A stretch of 42,600 nt of DNA, taken from Candidatus Woesearchaeota archaeon (GTDB lineage: Archaea; Nanobdellota; Nanobdellia; Woesearchaeales; JAGVYF01). The number at the start of each line of letters is the position of its first letter. The stretch's first letter is position 1. This document shows positions 1 through 42,600 of the stretch, piece by piece. The position numbers were made by a program, and so were the translations under genes. The DNA is taken from the NCBI GenBank assembly GCA_018303425.1, contig JAGVYF010000004.1, positions 1 through 42,600 of the forward strand. Direction: 5' to 3'. Under the pieces are notes generated by a model that worked only from the letters and a program-made list of their open reading frames with translations, searched no databases and was not told the DNA's origin.

Positions 1-3000
1 AATGACAGATTAACATATATATTTTCAGCCCAATCATCAAAAACTGGGCAATGTACTTTGTTTGGCACGTGGTCAGGCAATTGGACACAGAACGAATCAC
101 AATCAGTAATAACAAATATAGCATTTAATTTTACAAACTTGACATTTGCGCAAACTGGAACAAACTATACTTGGGGAATGAACTGTTCAGATGTTTCAGG
201 TAATCCCGGTTTAGGAATAAATTATTCATTTGTTACTTTAGAAACAGCTACGTCTTCAGCAACCCCGTCTGCCAGTAGCGGAACTACAACATTACCTGGT
301 CCAACACCAACACCGGCCCCAATTATAATACCTCCCGCCCCTATTGTTGAAGTAGTGCTGGAAGAACCAACTATAACCGAAATCGTAACAGAAGACACCA
401 CTGAAGTTATAATTGATAATCCTTATTCGCCTATACTCTCCATTTTAGCCGAGGGTACAAATGGCGCATCAATTGCAGACTTAATTGATTTCCAAGACCT
501 TCCGGAAACTAATTCAAATTTTACTCAGTTTCAAGACTTATTTGCATTTAGGCCCAAAATAAATTTTACAAAAATAACTTTAGGTTTGGGTTATATCTGC
601 GCGGGTCCAAGGCACGCAGTAATGAAATGTTTAGATTGGGACTATGAAAATGGCATTTGTATAAACGAGAGCACTTGGGAAGTATTCCAATGGTTACCTC
701 AAGGATTACACCCAGTTAATTTAACATTGCTTGCGCAAGATCCCGGATTAGGTGTTGGTCCAAGTCCATATACACCATACTGTGGAGATAGTTACTGTGA
801 TCCCAATGAAAACAAACAAACCTGTGGCTTTGATTGCGGTATAGGCATACAATTATCCTTCTTTGAAAAATTATACTACTGGTTTACAGGAACGCAACCT
901 ATAACCGGTTACGCAGTTGCAGAACCAATATATCAATGTGTAGAAGACTGGGACTGTAGTAAATGGACAAGATATAATTCAACTGGAACTAGAACAAGAT
1001 TCTGTATAGATAATAATGCTTGTGGAACTAGTCTCACAAAACCAATAACTGAAGAAATTTGTCAATACAGTGATAGACCTACTGAAGAAAAACCAATTGT
1101 AATATTTGTATTAAAAGATTATCTAACAATGTTATTGCTCTTATTACTGCTTGTAATAATTACTTATAACAATTACTTATCTTATCAAAAACAAAGCGCT
1201 ATTGTTTACCAGTACAAATCTTACTTTGACATATTAATTGAATCACTTATAAAATTCAGGAAATATTTAGCGACACAAAGAATCAAAGCTCAAAAAGCAA
1301 GTGAAGAAAGGTCTAAAGATTATATGTACCTACGTAGAAGTGTCAAAATAAAAACATTAAACAAAGTAGATAAGATCAAAGGAACTTTAATTTGTACTTA
1401 TTTAAAATTCACAAATGCATTTAAAATATTCTCAATAGTGTTTATATATTCAATTGTTGCATTGTACAGCTTTATCCATTTATTTATTTATAAAATTAAG
1501 ATATCCTTAATAGAATTATGTAATTATTACATTTCAAAAGTTAATAATTATAAAGCATATTTAATAAAGTTAAAAAAAGAAAAAGCTCAAAAAGCAATGC
1601 TTATCAAGGCAAGAGCTACTAGACTTCATAATATTAGAGTTAAAAAATATATGCTCTGGCGCAGAAATATTAAAGTTAAGTTTAACAATCGCATGGAAAA
1701 ATTATCAATATGGTCTCAGGAGATTGTTAAATCTTCTAAAAAGCAATTGATACAAAATATTAACTCAACAATTAAATCTATCAAAGTCCCATTTATTTTA
1801 TTACAACATAATATTAAACTACAAAAATTAAAAGCTGAAAGAGCTGAAAAACAAAGAGCGCATGAATTAATACTTAAACAAAAACTCCACGAAAAGTTAC
1901 AACAAAAGTTAGAGAAACAAACTGACCTTGAATTAAAAAGAAATAGAGCTAAAGAACTTTATCTGTTGCATAAACAACAAAAAGTGGAAGAACTTGCATT
2001 TAAAAATGAAAAAGCAAAAAAACTATTACAAAAACGTGAGCATGAATTGCAAGTCAAACGTGAATATTCCAGAGTATGGTACGCTGCTAATAAATTAAGG
2101 TTATTGATTAAACCATATGTTAAGAATTTTAGGTTAAAACATAGAAAGCAATTGGCTCGAGAACATCCATTTAAAGAAATATCTCTCAATACAACCAATT
2201 TTGAAAAACTTGATAAACAAATTACACGATTAAAAGAAACTACTTTTGAGTTATACAGGCCTTATCAAACCAAAAAGGTTTCAGCAAGAAAACCATTGGC
2301 AATAACAACAAGGACAAAATATGAAGAACCAAATTATATTTCAAAACTTAATGATCAGATTGATGAGAGATTAAAGTCAGTGATCCCTGTTAATCTGAAT
2401 TATAAAATTAAGGATTATAGAACTAGAAAAACAAAGATAATTTCTAAAAAACCGTTATTAAATATGACTAAAATTAAAATCCCGACTTATTTAATCAGGC
2501 TAAACTGCCAGTTAAAATATAGATTTAATCATTTAATTAACCGCGCAAAAAATTATACTTTGACTAAGAAAAAATTAATCCCGCAGGATTCAATAAGATT
2601 AGGAGTTAAAACTTCTCTTTCAAAGAGATCAGCAAGGCTAAAGAGACTTGAAAAACAATTCAAAACTTTAAGCTGGACAAAGCTTAATCATCCAAAAACA
2701 TTTAGGTTAGGTGAACAAAAGAAATATGTATCTCCAATAAATTTAATTCCTAAACATAGCGTTGCAAAACCCGTACATATCCCATTTTTTAAGAAGCTAA
2801 CTCAAAAGCTTAATATACAACCAACTTTCAAATTGAAAAAGAAACTAACTCTAAATAGGCCTTTAATTATGAAAAGTTTCCATAAACCCAATTCCAAACT
2901 TGACTGCGCATTAGATAGAATCAATTTAGAAATCGATAAGATTAATCTCAATATTGAACCTCAAAAATCATTCAATCTTCAGAAAAAACGATATCCGAAA

Positions 3001-3102
3001 GTGCGCATTTTATCCATTAAAAAACCCCAAATATCCAAACGATTAGAAAAACTAGAAAAAAAGTTAAATCAAAAAATTAAAAATATCTCTTTTAAAAAAT
3101 AA
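1..3102 (+). CDS. Large Cys-rich surface protein with long basic C-terminal part (5' end cut by window edge)
   Basis: The frame is open from base 1, so the gene begins outside the window; a TTG at 58 is not a convincing start. Order of parts: an N-glycosylation-rich Ig-like tail (about 60-240), a Thr/Pro linker (about 240-340), a Cys-rich CGDSYC...ENKQTCGFDC module (about 780-840), the motif ITGYAV (about 900-917), a thrombospondin-like W/C segment (CVEDWDCSKW, about 937-1070), a strong membrane helix (about 1096-1170), a basic stretch, a second hydrophobic helix (about 1411-1494), then some 500 residues very rich in Lys, Arg, Leu and Gln with predicted coiled coils. The N-terminal half is extracytoplasmic. 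If both helices span the membrane the basic tail would also be outside; if the second is peripheral the tail is cytoplasmic. Function unknown; surface adhesion or envelope anchoring is a guess. Confidence 0.75.
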   Translation, partial: NDRLTYIFSAQSSKTGQCTLFGTWSGNWTQNESQSVITNIAFNFTNLTFAQTGTNYTWGMNCSDVSGNPGLGINYSFVTLETATSSATPSASSGTTTLPGPTPTPAPIIIPPAPIVEVVLEEPTITEIVTEDTTEVIIDNPYSPILSILAEGTNGASIADLIDFQDLPETNSNFTQFQDLFAFRPKINFTKITLGLGYICAGPRHAVMKCLDWDYENGICINESTWEVFQWLPQGLHPVNLTLLAQDPGLGVGPSPYTPYCGDSYCDPNENKQTCGFDCGIGIQLSFFEKLYYWFTGTQPITGYAVAEPIYQCVEDWDCSKWTRYNSTGTRTRFCIDNNACGTSLTKPITEEICQYSDRPTEEKPIVIFVLKDYLTMLLLLLLLVIITYNNYLSYQKQSAIVYQYKSYFDILIESLIKFRKYLATQRIKAQKASEERSKDYMYLRRSVKIKTLNKVDKIKGTLICTYLKFTNAFKIFSIVFIYSIVALYSFIHLFIYKIKISLIELCNYYISKVNNYKAYLIKLKKEKAQKAMLIKARATRLHNIRVKKYMLWRRNIKVKFNNRMEKLSIWSQEIVKSSKKQLIQNINSTIKSIKVPFILLQHNIKLQKLKAERAEKQRAHELILKQKLHEKLQQKLEKQTDLELKRNRAKELYLLHKQQKVEELAFKNEKAKKLLQKREHELQVKREYSRVWYAANKLRLLIKPYVKNFRLKHRKQLAREHPFKEISLNTTNFEKLDKQITRLKETTFELYRPYQTKKVSARKPLAITTRTKYEEPNYISKLNDQIDERLKSVIPVNLNYKIKDYRTRKTKIISKKPLLNMTKIKIPTYLIRLNCQLKYRFNHLINRAKNYTLTKKKLIPQDSIRLGVKTSLSKRSARLKRLEKQFKTLSWTKLNHPKTFRLGEQKKYVSPINLIPKHSVAKPVHIPFFKKLTQKLNIQPTFKLKKKLTLNRPLIMKSFHKPNSKLDCALDRINLEIDKINLNIEPQKSFNLQKKRYPKVRILSIKKPQISKRLEKLEKKLNQKIKNISFKK

Positions 3103-3103
3103 A

Positions 3104-3115
3104 GTTTATATACTT
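3104..3115 (+). promoter_or_regulatory. TATA box of the HAD gene (leaderless)
   Basis: GTTTATATACTT is centred about 26 nt before the ATG at 3135. This is the archaeal TATA-to-start-site distance, so the mRNA probably starts at or next to the start codon. The element sits directly behind the stop codon of the surface protein gene. Confidence 0.6.
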
Positions 3116-3134
3116 TAAAAAATGAAATTAACAA

Positions 3135-3773
3135 ATGTCTGGGAAAAATAGTATAAAACTTGTAATTTTTGATTTTGATGGTTGTATAGCCAATGTAGAA
3201 AAAGCTATTAAAGAAGGTTCTCAGGAGTTAATTTTGAAATATGTAAAAACTAATATTGATGTTGAAAAAATTGCTAGAAATGAAGGCATGGCTGTTCTTA
3301 TTAAAAAATCAGGCATTTCATATTGGAAAGTCCCTAAAATAGTTAGAAAGTTTCGCAAAATAATAAGTAAAACGATTATATCTGCAACTCCTTACAACGG
3401 GATACCTAAATTACTTAGTGATTTAAATAAAAATTATACCGTGGGGATTGTTACATCAAATTCAAAAAAAAATGTAAACAAATTTCTAAAAAAGTTTAAA
3501 TTAACCCCTAATTTTCATTTTGTGAAAACTAATATTTCTTTATTTACAAAAGCCTGGTGGTTATGGATTTTAATCAAAAAACATGGATTTAAAAGAAATG
3601 AAACAGTGATAGTTGGTGACGAAGTCCGTGATATTGAAGCAGCCAATAAAGTTGGCGTGAAATCAATTGCAGTAACTTGGGGGCTTAATACTAAAAAATT
3701 ATTAAAACATTCAAATCCAGACCATATTGTTGATAAACCTTCAGACATATTAAAAATAATTAATCAGATGTAG
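3135..3773 (+). CDS. HAD-superfamily phosphatase (phosphoglycolate-phosphatase-like)
   Basis: A 212-residue HAD hydrolase. Motif I is FDFDGC (nucleophile Asp13, general acid Asp15), motif II is TSNS (about 107-110), a candidate motif III Lys lies near 139, and motif IV is GDEVRDIEAA (Asp162, Asp166). The helical cap lies between motifs I and II, as in the PGPase/Gph branch. It should hydrolyse a small phosphomonoester such as a sugar phosphate or phosphoglycolate; the substrate cannot be read from the sequence. ATG at 3135 follows a well-spaced TATA box. The last 14 nt overlap the convergent TPR gene. Confidence 0.85.
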   Translation: MSGKNSIKLVIFDFDGCIANVEKAIKEGSQELILKYVKTNIDVEKIARNEGMAVLIKKSGISYWKVPKIVRKFRKIISKTIISATPYNGIPKLLSDLNKNYTVGIVTSNSKKNVNKFLKKFKLTPNFHFVKTNISLFTKAWWLWILIKKHGFKRNETVIVGDEVRDIEAANKVGVKSIAVTWGLNTKKLLKHSNPDHIVDKPSDILKIINQM

Positions 3774-5595
3774 TATCCTCCTCAGGCTCTAACAACTCTT
3801 CTAAATTTTCTTCCTTATCTTGAGTTATTTCAGGTTTTGGAAGCAATGGGAAACTTCCCGGTAATTGAAAATCATTTTTATATTCAACTTTTCTTAATAA
3901 TAATGTTTCTTCTTTTTTCTGTTGAATTCGAATTTTCCAATCTTGGTATAAATGATTTTTCCATTTAATAAAAGAATTTTTCAACCACCATGGAAAATTT
4001 AATACCGTACCGCAAACTTCGTCTTCGTTTTCTATTTTATATGTTCTATATAGGCCTTCAATAACGGTTATCAAACCAATGCCTGCTAACAAAAGATTTG
4101 AAGTCAAAATTCCTACGCCATACATTGTAGTTCCAGCAGTAATTTCAGTTAAACTAGAGGTTAGGCTATAATGGGTAGGCTCATCTCCATTTTTCTCTGC
4201 AATTTGTCGTTGCTGTTGAGCGGTTTTCCATCCATGTATTAATCCCTTATATCCTAGGTGAGCATAATTTTTAATTCTTTCAATCCCCATTTCAACGTTA
4301 TTAAAAACAATATCTCCAAGACCATTTATTTCTTGAGAAATAGATAAACTTTCTTGCGCTTGTTTAATTTTTTCTTCTAAATTATCCCTTCTCTGTTTTT
4401 TAACAGCTTTTATTCTGTCGATTTTGAGTATTTTAATCTTTTCTCTTAAAAAAGCAATATTCTGGTCAATTATATCTTCTTTAAGTTCCCAGGTTTTACT
4501 TTGAAATGGTTGCAGACAAATACTTTTAGCCACATCATGTAATGCAATGCCATACTCTCCCCGGCTTAGATTTAACAGCGCTTTGTAATAATAACCCAAA
4601 AATTCAAAACTACCTGCTTTTTTGTTAAATTCCATATCGTTAATAGTTTGTTTTTCCATAATTAAGTCAATATTAGCTTCTGCTCCAATATAATCTCCTT
4701 CTTCGATGAGTGCGGGGATTTCAAAACACAATTCATTAACATCCCATGGAATTATTTTAATATCACTCTCTGAATATTTTCTCTCAAATATATAGCCTTT
4801 TAAGCTTTTGTTAAAAATCCCTCTTGCTTTTTTTTTCTTCCTCCTTAGTTCAATAGCAGTTTTATGTTCATACTTAAGCAGCAAATACTCTTCTTTTTTT
4901 ATTGCAAGTTCAAGACCCTCTTCAATTCCTTCATAATCTTTTTTTCTAATGCGTATACTCTCTTCACAACACTTAATTAAACCATCAATTGCAGGTAAAC
5001 AAAATTGATCATTTTTTAACACTTCATGATATAATTCTGAACTTCCTGGCCAGTTACTTTGATGATTTAATATGTCTGCAAGATTTAATTTTGCACGGTC
5101 ATTGTTTGGATTTTTTTCAATGCTTTTTTCATAATATAATATTGCCTGATTAAGTTTTCCTTCGCTTTCATATATCATTCCATAGCCATTGAATGCTTCA
5201 GACAATATCCCGGGATAATCTTGAAAATGTTGCAATATTTGTTGATAAAATTGTGTTGCCGTTTCAACCATCCCTTTTAATGACGCGATTTCTGCTTTTT
5301 TCAATATGACCGGTCCAACTTTTTCACCGTAATCTACTACATAGAAACTATTATATTCTTTTCTTTTCTCTTCATCATTTAATATTTCTCTCCCTAACTG
5401 AAATATTTTTTCTTTGAGTTCATAATCTCTATTACTCAAAAACTCAAGAGATTTATCACTAAATTCAATTTCAGAAACTTCTAAATGCACAAATGGGTCC
5501 GGTCTGTCATACAATGAATATAAATCTATTATTTTACCATTTTCCTTAATCAATATCTCCCAATTAACGGGTAATTGATAATTATATCTGCTCAT
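3760..5595 (-). CDS. TPR-repeat membrane-associated protein
   Basis: About 611 residues. One to two clear TPR units lie near residues 120-195 (GYGMIYESEGKLNQAILYYEKS and the following helices, with the typical A/Y/L/P spacing); further degenerate helical repeats follow to about 390. A charged coiled coil (about 395-420) precedes a hydrophobic pair of helices (about 478-520, starting near TEITAGTTMYG) and a charged tail with many Glu. It looks like a cytosolic scaffold tethered to the membrane; partner unknown. ATG at 5595 is preferred over an in-frame TTG at 5598 because a TATA-like ATTTAAAT (5621-5628) is correctly spaced. It is the last gene of a minus-strand run after MTAP-APRT, with a 54-nt gap, and its 3' end overlaps the HAD gene. 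Confidence 0.7.
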   Translation of the reverse strand: MSRYNYQLPVNWEILIKENGKIIDLYSLYDRPDPFVHLEVSEIEFSDKSLEFLSNRDYELKEKIFQLGREILNDEEKRKEYNSFYVVDYGEKVGPVILKKAEIASLKGMVETATQFYQQILQHFQDYPGILSEAFNGYGMIYESEGKLNQAILYYEKSIEKNPNNDRAKLNLADILNHQSNWPGSSELYHEVLKNDQFCLPAIDGLIKCCEESIRIRKKDYEGIEEGLELAIKKEEYLLLKYEHKTAIELRRKKKKARGIFNKSLKGYIFERKYSESDIKIIPWDVNELCFEIPALIEEGDYIGAEANIDLIMEKQTINDMEFNKKAGSFEFLGYYYKALLNLSRGEYGIALHDVAKSICLQPFQSKTWELKEDIIDQNIAFLREKIKILKIDRIKAVKKQRRDNLEEKIKQAQESLSISQEINGLGDIVFNNVEMGIERIKNYAHLGYKGLIHGWKTAQQQRQIAEKNGDEPTHYSLTSSLTEITAGTTMYGVGILTSNLLLAGIGLITVIEGLYRTYKIENEDEVCGTVLNFPWWLKNSFIKWKNHLYQDWKIRIQQKKEETLLLRKVEYKNDFQLPGSFPLLPKPEITQDKEENLEELLEPEEDTTSD

Positions 5596-5652
5596 CAAGA
5601 AATACTATAAAAGGAAGGAGATTTAAATAATTAACTACCCTTAAATGAGAAC

Positions 5653-6936
5653 TTATTCTCCTTCAAATTCAACGAGATTAAAAACTTTGTAACCTGCATT
5701 TTCTAGTTTTTTCTTTCCCCCTATATCCGGCAAATCTATGATGAAACTGCATTCAACGATTTTTCCCCCCAGTTTTTGGACTAGTTTAGCTGCAGCTAAA
5801 GCAGTACCGCCAGTAGCAATTAAATCATCAATTAATAATACTTTATCTCCCGGGTTAATTGCATCTTTGTGTATCTCTATTTTATCTCGGCCATACTCTA
5901 ACTCATATTCTTCAGAAATTGTTTCTCCAGGCAATTTACCGGGTTTTCTAATTGGCACAAAACCTACTCCCAACCTATGCGCCAATACAGACCCGGTGAT
6001 AAAACCCCGGGATTCAATCCCTGCAACTATATCAATATGCATTTCCTTATATCTTTCAGCAAGCATTTCAATCATGTGATTATAGCCGTTTTTATCTTTT
6101 AATAAAGAAGTTATATCTCTAAACATAATCCCCTTTTTAGGCCAATGGGGAATTGTTCTAATTTTATTTTTAATATATTGAGAATCTTGTTTCAGATTTT
6201 CAATCACGGCAACAAGTAATTTGGTAACATTGCTTGCATTTTGTTTAAATACATCTAGAATAATTTCCCAGCTGACTGTTTCTTCATTTTCTTTCCAACA
6301 ATCGTAATCCGTACTCATAGCAACTGCCGCATAGGGAATTTTTAACTCATTAGCAAGTATAGCTTCAGTAGCAATGCTCATGTTAATCACATCTGCGCCC
6401 CATGCCCTAAACATATAAGATTCAGCTTTGGTTGAGAATCTAGGCCCCTCAATTGTGATTACTGTACCTTTAGGATGAAAATTGAACTTCAGTTTTTCAC
6501 AATTTTTAATAATGTTTGCCCTTAATTCTAAATTAAACGGTTCAGACATAGGCGTATGCGCGGCATTTCCTTCAATAAAACTTTCATGAAAACTTACATC
6601 TCTTCTTCTAGTAAAATCAATAAACTGGTCAAGAACTACCAAATGGCCGCGGGCAATTTCATCGCGCAATGAACCTACGGCAGTAGTTGCAAGTATATGC
6701 GTACAACCTTGGTCTTTCAACGCGTAAATATTTGCTTTGTAATTAACTTGCGTTGGAGGTATTGTATGCTTCCTGCCGTGCCTCGCAATTATGACTACAT
6801 CTATTCCCTTAATCTTGCCTGTTTTTAATGTAGATGTGGGCTTGCCGTAGGGTGTAACAATGTCAATCTCTTTACATCCTTCTAAAATGTTAGGATCATC
6901 TAAACCAGAGCCGCCAATTATGCCTACTTTAAACAT
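5653..6936 (-). CDS. Fused 5'-methylthioadenosine phosphorylase / adenine phosphoribosyltransferase
   Basis: 427 residues in one uninterrupted frame. Residues about 1-248 are a MTAP of the PNP/MTAP family: GGSGL (8-12), ARHGR (51-55), NMS (185-187) and the MTAP signature STDYDCW (208-214), where classical PNPs carry a different motif. Residues about 252-427 are an [14 protein letters not shown] start, ESRGF (308-312), the PRPP-binding loop [15 protein letters not shown] (366-380). MTAP releases adenine from methylthioadenosine, a polyamine/SAM by-product; APRT converts adenine plus PRPP to AMP, so the product of one half is the substrate of the other. Both active sites look complete. It lies 3 nt downstream of the Cys-repeat gene and is probably co-transcribed with it. 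Confidence 0.93.
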
Positions 6937-6939
6937 TTA

Positions 6940-7659
6940 TTATTCACCGGTAAATATTTTTTTGCAGTCTTCTCGGATAGTGCTATATTTAATCTCTTCA
7001 CAATATTTATTATCATTACTTGCCCTTGCAAGTCTAATGATACATGCATCTCTATCGATTATATTACTCATTTGATAGCAGGGTTCAATTATCCCAGATT
7101 TCTGAGCTATCATGTTATTGCATTTATTTAATTTAGACTCATCCGTAATATCTTTACAACCTTCCCAATCTAGTGTCTTTACTACAACTTCATAAAAACA
7201 GGCATTATTTTGTGTCCCTTTTTGAATGAACCAACAATAATCGGAATTATTATTTGCTATAGCATAATTTTTATAACAAACATTATTCCAATATTCATCC
7301 TCTTCTACAAGCTTACAAATCTCAACATCATTGGATATTTGTGATATTCCGGTGTAACAACTATACTTGGCTTTAGAGTTAAGGATTTTTTCACAGATTG
7401 AGATATCTTCTTTTGCTTCAGCAACTCTTACTAAGCATTCATTTTTAAAATCTTCAAATATGATTTGCAGACATAAGAGTTCATCATTATTTTTTAGCGC
7501 TTCATTATATTGTTCAACATCATTCTCTTTTGCAAGTTTATCCGGGTTTACTACCCTACTCGTAATTTCTTTAATATCTGTTTTATAGACATAACTCAAA
7601 AATAATAAAAATATTAAAGTAATTAAAATTAATTTACTTTTTTTTAACTTTTTAGCCAT
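6940..7659 (-). CDS. Membrane-anchored protein of seven 26-residue, two-cysteine repeats
   Basis: 239 residues. A short basic N-terminus and one hydrophobic helix (about 8-25) act as an uncleaved anchor; the rest is extracytoplasmic. From residue 63 there are 14 cysteines at 63, 75, 89, 101, 115, 128, 142, 154, 168, 180, 194, 206, 220 and 232, alternating 12 and 14 apart (one step is 13). Each unit reads roughly C-x11-C-x-x-x-A-x5-D-x3-C, giving a helix-turn-helix solenoid probably stapled by disulfides. No enzymatic motif is visible. First gene of the minus-strand run; its promoter is shared with the divergent PLP gene region. I do not recognise a named family; similar Cys-periodic proteins occur in DPANN genomes to my knowledge, but the function is unknown. 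Confidence 0.75.
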   Translation of the reverse strand: MAKKLKKSKLILITLIFLLFLSYVYKTDIKEITSRVVNPDKLAKENDVEQYNEALKNNDELLCLQIIFEDFKNECLVRVAEAKEDISICEKILNSKAKYSCYTGISQISNDVEICKLVEEDEYWNNVCYKNYAIANNNSDYCWFIQKGTQNNACFYEVVVKTLDWEGCKDITDESKLNKCNNMIAQKSGIIEPCYQMSNIIDRDACIIRLARASNDNKYCEEIKYSTIREDCKKIFTGE

Positions 7660-7781
7660 CTATATCACTTCCGTATATGTAAATTCTTTTTTCATTTTCA
7701 TTTAAAACCATTTGTATAATCTAATATAACTTATGTACAAACCAAAAACGTTTTAAACTTAAAATTTATCTAATAAGATAA
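7660..7781. promoter_or_regulatory. Divergent promoter region with an inverted repeat on the PLP-gene start codon
   Basis: On the plus strand TTTTAAAC (7751-7758) lies about 28 nt before the ATG at 7782, consistent with a leaderless mRNA. On the minus strand a GTTTTAAATG-like box (about 7700-7710) would start a transcript some 20 nt before the ATG of the Cys-repeat gene. An 8-bp perfect inverted repeat, arms ATTTATCT (7764-7771) and AGATAAAT (7776-7783), ends inside the PLP-gene ATG. Confidence 0.55.
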
Positions 7782-8588
7782 ATGGACTCTTCTAAGATTA
7801 TTCATAAACTGACCGGGCATAAATTAGTACGATTAACGAATCGCGGTAATTCTGCAATCCTTCATGCAATTAGACTTGTTAAGGCTTATTCAGATAAAGA
7901 ATTTGTTTTAATTCCTGACCAGGGCGGGTGGTTAACTTATAAAACATTTCCCAAGGATGCTGGATTTAAAATTAAAGAAGTTAAGACAAATGCAGGTTTA
8001 ATAGATATTAATCAATTGGATCAGTATCTAGATAATTCTGCAGCTTTAATAGTAAATCAACCCGCAGGGTATTTTGCGGCCCAAGATTTAGAAGCCATAT
8101 CAAAAATGTGTAAAGATAAAGTTTTGTTAATAGCAGATGTCACTGGTTCAATTGGTGATAAAGAAGCATGCAATGGAAAACACGCCGATATCTTACTGGG
8201 GAGCTTTGGTAAATGGAAACCAGTCAATTTAGGTTATGGCGGATTTATCTCTTTAAAGTCTCAAAAATTAATAAATATAAGCGCAAAGCTTCCTTTAATT
8301 GAATTTGACAAGAATTATGAATCGGAGTTATGCAGTAAATTAACCCACCTTAATGAAAGATATTGCCATTTTTATAGCATTGCGGGTTCTATTAAAAAAG
8401 ATTTAAATAATTTTGATATTATTCATAAGGATAAAAAGGGGATAAATGTAATAGTAAGATTTAGTAACAATGAAGAAAAACAAAAAATTATAGATTATTG
8501 CAATTTGAAATCATATCCTTACACGATGTGTCCGCGATATATTCGCGTTGAAGAAAATGCAGTATCTATTGAGGTAAAAAGACTGTGA
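7782..8588 (+). CDS. PLP-dependent aminotransferase-like protein (fold type I, DegT/DnrJ-like)
   Basis: 268 residues, shorter than the roughly 370 of classical DegT proteins. A large-domain core is recognisable: LIADVTGSIGD with Asp119 placed to hold the PLP ring nitrogen, and GSFGKWKPVNLGYGGF, where Lys146 fits the Schiff-base lysine by spacing to the Gly-x-Gly-Gly that follows in DegT proteins. The small C-terminal domain (about 215-268) ends with an SIEVKRL strand. The amino donor and acceptor are unknown; a sugar aminotransferase role would suit the envelope genes in this genome but is inference. First of three tightly packed genes; the next overlaps by 4 nt. Confidence 0.65.
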   Translation: MDSSKIIHKLTGHKLVRLTNRGNSAILHAIRLVKAYSDKEFVLIPDQGGWLTYKTFPKDAGFKIKEVKTNAGLIDINQLDQYLDNSAALIVNQPAGYFAAQDLEAISKMCKDKVLLIADVTGSIGDKEACNGKHADILLGSFGKWKPVNLGYGGFISLKSQKLINISAKLPLIEFDKNYESELCSKLTHLNERYCHFYSIAGSIKKDLNNFDIIHKDKKGINVIVRFSNNEEKQKIIDYCNLKSYPYTMCPRYIRVEENAVSIEVKRL

Positions 8589-8806
8589 ATACATTATTTA
8601 TAGGTTTAATAATTATCCTTGGAAGTTTTGTGCTCAGTTTTGTAGTTGCGCCAACAACTTTAATGTTTAATAAAATGAATGCATTAATCATTTATGCATT
8701 AAGTTGGTTATTATTTGTAATAGGCGTATTGATTGGGGGAAAGGTAGCGTATATAAATTCAATAAGCGGACTTAAAAAATGGGTAAAAAGAAGAAAGGGT
8801 GATTAA
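8585..8806 (+). CDS. Small two-helix membrane protein
   Basis: 73 residues with two hydrophobic helices (about 4-26 and 33-56) and a basic cytoplasmic tail ending KKWVKRRKGD. The GTG start overlaps the stop codon of the PLP gene in a GTGA junction, a usual sign of translational coupling. The stop codon TAA (8804-8806) abuts the ATG of the next gene. No family recognised. Context suggests it works with its two neighbours, perhaps as a membrane tether. Confidence 0.6.
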   Translation: MNTLFIGLIIILGSFVLSFVVAPTTLMFNKMNALIIYALSWLLFVIGVLIGGKVAYINSISGLKKWVKRRKGD

Positions 8807-9493
8807 ATGAATTTTATTAAAAAAATATTTAGCGGTAATCAAGATGAGTCAGTACATTCACAGTTTGTGAGATTTAGTGTTGGCGATTATTATCCAAGAG
8901 CAGTTTTAAGCATTAAAAATGGCAAGATTGTTAAAATTAAGTCTGGCTTTGAATATGGCAACGATTTTATAAAATTCATTATCGAAAATGCTACAGGAAA
9001 GGTAAAAGTCAATGGTAAAATTTATTCTAAGAAAGATTTTACTTCGGAATTAATAGACTGCAAAGAAAAGAAAAAAGGTTTTTACATAGGCATTATAAAT
9101 CGTGAAATGTCTATTGACGATCTTAATCAACTTTATAAGCAGACCAATAAGGAAAGTTATTTACTTTTGAGCGTAAAGGGCGAAGGGTTTGATTTGAAGA
9201 TTAACCAAATTCCCCATAATCCGCGAGGTTCATATAAAGCAAATTTTTGTAATTTGCATCTTTCAAATCATCTTGCAGATAAAGCCATTAAAGAATTCGC
9301 ATTTGACATCAAGAATGATTTTAAGCAATTATTGTCATGCCATAGATTTTTAATTGAGGATATTAAAGTGCCTAAAGAGTTTGAAAGTGATTTATTAAAT
9401 GCCAGGCTAATGGCCAAACGCACCGGTAAAATCATTCGTGAACTCGAATTTGATGGCACAAAAGAAAAAACGGAAGCAAAACTTAATGCATAA
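8807..9493 (+). CDS. Conserved-looking hypothetical protein, cytosolic
   Basis: 228 residues, no membrane helix or signal peptide, mixed alpha/beta composition with a C-terminal charged helix. The N-terminal third has strand-rich repeats (VRFSVGDYYPRAVLSIKNG). No catalytic motif that I can name. It starts on the base after the stop of the two-helix membrane protein, so it belongs to the same transcription unit as the PLP enzyme. Frame integrity, length and gene-like codon use support it being real. Confidence 0.6.
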   Translation: MNFIKKIFSGNQDESVHSQFVRFSVGDYYPRAVLSIKNGKIVKIKSGFEYGNDFIKFIIENATGKVKVNGKIYSKKDFTSELIDCKEKKKGFYIGIINREMSIDDLNQLYKQTNKESYLLLSVKGEGFDLKINQIPHNPRGSYKANFCNLHLSNHLADKAIKEFAFDIKNDFKQLLSCHRFLIEDIKVPKEFESDLLNARLMAKRTGKIIRELEFDGTKEKTEAKLNA

Positions 9494-9508
9494 TAATCCT
9501 GAACATAG

Positions 9509-9655
9509 TACGTAAAAAGTCCGGTGTAAAAAAGTTGGCTTCACTTCCGGGGAGGCTACTCATTTTCTCAATTATACAAACTTAGCTTGTCTTTTAATGT
9601 AGATTAAAAGTCGGGCCAAAGCTAACTTTTGATAAGCAGGCTTTCTATTTACGAG
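9509..9655. ncRNA. Candidate structured RNA upstream of the cold-shock gene
   Basis: Nested pairing found by eye: outer stem CGTAAA (9511-9516) with TTTACG (9648-9653), extended by AAG (9517-9519) with CTT (9641-9643); a 10-bp stem AAGTTGGCTT (9532-9541) with AAGCTAACTT (9619-9628), with one G-U; and a perfect hairpin CTTTTAAT/ATTAAAAG with a GTAG loop (9591-9610). The octamer GAACATAG flanks the structure on both sides (9501-9508 region and about 9655-9662). Strand is undecided because stems are symmetric and TATA-like boxes exist on both sides. It does not match the tRNA, SRP RNA or RNase P consensus features I know. Confidence 0.4.
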
Positions 9656-9664
9656 AACATAGGA

Positions 9665-9716
9665 ACATTTAAAAAGAGGGAATGATTGCTATAAAATATT
9701 AGTATCGGAGGAATTT
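9665..9716 (+). promoter_or_regulatory. Promoter and strong ribosome-binding site of the cold-shock gene
   Basis: A TATA-like ACATTTAAAAAG (9665-9676) would start transcription near 9699, giving a 20-nt leader holding GGAGG (9707-9711), 9 nt before the ATG. A second box, CTATAAAATATT (9689-9700), would give a leaderless message. The good Shine-Dalgarno favours the first. Confidence 0.5.
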
Positions 9717-9720
9717 TAAA

Positions 9721-10053
9721 ATGGAAGGAACAGTAAAATGGTTCAATAGAAAAAAAGGATACGGTTTCATAGCCGGCGGAGATGGCAAAGAATATTTTGT
9801 CCACCAATCAGGCTTATCACAAGGAAGATTTTTACGCGATAATGACCGTGTATCTTTTGATTCTGAACAAGGAGAACGCGGACCAATTGCAAAAAATGTA
9901 GTTTTACTTCAAAAGGGCAGCGACTTAAACGGTTCTGAAGAAGGACAAGAAGATAGCCAATCAGAAGAATTTGTTGAAGAAAGCGCTGAAGAATCTGAAA
10001 ATGACGAAGAGTCAGATGAAGATTTTGAAGATGAAGATTCAAGTGAAGAATAA
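9721..10053 (+). CDS. Cold-shock domain protein with acidic C-terminal tail
   Basis: 110 residues. Residues 1-66 are a CspA-type OB fold: GTVKWFNRKKGYGFI with RNP1 KGYGFI (12-17) and RNP2 YFVHQS (25-30). It binds single-stranded RNA/DNA, typically as an RNA chaperone. Bacterial Csps end near residue 68; here some 43 residues follow, almost only Glu, Asp and Ser, with no hydrophobic core, so a disordered acidic tail. Own promoter with strong RBS, and followed by a terminator-like hairpin, so monocistronic. Csp genes are patchy in archaea and are usually taken as acquired from bacteria; that origin is inference here. Confidence 0.93.
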   Translation: MEGTVKWFNRKKGYGFIAGGDGKEYFVHQSGLSQGRFLRDNDRVSFDSEQGERGPIAKNVVLLQKGSDLNGSEEGQEDSQSEEFVEESAEESENDEESDEDFEDEDSSEE

Positions 10054-10103
10054 GTTTTAATTATCAATTAAAACTATTCTTAACACTTTTTTATTTTTAT
10101 TTG
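10053..10103. terminator. Hairpin plus T-run between convergent genes
   Basis: A perfect 10-bp stem, AGTTTTAATT (10053-10062) with AATTAAAACT (10066-10075) and a 3-nt loop, is followed by a T-rich stretch (about 10087-10103). It begins on the last base of the csp stop codon and lies between csp and the convergent LEA14-like gene, so it may serve both. Confidence 0.6.
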
Positions 10104-10117
10104 ATTCTAATCAAAAC

Positions 10118-10576
10118 TTATTCAGAAAATGGGGTGTCAAAGTAAGTTACTTTAAAATTTGCAAGTTTAACATTACCGATTAAATATTCACCAGTTATAG
10201 TTTTAAACAGTTGCTCTGCAATTTCTTGAGTTAATTCCCATTTAATTTCATTAGTAAAAGGATATTTAGTAGTGGACTTGGCAGGTATAACTCCACCTAT
10301 GACATAGCCCGTCATAATTTTTTGGTTATTTTTTCCATATAAAACATCATAACTGATATGGTTTACTTTAACAGGAGTAAGCCCATTATTTTCAAGTTCA
10401 ATGTTTCCCGTTAATTTAAAACTACTAGAGGTAATTTCATTGGCGTCTATTAACTGAATTTTTGCTAATTTTATTTGGCTAAGTGAATACACATAAAAAA
10501 CACCAACTATTAATAAAAACAATGCTGCTATTGTAAGTATTTTTTTACTCTGCTTTAATATAGCTTTTTTTACCAC
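10118..10576 (-). CDS. LEA14-like (LEA type 2 / WHy) protein with membrane anchor
   Basis: 152 residues. A basic N-terminus and one hydrophobic helix (about 13-31) anchor it; residues about 35-150 form a single LEA_2 beta-sandwich, recognisable from SFKLTGNIELENNGLTPVKV, the central V..Y.V.Y strand, the IPAKSTTKYPF segment and the final FKVTYFDTPF. LEA14-like domains are common in archaea and linked to desiccation or stress, without a known enzymatic activity. It would sit outside the membrane. The start is GTG at 10576; a TATA box (GTTTAAATAG, about 10598-10607 on the minus strand) about 26 nt upstream implies a leaderless message. Confidence 0.8.
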   Translation of the reverse strand: MVKKAILKQSKKILTIAALFLLIVGVFYVYSLSQIKLAKIQLIDANEITSSSFKLTGNIELENNGLTPVKVNHISYDVLYGKNNQKIMTGYVIGGVIPAKSTTKYPFTNEIKWELTQEIAEQLFKTITGEYLIGNVKLANFKVTYFDTPFSE

Positions 10577-11044
10577 TTAAATAATTTAGGGTTTATTCTA
10601 TTTAAACTTTGTCAGTATTAGAAGATTAAATCCAAACCCTATTTTAAATATTTGTCAAAATCTGCAGGGAGACTACCCGCCAATATACAAGAAATAGCAA
10701 AGTTATTTCTGTGCCCAGAATCAAAGATTCTTGGGACAAGCGGAATTTCTATGTTTAAAATAAGCGAGCAAAAAATAAACTAAAACACATTTAGGATATA
10801 GAGAATTTAAGTGCAGAGGCTTGAAATCATGTAAGAATGAAGTAAATTTGATGTCAACTGCTTATAATTTGAAGAAAATTCATAACAAGATTTTAAATAT
10901 TAATAATAATTTAGACAAAACTATTAAAAAATCATTATTTTTATTAAATTCTCATTTCTGTATTTTGGAATTATGAGACAACTTACACTGGACACTGGAC
11001 ATTTATGCGTGAAACTTATAAATGGCAAGTTTATCTATTAAGCT
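10577..11044. other. Intergenic region with inverted repeat, RNA candidate and hef promoter
   Basis: No coding frame. Contents: the LEA14-gene TATA box; an inverted repeat AGGGTTT (10588-10594) / AAACCCT (10634-10640); a structured RNA candidate (10660-10818, separate entry); an AT-rich stretch (about 10860-10975); a small tandem ACTGGAC repeat (about 10987-11000); and the hef promoter with a TATA box at about 11014-11022. Confidence 0.5.
10660..10818 (+). ncRNA. Candidate multi-hairpin RNA upstream of hef
   Basis: By-eye pairing: closing stem TCTGC (about 10661-10665) with GCAGA (about 10813-10817); GGG-AGACTA-CCC (about 10667-10678); AGAAATA/TATTTCT (10690-10710, 7-nt loop); and CCCAGAATC/GATTCTTGGG (10714-10735, one bulge, AAA loop). 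A TATA-like ATTTTAAATA (10641-10650) would start a plus-strand transcript near 10670. Nothing in it matches an RNA family I know. Confidence 0.35.
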
Positions 11045-11052
11045 ATGCTTAA
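11014..11052 (+). promoter_or_regulatory. hef promoter and start-codon inverted repeat
   Basis: CTTATAAATG (about 11015-11024) is some 27 nt before the ATG at 11045, so hef is probably leaderless. TTAAGC (11038-11043) and GCTTAA (11047-11052) form a 6-bp inverted repeat with a TAT spacer that contains the first two bases of the start codon. Confidence 0.55.
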
Positions 11053-13240
11053 AAATTTTAATCCAAGACTCTATCAGCAGACAATTCTTCATACTGCGGT
11101 GAATTATAATACATTAGTTGTTTTACCGACAGGGATGGGTAAAACAGGTGTGGCTGTGATGTTAGCTGCTCAAAGACTAAAACAATACCCTAATTCAAAA
11201 ATTTTAGTTTTAGCGCCTACAAAACCTTTGGTTGAACAAATTAAATCTTTTTTTCAAGATCACATTGAAACAACTGTAATAATGTTTACTGGCCAAATTA
11301 AGAGTGAAAAGAGAGCAGAACTTTGGAAATCCAATAACATTATTATCTCTACGCCCCAAGGTCTTGAAAATGATATCATTAATCAAAAAATTGATTTAAA
11401 AGATATTTCTCTGTTGATAGTTGATGAGGCCCACAGGGCCATTGGGGATTATAGCTATGTATGGATAGCTAAACAATACCATCAAAAAGCGCTTTTTCCC
11501 AGAATATTGGCATTAACTGCATCCCCGGGGTCAGACATAGAAAAAATAACTGAAATAACTCAAAATTTATTTGTTGAAGAGGTTGAAGTAAGGACAAGCG
11601 AAGATCCTGATGTTAAACCATATATACAGCATGTAAATATAAAATGGATAGATGTGCAATTACCTGAATCATTTAAAGAAATCAAAAAATTTTTGGATGA
11701 TTCGTTAAAATCAAAATTAGAAGAAATAAAAAAGAACGGTTTTCTTTCACAATTACAGGTCATTCAACCTTCAAAAATTGAAATCTTAAAATTGCAGGGA
11801 ATGTTGCACGGTTACGCATCCAGCGGAGAAAAAAGTTTTGAAATTCTGAAATCTATGTCATTGGCAGCAGAGGCAATGAAGATATTCCATGCACTTGAAT
11901 TAATACAGTCCCAAGGTGTTGAATCATTGCATCAATATATGGATGCTCTAGAGAAACAAGCGCTGACATCCAGTGTTAAAGCTGTGCAAAATTTAGTTAA
12001 GGATTTAAATTTTAGGTCTGCCTTGATTAAAACTAAAGTTTTGAAAGATATGAACATTGTACACCCAAAAATGGACATTTTAAGAGCCATGATAGAAAAA
12101 GAGATTGAAGAAGATATTAATAAAAAAATAATAATATTTAGCCAGTATCGTGATACTGTTACAGTAATCACGGAACATCTAAAACAAATACCTAATGTTA
12201 AGCCTGAAATATTTGTAGGACAAGCAAAAAGAAAAGGCAAAGGGTTAAGTCAGAAACAACAGTTAGAGCTGCTGCAAAAATTTAAAGATAATAGTTTTAA
12301 TGTTCTTGTCTCAAGTTCAGTTGGTGAAGAAGGCCTTGACATCCCTGCGGTAGATTTAGTTGTGTTTTATGAGCCAGTTCCTAGCGCAATTCGCCATATT
12401 CAAAGAAGGGGCAGAACCGGAAGATTAGAAAAAGGCAGAGTAGTCGTGTTATGCGCAAAAGGCACAATTGATGAAGGTTATAGATGGTCTGCGCATCACA
12501 AAGAAAAACGCATGCACCGTATTTTGCAAGACTTTAAAACTAAATTTAAACCCACTAAGCACGTAATAAAATCACAAGAATTAATACCGGAATCTAAATT
12601 AAAAATATTTTGCGATCATAGAGAAAAGGGCAACCTTGTCATTAAAGAATTAATTGAACAGGGGATAAATATTAAACTTGAACAATTAAAAGTAGGAGAT
12701 TATATAGTTTCAACGAGGGTTGGCATTGAATATAAAAAAGTTGAAGACTTCGTGAACTCCATTCTTGACGGAAGATTGCTCGAACAAGCTAAACAATTAA
12801 AAATTAATTATGAAAGGCCGTTATTTATTATCGAGGGTGAACAAGATTTATACAGCGTCAGAAATATTCATCCAAACGCAATCCGGGGCATGTTATCCAC
12901 TATTGCAATTTCTTATGGGATTCCTGTCATAAGGACAAAAAATTATAAAGATACTGCTTCAATGATGCAGGTGATTGCCAAACGTGAACAGGAAGAAACT
13001 AATTCAATTTTTATGCCACACGGAAGCAACAAACCCAAGACCTTAAAAGAACAGCAAGAATATTTAGTCTCTGCATTGCCCGGAGTTGGCGCCAATTTGT
13101 GTCAACCATTATTATTTAGTTTTGGTTCGATTAAAAAAATAATTAATGCAAGCGCTGAAGATCTTATGAGGATTGATAAAATTGGAGAAAAGAAAGCCAA
13201 CGATATCAAAAAATTAATAGATTTGGAGTATGGGATTTAG
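11045..13240 (+). CDS. hef: Hef helicase-nuclease (XPF/FANCM family)
   Basis: 731 residues, the full length of archaeal Hef. Helicase: Walker A PTGMGKT (28-34), DEAH box (127-130), TAS motif III (158-160), motif VI QRRGRTGR (453-460). The insert between the two RecA lobes (about 200-345) is the helical thumb-like domain. XPF nuclease: DHRE (524-527), GDY (551-553) and EYKKVED (562-568). Tandem HhH repeats (about 675-728: ALPGVG, IDKIGEKKA) bind DNA. It remodels and cleaves branched DNA at stalled forks. The canonical ERKxxxD nuclease motif reads EYKxxxD, but the acidic residues and Lys are kept. Its 3' end overlaps the convergent DUF333 gene by 4 nt. Confidence 0.96.
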   Translation: MLKNFNPRLYQQTILHTAVNYNTLVVLPTGMGKTGVAVMLAAQRLKQYPNSKILVLAPTKPLVEQIKSFFQDHIETTVIMFTGQIKSEKRAELWKSNNIIISTPQGLENDIINQKIDLKDISLLIVDEAHRAIGDYSYVWIAKQYHQKALFPRILALTASPGSDIEKITEITQNLFVEEVEVRTSEDPDVKPYIQHVNIKWIDVQLPESFKEIKKFLDDSLKSKLEEIKKNGFLSQLQVIQPSKIEILKLQGMLHGYASSGEKSFEILKSMSLAAEAMKIFHALELIQSQGVESLHQYMDALEKQALTSSVKAVQNLVKDLNFRSALIKTKVLKDMNIVHPKMDILRAMIEKEIEEDINKKIIIFSQYRDTVTVITEHLKQIPNVKPEIFVGQAKRKGKGLSQKQQLELLQKFKDNSFNVLVSSSVGEEGLDIPAVDLVVFYEPVPSAIRHIQRRGRTGRLEKGRVVVLCAKGTIDEGYRWSAHHKEKRMHRILQDFKTKFKPTKHVIKSQELIPESKLKIFCDHREKGNLVIKELIEQGINIKLEQLKVGDYIVSTRVGIEYKKVEDFVNSILDGRLLEQAKQLKINYERPLFIIEGEQDLYSVRNIHPNAIRGMLSTIAISYGIPVIRTKNYKDTASMMQVIAKREQEETNSIFMPHGSNKPKTLKEQQEYLVSALPGVGANLCQPLLFSFGSIKKIINASAEDLMRIDKIGEKKANDIKKLIDLEYGI

Positions 13241-13668
13241 AGATATTTTCTGAATATTTTGTAAATGATATAACTCACAATAATCAATTCCAAAAACCAA
13301 TAGAATGGTTCATATTTAACATCTAACCAAAAACGTTGAGAAAAACTTAGACATTTTGATTGTCCCCCAATCAATACGGAATGATAGGGTTTTCCCTCGC
13401 AACACGTTTCAAATGAAGCAAATATCTCTTCACCTTTTTTAACACAATCTAATTTGATAATTTTATCAGTTCTACACATTTTATTATAAAAGTCCCATGC
13501 TTCGCATTTATATCCGTCATCTAATACGCAATATGCTATCCTATCCCCGTTTGGATAAGAAAACTGATATCCTTGTTTTATGCAGAATGCTCTTATTGGA
13601 TCCATTGCCCCATTTACTGCCACTGCTAATGTCATAATTAAAATTATCCAGATTAACGCTTTGCTCAT
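13237..13668 (-). CDS. DUF333-domain membrane protein
   Basis: 143 residues from the chosen ATG at 13668. An upstream in-frame start at 13743 is rejected because the TATA box TTATATAAAAG (about 13690-13700 on the minus strand) lies about 27 nt before 13668 and the protein then begins with a proper signal segment (MSKALIWIILIMTLAVAV). Next comes a DUF333 domain (about 22-68: DPIRAFC..., YCVLDDGYKCEAWDFY, MC), a second four-Cys segment (about 75-108), and a C-terminal membrane helix (about 120-137). Placed outside the membrane, probably disulfide-bonded. DUF333 is found in small secreted proteins once called putative hemolysins; function unknown. Confidence 0.75.
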   Translation of the reverse strand: MSKALIWIILIMTLAVAVNGAMDPIRAFCIKQGYQFSYPNGDRIAYCVLDDGYKCEAWDFYNKMCRTDKIIKLDCVKKGEEIFASFETCCEGKPYHSVLIGGQSKCLSFSQRFWLDVKYEPFYWFLELIIVSYIIYKIFRKYL

Positions 13669-13688
13669 ATTAAAACGATGGTTCCTGA

Positions 13689-13731
13689 CTTTTATATAAC
13701 TTACTTTTCTAATACGAAAATCTATAAATAT
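13689..13731. promoter_or_regulatory. Divergent promoters of the DUF333 and primase genes
   Basis: Two TATA boxes about 30 bp apart: TTTATATAAC (13691-13700), read on the minus strand for the DUF333 gene, and TCTATAAATA (13721-13730) for the primase. Each is 26-29 nt from its start codon, so both messages look leaderless. Confidence 0.6.
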
Positions 13732-13754
13732 CAAATCAACCAAATAGTATTATA

Positions 13755-15143
13755 ATGATTAATATCTCACAAGCATTGTTATATTATAAACGGTTAGATG
13801 TCCAAAAAGCTTTAGTCAGCCATGCAGAGGATAAAGAGATTTCCGGATGTTTTAACATGCAGGGTTTTTCTAAAAGGCCCGATATATTTGAATATAGCGG
13901 TGATGTGCTTGAAATGGTTAAGAGAGGAGCTACTTCTTTTCATTGTTCAGAAGAATTATGGAACAATCCTTTAAATCTTTCATCAAACTTAACACGAAAA
14001 CAGTTAGACAATTTAAGGAAAGGGTGGGACTTAATACTGGATATTGATTGTAAAGAATTAGAATTTTCAAAAATAGCAACACATTATCTTATGGAAGCAT
14101 TAAAATACCAGGGGATAGAATCGGTGTATGTTAAATTTTCAGGCAATCATGGTTTTCATATCGGGGTGCCTTTTGAAGCTTTCCCAAAAAAAGTTCATGA
14201 TAATGATACAAAAGAATTATTCCCGGAAGCCCCGCGCAGAATTGCCGCATATCTCCAATTTTTAATTGAGCCTCATCTGAGAAAAGCGCTACTAGCTAAG
14301 TACACAAAAGAAGAAATTTCAAAACTGGCAAATAAACCCATTGAGGATATTATGGTTGAAGGATTATTACAGCCATTTACATTTCTGGATATTGATACTG
14401 TATTAATATCCAGTAGGCACATGTATCGGATGCCTTATTCATTTAATGAAAAATCTGGACTTGTCTCAATTCCTATTGCGGAAGATTCTATCTTATCATT
14501 TACAAAAATGCAGGCGTTGCCCCAAAATGTAAAGGTTACAAATATTCCGTTTATTGAGCGGAATGTTAAGCCAAATCAGGCAACGAAATTGTTTATACAG
14601 GCTTTCGATTATAACCCCAATCTTAAACATGAAGAAAAATCTCTAAAATGGAAATTTGATTTTGAGGAATTACAAGAAACCATACCTGAACTTTTTTTTC
14701 CGCCATGCATACAAACGATTTTAGCGGGCCTAGAAGACGGGAAAAAAAGGTCAATGTTTGTCCTGATTAATTTTTTATCTAATGTTGGATGGAATAAAAC
14801 GCAAGTTGAAGAAAGAATTAAACTTTGGAATCAATCCAATCCTGAACCGCTTAAAGAAGCATATCTTAAAGGCCAATTCAAGTTTAAAAATAAAGTTTTA
14901 CCTCCCAATTGTGATAATAATGCTTATTACAAAGATATGAATATTTGCAAATCAGATAATCTTTGCCTCAAAATTAAAAACCCTGTTAATTATTCTAAAA
15001 GAAAATCTTTCATGCAATCAAATAAAACAGATTCTAAACCTGGGCGTGTTAAGCTTACCGAAGAACAAAAAAAAATGAGACGAGAATACCGCCAAAAAAT
15101 CGAACAAGAAAAAACCAATAATATCGACCGCAAAGGACAATGA
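13755..15143 (+). CDS. priSL: One-chain DNA primase: catalytic PriS domain fused to PriL Fe-S domain
   Basis: 462 residues. The AEP catalytic domain (about 30-245) carries LILDIDCKE with Asp96 and Asp98, SGNHGFH (129-135), a third acidic site LDID (211-214), and RMPYSFNEKSGL (225-236), equivalent to RlPgSLh-kTGL of PriS. The usual zinc-binding stem is missing. Residues about 310-412 match the PriL C-terminal domain: FPPCI (Cys318), a helical RxxxxxLINFL block, PPNC (Cys386), ICKSDNLC (Cys398, Cys404) and KNPVNY, the four cysteines that hold the 4Fe-4S cluster. A basic tail (about 413-462) follows. The N-terminal PriL scaffold is absent. Nanoarchaeum equitans has a comparable fused primase. 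Makes RNA/DNA primers for replication. Confidence 0.92.
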   Translation: MINISQALLYYKRLDVQKALVSHAEDKEISGCFNMQGFSKRPDIFEYSGDVLEMVKRGATSFHCSEELWNNPLNLSSNLTRKQLDNLRKGWDLILDIDCKELEFSKIATHYLMEALKYQGIESVYVKFSGNHGFHIGVPFEAFPKKVHDNDTKELFPEAPRRIAAYLQFLIEPHLRKALLAKYTKEEISKLANKPIEDIMVEGLLQPFTFLDIDTVLISSRHMYRMPYSFNEKSGLVSIPIAEDSILSFTKMQALPQNVKVTNIPFIERNVKPNQATKLFIQAFDYNPNLKHEEKSLKWKFDFEELQETIPELFFPPCIQTILAGLEDGKKRSMFVLINFLSNVGWNKTQVEERIKLWNQSNPEPLKEAYLKGQFKFKNKVLPPNCDNNAYYKDMNICKSDNLCLKIKNPVNYSKRKSFMQSNKTDSKPGRVKLTEEQKKMRREYRQKIEQEKTNNIDRKGQ

Positions 15144-15323
15144 TATTCTCAAAAGCTCGCTGACACCATCAGTCACAGACCATTTGCTTTCCCGCTCACA
15201 CCTCTGTAAATCTTTCGTACCGGGTTAATACATTATTATAAGTATTGACGTACAAGCAGAGGAAATAATACAAATTTATTGATTAAAACTTCAAAATATC
15301 AAAGCATTACCAAATACCGATAG
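15144..15323. other. Intergenic stretch without a recognised gene
   Basis: About 180 nt between the primase and the uL3 promoter. Less AT-rich than other gaps at its start (15160-15220), with a weak hairpin TGAC/GTCA near 15163-15177 and AATAC/GTATT near 15228-15247. No tRNA, no ORF with an RBS and no clear box C/D pair seen on either strand. Confidence 0.4.
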
Positions 15324-15473
15324 CTTTATAAATGCACATCAAAATCTAGTATTAAATGTCTTAGAATCGGATATCTAAAGACATACAATCGGCCTGGAGA
15401 GAAATGCTCTATCAGTACCTAAACCATAGGGGCTTTCTTCTAAAAACGGTTGAAAAAGGATGCATAAACTAAA
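15324..15473 (+). promoter_or_regulatory. Promoter and structured 5' leader of the uL3 ribosomal operon
   Basis: TATA box CTTTATAAAT (15324-15333) places the start site at about 15355. The leader opens at once with a hairpin: ATGTCTTAGA (15356-15365) paired to TCTAAAGACAT (15374-15384) with one bulged A. A second hairpin pairs CTGG-AGAG (15394-15401) with CTCT-A-TCAG (15407-15415). AACC and GGTT farther down (about 15423 and 15448) can pair. The total leader is about 118 nt, in contrast to the leaderless genes elsewhere in the window; autogenous control by a ribosomal protein is plausible. Confidence 0.55.
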
Positions 15474-16451
15474 ATGCCTAACACAAGAAAACCAAGATGC
15501 GGAAGTTTACAATTTTTACCTAAAAAGAGAGCTAAAAAAGCTTATGCTAGAGTTCATTCTTGGACAACTTCCAAAGAAGCATTACCTCTTGCTTTTGCAG
15601 GCTATAAAGCAGGCATGACACATATTATTTTTGTGGATAAACGCAACAATCGGCTTATCAAAAATGAAAAAAGAATGTGGCCTGTTACAGTTATTGAATG
15701 CCCGCCTATGACAATTCACTCAGCTCGTTTCTACAAAAAATCTCCCTATGGAAAAAAATTAATTACAGAAGTTTTAAACTCAAAACCTAAAAAGCATTTA
15801 AAGAGAAAATTAGTTATTCCAAAAACCCTTAAAACTAAATTTGAAGACATTACTGATTTTGATGAAATTACAGTTGTTGTGCATACTAATCCTGATTTGA
15901 CAGGCATAGGCAAAAAGAAACCCGAAATTTTTGAAGTAGGTTTAGGGGGCTCTAAAGAGAATAAATTTAATTATGTAAAAGAAAATTTAGGCAAAGATCT
16001 GAATGTCAAAGATATTTTAAAAGAGGGTATGTTAACGGATATTCATGCAATAACTGCCGGTAAAGGTTATCAAGGTCCTGTAAAAAGGTTTGGAATTTCA
16101 TTAAAAAGCCACAAATCTGAAAAAGCTAGAAGAGCTGCAGTTCAAGGTCCCGAAGGTTATGCTAAAGTATTATTTACTATTCCAAAAGGGGGTAAAATGG
16201 GTTTCCATCAAAGAACTGATTATAATAAATTAATTTTAAAGATTAATGAGAAAGTTGACATGATCAATCCAAATGGGGGATTTGTAAGATACGGTGAATT
16301 AAAAAACCCATACCTTTTAATTAAAGGTTCAATTCCATGCCCTAGTAAAAGATTAGCGATATTGACTCGGGCTATTCGACCAAATAAAAAAATTTCAGCT
16401 GATGGTGTAAATATTACTTATATCAGCAAAGAATCAAAGCAAGGAAGATAA
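15474..16451 (+). CDS. rpl3: Ribosomal protein uL3
   Basis: 325 residues, normal archaeal length. Begins with the family signature KPRCGSLQFLPKKRA and has GYKAGMTH, then ITAGKGYQGPVKRFGI and HKSEKARR in the finger loop that reaches the peptidyl transferase centre. An assembly-initiating 50S protein. First gene of the operon; no strong Shine-Dalgarno, the nearest purine run being AAAAAGG (15451-15457). Confidence 0.98.
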   Translation: MPNTRKPRCGSLQFLPKKRAKKAYARVHSWTTSKEALPLAFAGYKAGMTHIIFVDKRNNRLIKNEKRMWPVTVIECPPMTIHSARFYKKSPYGKKLITEVLNSKPKKHLKRKLVIPKTLKTKFEDITDFDEITVVVHTNPDLTGIGKKKPEIFEVGLGGSKENKFNYVKENLGKDLNVKDILKEGMLTDIHAITAGKGYQGPVKRFGISLKSHKSEKARRAAVQGPEGYAKVLFTIPKGGKMGFHQRTDYNKLILKINEKVDMINPNGGFVRYGELKNPYLLIKGSIPCPSKRLAILTRAIRPNKKISADGVNITYISKESKQGR

Positions 16452-16487
16452 AAATTTCAAAATATAAACATCAGAGATTTCAATAAG

Positions 16488-17291
16488 ATGAAAATTTACG
16501 ATTTAAACGGAAAAGAATCAGGCAAAGTGGATTTGCCTAAACAGTTTAACGAAGAAGTTAGGCCTGATATTATCAAAAAAGCAGTTTTGGCTATACGGGC
16601 TAATAAAAGACAAAAATATGGAGCATATAAAGAAGCTGGTCAAAGACATTGCGTAACAATTTCCAAAATGAGAAGAGATTACAGGTCAGTGTATGGCTCA
16701 GGCAGAAGCAGAACGCCTCGAAAAGTTATGAGTGTCCGCGGTTCAAGATTTAACTGGGTGGGTGCTGTAGTTCCTAATACTGTGGGAGGTAGAAGAGCCC
16801 ATCCGCCAAAAGCTGAAAAAGATTGGACACAAAAAATTAATAAAAAAGAAAATAGACTTGCGATTAGAAGCGCATTAAGCGCAACATTAATTTCAAGTAT
16901 GGTAAGAGAACGCGGCCATATTATTCCTGAAATATATCCATTTGTCCTGGATAATAAAATAAATGAAATCGCAAAAACAAAAGAATTCATAGATGTATTA
17001 TTTAAATTAGGGTTTGAACAAGAACTTGCAAGAAGCCAAAAAAGAATAATTCGCGCAGGTAAAGGCAAATTAAGAGGGAGAAAATATATCACAAAGAAAT
17101 CTATTTTAATAGTGGTAATTGATAAAAGATGCAAGCTTGCCAAAGCCGCTAAAAATGTGCCAGGTATAGACCTGATTAATGTTGCAAACTTGAACGCCGA
17201 ATTACTTGCGCCCGGTACGCATATAGGAAGAGCAACATTATTCACTAAAGAAGCAATTGAAAAAATCGGAAAAGAAAATTTATTTAACTAA
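16488..17291 (+). CDS. rpl4: Ribosomal protein uL4
   Basis: 267 residues, archaeal-type uL4. The extended loop that lines the exit tunnel is present (RQKYGAYKEAGQRH to GGRRAHPPKAEK, about residues 44-110), followed by the globular alpha/beta domain ending in HIGRATLFTKEAIEKI. In bacteria uL4 represses its own operon; the structured leader in front of this operon makes it a candidate regulator, by analogy only. It is 36 nt after uL3. Confidence 0.98.
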   Translation: MKIYDLNGKESGKVDLPKQFNEEVRPDIIKKAVLAIRANKRQKYGAYKEAGQRHCVTISKMRRDYRSVYGSGRSRTPRKVMSVRGSRFNWVGAVVPNTVGGRRAHPPKAEKDWTQKINKKENRLAIRSALSATLISSMVRERGHIIPEIYPFVLDNKINEIAKTKEFIDVLFKLGFEQELARSQKRIIRAGKGKLRGRKYITKKSILIVVIDKRCKLAKAAKNVPGIDLINVANLNAELLAPGTHIGRATLFTKEAIEKIGKENLFN

Positions 17292-17292
17292 A

Positions 17293-17553
17293 ATGGATCC
17301 ATACGCTATAATTAAATACCCTGTATCAACTGAAAAAAGCATCAGGTTATTAGAATCGGAGAATAAATTAGTTTTTAGAGTAGAAAGACATACTAAAAAA
17401 ATTGAAATAAAACAAGCAATTGAAGAATTATTCAATGCTAAAGTTGAAAAAGTTAACACGCTTACAACTTCCAAAGGCGAAAAGAGAGCATATGTAAAGT
17501 TTAGTCCTGAAACTCCTGCAATTGATATTGCAACTCAGTTAGGATTAATGTAG
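17293..17553 (+). CDS. rpl23: Ribosomal protein uL23
   Basis: 86 residues from ATG 17293, just after the uL4 stop. A longer frame from TTG 17257 would overlap uL4 by 35 nt and add a foreign N-terminus, so the shorter form, which starts MDPYAIIKYPVSTEKS like other archaeal uL23, is chosen. Sits at the polypeptide exit and forms the SRP docking site. The motif KVNTLTTSKGEKRAYVKF is the typical rRNA-binding loop. Confidence 0.97.
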   Translation: MDPYAIIKYPVSTEKSIRLLESENKLVFRVERHTKKIEIKQAIEELFNAKVEKVNTLTTSKGEKRAYVKFSPETPAIDIATQLGLM

Positions 17554-17562
17554 AGGAAAAAA

Positions 17563-18288
17563 ATGCCAAAAAGAATTATCCAACAAGCAAGAGGAAAAGG
17601 GAGCACAACTTATAGAGCTCCAAGCTTTAAATATAAAGGGGCATCTCAGCATTTAGGAGTTGGTAAACATTTAAGCGGGAAAGTAACCGATATTATCCAT
17701 TGCAGAGGCCATTCAGCTCCGCTTATCAGCGTACAGTTTGAGAATAAAGAAAATGGTTTAATGGTTGCACCAGAAAGTATCAAAATAGGGGATGTAATAA
17801 AGTATGGTTCCCAAGAAATTAACAATGGCAACTGTTTAAAGTTAAAAGATCTTGCTGAAGGAACGGTTATATTTAATATAGAGTCATGCCCTGGCGATGG
17901 GGGTAAATTAGTCCGGGCAGGAGGGACATTCGCGAAAGTAATGGCTAATTTAAATGATCACGTTGTTGTAGTATTGCCTTCAAAAAAACAAAAAAGTTTT
18001 TCACCGGAGTGCAGGGCCAGTATCGGTATAGCGGCTGGCGGGGGAAGACTTGAAAAACCATTATTAAAAGCAGGCAAGAAATTTTATAAAATGAAAGCTA
18101 AAAATAAATTATGGCCTAACACCAGCTCATGCTCTATGAACGCTGTTGATCATCCTTATGGTGGTTCAAGTTCAAGTAGAAAAGGCAGACCAACAATTGC
18201 GCCAAGATTTGCACCTCCCGGCAGAAATGTAGGTATGCTGAAACCAAGGAAATCCGGCAGAGCTAAAACAAAGAGAATAAGAGGATAA
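17563..18288 (+). CDS. rpl2: Ribosomal protein uL2
   Basis: 241 residues. N-terminal RIIQQARGKGSTTYRAP, an OB/SH3-like core (GDVIKYGSQ, EGTVIFNIE, GDGGKLVRAGG) and the conserved MNAVDHP segment near residue 195 whose His lies close to the peptidyl transferase centre. The loop after it reads GGSSSSRKGRP where archaeal proteins I know have a Gly-rich loop with His (GGGGxQHxGKP). The RBS GAGG lies 8 nt upstream of the ATG. Confidence 0.98.
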   Translation: MPKRIIQQARGKGSTTYRAPSFKYKGASQHLGVGKHLSGKVTDIIHCRGHSAPLISVQFENKENGLMVAPESIKIGDVIKYGSQEINNGNCLKLKDLAEGTVIFNIESCPGDGGKLVRAGGTFAKVMANLNDHVVVVLPSKKQKSFSPECRASIGIAAGGGRLEKPLLKAGKKFYKMKAKNKLWPNTSSCSMNAVDHPYGGSSSSRKGRPTIAPRFAPPGRNVGMLKPRKSGRAKTKRIRG

Positions 18289-18328
18289 ACCGGGAAATAT
18301 TAAACATGCAAAATAGGAGAACTTCAAC

Positions 18329-18712
18329 ATGGCAAAAAAAACATTTACATATTACGGAAAAACTGAAGAAGAATTGAAAGGAATGAGTGTTAAAGAATTT
18401 GCAGTTTTAACCAATTCAAGAATTAGGAGAACTTTATTAAGAGGATTTACAGAAACTCAAAAAATATTATTAAAAAAAATAAGCGCAGATAAGAAAAATG
18501 TAAAAACTCATTGCAGGGATATGGTAATCATTCCTGAAATGATTGGGACTACAATTAAAGTATATAGTGGAAAAGAATTTATTCCCGTTGATGTGAATGT
18601 AGAAATGTTGGGACACGTATTGGGAGAATTTGTAATGACTAGGAAAAAAGTTTCACACAGCGCGCCAGGTATAGGAGCGACTAGGTCAAGTTCAAGCGCA
18701 TCAGTGAGGTAA
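18329..18712 (+). CDS. rps19: Ribosomal protein uS19
   Basis: 127 residues with the archaeal N-terminal extension FTYYGKTEEELKGMSVKEFA, and the core VKTHCRDMVIIPEMIGTTIKVYSGKEFIPVDV followed by MLGHVLGEFVMTRKKV-H. Binds 16S rRNA in the 30S head with uS13. The RBS AGGAGA (about 18314-18319) stands before the ATG, with a 40-nt gap after uL2. Confidence 0.98.
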   Translation: MAKKTFTYYGKTEEELKGMSVKEFAVLTNSRIRRTLLRGFTETQKILLKKISADKKNVKTHCRDMVIIPEMIGTTIKVYSGKEFIPVDVNVEMLGHVLGEFVMTRKKVSHSAPGIGATRSSSSASVR

Positions 18713-18720
18713 ATATAATA

Positions 18721-19290
18721 ATGGCAATATACGGATATTCAACAAAATTGAATGGAGAGCATGTTGCTCGGGCTTCCGGCAGAGATTTGGGTATTTCCAC
18801 AAAGACAAGTATAGAAATATGCCGGTGGTTAAGATATAGAAATTTGCAAAAAGCAAAGAACTTGCTGGAAAAGGTAATAATAAAAAAAGTAGCAGTTCCA
18901 TATTTACGATTTAACACTAAAATGGGACATAAACCCGGAATTACCTCGGGAGGATATCCTATTAGCGCAGCTAAAGAAATATTGAGATTATTAAACTCTG
19001 TGGAAAAAAATGCCCAGTCTAAAAGTTTGAATATTGAAACTTTAAAAATAATTCATATGAACGCCCATAAAGCAAGCACCCCTGTTCATGCTGGCCGTCA
19101 CGGGGGAAGGGTTATGAAAAGGACTCACGTAGAAATATTAGTTGCAGAAGAAAAACCAGCTAAAGGCGCAGCTAATAAAAAAGTAAAGACAGAAAAACTT
19201 GCAGATAAAGCAAAATCAAAAAAAGAAACATCTAAAATTGAGAGGGTTGAAAATATTGAAAAAACAAAATCAGGGGAGATTACTGAATGA
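18721..19290 (+). CDS. rpl22: Ribosomal protein uL22 with charged C-terminal tail
   Basis: 189 residues; the folded uL22 domain ends near residue 143 (AGRHGGRVMKRTHVEILVAE) and the remaining 45 or so residues are a Lys/Glu/Ala-rich, probably disordered tail. The tunnel loop HKASTPVHAGRHGGR is intact. The RBS lies in the end of uS19 (GAGGT), and the stop overlaps the uS3 start (ATGA). Confidence 0.97.
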   Translation: MAIYGYSTKLNGEHVARASGRDLGISTKTSIEICRWLRYRNLQKAKNLLEKVIIKKVAVPYLRFNTKMGHKPGITSGGYPISAAKEILRLLNSVEKNAQSKSLNIETLKIIHMNAHKASTPVHAGRHGGRVMKRTHVEILVAEEKPAKGAANKKVKTEKLADKAKSKKETSKIERVENIEKTKSGEITE

Positions 19291-20009
19291 TTGAAAGGAA
19301 ATTCGTAAAAGAAAATAAGAAAGAATATTTGGTTGAAGAATTTATTAGAGAAAACCTTAAAGGCATTGGTCATTCAATGACAAAAGTAAAAAAAAACCCT
19401 TTAGGAGAAAAAATAATTGTATATTCTTCAAGACCGGGTTTAGTTGTAGGCAGGGGGGGTTCAAATATCAAAAAATTAACTAAACAACTGAAATCTGAGT
19501 TTCAATTTGAAAATCCCCAAATTGAAATTGCTGAAGTTGAAAACTTAAATTTAGATCCGCAGATTGTTGCAGAAAGAATTGCAAACTCATTAGAAAGGTT
19601 TGGTTCAAAAAAATTTAAAGGGATTATGCATAAAACTATGACTGATGTTATGATGGCTGGAGCTAAAGGGGTTGAAATTTTATTATCCGGTAAAATTCCA
19701 AGTTCCAGGGCAAAAACATGGAGAGTCTATCAAGGATATTTAAAAAAATGCGGAGATGTGGCTGTCTCCGGAGTAAAATCTGCAAAGATGCAGGCATTAT
19801 TAAAAACAGGTATTATTGGTATTAAAGTAAAGATTATGCCGCCGGATTTGGTGCTTCCCGATACAGTTACCATAATTGATTTTGCTGAAAAACCTATTAT
19901 AGAAGAGATTAATCAGGTAGAAAATGTTAAAGCTGAAGATTTAAAAAAGTCTTCAGAGGATATTGAAACGGATAATGCCGAGGTTAAAAATGAAGAATCT
20001 GAAGAATAA
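19287..20009 (+). CDS. rps3: Ribosomal protein uS3
   Basis: 240 residues. Type II KH domain with VVGRGGSNIKKLTKQL (about 50-66), then the C-terminal uS3 domain (IMHKTMTDVMMAGAKGVEILLSGKI, GVKVKIMPPD-like segment). A Glu-rich tail of about 35 residues follows. Helps form the mRNA entry channel. The ATG overlaps the uL22 stop by 4 nt, and the 3' end overlaps uL29. Confidence 0.98.
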   Translation: MIERKFVKENKKEYLVEEFIRENLKGIGHSMTKVKKNPLGEKIIVYSSRPGLVVGRGGSNIKKLTKQLKSEFQFENPQIEIAEVENLNLDPQIVAERIANSLERFGSKKFKGIMHKTMTDVMMAGAKGVEILLSGKIPSSRAKTWRVYQGYLKKCGDVAVSGVKSAKMQALLKTGIIGIKVKIMPPDLVLPDTVTIIDFAEKPIIEEINQVENVKAEDLKKSSEDIETDNAEVKNEESEE

Positions 20010-20241
20010 GGAATTAGCGCAGTTGTCTACAGGAGAATTAAGCAGCAAATTAGGAGAGGTCAGAAAAGAGATTATGAAAGATAATGCTCAGGTTGCTATG
20101 CGTACTATTCCGAAGAATCCCGGATTATTAAGAACAAATAAAAAAATGGTAGCTAGAATATTGGGTTTATTGAATAAAAAAATATCTGGAACAAAAAAAG
20201 ATAAAAAATCAATTTCAGGTATGAAACATAAGGAGGAATAA
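19990..20241 (+). CDS. rpl29: Ribosomal protein uL29
   Basis: 83 residues from ATG 19990, chosen over 19963 because GAGG at 19980-19983 is correctly spaced and the protein then starts MKNLKNKELAQLSTGEL like the family. Helical hairpin with the RKEIMKDNAQ segment, then TIPKNPGLLRTNKKMVARI. Overlaps the uS3 3' end by 20 nt in another frame. Located near the tunnel exit. Confidence 0.95.
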   Translation: MKNLKNKELAQLSTGELSSKLGEVRKEIMKDNAQVAMRTIPKNPGLLRTNKKMVARILGLLNKKISGTKKDKKSISGMKHKEE

Positions 20242-20549
20242 TGTCAGAAGTTTGTACACAATGCGGCTTGCCTAAAGAACTCTGTGTTTGTGAGACAATT
20301 GCAAAAGAAAGTCAATCAATCAAAGTTTATTCAATTAAAAAAAAATTTGGAAAACTTTATACCGTAATTGAAGGGATTGACGAAAAAGATATCGATTTGA
20401 AAGATATGGCAAAAAAGCTTAAAGCAAAACTTGCTTGCGGCGGAACTGCCAAAGAGGGTAAAATCGAATTGCAAGGCAATCATGGACAACGGGTAAAAGG
20501 CATTTTAATCAATTTAGGATTTGCCAAAGAAATGATTGAAGTAAGATAA
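20241..20549 (+). CDS. sui1: Translation initiation factor aIF1 (SUI1)
   Basis: 102 residues. N-terminal CTQCGLPKELCVC (four cysteines, a small zinc-knuckle-like extension common in archaeal aIF1), then the SUI1 fold with KLYTVIEGID, LKAKLACGGTAKEGKIELQGNHGQRVKGIL. It guards start-codon selection on the 30S subunit. TAATG junction with uL29. In most archaea the RNase P subunit Rpp29 gene follows; here only a 62-nt gap is found. Confidence 0.97.
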   Translation: MSEVCTQCGLPKELCVCETIAKESQSIKVYSIKKKFGKLYTVIEGIDEKDIDLKDMAKKLKAKLACGGTAKEGKIELQGNHGQRVKGILINLGFAKEMIEVR

Positions 20550-20611
20550 ACTGACTTAACGATTCCCTAATAAGAAAGAATCAGAGCAAATTAGATATAA
20601 AGGTGTAAAAA

Positions 20612-21001
20612 ATGGAATGCAACGACATAAATTGTCCGGAACACGGCAGGCTTAAAACAAAAGGCGCAACGTTTTATGGTAGTGTTATCTCTGATAAAAT
20701 GAATAAAACAGTAACTGTGCAGTGGCCTAGAAAAATTTACATTCCAAAATATGAAAGATACCAAATAAGGTTAAGCAAGATTAAAGCCCATAACCCGCCA
20801 TGCATAAATGCAAAAATGGGGGATTATGTAAAAATTAAAGAAACAAGACCCTTAAGTAAAACTAAAAATTTCGTAGTAGAAGAAATATTAGGACAAAAGG
20901 AATACGTTCAAATCCAACACCAAGAATTATTGACAAAAACAGAAAGGGAGAAAGCTAAAGTTAAGAAAACTCCTCAAATTGATGAGAGTGAAGAACAATG
21001 A
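20612..21001 (+). CDS. rps17: Ribosomal protein uS17
   Basis: 129 residues. N-terminal archaeal CNDINCPEHGRLKTKG, OB-fold core FYGSVISDKMNKTVTVQW and KMGDYVKIKETRPLSKTKNFVV. A 20-residue charged tail is extra. The RBS GGTG (20602-20605) before AAAAAATG is a form also used by uS8, fitting the 3' end of archaeal 16S rRNA. The stop overlaps uL14 (ATGA). Confidence 0.97.
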   Translation: MECNDINCPEHGRLKTKGATFYGSVISDKMNKTVTVQWPRKIYIPKYERYQIRLSKIKAHNPPCINAKMGDYVKIKETRPLSKTKNFVVEEILGQKEYVQIQHQELLTKTEREKAKVKKTPQIDESEEQ

Positions 21002-21399
21002 AGCCAGTATCATCAAGGATAACAAGAGCATTGCCTGTAGAAGCGGTAATTGATGTTTGCGATAATTCAGGAGCCAAACGTATTAAAATTTTTGCAGTGA
21101 AAGGACATAAAACCGTTAAAGGAAGGTTACAGGCTGCAGGAATTGGAGACATGGTATATGCGGCAGTTAAAGCAGGTAAACCGGAAATGAAAAAGCAAAC
21201 AGTTAATGCAATCATTGTAAGACAAAAAAAAGAATTTAGACGGGCTGATGGCACCAGAGTAAAGTTTGAAGATAATGCGGCAATAATTTTAAAAGATGAT
21301 AAAGGAAATCCTAAAGGAACGATGGTAAAAGGTCCTGTTGCAAAAGAAGTGACCTTAAGATGGCCCATGGTTGCAAAAATTTGCAAAATAGTTGTATAA
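20998..21399 (+). CDS. rpl14: Ribosomal protein uL14
   Basis: 133 residues, the archaeal length. TRALPVEAVIDVCDNSGAKRIKIFAVKG, GDMVYAAVKAGKPEMKKQ and FEDNAAIILKDDKGNPKGTMVKGPVAKE are all intact. Contacts 16S rRNA across the subunit interface. Translationally coupled to uS17. Confidence 0.98.
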   Translation: MKPVSSRITRALPVEAVIDVCDNSGAKRIKIFAVKGHKTVKGRLQAAGIGDMVYAAVKAGKPEMKKQTVNAIIVRQKKEFRRADGTRVKFEDNAAIILKDDKGNPKGTMVKGPVAKEVTLRWPMVAKICKIVV

Positions 21400-21425
21400 A
21401 ACTGAAAAAAGATTAAATGTAAAAA

Positions 21426-21839
21426 ATGGTAAACACAAAATTTTCAAGGACATGGAAAAGCAGCAAATTGCCTCGCAAACAGAGGAAATATTTGAAAAAT
21501 GCACCTCTTCACATTAGACGTAAATTTGTAAAATCCCATTTATCAAAAGATCTTATGAAAAAATATTCAACAAGGAGCATACAATTAAAAAAAGGTGATA
21601 AAGTTAAAATTTTGAGGGGGCAATTTTCAGGTAAAACTGGAAAAGTGAATAAAATAAATCTTAAACTTTCAAAAATTTATATTGAGGGCGTAGAATCTTT
21701 TAAAAAAGATGGCAATAAATCATTTTATCCCATACATGCTTCAAATTTATTGATATTAGAATTAATGACTGAGGATAAAAAAAGATTCAAAACATTGAAC
21801 GTAAAAGTTGTAAAGTCCGGAGGAAAAAACCATGGTTAA
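21426..21839 (+). CDS. rpl24: Ribosomal protein uL24
   Basis: 137 residues. N-terminal KFSRTWKSSKLPRKQRKYLKNAPLHIRRK block of archaeal/eukaryotic uL24 and a KOW motif KGDKVKILRGQFSGKTGKVNKI. Its end contains GGAGG (21820-21824), the RBS for eS4, with which it overlaps by 8 nt. Confidence 0.98.
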   Translation: MVNTKFSRTWKSSKLPRKQRKYLKNAPLHIRRKFVKSHLSKDLMKKYSTRSIQLKKGDKVKILRGQFSGKTGKVNKINLKLSKIYIEGVESFKKDGNKSFYPIHASNLLILELMTEDKKRFKTLNVKVVKSGGKNHG

Positions 21840-22521
21840 GAACCATTTAAAAACAATCTCGGCGCCTAAAACTTGGCCAGTAAAAAGAAAAGAAAAAATT
21901 TGGGTTACTAAACCTAATTCCGGACCGCATGCATTACAAAATTCATTATCATTGAATTTTGTTTTAAAAAATTTTTTAAAACTTGCAAAAACAACTAAAG
22001 AAGTTAAATATATTTTACAAACACATGAGATTTTAGTAGACGGTGTAAGAAGAAAAGATCCTAAATTTAACATTGGGTTAATGGATACATTATTTATATC
22101 CCCTTTAAAAAAGAATTATAGGTTATTATTTAATAAATATGGTAAAATCGATTTTATCGAAATTTCAGAGGAGGAATCCAAAATTAAAATTTTATCTATA
22201 TTGGGTAAACATTGCATTAAGGGAAAATTTCAACTTAATTTATTTGATGGAAGAAATATATTAACGGATAAAAATGAGTATAAAATCCGAGATTCACTTT
22301 TATTGGAATTGCCTTCACAAAAAATCTTGAAAACATTACCCCTTAAAAAAGGTTCATATATTTTCATTGTAGGAGGTAAAAATTTAGGGGCCTATGGCAA
22401 AATTGAGGAAATTCAAGATAAACATTTAATATTCAAGCATGGAAGTAAATTTGTAAAAACTTTAAAAAAGTATGGTTTCGTGATAGGTGAAGATAAACCA
22501 GAGATAACATTAATCAAATAA
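21832..22521 (+). CDS. rps4e: Ribosomal protein eS4
   Basis: 229 residues, archaeal/eukaryotic-specific 30S protein. HLKTISAPKTWPVKRKE start, an S4 RNA-binding domain (ILQTHEILVDGVRRKDPKFNIGLMD), central domain and a C-terminal KOW-like GGKNLGAYGKIEEI. Spacing and the GGAGG in the overlapping uL24 gene support ATG 21832. Confidence 0.97.
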   Translation: MVKNHLKTISAPKTWPVKRKEKIWVTKPNSGPHALQNSLSLNFVLKNFLKLAKTTKEVKYILQTHEILVDGVRRKDPKFNIGLMDTLFISPLKKNYRLLFNKYGKIDFIEISEEESKIKILSILGKHCIKGKFQLNLFDGRNILTDKNEYKIRDSLLLELPSQKILKTLPLKKGSYIFIVGGKNLGAYGKIEEIQDKHLIFKHGSKFVKTLKKYGFVIGEDKPEITLIK

Positions 22522-22534
22522 AAGATTCGCAAAA

Positions 22535-23056
22535 ATGAACATAATGAGACAACTTAGGATAGAGAAAATTACTCTTAACATAGGTGCTGGCAAAGATCAA
22601 GCTAGACTGGAGAAGGGGATAAAACTGCTTAAAATGGTTACAGGTATTGAACCTGTAAAGACCATGTCTAAAAAAAGAATTCCGGGCTGGGGTCTTAGAG
22701 TGGGATTGCCAATTGGATGTAAATTGACATTAAGAAAAGATAAGGCTATTGAGATATTGAAAAATTTACTCATGGCTAAGGAAAATAAATTATATGATTA
22801 TCAATTTGATAACTTAGGAAATTTGGCTTTTGGTTTATCTGAATATGTGGATATTCCAAATATGAAATATAATCCGGAGATTGGAATCATGGGTCTAGAA
22901 ATCTGTGTTACGATGGAAAGGCCAGGTTTTAGAGTAAAAACAAGACGTCTAAAAACTAAAAAGATTCCTCAAAAGCACAGAATATCAAAAAATGAATCAA
23001 TTGATTTTATGAAAAATGAGTTCAATATAAAAGTATTGGCAAATGGCGAGGAATAA
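22535..23056 (+). CDS. rpl5: Ribosomal protein uL5
   Basis: 173 residues. [46 protein letters not shown] and [29 protein letters not shown] match archaeal uL5, which binds 5S rRNA and contacts the P-site tRNA. ATG 22535 or ATG 22544 are both possible; the first is kept. Confidence 0.97.
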
Positions 23057-23058
23057 AG

Positions 23059-23289
23059 ATGACCTATAGCAATTACAAAAAAATGATGAAACAGCTGGAA
23101 GTTAAGCCTGCAAAATTAAAAAAATTTGTTAAACATAATGCCCCTAAAGAAAGAAGCTGCGGAATTGCAACAAAAAGATGTTCAAGATGCGGCAGAATAA
23201 GGGGACATATTGACAAATATGGCATTGATTTATGCCGACAATGTTTTAGAGATGTTGCAACAAAAATCGGTTTTAAGAAATACAATTAA
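23059..23289 (+). CDS. rps14: Ribosomal protein uS14, zinc-binding form
   Basis: 76 residues. The zinc site is CSRC...CRQC (Cys-x2-Cys-x14-Cys-x2-Cys) with the family end [14 protein letters not shown]. Archaeal uS14 is usually about 53-57 residues; here about 20 basic residues are added at the N-terminus. The alternative, a shorter start, is not offered by an in-frame ATG close to the core. GAGG 8-12 nt upstream supports ATG 23059. Confidence 0.95.
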
Positions 23290-23299
23290 GGTGTAAAAA

Positions 23300-23689
23300 A
23301 TGACATTAAATGATCCATTATCAAATGCATTATCCAAGATATTAAATGCTGAACAATCAAGTAAATCTGTTTGTGTAGTGAAATCTTCAAAAATAATCAA
23401 AGAGGTACTTAACCTAATGAATCAGCGCGGATATCTCGGGGAATATAAAGAAGTGGTGACTAGTAAAGGCAACTTTTTAGAAGTAAACTTATTAAAGCAA
23501 ATTAACAAATGTGGGGTTATTAAACCGCGCTTCCCTGTAAATAAATCTCAAATTGAAAAATATGAAAAAAGATATTTACCTGCAAAAGATTTTGGATTTA
23601 TTATCGTTTCAACAAACAAAGGCTTATTAACACATATTGAAACAAAATTAAAAAATATCGGAGGAAGGCTGATAGCTTATTGTTACTAA
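23300..23689 (+). CDS. rps8: Ribosomal protein uS8
   Basis: 129 residues. DPLSNALSKILNAEQSSKSVC start and C-terminal FGFIIVSTNKGLLTHIETKLKNIGGRLIAYCY typical of archaeal uS8, which binds helix 21 of 16S rRNA. The RBS GGTG (23290-23293) precedes AAAAAATG. The stop shares one base with the uL6 ATG. Confidence 0.98.
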   Translation: MTLNDPLSNALSKILNAEQSSKSVCVVKSSKIIKEVLNLMNQRGYLGEYKEVVTSKGNFLEVNLLKQINKCGVIKPRFPVNKSQIEKYEKRYLPAKDFGFIIVSTNKGLLTHIETKLKNIGGRLIAYCY

Positions 23690-24231
23690 TGAAAATCGCT
23701 GAAATGGTTCAAAAAATTGAAATACTGGAAGGTATTGAAATTAGATTAGAAGGTAATCTTGTAAAAGTAAAGGGCCCTAAAGGAGAGCTTCAGCGTAATT
23801 ATGCAAGTAATACAATTAAGATTTCCAAAGAAGAGGGGGTTGTAATGTTAAAAGCTAAAAATGCGACAAAACGAGAAAAAACAATGATGAACACATTTAA
23901 AGCCCATATAAAAAATATGTTAAGGGGCGTAGTTGAAGGTCATAAATATGAATTAAAAATTTGTTCAGGCCATTTTCCGATGAATGTTTCAATTACAGGA
24001 AAAGAAATATCTGTTAAAAACTTTTTAGGGGAAAAAGTTCCAAGAACTTTTAAAATAGATAAAGATATTATTGTAAAATTAGAAGGGGATAAGATAACTG
24101 TAGAAGGCATTGATATTGAAAAGTGCGGGCAATGCGCGGCAAATATTGAAAAATTAACCCGTATAACAAACAGAGACAGGAGAATTTTCCAAGACGGTAT
24201 TTGGATTACAAGTAAATCTGGAAAAGTATAA
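23689..24231 (+). CDS. rpl6: Ribosomal protein uL6
   Basis: 180 residues from ATG 23689 (TAATG junction with uS8); TTG 23680 is an unnecessary extension and ATG 23704 a possible shorter start. Two uL6 repeats: EGNLVKVKGPKGELQRNY and ITGKEISVKNFLGEKVPRTFKI, then the archaeal end RRIFQDGIWIT. It sits near the GTPase centre. Confidence 0.96.
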   Translation: MKIAEMVQKIEILEGIEIRLEGNLVKVKGPKGELQRNYASNTIKISKEEGVVMLKAKNATKREKTMMNTFKAHIKNMLRGVVEGHKYELKICSGHFPMNVSITGKEISVKNFLGEKVPRTFKIDKDIIVKLEGDKITVEGIDIEKCGQCAANIEKLTRITNRDRRIFQDGIWITSKSGKV

Positions 24232-24238
24232 ATATAAA

Positions 24239-24862
24239 ATGGAAAAAACCAAATTAGTTGAAATTAGAAAGGATTTAAAAAATAAAAAACCTGATTTTGT
24301 TAGAAGTGATTATGGTAAAAAACCGGGTTTATTTAAAAAATGGCACAGGCCCAAGGGTATTACCAACAAATTGAGGCTTAAGAAAAGAGGTTATTATATA
24401 CATATCTCTAGTGGGTATAGGTCACCTGCAGCTATTAGAGGTTTTAGTAAAAATGGTTTTGAATTAGTGAAAGTTAATAAAATAGCCGATCTTAAAAATA
24501 TAGATAATAGTTCACAGATAGGGCTAGTTTCAGGAAAATTAGGCCAAAAGAAAAAATTAGAAATAGTACAAAAAGCAAAAGAGCTTAAAATTGTTTTACA
24601 AAATATAAATGATTTAGATAAATATGTAAAATCAGTTGAAGAGGACATGAAACTTCGTAAAAATAAAAAACACGAGGTTTCAAAGAAAAAGGAACAGAAA
24701 ACAAAAGAAGTTGCTGAAAAAGTTAAAGCTAAAGAAACCGAAGATAAGAAAAAATTAAATGAAGAAAAAAAACTTTCTGAAACTGAAAAAACTGACAAAG
24801 AAGAAGAAATTTTGAAAAAAGAAAAACATGAAAAAGAAAAGATATTAACACAAAAACAATAA
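24239..24862 (+). CDS. rpl32e: Ribosomal protein eL32 with long Lys/Glu tail
   Basis: 207 residues. The eL32 fold takes residues about 15-130 (DFVRSDYGKKPG, WHRPKGITNKLRLKKRGYY, GYRSPAAIRGFSKNGFELV). About 75 further residues are almost only Lys and Glu, probably a charged helix or disordered. The full archaeal protein is about 130 residues, so the tail is a lineage extension. Confidence 0.96.
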   Translation: MEKTKLVEIRKDLKNKKPDFVRSDYGKKPGLFKKWHRPKGITNKLRLKKRGYYIHISSGYRSPAAIRGFSKNGFELVKVNKIADLKNIDNSSQIGLVSGKLGQKKKLEIVQKAKELKIVLQNINDLDKYVKSVEEDMKLRKNKKHEVSKKKEQKTKEVAEKVKAKETEDKKKLNEEKKLSETEKTDKEEEILKKEKHEKEKILTQKQ

Positions 24863-24883
24863 AATAAATTACAGAGACTAAAA

Positions 24884-25342
24884 ATGAGACTTACCTCACA
24901 AAAAAGACTTGCAGGAATAATCTTTAAACGTTCACCGAAGAAGATTAAAGTAGATTCAAGCAGGTTAGCTGAGATTAAAGAGTGTATTACTAAAGCGGAT
25001 ATTAGGGCTTTAATTATAGATAAAGCGATATTTGCTAAGCCAGTTCAAAAGTCTTCAAAAGGACGAATTAGAAAAAAATTGGCTCAAAAAAGAAAAGGCC
25101 GCCAATCGGGAGGTGGTTCAAAAAAAGGAACTAAAAATGCCAGGTCTCCTAGAAAACGAGTCTGGATAAATAAAATTAGGAAACAGCGAGTTTTCTTAAA
25201 TGAATTAAGAGAAAAAGAATTATTGGACAGAAAAGGGTACAGAGATTTATATTTAAAGGCAAAAGGCGGACTTTTCAGAAGCAGAGAACACTTAAAATTA
25301 TATATTAATGAGAAAAACTACATTAAAATAAAAAATAAATGA
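24884..25342 (+). CDS. rpl19e: Ribosomal protein eL19
   Basis: 152 residues, all-helical. LTSQKRLAGIIFKRSPKKIKVD, IDKAIFAKPVQKSSKGR-RK, KGRQSGGGSKKGTKNARSPRK and RVFLNELREKELLDRKGYRDLYLKAKGGLFRS match archaeal eL19, which forms inter-subunit contacts. No tail extension. Confidence 0.97.
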   Translation: MRLTSQKRLAGIIFKRSPKKIKVDSSRLAEIKECITKADIRALIIDKAIFAKPVQKSSKGRIRKKLAQKRKGRQSGGGSKKGTKNARSPRKRVWINKIRKQRVFLNELREKELLDRKGYRDLYLKAKGGLFRSREHLKLYINEKNYIKIKNK

Positions 25343-25356
25343 GATAAAAACTAAAA

Positions 25357-25935
25357 ATGACATCTAAGAAAGATACCCTGGGATATAGAAGAAAGCGTGA
25401 AGGCAAAACAAATTATAAAATTAGACTAGCCTTATTGAAAAGTAAACAACCGCGATTAGTAATTAGAAAATCTTTAAAAAACATCACTGCCCAAGTGGTT
25501 GAGTATTATGCAGATGGTGACAAAGTAATTATAACTGCGGATTCAAAGGAATTAAAAAAGAATGGCTGGAAAGTTACAGCTAATAACTTGCCTGCGGCAT
25601 ATTTAACTGGTTTATTATTAGCTAAAAAAGCTTTAGCTAAAGGCATAAAAAAAGGCATAGCTGATTTTGGTTTGCAAAGATCTACTAAAGGTTCGAAACT
25701 CTATGCATTAATTAAAGGCGCAATTGACGGAGGATTTGAAATTGCATGTTCAGAAGAAATACTTCCTTCCGACGAAAGAGTTTCCGGTAAACATATCGAA
25801 GAGTTTGCTAAATCTTTAGCAAGCGATAAAAAAAGCTATAAAAAACAGTTTTCAGCATATTTAAATTCAGGCACAAAACCTGAAGAACTTTCAAAATTAT
25901 TCCAAAAAGTTAAACAACAAATAATGGGTGCTTAA
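25357..25935 (+). CDS. rpl18: Ribosomal protein uL18
   Basis: 192 residues. YRRKREGKTNYKIRLALLKSKQPRLVIRKSLKN start and DFGLQRSTKGSKLYALIKGAIDGGFEI, SGKHIEEFAKSL in the 5S-rRNA-binding fold. Archaeal length. Two bases separate its stop and the uS5 ATG. Confidence 0.97.
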   Translation: MTSKKDTLGYRRKREGKTNYKIRLALLKSKQPRLVIRKSLKNITAQVVEYYADGDKVIITADSKELKKNGWKVTANNLPAAYLTGLLLAKKALAKGIKKGIADFGLQRSTKGSKLYALIKGAIDGGFEIACSEEILPSDERVSGKHIEEFAKSLASDKKSYKKQFSAYLNSGTKPEELSKLFQKVKQQIMGA

Positions 25936-25937
25936 TA

Positions 25938-26828
25938 ATGGCTAAAGACATAAAAAAACCAAAAATGGAAATTGAAGCAGAAGCAATTTCATCTGAAGAA
26001 ATTGCAAAAGAAAATTCTTTAGTGGAAGGTGTAAAAGATAAACCTGGTATTATCAAGTCTCCAAAAATTATAACACCAGAAAGTAAATTTGCATGGAAAC
26101 CAAAAACATTAATTGGAAAACAGGTAGTTTCTGGCGAGATAACGGACTTAAATAAATTATTAAGTGAAGGTAAAAGATTATTAGAAGCTGAAATTGTGGA
26201 TATATTATTGCCAAATATGCAAACAGATTTATTATTAATTGGCCAGGCAAAGGGAAAATTTGGTGGGGGACAAAGGCGTGTATTTAAGACAACACAAAAG
26301 AAAACAAAAGAAGGCAATAAACCTAAATTTGCAGCATTCGGAGTTGTTGGCAACGAAGATGGCATAGTTGGAATTGGATATGGTAAAAGCAAAGAAACAG
26401 TCCCTGCGCGTGAAAAAGCATTTAGGATGGCAAAATTAAATATCATGAAAATTAAGAGGGGTTGCGGTTCATGGGCATGCAACTGCGGAGAACCTCACTC
26501 CATTCCTTTCAAAGTTATAGGGAAATGCGGTTCATCTGTCATTAAGATCATGCCCGCGCCTAAAGGAATTGGATTAAAAATTGAAAAAGAATGCGCAAAA
26601 ATATTAAAATTAGCAGGTATTAAAGATGTTTGGTCAAAAACATATGGCATGACCAAAACTAAGATTAATTTAGTTAAGGCATGTGATGCTGCATTAAAAA
26701 AATTAACAGAAACAAAAATTCAAATTAATCACATTGAACAATTAGGCATCATAAGCGGACCAATTCAATCTAACGTAATTGATAAAGAATTTACAAAATC
26801 AATCAAATCTCCAGAGGCAGAAGAATGA
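25938..26828 (+). CDS. rps5: Ribosomal protein uS5 with N-terminal extension
   Basis: 296 residues; archaeal uS5 is about 210-220, and the extra length is an acidic/mixed N-terminal arm (about 1-65). The core is clear: FGGGQRRVFKTTQKKTKEGNK, GVVGNEDGIVGIGYGKSKETVPAREKA, IKRGCGSWACNCGEPHSIPFKVIGKCGSS and APKGIGLKIEKECAKILKLAGIKDVWSKTYG. Shapes the decoding region and mRNA entry. The ATGA junction couples it to uL30. Confidence 0.97.
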   Translation: MAKDIKKPKMEIEAEAISSEEIAKENSLVEGVKDKPGIIKSPKIITPESKFAWKPKTLIGKQVVSGEITDLNKLLSEGKRLLEAEIVDILLPNMQTDLLLIGQAKGKFGGGQRRVFKTTQKKTKEGNKPKFAAFGVVGNEDGIVGIGYGKSKETVPAREKAFRMAKLNIMKIKRGCGSWACNCGEPHSIPFKVIGKCGSSVIKIMPAPKGIGLKIEKECAKILKLAGIKDVWSKTYGMTKTKINLVKACDAALKKLTETKIQINHIEQLGIISGPIQSNVIDKEFTKSIKSPEAEE

Positions 26829-27271
26829 GCAAAGAGACTATTAAAAGGATAGCATTGGTTTTAGTTAGAGGAAGAATTGACTTAAATCAAAAAATGCTTA
26901 GTACCCTTGACATGTTAAAACTATTTAGGAAAAATTATTGCGTAGTCGTTAATGATACTCCGGCAAATAGAGGGATGGCTAAAAAAGTTAAGGATTATAC
27001 AACATTTGGAAATATTGATGATGAAACCTATAAATTATTAATTGAAAAGCGCGGAAAAGAATATACTGATCGAACCTCTGATAAAAAAAATATAATAAAA
27101 TACGAAGGCAAATTTTTTGTATATGGCGGCAAAAATTATAGATCTTATTTTAGATTAAATGCTCCAAAAAAAGGTTTTGGGAGAAAAGGAATTAAAGTTC
27201 AATTTTTAATTGGTGGGGCATTAGGGGACAGGAAAGAAAAGATTAATGATTTAATTCGAAGGATGATTTAA
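26825..27271 (+). CDS. rpl30: Ribosomal protein uL30
   Basis: 148 residues, the long archaeal form. IALVLVRGRIDLNQKMLSTLDMLKLFRKNYCVVVND, GMAKKVKDYTTFGNIDDETYKLLIEKRG, then the archaeal C-terminal FRLNAPKKGFGRKGIKVQF. ATG overlaps the uS5 stop. Confidence 0.97.
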   Translation: MSKETIKRIALVLVRGRIDLNQKMLSTLDMLKLFRKNYCVVVNDTPANRGMAKKVKDYTTFGNIDDETYKLLIEKRGKEYTDRTSDKKNIIKYEGKFFVYGGKNYRSYFRLNAPKKGFGRKGIKVQFLIGGALGDRKEKINDLIRRMI

Positions 27272-27273
27272 AG

Positions 27274-27771
27274 ATGACAGTGAACAAACGTAAAAAAAAT
27301 AGTAGAATGCACGGATCCCATACTCACGGATGGGGCGCAAAAAAGAAACATAGAGGCGCAGGCCATCGCGGAGGCAGAGGCAATGCCGGTACGGGTAAAC
27401 GCGCGGATTCAAAAAAGCCATGTATATGGGCTTTGGACTATTTTGGAAAATATGGCTTTAAAAAGAAAAATGCAAATATTATAAAAGCGATTAATATTCA
27501 TTATTTGGAAAATCATATCAATAGCTTATTAAATCTTAAAAAAGCAGTTGAAAAGTCCAATGTGTTTATAATTGATTTATCCAAAATGGGATTCAACAAA
27601 TTATTATCAAAAGGTTTGGTTTCTAAAAAGTTTAACATTACTGTCGATGCAGCAACTGCAAAAGCTATTGAAAAAATCGAAAAAGCGGGCGGTAGTGTTA
27701 AAGTTACATTAAAATCCAATAAATCTGAATCATCTAAAGATAAAATTATGGATCTAAAAGATTCTAAATAG
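27274..27771 (+). CDS. rpl15: Ribosomal protein uL15
   Basis: 165 residues. The glycine-rich N-terminus RMHGSHTHGWGAKKKHRGAGHRGGRG marks uL15, and the globular domain includes FNITVDAATAKAIEKIEKAGGSV. Last gene of the long uL3 operon; its TAG stop is also the start of the first of three TAGTACC repeats in front of secY. Confidence 0.97.
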   Translation: MTVNKRKKNSRMHGSHTHGWGAKKKHRGAGHRGGRGNAGTGKRADSKKPCIWALDYFGKYGFKKKNANIIKAINIHYLENHINSLLNLKKAVEKSNVFIIDLSKMGFNKLLSKGLVSKKFNITVDAATAKAIEKIEKAGGSVKVTLKSNKSESSKDKIMDLKDSK

Positions 27772-27840
27772 TACCAATATTTAATTAGTACCGTTTAGTA
27801 CCGATATGTATTTAAATATCTATTATAAAGGTTATAATTA
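27769..27840 (+). promoter_or_regulatory. secY promoter with three TAGTACC repeats
   Basis: TAGTACC occurs at 27769-27775, 27786-27792 and 27796-27802, followed by a TATA box TATTTAAATATC (about 27809-27820) centred 26 nt before the secY ATG, so a leaderless start. The repeats occupy the usual activator/BRE side of the promoter. The palindrome ATAATTAT ends in the ATG. Confidence 0.5.
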
Positions 27841-29231
27841 TGGCTAGTCTATGGAATACTATAAAAGAAAACCTCCCGGAGGTTACATCACCTACACAAA
27901 AAAATCTTTCTTTTAAAGAGAAACTTAAATGGACAAGTTTAGTTTTATCATTTTATTTTGTATTAGGTATAATTCCATTATTCGGTTTAGGCCAAAACGC
28001 GCTTACACAATTTGAATATTTATCACTTATCCTGGGTGCAAAGTTTGGTACAATTATCTCTTTAGGTATTGGTCCAATTGTAACAGCTTCGATTATTTTA
28101 CAATTATTAAATGGTTCAGGCTTAATTAAATTTGATTTATCAAGCAAAGCAGGCAAACAAAATTATGGGGCCATACAAAAACTTTCACAATATGGTTTTG
28201 TACTTTTTGAAGCAATTATTTATGTATTTATGGGGGGCTTTGCGCCTTCTCCGTTATATCAAGGAACTGCATTATATTTTCAATTAGAACTGTTATTAAT
28301 TTTCCAATTATTATTGGGCGGATTAATGATAATCCTAATGGATGAGGTATGTCAAAAATGGGGATTTGGTTCAGGGGTAAGTTTGTTTATTGCAGCCGGC
28401 GTAAGCCAACAACTATTTCATAGAGCTTTTAGTTGGACTGCTTCACCTACAAACCCAAATATATCTGTCGGAGCATTACCTGCTTTATTTCAGAGTTTAG
28501 CTGCGGGCGATCCTACAACGGCTTTGCTAATGGGTGCAGGGATATTGTCTACAATTGCAATTTTTGCTATTGTTGTTTATGTTCAATCAATGAAAGTTGA
28601 AATTCCATTATCATTTGGCAGAATCAGGGGTCATGGAATAAGATGGCCATTAAGTTTTATTTATACTTCCAATATTCCCGTAATTTTGATTGCTGCGTTT
28701 ATGTCAACAATGCAGTTATGGGGGAGATTATTAGAAAATTGGGGTTACCCAATTTTAGGCACATTTTCAGGTAATGTTCCTATTACAGGGATGGTTTCTT
28801 GGTTTAATTCACCCAACCTTGTACAAAAATTAATTACCCGCAGTTTAACCTTTTCAGATTTATCACATTCATTTGTTTATATATTGATAATGATGTTTGG
28901 TTCAGTTGTATTCTCTTATTTTTGGGTACAGACAGCGAACATGGACGCAGGAAGTCAAGCTGAAAATATAATGAAGTCCGGCCTGCAAGTGCCGGGATTT
29001 AGAAAAGATAAAAGAGTTTTAGAAAAATTACTCGACAGATACATTTCACCTTTGACAGTAATGGGCGCTATGATAGTCGGATTTTTAGCTGCAGCTGCAG
29101 ACTTGTCAGGCGCCTTGGTTTCAGGCACAGGACTTTTATTAACGGTTATGATAATCTATAAACTTTACGAGAGCATTGCAAAAACCCATATGTACGACAT
29201 GCACCCTGCATTAAGGAAATTTATGGAGTAA
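27840..29231 (+). CDS. secY: Protein translocase subunit SecY (Sec61 alpha)
   Basis: 463 residues, ten membrane helices as in the family. LSFKEKLKWTSLVLSFYFVLGIIPLFGL opens TM1, then the plug and TM2 (LGIGPIVTASIILQLL), GFGSGVSLFIAAGV, VPI-like TM7 region and PGFRKDKRVLEKLLDRYISPLTVMGA before the last helices. Forms the pore for secretion and membrane insertion. Own promoter. In many archaea adk follows; here the DUF106 gene comes next after 133 nt. Confidence 0.98.
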   Translation: MASLWNTIKENLPEVTSPTQKNLSFKEKLKWTSLVLSFYFVLGIIPLFGLGQNALTQFEYLSLILGAKFGTIISLGIGPIVTASIILQLLNGSGLIKFDLSSKAGKQNYGAIQKLSQYGFVLFEAIIYVFMGGFAPSPLYQGTALYFQLELLLIFQLLLGGLMIILMDEVCQKWGFGSGVSLFIAAGVSQQLFHRAFSWTASPTNPNISVGALPALFQSLAAGDPTTALLMGAGILSTIAIFAIVVYVQSMKVEIPLSFGRIRGHGIRWPLSFIYTSNIPVILIAAFMSTMQLWGRLLENWGYPILGTFSGNVPITGMVSWFNSPNLVQKLITRSLTFSDLSHSFVYILIMMFGSVVFSYFWVQTANMDAGSQAENIMKSGLQVPGFRKDKRVLEKLLDRYISPLTVMGAMIVGFLAAAADLSGALVSGTGLLLTVMIIYKLYESIAKTHMYDMHPALRKFME

Positions 29232-29364
29232 ATATGACCTATAGAAAATCTATTTATGTCGATTCGTTAGAATACGTTAACTGAAGGAAATCCCCCTAAA
29301 TGAGTTTATACAAAACCCCATAAATAGGCAACTTTTATAAACAATAATTCTTTTTGTTATTACA
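29232..29364 (+). promoter_or_regulatory. Gap with promoter of the DUF106 gene
   Basis: TATA box CTTTTATAAAC (about 29332-29342) lies some 27 nt before ATG 29365, again a leaderless arrangement. No gene is seen in the rest of the gap; adk, which often lies here in archaea, is absent. Confidence 0.55.
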
Positions 29365-30126
29365 ATGGTATTATTTCAATCATTTATCAAGATTCTTGAT
29401 CCAGTATTCAATCCGTTGCTTGCATTACCAAGTCTATGGACTATTATTATTATTTCAGTTTTAGTGGCTTTACTTATGACGCTTATCTATAAGCTTGCAA
29501 CTGACCAAAATTTGATGAAAGAAATTAAAACTGAAATGAAAGAACTGCAGGCTGAAGTAAAAAAGTTCTCTCACGATCCGGGGAAAGCCATGGAAATCCA
29601 AAAACGCATGATGGAAAAAAATATGGATTACATGATGCATTCCATGAAACCAACTTTATTTACTTTTATCCCGATAATCCTAATATTTGGTTGGCTTAGT
29701 ATGCATCTTGCATATGAACCCATCATTCCAAACTCTGATTTTACAACGACTATTGAATTTAAAGAAGGAGTAACTGGTCAAATCGAATTACTTACACCCG
29801 ACACATTAAAAGTTATCAGTGGAAGAATTGTTGACATTGAAAATGGTAAAGCTATATGGACAGTTAAAGGACCGGAAGGTGAATATGATCTTACCTATAA
29901 ATATCAAGACCGGAATTATATAAAACCAGTTATAATTACTGCAAAACAACGTTATATCGAACCTGTAAAAGAAATTGGCGATGAATATATCTCCCGTATT
30001 TCCGTTAATAATCAACCATTACAGCCACTTAATTTATTTGGTTGGAAACTTGGCTGGTTAGGCACTTATATTATCGTTTCTATTATTGCCAGCATAATAT
30101 TTAGAAAAGTTATGAAAATCCATTAA
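29365..30126 (+). CDS. DUF106 / EMC3-like membrane insertase with extra extracytoplasmic domain
   Basis: 253 residues. TM1 (about 24-45), a cytoplasmic coiled-coil hairpin rich in Met and charged residues (about 46-97, MKELQAEVKKFSHDP and RMMEKNMDYMMHSMKP), TM2 (about 98-116) and TM3 (about 231-249). This is the Oxa1/YidC superfamily plan of archaeal DUF106 proteins, which also sit next to secY. Between TM2 and TM3 there is a domain of about 110 residues, rich in beta-strands and acidic (about 120-228), that compact DUF106 proteins lack. It probably assists insertion of membrane proteins beside SecY. Confidence 0.85.
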   Translation: MVLFQSFIKILDPVFNPLLALPSLWTIIIISVLVALLMTLIYKLATDQNLMKEIKTEMKELQAEVKKFSHDPGKAMEIQKRMMEKNMDYMMHSMKPTLFTFIPIILIFGWLSMHLAYEPIIPNSDFTTTIEFKEGVTGQIELLTPDTLKVISGRIVDIENGKAIWTVKGPEGEYDLTYKYQDRNYIKPVIITAKQRYIEPVKEIGDEYISRISVNNQPLQPLNLFGWKLGWLGTYIIVSIIASIIFRKVMKIH

Positions 30127-30138
30127 AAGATATAGAAA

Positions 30139-30254
30139 CTTTTATAAACCGGTCACATATATCAAGTTTATTACAATTTCTGAGTCAAGAACTCAGAGAA
30201 ACCTGGTGACGGGTTTAAATAGAAATTATAACCAACTTAAAAGTAACAAATAAA
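30139..30254 (+). promoter_or_regulatory. Promoter and structured leader of eL34
   Basis: TATA box CTTTTATAAACC (30139-30150) places the start at about 30171, leaving an 83-nt leader. Two hairpins follow: CTGAGT/ACTCAG (30180-30185 with 30191-30196, loop CAAGA) and AAACC/GGTTT (30199-30203 with 30212-30216). No Shine-Dalgarno is visible close to the ATG. Confidence 0.5.
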
Positions 30255-30524
30255 ATGGTAAGCGGAAAATATAAAACAAAAAGGTTCAGAAAAGTCTTTA
30301 TAAAGACACCTGGTGCCAGGACTATTGTGCATTACAGACAAAGAAAGGTAAATTTACCTAAATGCGCAGAATGTAAAACTCCATTAAAAGGCATGCCTAA
30401 ATTACTTAGCTCTCAATTTAAAAATTTATCTAAAAGTAAAAAAACAACTAATAGGCCATACGGCGGAAATTTGTGTTCTGCTTGTATGAGATCTAAATTA
30501 AAACAAAAAGCAAGAGAAATGTAA
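30255..30524 (+). CDS. rpl34e: Ribosomal protein eL34
   Basis: 89 residues. KTKRFRKVFIKTPGARTIVHYRQRK start and a zinc site CAEC...CSAC with KLLSSQFKNLSKSKKTTNRPYGG between them, as in archaeal eL34. In many archaea cmk follows; here eL14 follows directly. Confidence 0.97.
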   Translation: MVSGKYKTKRFRKVFIKTPGARTIVHYRQRKVNLPKCAECKTPLKGMPKLLSSQFKNLSKSKKTTNRPYGGNLCSACMRSKLKQKAREM

Positions 30525-30571
30525 AATGAAAAAAACCGTTTTTTCAATTGTCAAACGGAGGTTTTAACAAA
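30525..30571 (+). promoter_or_regulatory. Two mutually exclusive hairpins before eL14
   Basis: Hairpin A: TGAAAAAA (30527-30534) with TTTTTTCA (30539-30546), loop ACCG. Hairpin B: CCGTTT (30536-30541) with AAACGG (30553-30558). A and B share bases 30536-30541, so they cannot form together. B ties up the first half of the Shine-Dalgarno GGAGG (30557-30561); A leaves it free. This looks like a translational switch between the two r-protein genes. Confidence 0.5.
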
Positions 30572-30880
30572 ATGATGCAAGTAGGCCGAGTATGTTTAAA
30601 AATAGCTGGAAGAGATGCAAATCTTCAATGTGTAGTAGTAGACACATTAAATGAAAATTATGTGTTAATTGATGGTCAAACCAGAAGAAAAAAGTGCAAT
30701 ATTAAACATTTAGAACCATTAAACAAAACTCTAAATATCAAGAAAAAAGCTTCTCACTCTGATGTTATAAAAGCTTTTAAAGATTTAAAAATTGAAATTC
30801 TTGAAAAGAAAACTAAATCTGAAAAAACAGTTAAACCTTCTAAAAAACGTAAATCTTTAATTAAAAATTCTAAAAAATAG
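30572..30880 (+). CDS. rpl14e: Ribosomal protein eL14
   Basis: 102 residues from ATG 30572, chosen over an upstream TTG at 30548 because GGAGG is placed 10 nt before it and the family begins (M)MQVGRVCLKIAGRDA. SH3-like domain continues with VVVDTLNENYVLIDGQTRRKKCNIKHLEPL. The last 40 or so residues are a Lys-rich helix and tail. Confidence 0.93.
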   Translation: MMQVGRVCLKIAGRDANLQCVVVDTLNENYVLIDGQTRRKKCNIKHLEPLNKTLNIKKKASHSDVIKAFKDLKIEILEKKTKSEKTVKPSKKRKSLIKNSKK

Positions 30881-30897
30881 ATATAGCGGATTACAAC

Positions 30898-30931
30898 TAT
30901 TCTTATAAATCATTTATTCATCATTATTAAT
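30898..30931 (+). promoter_or_regulatory. TATA box of aMBF1
   Basis: TTCTTATAAATC (about 30899-30911) is some 27 nt before ATG 30932, so the message is probably leaderless. The 8-bp palindrome TATTAATA ends on the A of the ATG. Confidence 0.55.
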
Positions 30932-31387
30932 ATGCAATGCGATATATGCGGTAAAGATGCCAAACTTGTAAAAATTTTGGTTGAAAATTCTAAAATGAAT
31001 GTTTGTCTTAATTGTTCAGGTTATGGCGCAATAGTCCATATACCGAAAAAGATAATTTTTAAACCTAAACCTGTAATCTCTTCTTTAATTGAACCAGAAT
31101 ATACTTTGAAGATTGTTGACAACTATTCAGCTTTAATTAAAAATAAACGTGAATCACTTTGTTTAAAACAGGAAGACCTTGCAAAAAACTTAAACGAGAA
31201 ATGGTCAATTATACAAAAAATTGAATCTAATAATTTTAAACCTTCTTTAGATTTAACAAGAAAATTAGAACGTTTTTTAAAAATTCGGTTAATTGAACAA
31301 GTTCAAGAAGAAAATATTGAAATTACCAAAGACAATTCTGTTTTAACAATTGGAGATATGCTTAAACAAAAATTATCACTGCAATGA
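30932..31387 (+). CDS. mbf1: aMBF1, archaeal multiprotein bridging factor 1
   Basis: 151 residues. N-terminal zinc ribbon CDIC...CLNC (Cys3, Cys6, Cys25, Cys28) and a C-terminal Cro-type HTH (about 68-128: LIKNKRESLCLKQEDLAKNLNEKWSIIQKIE, SLDLTRKLERFLKI). The eukaryotic homologue bridges activators and TBP; the archaeal protein associates with the ribosome/transcription machinery. Overlaps the convergent thioredoxin-like gene by 12 nt. Confidence 0.95.
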   Translation: MQCDICGKDAKLVKILVENSKMNVCLNCSGYGAIVHIPKKIIFKPKPVISSLIEPEYTLKIVDNYSALIKNKRESLCLKQEDLAKNLNEKWSIIQKIESNNFKPSLDLTRKLERFLKIRLIEQVQEENIEITKDNSVLTIGDMLKQKLSLQ

Positions 31388-32014
31388 TTCAAACTCAGCT
31401 TTATCTTTAAATCCCGTATAAGCTTCACCATTAATAATTATTACTGGAAGTTCTTCAGCTTTAATCTTATATAATGCCTTTATTGTATTAATTGCCGGAT
31501 TATCCAGACTATATTCTAATGAGTATATCTTAACATTAGAATTTGTTCTACGGATATAGTCTAAAACAAAGCCCTGTTTTTCACAATCATTACAATCAAG
31601 TTCATTAGAATAAAAATATAAAATAAGATCATAATCAATATTACATTTTTCTTTTACATTATTTAATAATATCCAATGCCTTAGTTCAAGTATGGAATAA
31701 TAATTTTTTAATCTTTGTACAGATTCATCCCCGTGACCATACTGGGATTCAATATAGGCTAATTTAGAACCTATCTCATATAATTCTTCATCCATAATAC
31801 CTAACTTTAATATCTCACAGGGATTTTTACTTACTATTAATAATTGTGTCTCTAATCCTAATGTATCTACTTTAATATTATTTTGTAAATCTTCAATTCT
31901 TGTAATCTTGATACTGCTAAGATAATTTCCTAACTGTATACCTATCATAAAAATTAATGTTGTAGCAGCCAAAACTCCAACAAACTTAAACATTGAAAAT
32001 TTTCTTCTATGCAT
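31376..32014 (-). CDS. Membrane-anchored thioredoxin-like protein
   Basis: 212 residues. One N-terminal membrane helix (about 10-28), an extracytoplasmic helical spacer (about 40-120) with two Cys (66, 124), then a thioredoxin-like domain: LILYFYSNELDCNDC with CxxC at 141-144 and the cis-Pro motif EELPVII (Pro190). Likely a thiol-disulfide oxidoreductase outside the membrane, which would fit the many Cys-rich secreted proteins here. Last gene of the glycosylation run. ATG 32014 follows GGGAG by about 12 nt. Confidence 0.75.
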   Translation of the reverse strand: MHRRKFSMFKFVGVLAATTLIFMIGIQLGNYLSSIKITRIEDLQNNIKVDTLGLETQLLIVSKNPCEILKLGIMDEELYEIGSKLAYIESQYGHGDESVQRLKNYYSILELRHWILLNNVKEKCNIDYDLILYFYSNELDCNDCEKQGFVLDYIRRTNSNVKIYSLEYSLDNPAINTIKALYKIKAEELPVIIINGEAYTGFKDKAEFESLQ

Positions 32015-32068
32015 TTTAATTTTCTCCCAAAACTTATTTTTTCCAAAACAGTGTCCAAAATCATTAAA

Positions 32069-33319
32069 TTATCCTTCTCTTGGGCCCCACTTTATTTTTT
32101 TACCGGTTAAATAATAGAAGGTTGCAACCCCCCACCACATAACAAATAAAAACCAATAAAATAAGAAGTGGAATAAGAACGACAATTTAATAGTTTCCTT
32201 TTCCTGTGCCATATCTTTGGATATATGCAATATAATAAGCCCCAATATTAATGAAATCAAAGTAAATATTATCAGACTATTGGTTGAGATAAAAAACAGA
32301 TCAAATTTTAACTCGAATAGTTTCCAAATACTGAAATTAACTGCTTTCCAATTCAAAAAAAATTTAATCCCATTATCCATTGCATTAATTAATGATAATA
32401 TAATTAATAGGCTCGTTAGACCAATTGAGAAAAATGATGCGGGTAATATAAACAATCCAAGATTACCGGTTTTTGCGCCAAATAGAACTTTATACTTCAC
32501 TACATTATCAATAAATCCCCTATACCACCTAATCCGCTGATTGAACAATGGCCAAAATTCTTTAACACCTGAAGTATAAACTAAAGAATCAGTAGCATTT
32601 TCAATCACATAATTTTTCTGTTGTATCCTTAAGGCTATTTCTATATCTTCTGTTATAGTTGATTCATCATACGCCCCATATTTGTCAAAAAAAGCTTTTC
32701 TATAAATCGTAAATGGGCCCGGAGTAATGTGTATACTTCCCAAGAAACCAAATACCCTTCTTAAAAATACTCCCACCATAAACTCAATTTTTTGTAATCT
32801 CTGTAAAAATGATTTCGCATTACTTATCTGTATTGAAGGAGTAACTGCCATAACATTCGGATTTTCAAAATATGCAACCATTCGCCTTAAAGCATTTTTA
32901 TCACAGTAACAATCGGCGTCTAAAGCACCTACAAACTCGGTAGTTGTTTGTTTAATTCCCCGATTTATTGCTCCGCCTTTCCCAACGTTTCCCGCATAAA
33001 ATGTTTCTATGCCCTTATCTTCATAACTCTTCGCCAGTTTAAATGCCTGCATTTTTGCAAAACTATCTATACCATTAATTACAACAAATATTTTTAATTT
33101 TCCTTTGGGATAATTCAATCCTAACAATGATTCAATAGTGACTTTTAATGATTCAGGATGCCCATAGTCCGGAACGATTATAGTTACACCCGGAAATCTT
33201 GTTGCTTTTGGACTTAAAATTTTATCATGGTTTTCATATAATGTTATAAAAAAATATATAGAGGTGAATAAACCAAAAAATGTTGTAATATAAATAAGTA
33301 AATAATTTAATTCTATCAT
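32069..33319 (-). CDS. Processive family 2 glycosyltransferase, membrane-bound
   Basis: 416 residues. One N-terminal membrane helix (about 5-27), the GT-A domain with TIIVPDYGHPES (46-57), GKGGAINRG (113-121), DAD (134-136), TED (223-225) and QRIRWYRG (261-268), then three or four membrane helices. The D, DxD, TED and QxxRW set is that of BcsA/hyaluronan-synthase-like enzymes, which polymerise or transfer a nucleotide sugar across the membrane. Overlaps the neighbouring GT-C-like gene by 4 nt; same operon. Sugar unknown. Confidence 0.92.
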   Translation of the reverse strand: MIELNYLLIYITTFFGLFTSIYFFITLYENHDKILSPKATRFPGVTIIVPDYGHPESLKVTIESLLGLNYPKGKLKIFVVINGIDSFAKMQAFKLAKSYEDKGIETFYAGNVGKGGAINRGIKQTTTEFVGALDADCYCDKNALRRMVAYFENPNVMAVTPSIQISNAKSFLQRLQKIEFMVGVFLRRVFGFLGSIHITPGPFTIYRKAFFDKYGAYDESTITEDIEIALRIQQKNYVIENATDSLVYTSGVKEFWPLFNQRIRWYRGFIDNVVKYKVLFGAKTGNLGLFILPASFFSIGLTSLLIILSLINAMDNGIKFFLNWKAVNFSIWKLFELKFDLFFISTNSLIIFTLISLILGLIILHISKDMAQEKETIKLSFLFHFLFYWFLFVMWWGVATFYYLTGKKIKWGPREG

Positions 33320-34674
33320 TCAGAATCACCGCTAAATTCCCAAAGTTCAGCATATTCATTTTGAAAGATATTATAAAAATTATCACTATTCTTCATAAAA
33401 TAAATTAACCCTTGTTCTTCATTATCAAAATATCTTTCTCTAATATCATCATCTATCCATATATAGGTAATTTTATTTTCTTTCAGTAAATTAAGTAAAT
33501 TGTTCAAATTCCGGGGAAGCAATATTTGTTTAGTTAGTTCATAATTAGGTTCATTAAAATCATTAACCACTTCTGCGCCGCCTATGCTCCTAATCCATTC
33601 ACTTTTATCATATGTTGAAAAAACTTTTTCATTTTTATTAGCATAATCTTTTAGAACAGTTAATGATTCATATACCTCATTATTCGGGCCAGTATTTGCA
33701 ACTTCTTTAATAGAGGATATCGTAGATATCGTAAAACCAACAAGTAAGATTAACATTGTTAAGTCTTTAATGAGCAACATGTTCCATTCACGGTTTTTAA
33801 AGTGTATAAGTCCTTTAGCCGCAAAAAATGAAAATGGAAGTAATAGGAATATATTTATCCTCTTATCAAAGAAAACTGAAATTATGAATAATATTAAAGT
33901 TATGCCATATGCCTGAAAATGCATTCTTTTGTGTTTCCAAAGGCCCAATAAACCAAATATTGAAAGTATTAATGCATATATATTAAATCCTAAAACCGCG
34001 CCCAAATCTCCGATAAAGCTTGAAATCAGATTATTTCCAGCGTCGGTATAAGGCACTATCTGAAATGAAGCAATAGAAAAAATTAAAACAAATAAAAAAT
34101 AGAAAAATTGAGACTTATTTTTATCCCTCAAATATTCAAATAAACAAATGATTGAAATTAATAAACCCAAATAAAAAGAAGATAATAAAATTATTAGATA
34201 ACATATATTTTTGAATATGGTGCGGTCTTCTAAATAAAATAATGCCCCTGCCAGAACCATCATTAACCCAAATAAATATACATTTAATGTTGAACTTAAA
34301 TAAATAAAGACAGGGCTAGTAGTTAAAATTAATAAAACAATAAATCTCTCAATTAAATCCATGCCTGTTTTTTCAAAAAATTTGATTAATAACCAGAGGG
34401 TTATGTATCCCATAATTAGGGGTAAAATTTTCGCTACATTCAATGTTCCGAATATTAAACTGAACCCTGAAATAAGCAGATGAAATGGATTATATGACCT
34501 GTTTCCGGTTAAAATTGATGCAGCCATTCTTTGATGAAAATAACTTTCATATCCGATTGGCACTGAATCATAATGCACAAATCTGATGATTTGTATGACT
34601 AAAGATATAAATGTAAATAAGGAAAATAAAAAATACTTATAATTATGTTTTTCTAGTTTTAGGAACTTATGCAA
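33316..34674 (-). CDS. Polytopic membrane protein, GT-C glycosyltransferase-like (downstream copy)
   Basis: 452 residues with about ten membrane helices up to about residue 330, then a soluble C-terminal domain (about 335-452). The first outer loop holds acidic/aromatic residues (GYESYFHQRM), as in GT-C enzymes that use lipid-linked sugars. The C-terminal domain has VYESLTVLKDYANKNEKVFS and NKITYIWIDDD, which parallel its upstream neighbour. Probably adds a sugar to lipid or protein outside the membrane; exact acceptor unknown. Confidence 0.7.
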   Translation of the reverse strand: MHKFLKLEKHNYKYFLFSLFTFISLVIQIIRFVHYDSVPIGYESYFHQRMAASILTGNRSYNPFHLLISGFSLIFGTLNVAKILPLIMGYITLWLLIKFFEKTGMDLIERFIVLLILTTSPVFIYLSSTLNVYLFGLMMVLAGALFYLEDRTIFKNICYLIILLSSFYLGLLISIICLFEYLRDKNKSQFFYFLFVLIFSIASFQIVPYTDAGNNLISSFIGDLGAVLGFNIYALILSIFGLLGLWKHKRMHFQAYGITLILFIISVFFDKRINIFLLLPFSFFAAKGLIHFKNREWNMLLIKDLTMLILLVGFTISTISSIKEVANTGPNNEVYESLTVLKDYANKNEKVFSTYDKSEWIRSIGGAEVVNDFNEPNYELTKQILLPRNLNNLLNLLKENKITYIWIDDDIRERYFDNEEQGLIYFMKNSDNFYNIFQNEYAELWEFSGDSE

Positions 34675-36151
34675 CTTTTTCCACCTTACAAATTAATTCA
34701 AAAGTTAAATAATCTTCTTCACTATTAACAAGCTTAAAACATTGGTCCTCGGTATATTTAGGCATGGTCTCTTTATTCAATAATATATAATTAATTTTAT
34801 ATTTATTTAAAATCTTTACTGCCTGTACTGTTGAAGGGGTATACAATATTTGGCTGTAATCCCCATACCTTATGGAACCATCCGTTATTAAAATAAAATT
34901 ATTATCAATCATGTTTTTCCGTTCTGCAAGTTCTGTAATTAAATATCCATTTTGGATATCGGTAAAAATTACGCTGTCTACGGGAGTATTGCCTTTTATC
35001 CAATTTAGCGAATAAATTAAATCAGGGTTAACTGACTGGTCTATAATTTTGTTTTGGGCTTCGATAGTATCATTGACAGATGTAAATATAAATATTACGC
35101 AGAGGATAATTATAATTAAAAATTCTAATGAGTCAAACTTGGTTTCTCGGATTTTGGAAATGAATCTATTCAAACTTTCACCCATCAAGATTATTAATGA
35201 AAGCGCAATTAATGATAACCCGGCGTTAGGGTTTACCAATTTTAACCATGTCGTTAAAAACACCGCAATCGTGAAACCAATTATTATATTTATGCTTGAT
35301 TTGTTTACTTTAAAAGTAAATTTATATATAGTATAAATGCCAAATATTAACGGCAATAATCCAATCGCCCCGATATAAGACATAATATCGATATTTGAAA
35401 AATATTGGTTAAGCAGCGCCAATGGAATATTTTGCCATACTATGGTAGCGCCGTTCATTATCAATGCAGGTTTATACTGGACAAATAACGCTAACAACAT
35501 AAAAAAACTTGCAAAAGTTACAGTCTCAAGTTCACTTTTATTAATTATAAAACCATCAAGTTTCATTAACATAAAATAAAAAATCAAGCCAATTAAACAT
35601 AATAACGTAATTGGACTAATAAAAGGAATCATGATAGATAATATTATAAAATAGTTAAATCTTTTTTTATCTTTGATATCGATGAAAATGTAAATATAGA
35701 TAAACATTACTAAAAAAGCAAGCGAATTAATAGACCCTGTAATTAAAGTTGTATAAGTCAAAACAGGGACAAAACCTGAAACGATTGCGCAAATAAAACT
35801 TGAGACCTCGTTTTGAGTTATCTTTTTAACAATTAAATAAATTATTATTGAAATTAACGATACAAATAGATTCGGCAATAATATTAATGCAGGTGAGAGC
35901 CCTAAAAAGTAGCTAAATAAAGCCAGTATATAATAATAAATTGGGCTTACAATATCCGCCCTGCCTGAAAAGCTTAATTCATCCCATAACAGGGGGAAAC
36001 CTGTTTTGAGTATATTATTTACTTGTTTCGTTTCATAATAAGCCCCATAACTCAAATTATCTGCATTAAATGCAAAATATAATTTAACTCCTAATATGAA
36101 TAGGAATAAAGTTAATAATAAGATTTTTTCATATTTTTGGATTATAATCAT
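34667..36151 (-). CDS. Polytopic membrane protein, GT-C glycosyltransferase-like (upstream copy)
   Basis: 494 residues with ten or more membrane helices and a C-terminal soluble domain (about 375-494). The region SLNWIKGNTPVDSVIFTDIQNGYLITELAERKNM resembles the domain of archaeal GT-C/Stt3-like proteins (al-W--nTP-ds-v--d---G---el--R). An acidic first loop (SYGAYYETKQ) is present. Overlaps the next gene by 8 nt. First gene of a four-gene minus-strand operon whose TATA box lies between it and radB. Confidence 0.7.
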   Translation of the reverse strand: MIIIQKYEKILLLTLFLFILGVKLYFAFNADNLSYGAYYETKQVNNILKTGFPLLWDELSFSGRADIVSPIYYYILALFSYFLGLSPALILLPNLFVSLISIIIYLIVKKITQNEVSSFICAIVSGFVPVLTYTTLITGSINSLAFLVMFIYIYIFIDIKDKKRFNYFIILSIMIPFISPITLLCLIGLIFYFMLMKLDGFIINKSELETVTFASFFMLLALFVQYKPALIMNGATIVWQNIPLALLNQYFSNIDIMSYIGAIGLLPLIFGIYTIYKFTFKVNKSSINIIIGFTIAVFLTTWLKLVNPNAGLSLIALSLIILMGESLNRFISKIRETKFDSLEFLIIIILCVIFIFTSVNDTIEAQNKIIDQSVNPDLIYSLNWIKGNTPVDSVIFTDIQNGYLITELAERKNMIDNNFILITDGSIRYGDYSQILYTPSTVQAVKILNKYKINYILLNKETMPKYTEDQCFKLVNSEEDYLTFELICKVEKVA

Positions 36152-36231
36152 AAAATATTATCCTTTAATTAAGAAGTATATTTATAGATTACGAAATAAT
36201 TATATAAAGAGTGTGGATCTGAAATCAGATG
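36152..36231. promoter_or_regulatory. Divergent promoters and start-codon inverted repeat of radB
   Basis: For radB, TTATATAAAG (36200-36209) is about 25 nt before ATG 36229 (leaderless). For the glycosyltransferase operon a box reading CTATAAATATAC on the minus strand (about 36176-36187) faces the other way; the two boxes lie about 20 bp apart. ATCTGA (36217-36222) and TCAGAT (36225-36230) form an inverted repeat whose right arm includes the AT of the radB ATG. Confidence 0.6.
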
Positions 36232-36948
36232 GAAAAATTAACATCTGGCTCTGAGGCTATTGACAACCTGTTAAATGGAGGCTATGACAAAACAATTATA
36301 ACTGTAATTTATGGTCCATCTAGTTCAGGTAAAACATGTTTATGCTTGTTAGCTGCTATTGAGACAGTAAAAAATAATAAAAAAGTAATATTTGTTGACA
36401 CAGAAGGCGGTTTTTCCGTAGAAAGGGCGCAACAGCTTTATTCTGATTTTCCTTATAAACTTGACAATTTTATATTTTTCAAGCCAACCTCATTCCAGCA
36501 ACAAAAAATTGCTCTTCAAAGTATTTCATTATTGCTTTCTCAAAACATAGGATTAATAATAATAGATTCAATTGCGATGTTTTATAGGCTAGAGATAGGC
36601 TTAGCACAAGATTATTCTGAAATTAATCGTGAACTAACACAACAACTTATAAGCTTATTAAAAATTGCAAGAGAAAAAGAAATACCTATTTTAATTACTA
36701 ATCAAGTATATGCTGATTTTGAGAATAGGAATGAGGTAAAAATGGTTGGCGGGGATTTAATTAAGTATACCAGTAAATGCATTATTGAACTAAAAAAATT
36801 TAGTCATTTTCGTAAGGCGATTATTAAAAAACACCTGGCAATTGAAGAAGGTAAGAATATTGATTTTATTATTAAATCAGATAAAATCGATTTCAAAGAT
36901 TATAGTGTTTTATCAGAAAATGATGACCTAAAACCGAAGATTTTATAA
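36229..36948 (+). CDS. radB: RadB recombinase paralogue
   Basis: 239 residues, single RecA core without the N-terminal HhH domain of RadA. LTSGSEAIDNLLNGGYDK start, Walker A GPSSSGKT (29-36), VIFVDTEGGFS and Walker B LIIIDS (108-113), then the L1/L2 region (VYADFEN, MVGGDLIKYTSKCIIELKK). Assists homologous recombination with RadA and Hjc. The next TATA box (for uS13) overlaps its stop codon. Confidence 0.96.
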   Translation: MEKLTSGSEAIDNLLNGGYDKTIITVIYGPSSSGKTCLCLLAAIETVKNNKKVIFVDTEGGFSVERAQQLYSDFPYKLDNFIFFKPTSFQQQKIALQSISLLLSQNIGLIIIDSIAMFYRLEIGLAQDYSEINRELTQQLISLLKIAREKEIPILITNQVYADFENRNEVKMVGGDLIKYTSKCIIELKKFSHFRKAIIKKHLAIEEGKNIDFIIKSDKIDFKDYSVLSENDDLKPKIL

Positions 36949-37046
36949 AGGGCCTATTTATTCTTTGTATAAAGCCCGAGTTAACGCGCATAGGGTCTAC
37001 GGAAAACTATACTTAACCGTATTCGCGTCTTCTTGGTGTTTTATAG
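36941..37046 (+). promoter_or_regulatory. Promoter and structured leader of the uS13 operon
   Basis: TATA box TTTTATAAAG (36941-36950) overlaps the radB stop; the start is predicted near 36970. The leader contains ACGCG (36984-36988) paired with CGCGT (37024-37028), enclosing ACGG/CCGT (36999-37002 with 37017-37020). GTTAA (36980-36984) and TTAAC (37013-37017) give an alternative pairing. A separate hairpin GGGC/GCCC plus TTTAT/ATAAA (about 36950-36976) may end the radB message. Confidence 0.5.
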
Positions 37047-37535
37047 ATGATAAAAATGGCAGAATCAACAAATTTCAAATATATTATACGTATAGTAAAT
37101 ACGGATCTCGAGGGCAGTAAAGATATAGCTACATCATTAAGGAAAATTAAGGGGGTTAGTTTTATGTTTGCTAATTTAATCTGTAACTTAACTTCAATTG
37201 ATAAATCTAAAAAAACTGGAGAATTAACTGATAAAGAAATTGAACAATTAAATTCAGTGTTAAAAGAACCTTTAAAGTATAAAGTTCCAAGATGGATGTT
37301 AAATCGTAGAAAAGATCCTGAAGAAGCTCAAGATATCCACTTAATTTCTACAGATGTAAAATTTGTTCAAGAAAATGATATTAAACAACTTAAAAAAATT
37401 AAATGTTATAAAGGCATCAGACATATACAAAATTTGCCTGTAAGAGGTCAAAGCACTAAAGCCCATTTTAGAAAAAGGGGAAATAGAGCATTAGGTGTTA
37501 AAAAGGCTAAAGGAAGTAAAAAATCAAGTAAATAA
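37047..37535 (+). CDS. rps13: Ribosomal protein uS13
   Basis: 162 residues. IIRIVNTDLEGSKDIATSLRKIKGVSFMFANLIC, YKVPRWMLNRRKDPE, CYKGIRHIQNLPVRGQSTKAHFRKRG: archaeal uS13, binding the 30S head. ATG 37047 (MIKMAES) or ATG 37056 (MAES) could be the start; GGTG at about 37035 favours the first or is shared. Confidence 0.97.
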   Translation: MIKMAESTNFKYIIRIVNTDLEGSKDIATSLRKIKGVSFMFANLICNLTSIDKSKKTGELTDKEIEQLNSVLKEPLKYKVPRWMLNRRKDPEEAQDIHLISTDVKFVQENDIKQLKKIKCYKGIRHIQNLPVRGQSTKAHFRKRGNRALGVKKAKGSKKSSK

Positions 37536-37550
37536 ATTATAATGAAATAT

Positions 37551-37583
37551 GGGACAATGAAAATTAAAAATTTTTCAGGTCCT
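37551..37583 (+). promoter_or_regulatory. Hairpin between uS13 and uS4
   Basis: GGGAC (37551-37555) pairs with GTCCT (37579-37583, one G-U), and TGAAAA (37558-37563) pairs with TTTTCA (37572-37577) inside. The uS4 RBS GAGG follows at about 37591. uS4 represses its own operon in bacteria, so a control role is thinkable, but a plain intercistronic stem is equally possible. Confidence 0.4.
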
Positions 37584-37601
37584 AATTTATGAGGAATCAA
37601 C

Positions 37602-38222
37602 ATGGGAGATCCAAAAAAAAATAGAAAAAAATACCAAACTCCGACTACCGCATGGAGTAAAAGCAGGATTGAAGAGGAAGCTGTATTAGTTAAAGAGTTT
37701 GGATTTAAAAATAAAAAAGAAATTTGGAAAGTTGAATCCCTTTTAAGAAAGTTTACCAGAACGGCAAGACATTTAATTTCTGCGGAAGGTAAACAAGCAG
37801 AGATTGAAACAGGGCATTTGTTAAATAAATTAGTTATTTTAGGCTTAATTGAACCAAATTCACAACTGGATAAAGTGCTTGATATTAACCTGAACAGTTT
37901 AGCTTCAAGAAGATTACAGTCAATTTTATGTAAAAGGAATCTTGCCAGAACAGTTAAACAAGCAAGACAATTTGTAACTCACCGCCATGTAATGGTCGGT
38001 AACAAAGTAATTACATCTCCTTCATATCTTGTTTCAAAACAAGAAGAAGAATTAATTAAATTTGTAGATAATTCAACTTTAGCAAAACCGGATCATCCGG
38101 AAAGAGTGGATAAATCTATTAAAGCTGAACTTCAAAAAATTGTCAAAACTGGAGTTAAGTCTGAAAAATCATTTACAAAAGAAATTGACAAAACAACTGA
38201 AAAAGTCGAGGTTTCAGAATAA
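37602..38222 (+). CDS. rps4: Ribosomal protein uS4
   Basis: 206 residues. Archaeal start [26 protein letters not shown]4 RNA-binding domain [49 protein letters not shown] charged tail (about 178-206) follows. A 16S-binding assembly initiator. TAATG junction with uS11. Confidence 0.97.
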
Positions 38223-38689
38223 TGGATGAAGATTCAAGAAAACCAAGGACGGAAAAAATGAACAGAGGCAATGTGGGTCAAAGACCAATATCAAAAAGAA
38301 CAGAAGATAATTGGGGTATTGCGCATATTTATTCATCATATAATGATACAATTATCCATATAACAGATATAACTGGATCAGAGAGTATCGCTAGATCGTC
38401 TGGCGGCCAAGTTGTAAAAGCCCACCGTATGGAATCTTCACCAACTGCAGCAATGATGGCTGCTAAAAAAGCCGCAGAAATCGCTAAAGAAAAAGGTGTA
38501 AATGCATTACATGTAAAAATTAAAGCTCCAGGAGGACATAATGGCCCAAATAATCCTGGTCCTGGCGCACAGGCAGCTGTCCGGGCATTGTCAAGAATGG
38601 GACTAAAAATAGGCATTATTGAAGATGTTACTCCCTTACCCCATGATGGATGCAGAAAAAAAGGAGGAAGGAGGGGCAGGAGAGTATGA
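38222..38689 (+). CDS. rps11: Ribosomal protein uS11
   Basis: 155 residues. [74 protein letters not shown] and the end [20 protein letters not shown]. Platform protein of the 30S subunit. GAGG (38208-38211) precedes ATG 38222; a second in-frame ATG at 38258 is less well placed. Its last bases provide the purine-rich RBS for rpoD. Confidence 0.97.
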
Positions 38690-39474
38690 ATATTAAAATT
38701 ATTTCAAAGGATAAAGAAAAATTTTCATTTATCTTGTCAGGGGTTAAACCTAGTTTTGCAAATGCAATTAGGAGATCGATGATTGACGAAGTGCCAACAA
38801 TGGCAATTGAAAATATTGAAATTAGAAAAAACAATTCAGCATTATATGATGAAGTTTTGGCGCATAGGCTTGGCTTAGTTGTATTAAATACAGACTTAAA
38901 ATCCTACAATCTTCCGGAAAAATGCAAATGCAATGGTGAAGGATGCGCAAGATGTCAGGTGGAAATAGTATTGAAAGTTAAAGGTCCAAGAATTGTTTAT
39001 GCTTCGGATCTTAAACCAAAAGACCCAAAAATAACGCCTGCTCAACCTGAATCAGTAATTGCTAAAATTTTGAAAGGTCAAGACATTGAACTTATTGCAA
39101 CCGCAGTATTAGGAAAAGGAAGAGACCACGCCAAATGGGCCCCATGTTTGGCAATTTATAAAAACGAACCAGTAATTAACATAGGAAACGTTAGTAATGT
39201 TGAGGAAGTTGCAGCAAAGTGCCCTCTTAATTTATTTGAAATAAAATCAGGAAAATTAAAACTCATTAAAGATTATGAACTAGCATGCCATTTATGTGAA
39301 GCCTGTCAAGATGAAAGCAACGGAAAAATAAAAGTTTCATATAAAGAAGACACATTTATATTTACAGTTGAACCTTGGGGTCAGCTTGATGTTAAGGATA
39401 TATTAAAAAGAGCAGTAGATGAGCTTGACGAAAAATCCGAAGAATTCGTTAAGTTGGTAAAAGCGCTAAAGTAG
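38686..39474 (+). CDS. rpoD: RNA polymerase subunit D (Rpb3-like)
   Basis: 262 residues from ATG 38686, chosen over 38650 because of the ATGA overlap with uS11 and the family start [19 protein letters not shown]. Dimerisation core: [36 protein letters not shown]. Two Cys groups: [11 protein letters not shown] (Cys80, 82, 87, 90) and a ferredoxin-like set, Cys179 (KCPLNLFEI) with Cys201, 204, 207 (CHLCEAC). The second matches the Fe-S domain known in subunit D of Sulfolobus and others, so an Fe-S cluster is likely. Assembles the RNAP core with subunit L. Confidence 0.97.
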
Positions 39475-39530
39475 GCATAATCACAATTAAATTTGTAGAG
39501 GGCTGTGTTCCGTATCCCTTAACAGTGTTT

Positions 39531-39660
39531 GCGGGGGTGCCGGAGTGGTCAAACGGACTAGGTTGAGGCAGTGAAAATTAAATGTTTTCAGGGTTTAAAT
39601 CCCAAACTTCAAATGCCTAGTAGCTTAGTGCTTGCGCGAGTTCGAACCTCGTCTCCCGCA
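39531..39660 (+). tRNA. tRNA-Leu(GAG): tRNA-Leu (GAG) with a 46-nt intron
   Basis: Acceptor GCGGGGG (39531-39537) pairs with CTCCCGC (39653-39659); discriminator A73 (39660); D-stem CCG/CGG; anticodon stem CTAGG (39558-39562) with CCTAG (39616-39620); anticodon GAG (39565-39567); a 15-nt type II variable arm with AGC/GCT; T-stem GCGAG/CTCGT around TTCGAAC. CCA is not encoded. Mature length 84 nt. Long variable arm plus A73 and GAG identify leucine. It sits between rpoD and eL18; as I recall, a tRNA-Leu in this place is also known from Haloarcula. Confidence 0.95.
39569..39614 (+). other. Intron of tRNA-Leu, position 37/38
   Basis: A canonical bulge-helix-bulge can be drawn: 5' bulge G36-G37|C, central helix TTGA (39563-39566) with TCAA (39609-39612), 3' bulge AT|G (39613-39615), and an intron helix starting AGT/ACT. 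This is the substrate form for archaeal tRNA splicing endonuclease. Inside, TGAAAA/TTTTCA gives another hairpin. Confidence 0.85.
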
Positions 39661-39691
39661 TATTAAAATAAAAAATAATTAAAATAAAAAA

Positions 39692-40045
39692 ATGACATCA
39701 ACAAATGAACACCTTATCTCCTTAATTAAGGAGTTAAAAACAAAATCATTAACTGAAAAAGTCAAGCTTTGGAAAAGGCTTGCAGAGGATTTAAGTAGAA
39801 GCACTAGAAGCAGAAGAATAGTTAATTTGATTAAAATTGTAGAATACGCTAAACCGGGTGAAACTGTTGTTGTTCCTGGAAAGGTATTAGGTTTAGGTGA
39901 AGTTACACAAAAAGTTGATGTGGCCGCTTATCAATTTTCAATATCAGCTGTTGAAAAGATTAAACTGGCTGGGGGCAATACCCTCTCTTTATGGGAACTT
40001 ATGGAAAAAAACCCAAAGGCAAATAAAGTGAGGATTATTGGTTAA
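39692..40045 (+). CDS. rpl18e: Ribosomal protein eL18
   Basis: 117 residues. IKELKTKSLTEKVKLWKRLAEDLSRSTRSRRIVNLIKI, VPGKVLGLGEVTQKVDVAAYQFSISAVEKI and the end NPKANKVRIIG match archaeal eL18. No Shine-Dalgarno: only AT-rich sequence separates it from the tRNA 3' end 31 nt upstream, so its mRNA end may arise by tRNA processing. Confidence 0.97.
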   Translation: MTSTNEHLISLIKELKTKSLTEKVKLWKRLAEDLSRSTRSRRIVNLIKIVEYAKPGETVVVPGKVLGLGEVTQKVDVAAYQFSISAVEKIKLAGGNTLSLWELMEKNPKANKVRIIG

Positions 40046-40090
40046 GGGATAAAAATTAAAAATAACTTTAAAAATTCAGAGACATTTAAA

Positions 40091-40510
40091 ATGATTATCG
40101 ACGGAAAAAATCAAATACTTGGAAGATTAGCATCTTTTGCAGCAAAGCAAGCATTATTAGGCAAAAAAGTTAATGTAATTAATTGTGAAGATGTTATAAT
40201 CTCCGGCAGAAAAAACATAGTATTTGAAAAATATAAGAAAATTGACGATATGGGTATTCAACCGCGTAAAGGTCCATTTCAACCTAAAATGCCGGATAGA
40301 TTCGTAAGAAAGGTTATTAAAAGAATGCTGCCTATTGATAGGACAAGGGGACTGGATGCATTCCACAATGTCATGTGTTATATTGGTACGCCTGACGAAT
40401 TTAAAAATATGGAAATTACAAATGTTAATGCTAATGCATCAAAATTATCAACTTTAAACATGGTGAGAGTTGGAGAAATTTGCAAAGAATTAGGCGGGAA
40501 AAAATGGTAA
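40091..40510 (+). CDS. rpl13: Ribosomal protein uL13
   Basis: 139 residues. IDGKNQILGRLASFAAKQALLGKKVNVINCEDVIISGRK, PRKGPFQPKMPDRFVRKVIKRMLPIDRTRGLDAF and the end TLNMVRVGEICKELGGKKW are archaeal uL13. No clear RBS. The 3' end overlaps uS9 by 7 nt. Confidence 0.97.
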   Translation: MIIDGKNQILGRLASFAAKQALLGKKVNVINCEDVIISGRKNIVFEKYKKIDDMGIQPRKGPFQPKMPDRFVRKVIKRMLPIDRTRGLDAFHNVMCYIGTPDEFKNMEITNVNANASKLSTLNMVRVGEICKELGGKKW

Positions 40511-40899
40511 AAATAATTCAAACATCCGGAAGAAGAAAAACTGCAATTGCAAGAGCAACATTACAAGCAGGAACAGGAGTTGTAAGATTTAATAATCAAG
40601 TTATTGATTTCATAGAACCTAAATTATTAAGATTAAAGCTTCAGGAACCATTATTTTTTGCAAAAAAAGTGGCCGACAAATTAAATATATCAATAAAAAC
40701 CCATGGTGGGGGATATTTAGGTCAGATTGAAGCTGCCCGTCTTGCAATGGCAAGAGGTCTTGTTGTATATGACAAAAAATTAGAAAAAACTTTTTTAGAT
40801 TATGATAGGCATTTATTAGTTGCTGATATAAGAAGAAAAGAACAGCGTAAACCTAACGATTCAAAAGCAAGAGCAAAAAGACAAAAATCGTACAGGTAG
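40504..40899 (+). CDS. rps9: Ribosomal protein uS9
   Basis: 131 residues from ATG 40504; the longer frame from 40480 is inside uL13 and lacks family similarity before MVKIIQTSGRRKTAIARATL. HGGGYLGQIEAARLAMARGLV and the basic tail RKPNDSKARAKRQKSYR, whose last residues reach the P-site tRNA. rpoN and rpoK usually follow in archaea; here uS12 follows after 32 nt. Confidence 0.97.
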   Translation: MVKIIQTSGRRKTAIARATLQAGTGVVRFNNQVIDFIEPKLLRLKLQEPLFFAKKVADKLNISIKTHGGGYLGQIEAARLAMARGLVVYDKKLEKTFLDYDRHLLVADIRRKEQRKPNDSKARAKRQKSYR

Positions 40900-40931
40900 A
40901 TTTATAATTCAAAGAGGATTCACAATACAAA

Positions 40932-41351
40932 ATGGCAAAAAAATCTCGTGGATTAAACGCAGGAATCAAGCTTAAAGAGAGAAGAAAAGTTTCAAAAAAA
41001 CCTAGAAGGTCAGCATTAAAGAAAAAGACCGATCCATTACAAGGAGCTTCCCAGGCAAAAGGCATTGTGCTTGAAAAGGTACAAAGAGAAGCTAAACAAC
41101 CAAACTCTGCAATGAGGCGTTGCGCAAGAGTCCAGCTTGTCAAGAATGGCATACAGATTACTGCATTTATTCCGGGCATGGGCGCATCTAAACTTGTAGA
41201 TGAACACGATGAAGTTATCGTTGAATGCATTGGCGGAAAAATGGGTCGTTCAAAAGGAGATATCCCTGGTGTCAGGTGGCAAGTTATTAAAGTAAACGAC
41301 CAATCACTTAGAGGATTATTAAGCGGCAAGTTAGAAAAAGCGAGGAAATAA
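40932..41351 (+). CDS. rps12: Ribosomal protein uS12
   Basis: 139 residues. [84 protein letters not shown]. Decoding-centre protein. The loop usually PGDGA in archaea reads PGMGA. In most archaea uS12 and uS7 belong to the rpoBA-nusA-L30e unit; here they follow uS9. Confidence 0.97.
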
Positions 41352-41403
41352 AAATAATTATCGGTTTTTAATATTCAAGATTTTAAACAAATAAGGTTGA
41401 AAA

Positions 41404-42006
41404 ATGACAGAAATATTAGCATTTAACAGATGGTCAACAAATGGAATTATAGTAAAAGATCCAGGATTAGCCAGATATATTAATTTAGATCCAAAGATTG
41501 TGCCAAAAACAAATGCTAGATGGATTGGTAGACAATTCCATAAATCTAAAACATTTATTGTTGAAAGATTAATCAATAGAATTAGAGTAACCGGACATAA
41601 GTCTAAGCAGCATCATTTTAAAACTTCGGGACATATGGCTACGCAGGGCATCAATGCATATAACATTATTGAAAAAGTATTTTTAAGAATAGAAAAACAA
41701 ACTAAAGAAAATCCAATAAAAGTTTTCGTTAAAGCTATTGAAAATGCAGCCCCAAGAGAGGAAATTGTTACAATTGAATATGGGGGAGCGCGTTACCCTA
41801 AAGCCGTTGATTCTTCACCTCAGAGAAGAATTGACTTAGTATTAAAATTAATCTCACAAGGTTCATATCATAAATCTTTTAATTCTAAAAAGTCAATTGT
41901 TGATACTTTATCAGAAGAAATTGTGAACGCTTATAATTCAAGCCCTAATTCCGCAGTCATTGCTAAGAAAAACGAACTTGAAAGACAAGCAGACAGTTCA
42001 AGGTAA
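41404..42006 (+). CDS. rps7: Ribosomal protein uS7
   Basis: 200 residues. FNRWSTNGIIVKDPGLARYINLDPKIVPKTNARWIGRQFHKSK start, then ENAAPREEIVTIEYGGARYPKAVDSSPQRRIDLVLKLISQGSYHKSFNSKKSIVDTL. Organises the 30S head. AAGG (about 41393-41396) precedes the ATG. EF-1A and uS10, which usually follow, are not present; the strand carries no further gene up to the window edge. Confidence 0.97.
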   Translation: MTEILAFNRWSTNGIIVKDPGLARYINLDPKIVPKTNARWIGRQFHKSKTFIVERLINRIRVTGHKSKQHHFKTSGHMATQGINAYNIIEKVFLRIEKQTKENPIKVFVKAIENAAPREEIVTIEYGGARYPKAVDSSPQRRIDLVLKLISQGSYHKSFNSKKSIVDTLSEEIVNAYNSSPNSAVIAKKNELERQADSSR

Positions 42007-42503
42007 ACAAATCTTTTTGTATTGAATTGTCATTTGTTTTTATAAAATCGTAGGCAGAATATCTCCCCCTATTTGTGAAATGAATGCCGTGCCTCTATTA
42101 AATGTACTTTAATAGACAACTTCAAACTTATCTTTGGTTTATGAAACTATAGCATATTAGCCAAAAAATTGATTAATCATCCATCGGACATATACACTCC
42201 CTACGGTCGAATTTATCAGTAATCCAAAAATTCTAAAATTTTCCTTCGGAACGTTGCACTAAATTTTAGGTCTTCCTTTTGATCAGACGAATATAACGGG
42301 GCCGATGTTATATTCCATTTTTTCCTCGCTAAATTTTAGTTAAAATATTGTCTCGGCTTCGCCTCGTGATTGATTGGAACTTAACAAAAGTTTAACAGTT
42401 TCATTTCATTACATCAAAATTTTTTATTATAACAGAAACGAGTCTGGGATGAATGATTCGCACATATTGTTTCTACTCTGTAAAGAAGTTTCATTAGTGA
42501 GGA
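42007..42503. other. 497-nt gap with promoter, structured RNA candidate and terminator
   Basis: No convincing ORF. Contents: TATA box TTTTTATAAAATC (about 42036-42048) that would start a plus-strand transcript near 42070; hairpin CTATTAAA/TTTAATAG (42095-42115); a multi-stem region 42182-42313; T-run 42318-42323; and the downstream side of the pstB-like gene. 42324-42503 holds short GC-rich palindromes (GGC-TTC-GCC, about 42354-42363) but no identifiable element. Confidence 0.5.
42070..42325 (+). ncRNA. Candidate structured RNA with promoter and terminator
   Basis: CATCGG (42182-42187) pairs with CCGATG (42302-42307) and encloses CTAAAATTT/AAATTTTAG (42233-42241 with 42261-42269, perfect) and GTCT/AGAC (42270-42273 with 42285-42288). 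ATATAAC/GTTATAT (42291-42297 with 42307-42313) followed by T6 is terminator-like and overlaps the closing stem by one base. A promoter at about 42036-42048 would give a transcript of some 250 nt. It lacks the sequence motifs I know for archaeal SRP RNA and RNase P RNA. Confidence 0.4.
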
Positions 42504-42600
42504 TTAGCCAAACTCTCCATTTATATAATCTTTAGTCAGTTTATTTTTTGGACTATCAAACATTTCTGCTGTTCCTGAATATTCAATTACTTTTCCATTT
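42504..42600 (-). CDS. pstB: C-terminal end of a phosphate ABC transporter ATPase (PstB-like), cut by window edge
   Basis: The last 32 codons before a TAA (42504-42506, minus strand) read NGKVIEYSGTAEMFDSP, then NKLTKDYINGEFG. This is the standard end of PstB ATPases (G-l-iE-g-t--if--P----T--Yi-G-FG). PstB hydrolyses ATP to drive high-affinity phosphate import. Only the tail is visible, so the nucleotide-binding motifs cannot be checked. It converges on the uS7 side. Confidence 0.8.
   Translation of the reverse strand, partial: NGKVIEYSGTAEMFDSPKNKLTKDYINGEFG

Follow-up and report, generated by a model that had tools for sequence, protein, structure and literature searches.

The locus described here raises the question of whether two enzymes that act in succession in adenine salvage, 5'-methylthioadenosine (MTA) phosphorylase (MTAP) and adenine phosphoribosyltransferase (APRT), are genuinely encoded as one protein in a Candidatus Woesearchaeota archaeon and, if so, what this protein may do and how it arose. 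The sequence analyzed is a stretch of 42,600 nucleotides from contig JAGVYF010000004.1 of assembly GCA_018303425.1 (hereafter the window), which lies on contig C4 of a source genome of 937 kb in 39 contigs that is 96% complete, so that ~4% may be missing.

The fused protein and its predicted activities

The gene (5653..6936, minus strand) is a single open reading frame (ORF) that runs from ATG to TAA through 427 codons with zero internal stops. Pfam recognizes PNP_UDP_1 at residues 3-246 (153 bits) and Pribosyltran at residues 276-403 (54.5 bits) of the 427-aa protein. The MTAP half (residues 4-246; 6199..6927, minus strand), delimited by its TIGR01694 match and by alignment with human MTAP, passes this NCBIfam equivalog (283.8 versus a cut-off of 274.85 bits), and the APRT half (residues 249-426; 5659..6192, minus strand) passes both NF002634 (273.8 versus 170 bits) and TIGR01090 apt (234.2 versus 185.85 bits). 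With both halves above curated cut-offs in one ORF, the proposal of the initial annotation that two successive salvage enzymes form one polypeptide holds, and its statement that both motif sets are complete is likewise borne out. The base-site motif STDYDCW occupies residues 208-214 of the MTAP half, with D210 and D212 aligning with Asp220 and Asp222 of the human 6-aminopurine site (TDYDCW), and is accompanied by the phosphate loop GGSG and by RHGRKH, TTAVGSL, and INMS (phosphate-site residues RHG 52-54 and TTA 84-86). The APRT half contains the 15-residue PRPP motif at 366-380, GIESRGF at 306-312, and the flexible catalytic loop KLPGETI at 334-340, with the loop ending LEYG. A PDB search yields human MTAP (2e-87) and bacterial APRTs (5e-64) as the top matches. 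An AlphaFold2 model built with 85 related sequences (mean pLDDT 93.7, pTM 0.75) contains both complete folds, and its top Foldseek matches are human MTAP, with 50-53% identity across the N-terminal half. The linker between the complete MTAP and the complete APRT is close to zero, as the C-terminal helix of MTAP (223-248) and the N-terminal helix of APRT (252-257) are separated by a 3-residue break.

Three bases upstream of the fusion start, on the same strand, lies a gene of 239 aa (6940..7659, minus strand), which is probably co-transcribed with the fusion. A family search with this upstream protein, which is cysteine-rich and carries a hydrophobic segment at its N-terminus, gave no match. 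The 3' end of the upstream gene contains GGTGA (6944..6948, minus strand), 7 bases before the ATG of the fusion gene and, judging from matching sites in relatives, likely its ribosome-binding site.

The reading that we consider highly probable is a bifunctional enzyme that would convert MTA, Pi, and PRPP to methylthioribose-1-phosphate, AMP, and PPi, and whose value would lie in co-expression, 1:1 stoichiometry, and proximity. The N-terminal half would cleave MTA phosphorolytically to adenine and methylthioribose-1-phosphate, possibly also accepting adenosine and 5'-deoxyadenosine, and the C-terminal half would combine adenine with PRPP to give AMP and PPi. This reading joins features seen directly in the DNA (the fusion, the family signatures, their recurrence, and the operon partners) to activities, a substrate range, and a metabolic role that are predicted from them. 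Three points count against it, namely a PRPP synthetase that was not found, a missing C-terminal tail of MTAP, and AMP-pathway scores that lie under cut-offs.

The first and last of these points concern the organism's own genome. PRPP synthetase (PF13793) was not found in the 96% complete assembly, which encodes two PRPP-using enzymes (the APRT half and an HGPRT-like protein); its absence may be an assembly gap, with import or another route as further explanations. A spermidine synthase, which could be a source of MTA, was also not found in this genome, where the sole candidate was rejected as an MnmC2-like methyltransferase. Dph2, whose reaction in diphthamide synthesis yields MTA, is represented by two fragments on separate contigs, and MTA in this organism would be expected to come from diphthamide synthesis. 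The Dph2 pieces lie at C34:23566-24222 and C9:7841-8005 of the source genome (G000), in frames of 268 and 84 aa, and may reflect either a split gene or an effect of the contig boundaries. In the archaeal AMP/RuBisCO pathway, AMP phosphorylase frees adenine and APRT returns it to AMP; the APRT half may therefore serve two adenine sources, and in the window organism it probably also recaptures adenine freed by AMP phosphorylase. The genome encodes a type III RuBisCO that scores over its cut-off (571 versus 497 bits), an AMP-phosphorylase-like protein just under the equivalog cut-off (529.9 versus 535), and an IF-2B-family protein that is closest to ribose-1,5-bisphosphate (R15P) isomerase and clearly under the cut-off (224.7 versus 314.1).

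The missing tail bears on the specificity of the MTAP half. In human MTAP, a C-terminal segment contributes Leu279 to the 5' pocket of the neighboring subunit, and in the Schistosoma enzyme a Gln at the equivalent position helps in the use of adenosine (PMC5147791). The helix carrying Leu279 is absent from the window MTAP half and from the 46 split relatives of the short type; it falls outside the 240-position TIGR01694 model and is not family-defining. Because this tail is missing, the preference of the MTAP half among MTA, adenosine, and 5'-deoxyadenosine may differ from that of human MTAP. Two further positions deviate from the human enzyme (Thr18 to Ser10 and Thr197 to Ser187), and Ser10 is the residue found in the adenosine-using S. 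mansoni enzyme (PMC5147791). Together with the absent tail, the status of the fusion as the only PNP_UDP_1 protein in its own genome, and the failure to find a PfkB-family adenosine kinase in that 96% complete genome, this substitution would fit an alternative in which the MTAP half acts chiefly as a phosphorylase of adenosine or 5'-deoxyadenosine and the enzyme is a general converter of adenine nucleosides to AMP. This alternative carries some weight but is distinctly the less probable one, since the MTAP half scores above the TIGR01694 cut-off and shares ~50% identity with human MTAP, and since sequence is no confident guide to specificity.

Occurrence, gene neighborhood, and possible assembly

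A domain-architecture search, as the initial annotation had proposed, covered 145 genomes from the order of the window organism and 371 from across the phylum (overlapping samples, together ~400), and extends the arrangement beyond the window contig. A single-ORF MTAP-APRT fusion was verified in 32 genomes (27 two-domain and 5 three-domain proteins), a lower bound because ORFs were checked on the DNA of a part of the MTAP/APRT pairs. Further candidate fusions, suggested by large open frames in seven genomes (G065, G046, G008, G113, G057, G102, and G060), were rejected when the DNA revealed stops between the halves. A scan of GTDB species with conserved peptides assigns the close relatives to Woesearchaeota and further Nanoarchaeota, and also detects the MTAP-APRT pair, always as separate genes, in Saganbacteria/Margulisbacteria/WOR-1, a Nitrospirae MAG, and Lokiarchaeota. 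Bacterial fusions suggested by full-length matches (Saganbacteria, Margulisbacteria, and the Nitrospirae MAG) all proved to be split genes. Two unusual loci were also noted: an APRT gene that is interrupted, with matches to two parts ~0.4 kb apart (L131:3845-4939, plus strand; genome G212), and an MTAP that carries 80 additional residues inserted behind the equivalent of residue 119 (L031:868-1938, plus strand; genome G099).

In four of the three-domain proteins, MTAP and APRT are preceded by an N-terminal PfkB domain whose nearest solved structures are adenosine kinases (3ubo and 4e3a). These adenosine kinase-like (AK-like) triple fusions (L110:493-2829, plus strand; L120:1501-3840, minus strand; L122:2962-5289, minus strand; L128:1903-4428, plus strand) comprise 776-842 codons and usually adjoin a gene for S-adenosylhomocysteine hydrolase (SAHH). 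The fifth (L115:1501-3834, minus strand; genome G195) has an N-terminal domain of ~340 aa before MTAP-APRT for which no family scored over the cut-off (the best was a weak APH match, 18.6 versus 23.2 bits) and a PDB search gave no match.

Clustering of neighboring genes identifies SAHH and a PfkB kinase close to adenosine kinases (AK) as the recurrent partners of related loci, in a variety of arrangements. The MTAP-APRT fusion follows SAHH and AK at L129 and AK and SAHH at L139, SAHH precedes an AK-MTAP-APRT fusion at L122, L128, L133, and L135, and AK, MTAP, and APRT are neighboring separate genes at L012 and L029. At L123 (genome G256), an 809-aa ORF in which AK is itself fused to SAHH (L123:4361-6787, minus strand; TIGR00936, 631.6 bits) lies 37 bases upstream of the MTAP-APRT fusion, so that four enzymes are contained within two proteins. 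In Saganbacteria and Margulisbacteria, the MTAP and APRT genes are followed by an MtnA-like gene, a name taken from reading the sequence and not from a family search. In these archaea, the commonest neighbor of split MTAP genes is a ZPR1 zinc-finger homolog (TIGR00340), often just upstream and found near MTAP at 20 loci (e.g., L042:3259-3840 and L086:1956-2672).

SAHH, AK, MTAP, and APRT lead from by-products of SAM (SAH and MTA) to AMP, which provides independent support for a role in adenosyl recycling. Because adenosine kinase and SAHH join it in related fusions and operons, the unit is best read as a module that would recover, as AMP, the adenosine moiety of SAM by-products, namely MTA and, in relatives, also SAH. 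The window organism's own genome shows greater reduction, and neither SAHH nor, as stated above, a PfkB-family adenosine kinase was found in its 96% complete assembly. That the fusion recurs, in some cases taking in a third enzyme that makes AMP, suggests that the adenine-recycling unit has been selected.

Given a real fusion, adenine might be handed straight from one active site to the other and never be released, and both the short helix-to-helix linker of the AlphaFold2 model and the repeated fusion of successive enzymes are consistent with such putative channeling. Nevertheless, the linker between the aligned halves ranges from 4 (L010) to 51 (L128) residues among the fusions, which argues against one fixed or conserved channel geometry; many relatives keep MTAP and APRT separate, and co-expression and stoichiometry alone would account for the fusion. 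Channeling is thus unlikely as an explanation, and the preferred reading of the bifunctional enzyme relies on co-expression, stoichiometry, and proximity instead. APRT is a dimer. MTAP in turn is a trimer (PMC5147791). From these two oligomeric states, the fused chain would be expected to build a higher-order assembly, and the fusion represents a natural analog of trimer-dimer protein assemblies made by design. A broader proposal can be formulated, that of an undescribed DPANN family of single-chain adenosyl-recycling enzymes (MTAP-APRT, adenosine kinase-MTAP-APRT, and adenosine kinase-SAHH) produced by repeated loss of stop codons and forming a trimer-dimer particle that keeps adenine inside, but as a whole it is speculative and improbable.

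The junction and the origin of the fusion

The nearest relatives of the window protein are encoded by two abutting genes in the same frame, with the junction 'AAGGTGAAA TAA ATG', and the corresponding window sequence reads 'AATCTGAAA CAA GAT', with a change in each of the three signals (ribosome-binding site, stop, and start). In the most similar relative (L004, genome G138), which is ~72% identical, the junction reads CCA AAG GTG AAA TAA ATG CCT CAT ATT, with a ribosome-binding-like GGTGA at the MTAP end followed by the stop and the APRT start in one frame. The window junction (AAT CTG AAA CAA GAT TCT CAA TAT) retains the codon number of L004 between the conserved flanks. At the end of its MTAP, AATCTGAAA (6190..6198, minus strand) stands in place of the ribosome-binding-like AAGGTGAAA of the split relatives, CAA (Gln250; 6187..6189, minus strand) in place of the MTAP stop TAA of L004, and GAT (Asp251; 6184..6186, minus strand) in place of its APRT start ATG. 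No ATG occurs near the window junction, and the sole in-frame GTG there belongs to the last MTAP helix and has no ribosome-binding-like site. Of 17 in-frame split pairs, a list that is biased because the search merges in-frame halves into one match, 16 have an ATG closely preceded by a ribosome-binding-like 4-mer, and both features occur near the junction in 2 of the 27 two-domain fusions (L080 and L123). The former (genome G117), a fused ORF with an internal ATG behind GGGTGAA, looks like an intermediate of fusion.

The tails of the split MTAPs offer a hint as to how the fusion was reached. Two main types occur: 15 carry a CxC tail, a feature shared with other archaeal MTAPs, and 46 are short and end right after the last helix. 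The window MTAP is of the short type, its MTAP part ending at about residue 248, where APRT starts. Since the short type ends where APRT begins, an order of events is suggested in which loss of the tail preceded in-frame abutment, which was followed by loss of stop and start. Two adjacent, co-translated genes would have lost the intervening stop, start, and ribosome-binding site, and the result would be fixed 1:1 production and co-localization of consecutive enzymes.

The number of origins was addressed with a tree inferred by maximum likelihood from both halves in concatenation (80 rows, 424 columns); this tree should be read with caution because the two halves show signs of differing histories. 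The fused state needs 9 changes on the best tree, at least 3 of them forced by strongly supported branches, and 0% of the bootstrap trees need just one. A single origin of all fusions is rejected by the AU test (p=0.012), as is a sister relationship of the window with the f62 fusions (p=0.0106). On the best tree, the window protein branches among split genes (L016, L018, L020, and L004). Fusion arose at least twice, with more origins being probable, and the origin of the window fusion was most likely separate from the others.

The opposite direction, with an ancestral fusion and the split in-frame pairs as products of fission, draws on those groupings that the AU test does not reject: the window with L010 (p=0.35), the window with the large f106 fused clade (p=0.198), and all fusions minus the two with CxC tails (p=0.115). 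Gain and loss are also not separable from the trees alone. Fission would nonetheless require the joint gain of a stop, an ATG, and a ribosome-binding site, many times over, since 16 of the 17 in-frame split pairs have all three, and the 9 changes, the lack of one-change bootstrap trees, and the rejected single clade speak against it as well; we therefore regard an ancestral fusion as unlikely. Least credible, to the point of being negligible, is the idea that two normally separate genes were joined by a mistake in assembly or sequencing, or in a variant strain: the six nearest relatives (L004-L007, L009, and L011) do have two genes with a single in-frame stop between them, but the stop, the start, and the ribosome-binding site have each given way to other in-frame codons at the codon number of L004, which no single error or miscalled base can explain, and ~30 other genomes carry the fusion. 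The frameshift or assembly join that the initial annotation had named as a possible undoing of its claim is in practice excluded by this in-frame replacement, by comparison with the split pairs, and by the same fusion in other genomes; its other concern, that close relatives might all carry two genes, applies to the nearest ones and fails in general, as other genomes are fused.

Comparison with known systems

The MTAP-APRT fusion is recurrent and apparently undescribed, each half being ordinary. A description was not found in the open-access literature, which agrees with the earlier claim that no characterized enzyme has this arrangement, even if absence is not provable in this manner. The main text of a 2024 survey of archaeal fusions mentions no MTA, SAH, or purine enzymes (PMC11237513). 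Archaea with reduced genomes have on more than one occasion packed the recovery of adenine from SAM by-products into single proteins, and the fusions join MTA, adenosine/SAH, and adenine recycling in one physical unit. The natural states are graded (separate genes, abutting genes, fusions with a leftover internal start, committed fusions, and triple fusions), and allow testing of what selects for enzyme fusion, be it channeling, stoichiometry, or genome compaction.

Compared with human and archaeal MtnP/MTAP (TIGR01694; 1cb0, 5eub), the N-terminal half is ~50% identical to the human enzyme and has the full core motif set, but it lacks the human Leu279 helix and the CxC tail of other archaeal MTAPs and continues into APRT. 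The C-terminal half corresponds to Apt (2dy0, 4mb6) over the full catalytic domain of 175 aa, with the flexible loop and the PRPP motif, but it is without its own start codon and its N-terminal helix is attached to MTAP. Fused enzymes of methionine salvage are known from Tetrahymena (MtnAK and MtnBD; PMC6302742), the only ones named in passages on fused enzymes of a review of the pathway (PMC6302742). Like the window protein, these place MTA-salvage enzymes in one chain, yet they cover other steps, and neither contains an APRT or produces AMP. FAMIN/LACC1, a multifunctional purine enzyme with all activities within one DUF152 domain (PMC6978800), resembles the window protein in performing several adenosine and purine reactions in one polypeptide, but it is not a fusion of two enzymes and is without phosphoribosyl transfer. 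Finally, Woesearchaeota have been noted to carry genes of the archaeal AMP pathway (PMC8421398), which employs AMP phosphorylase, R15P isomerase, and type III RuBisCO. In the window genome, RuBisCO is matched above its cut-off and the other two by candidate genes; the pathway is known with a free-standing APRT, whereas the APRT of the window is fused to MTAP.
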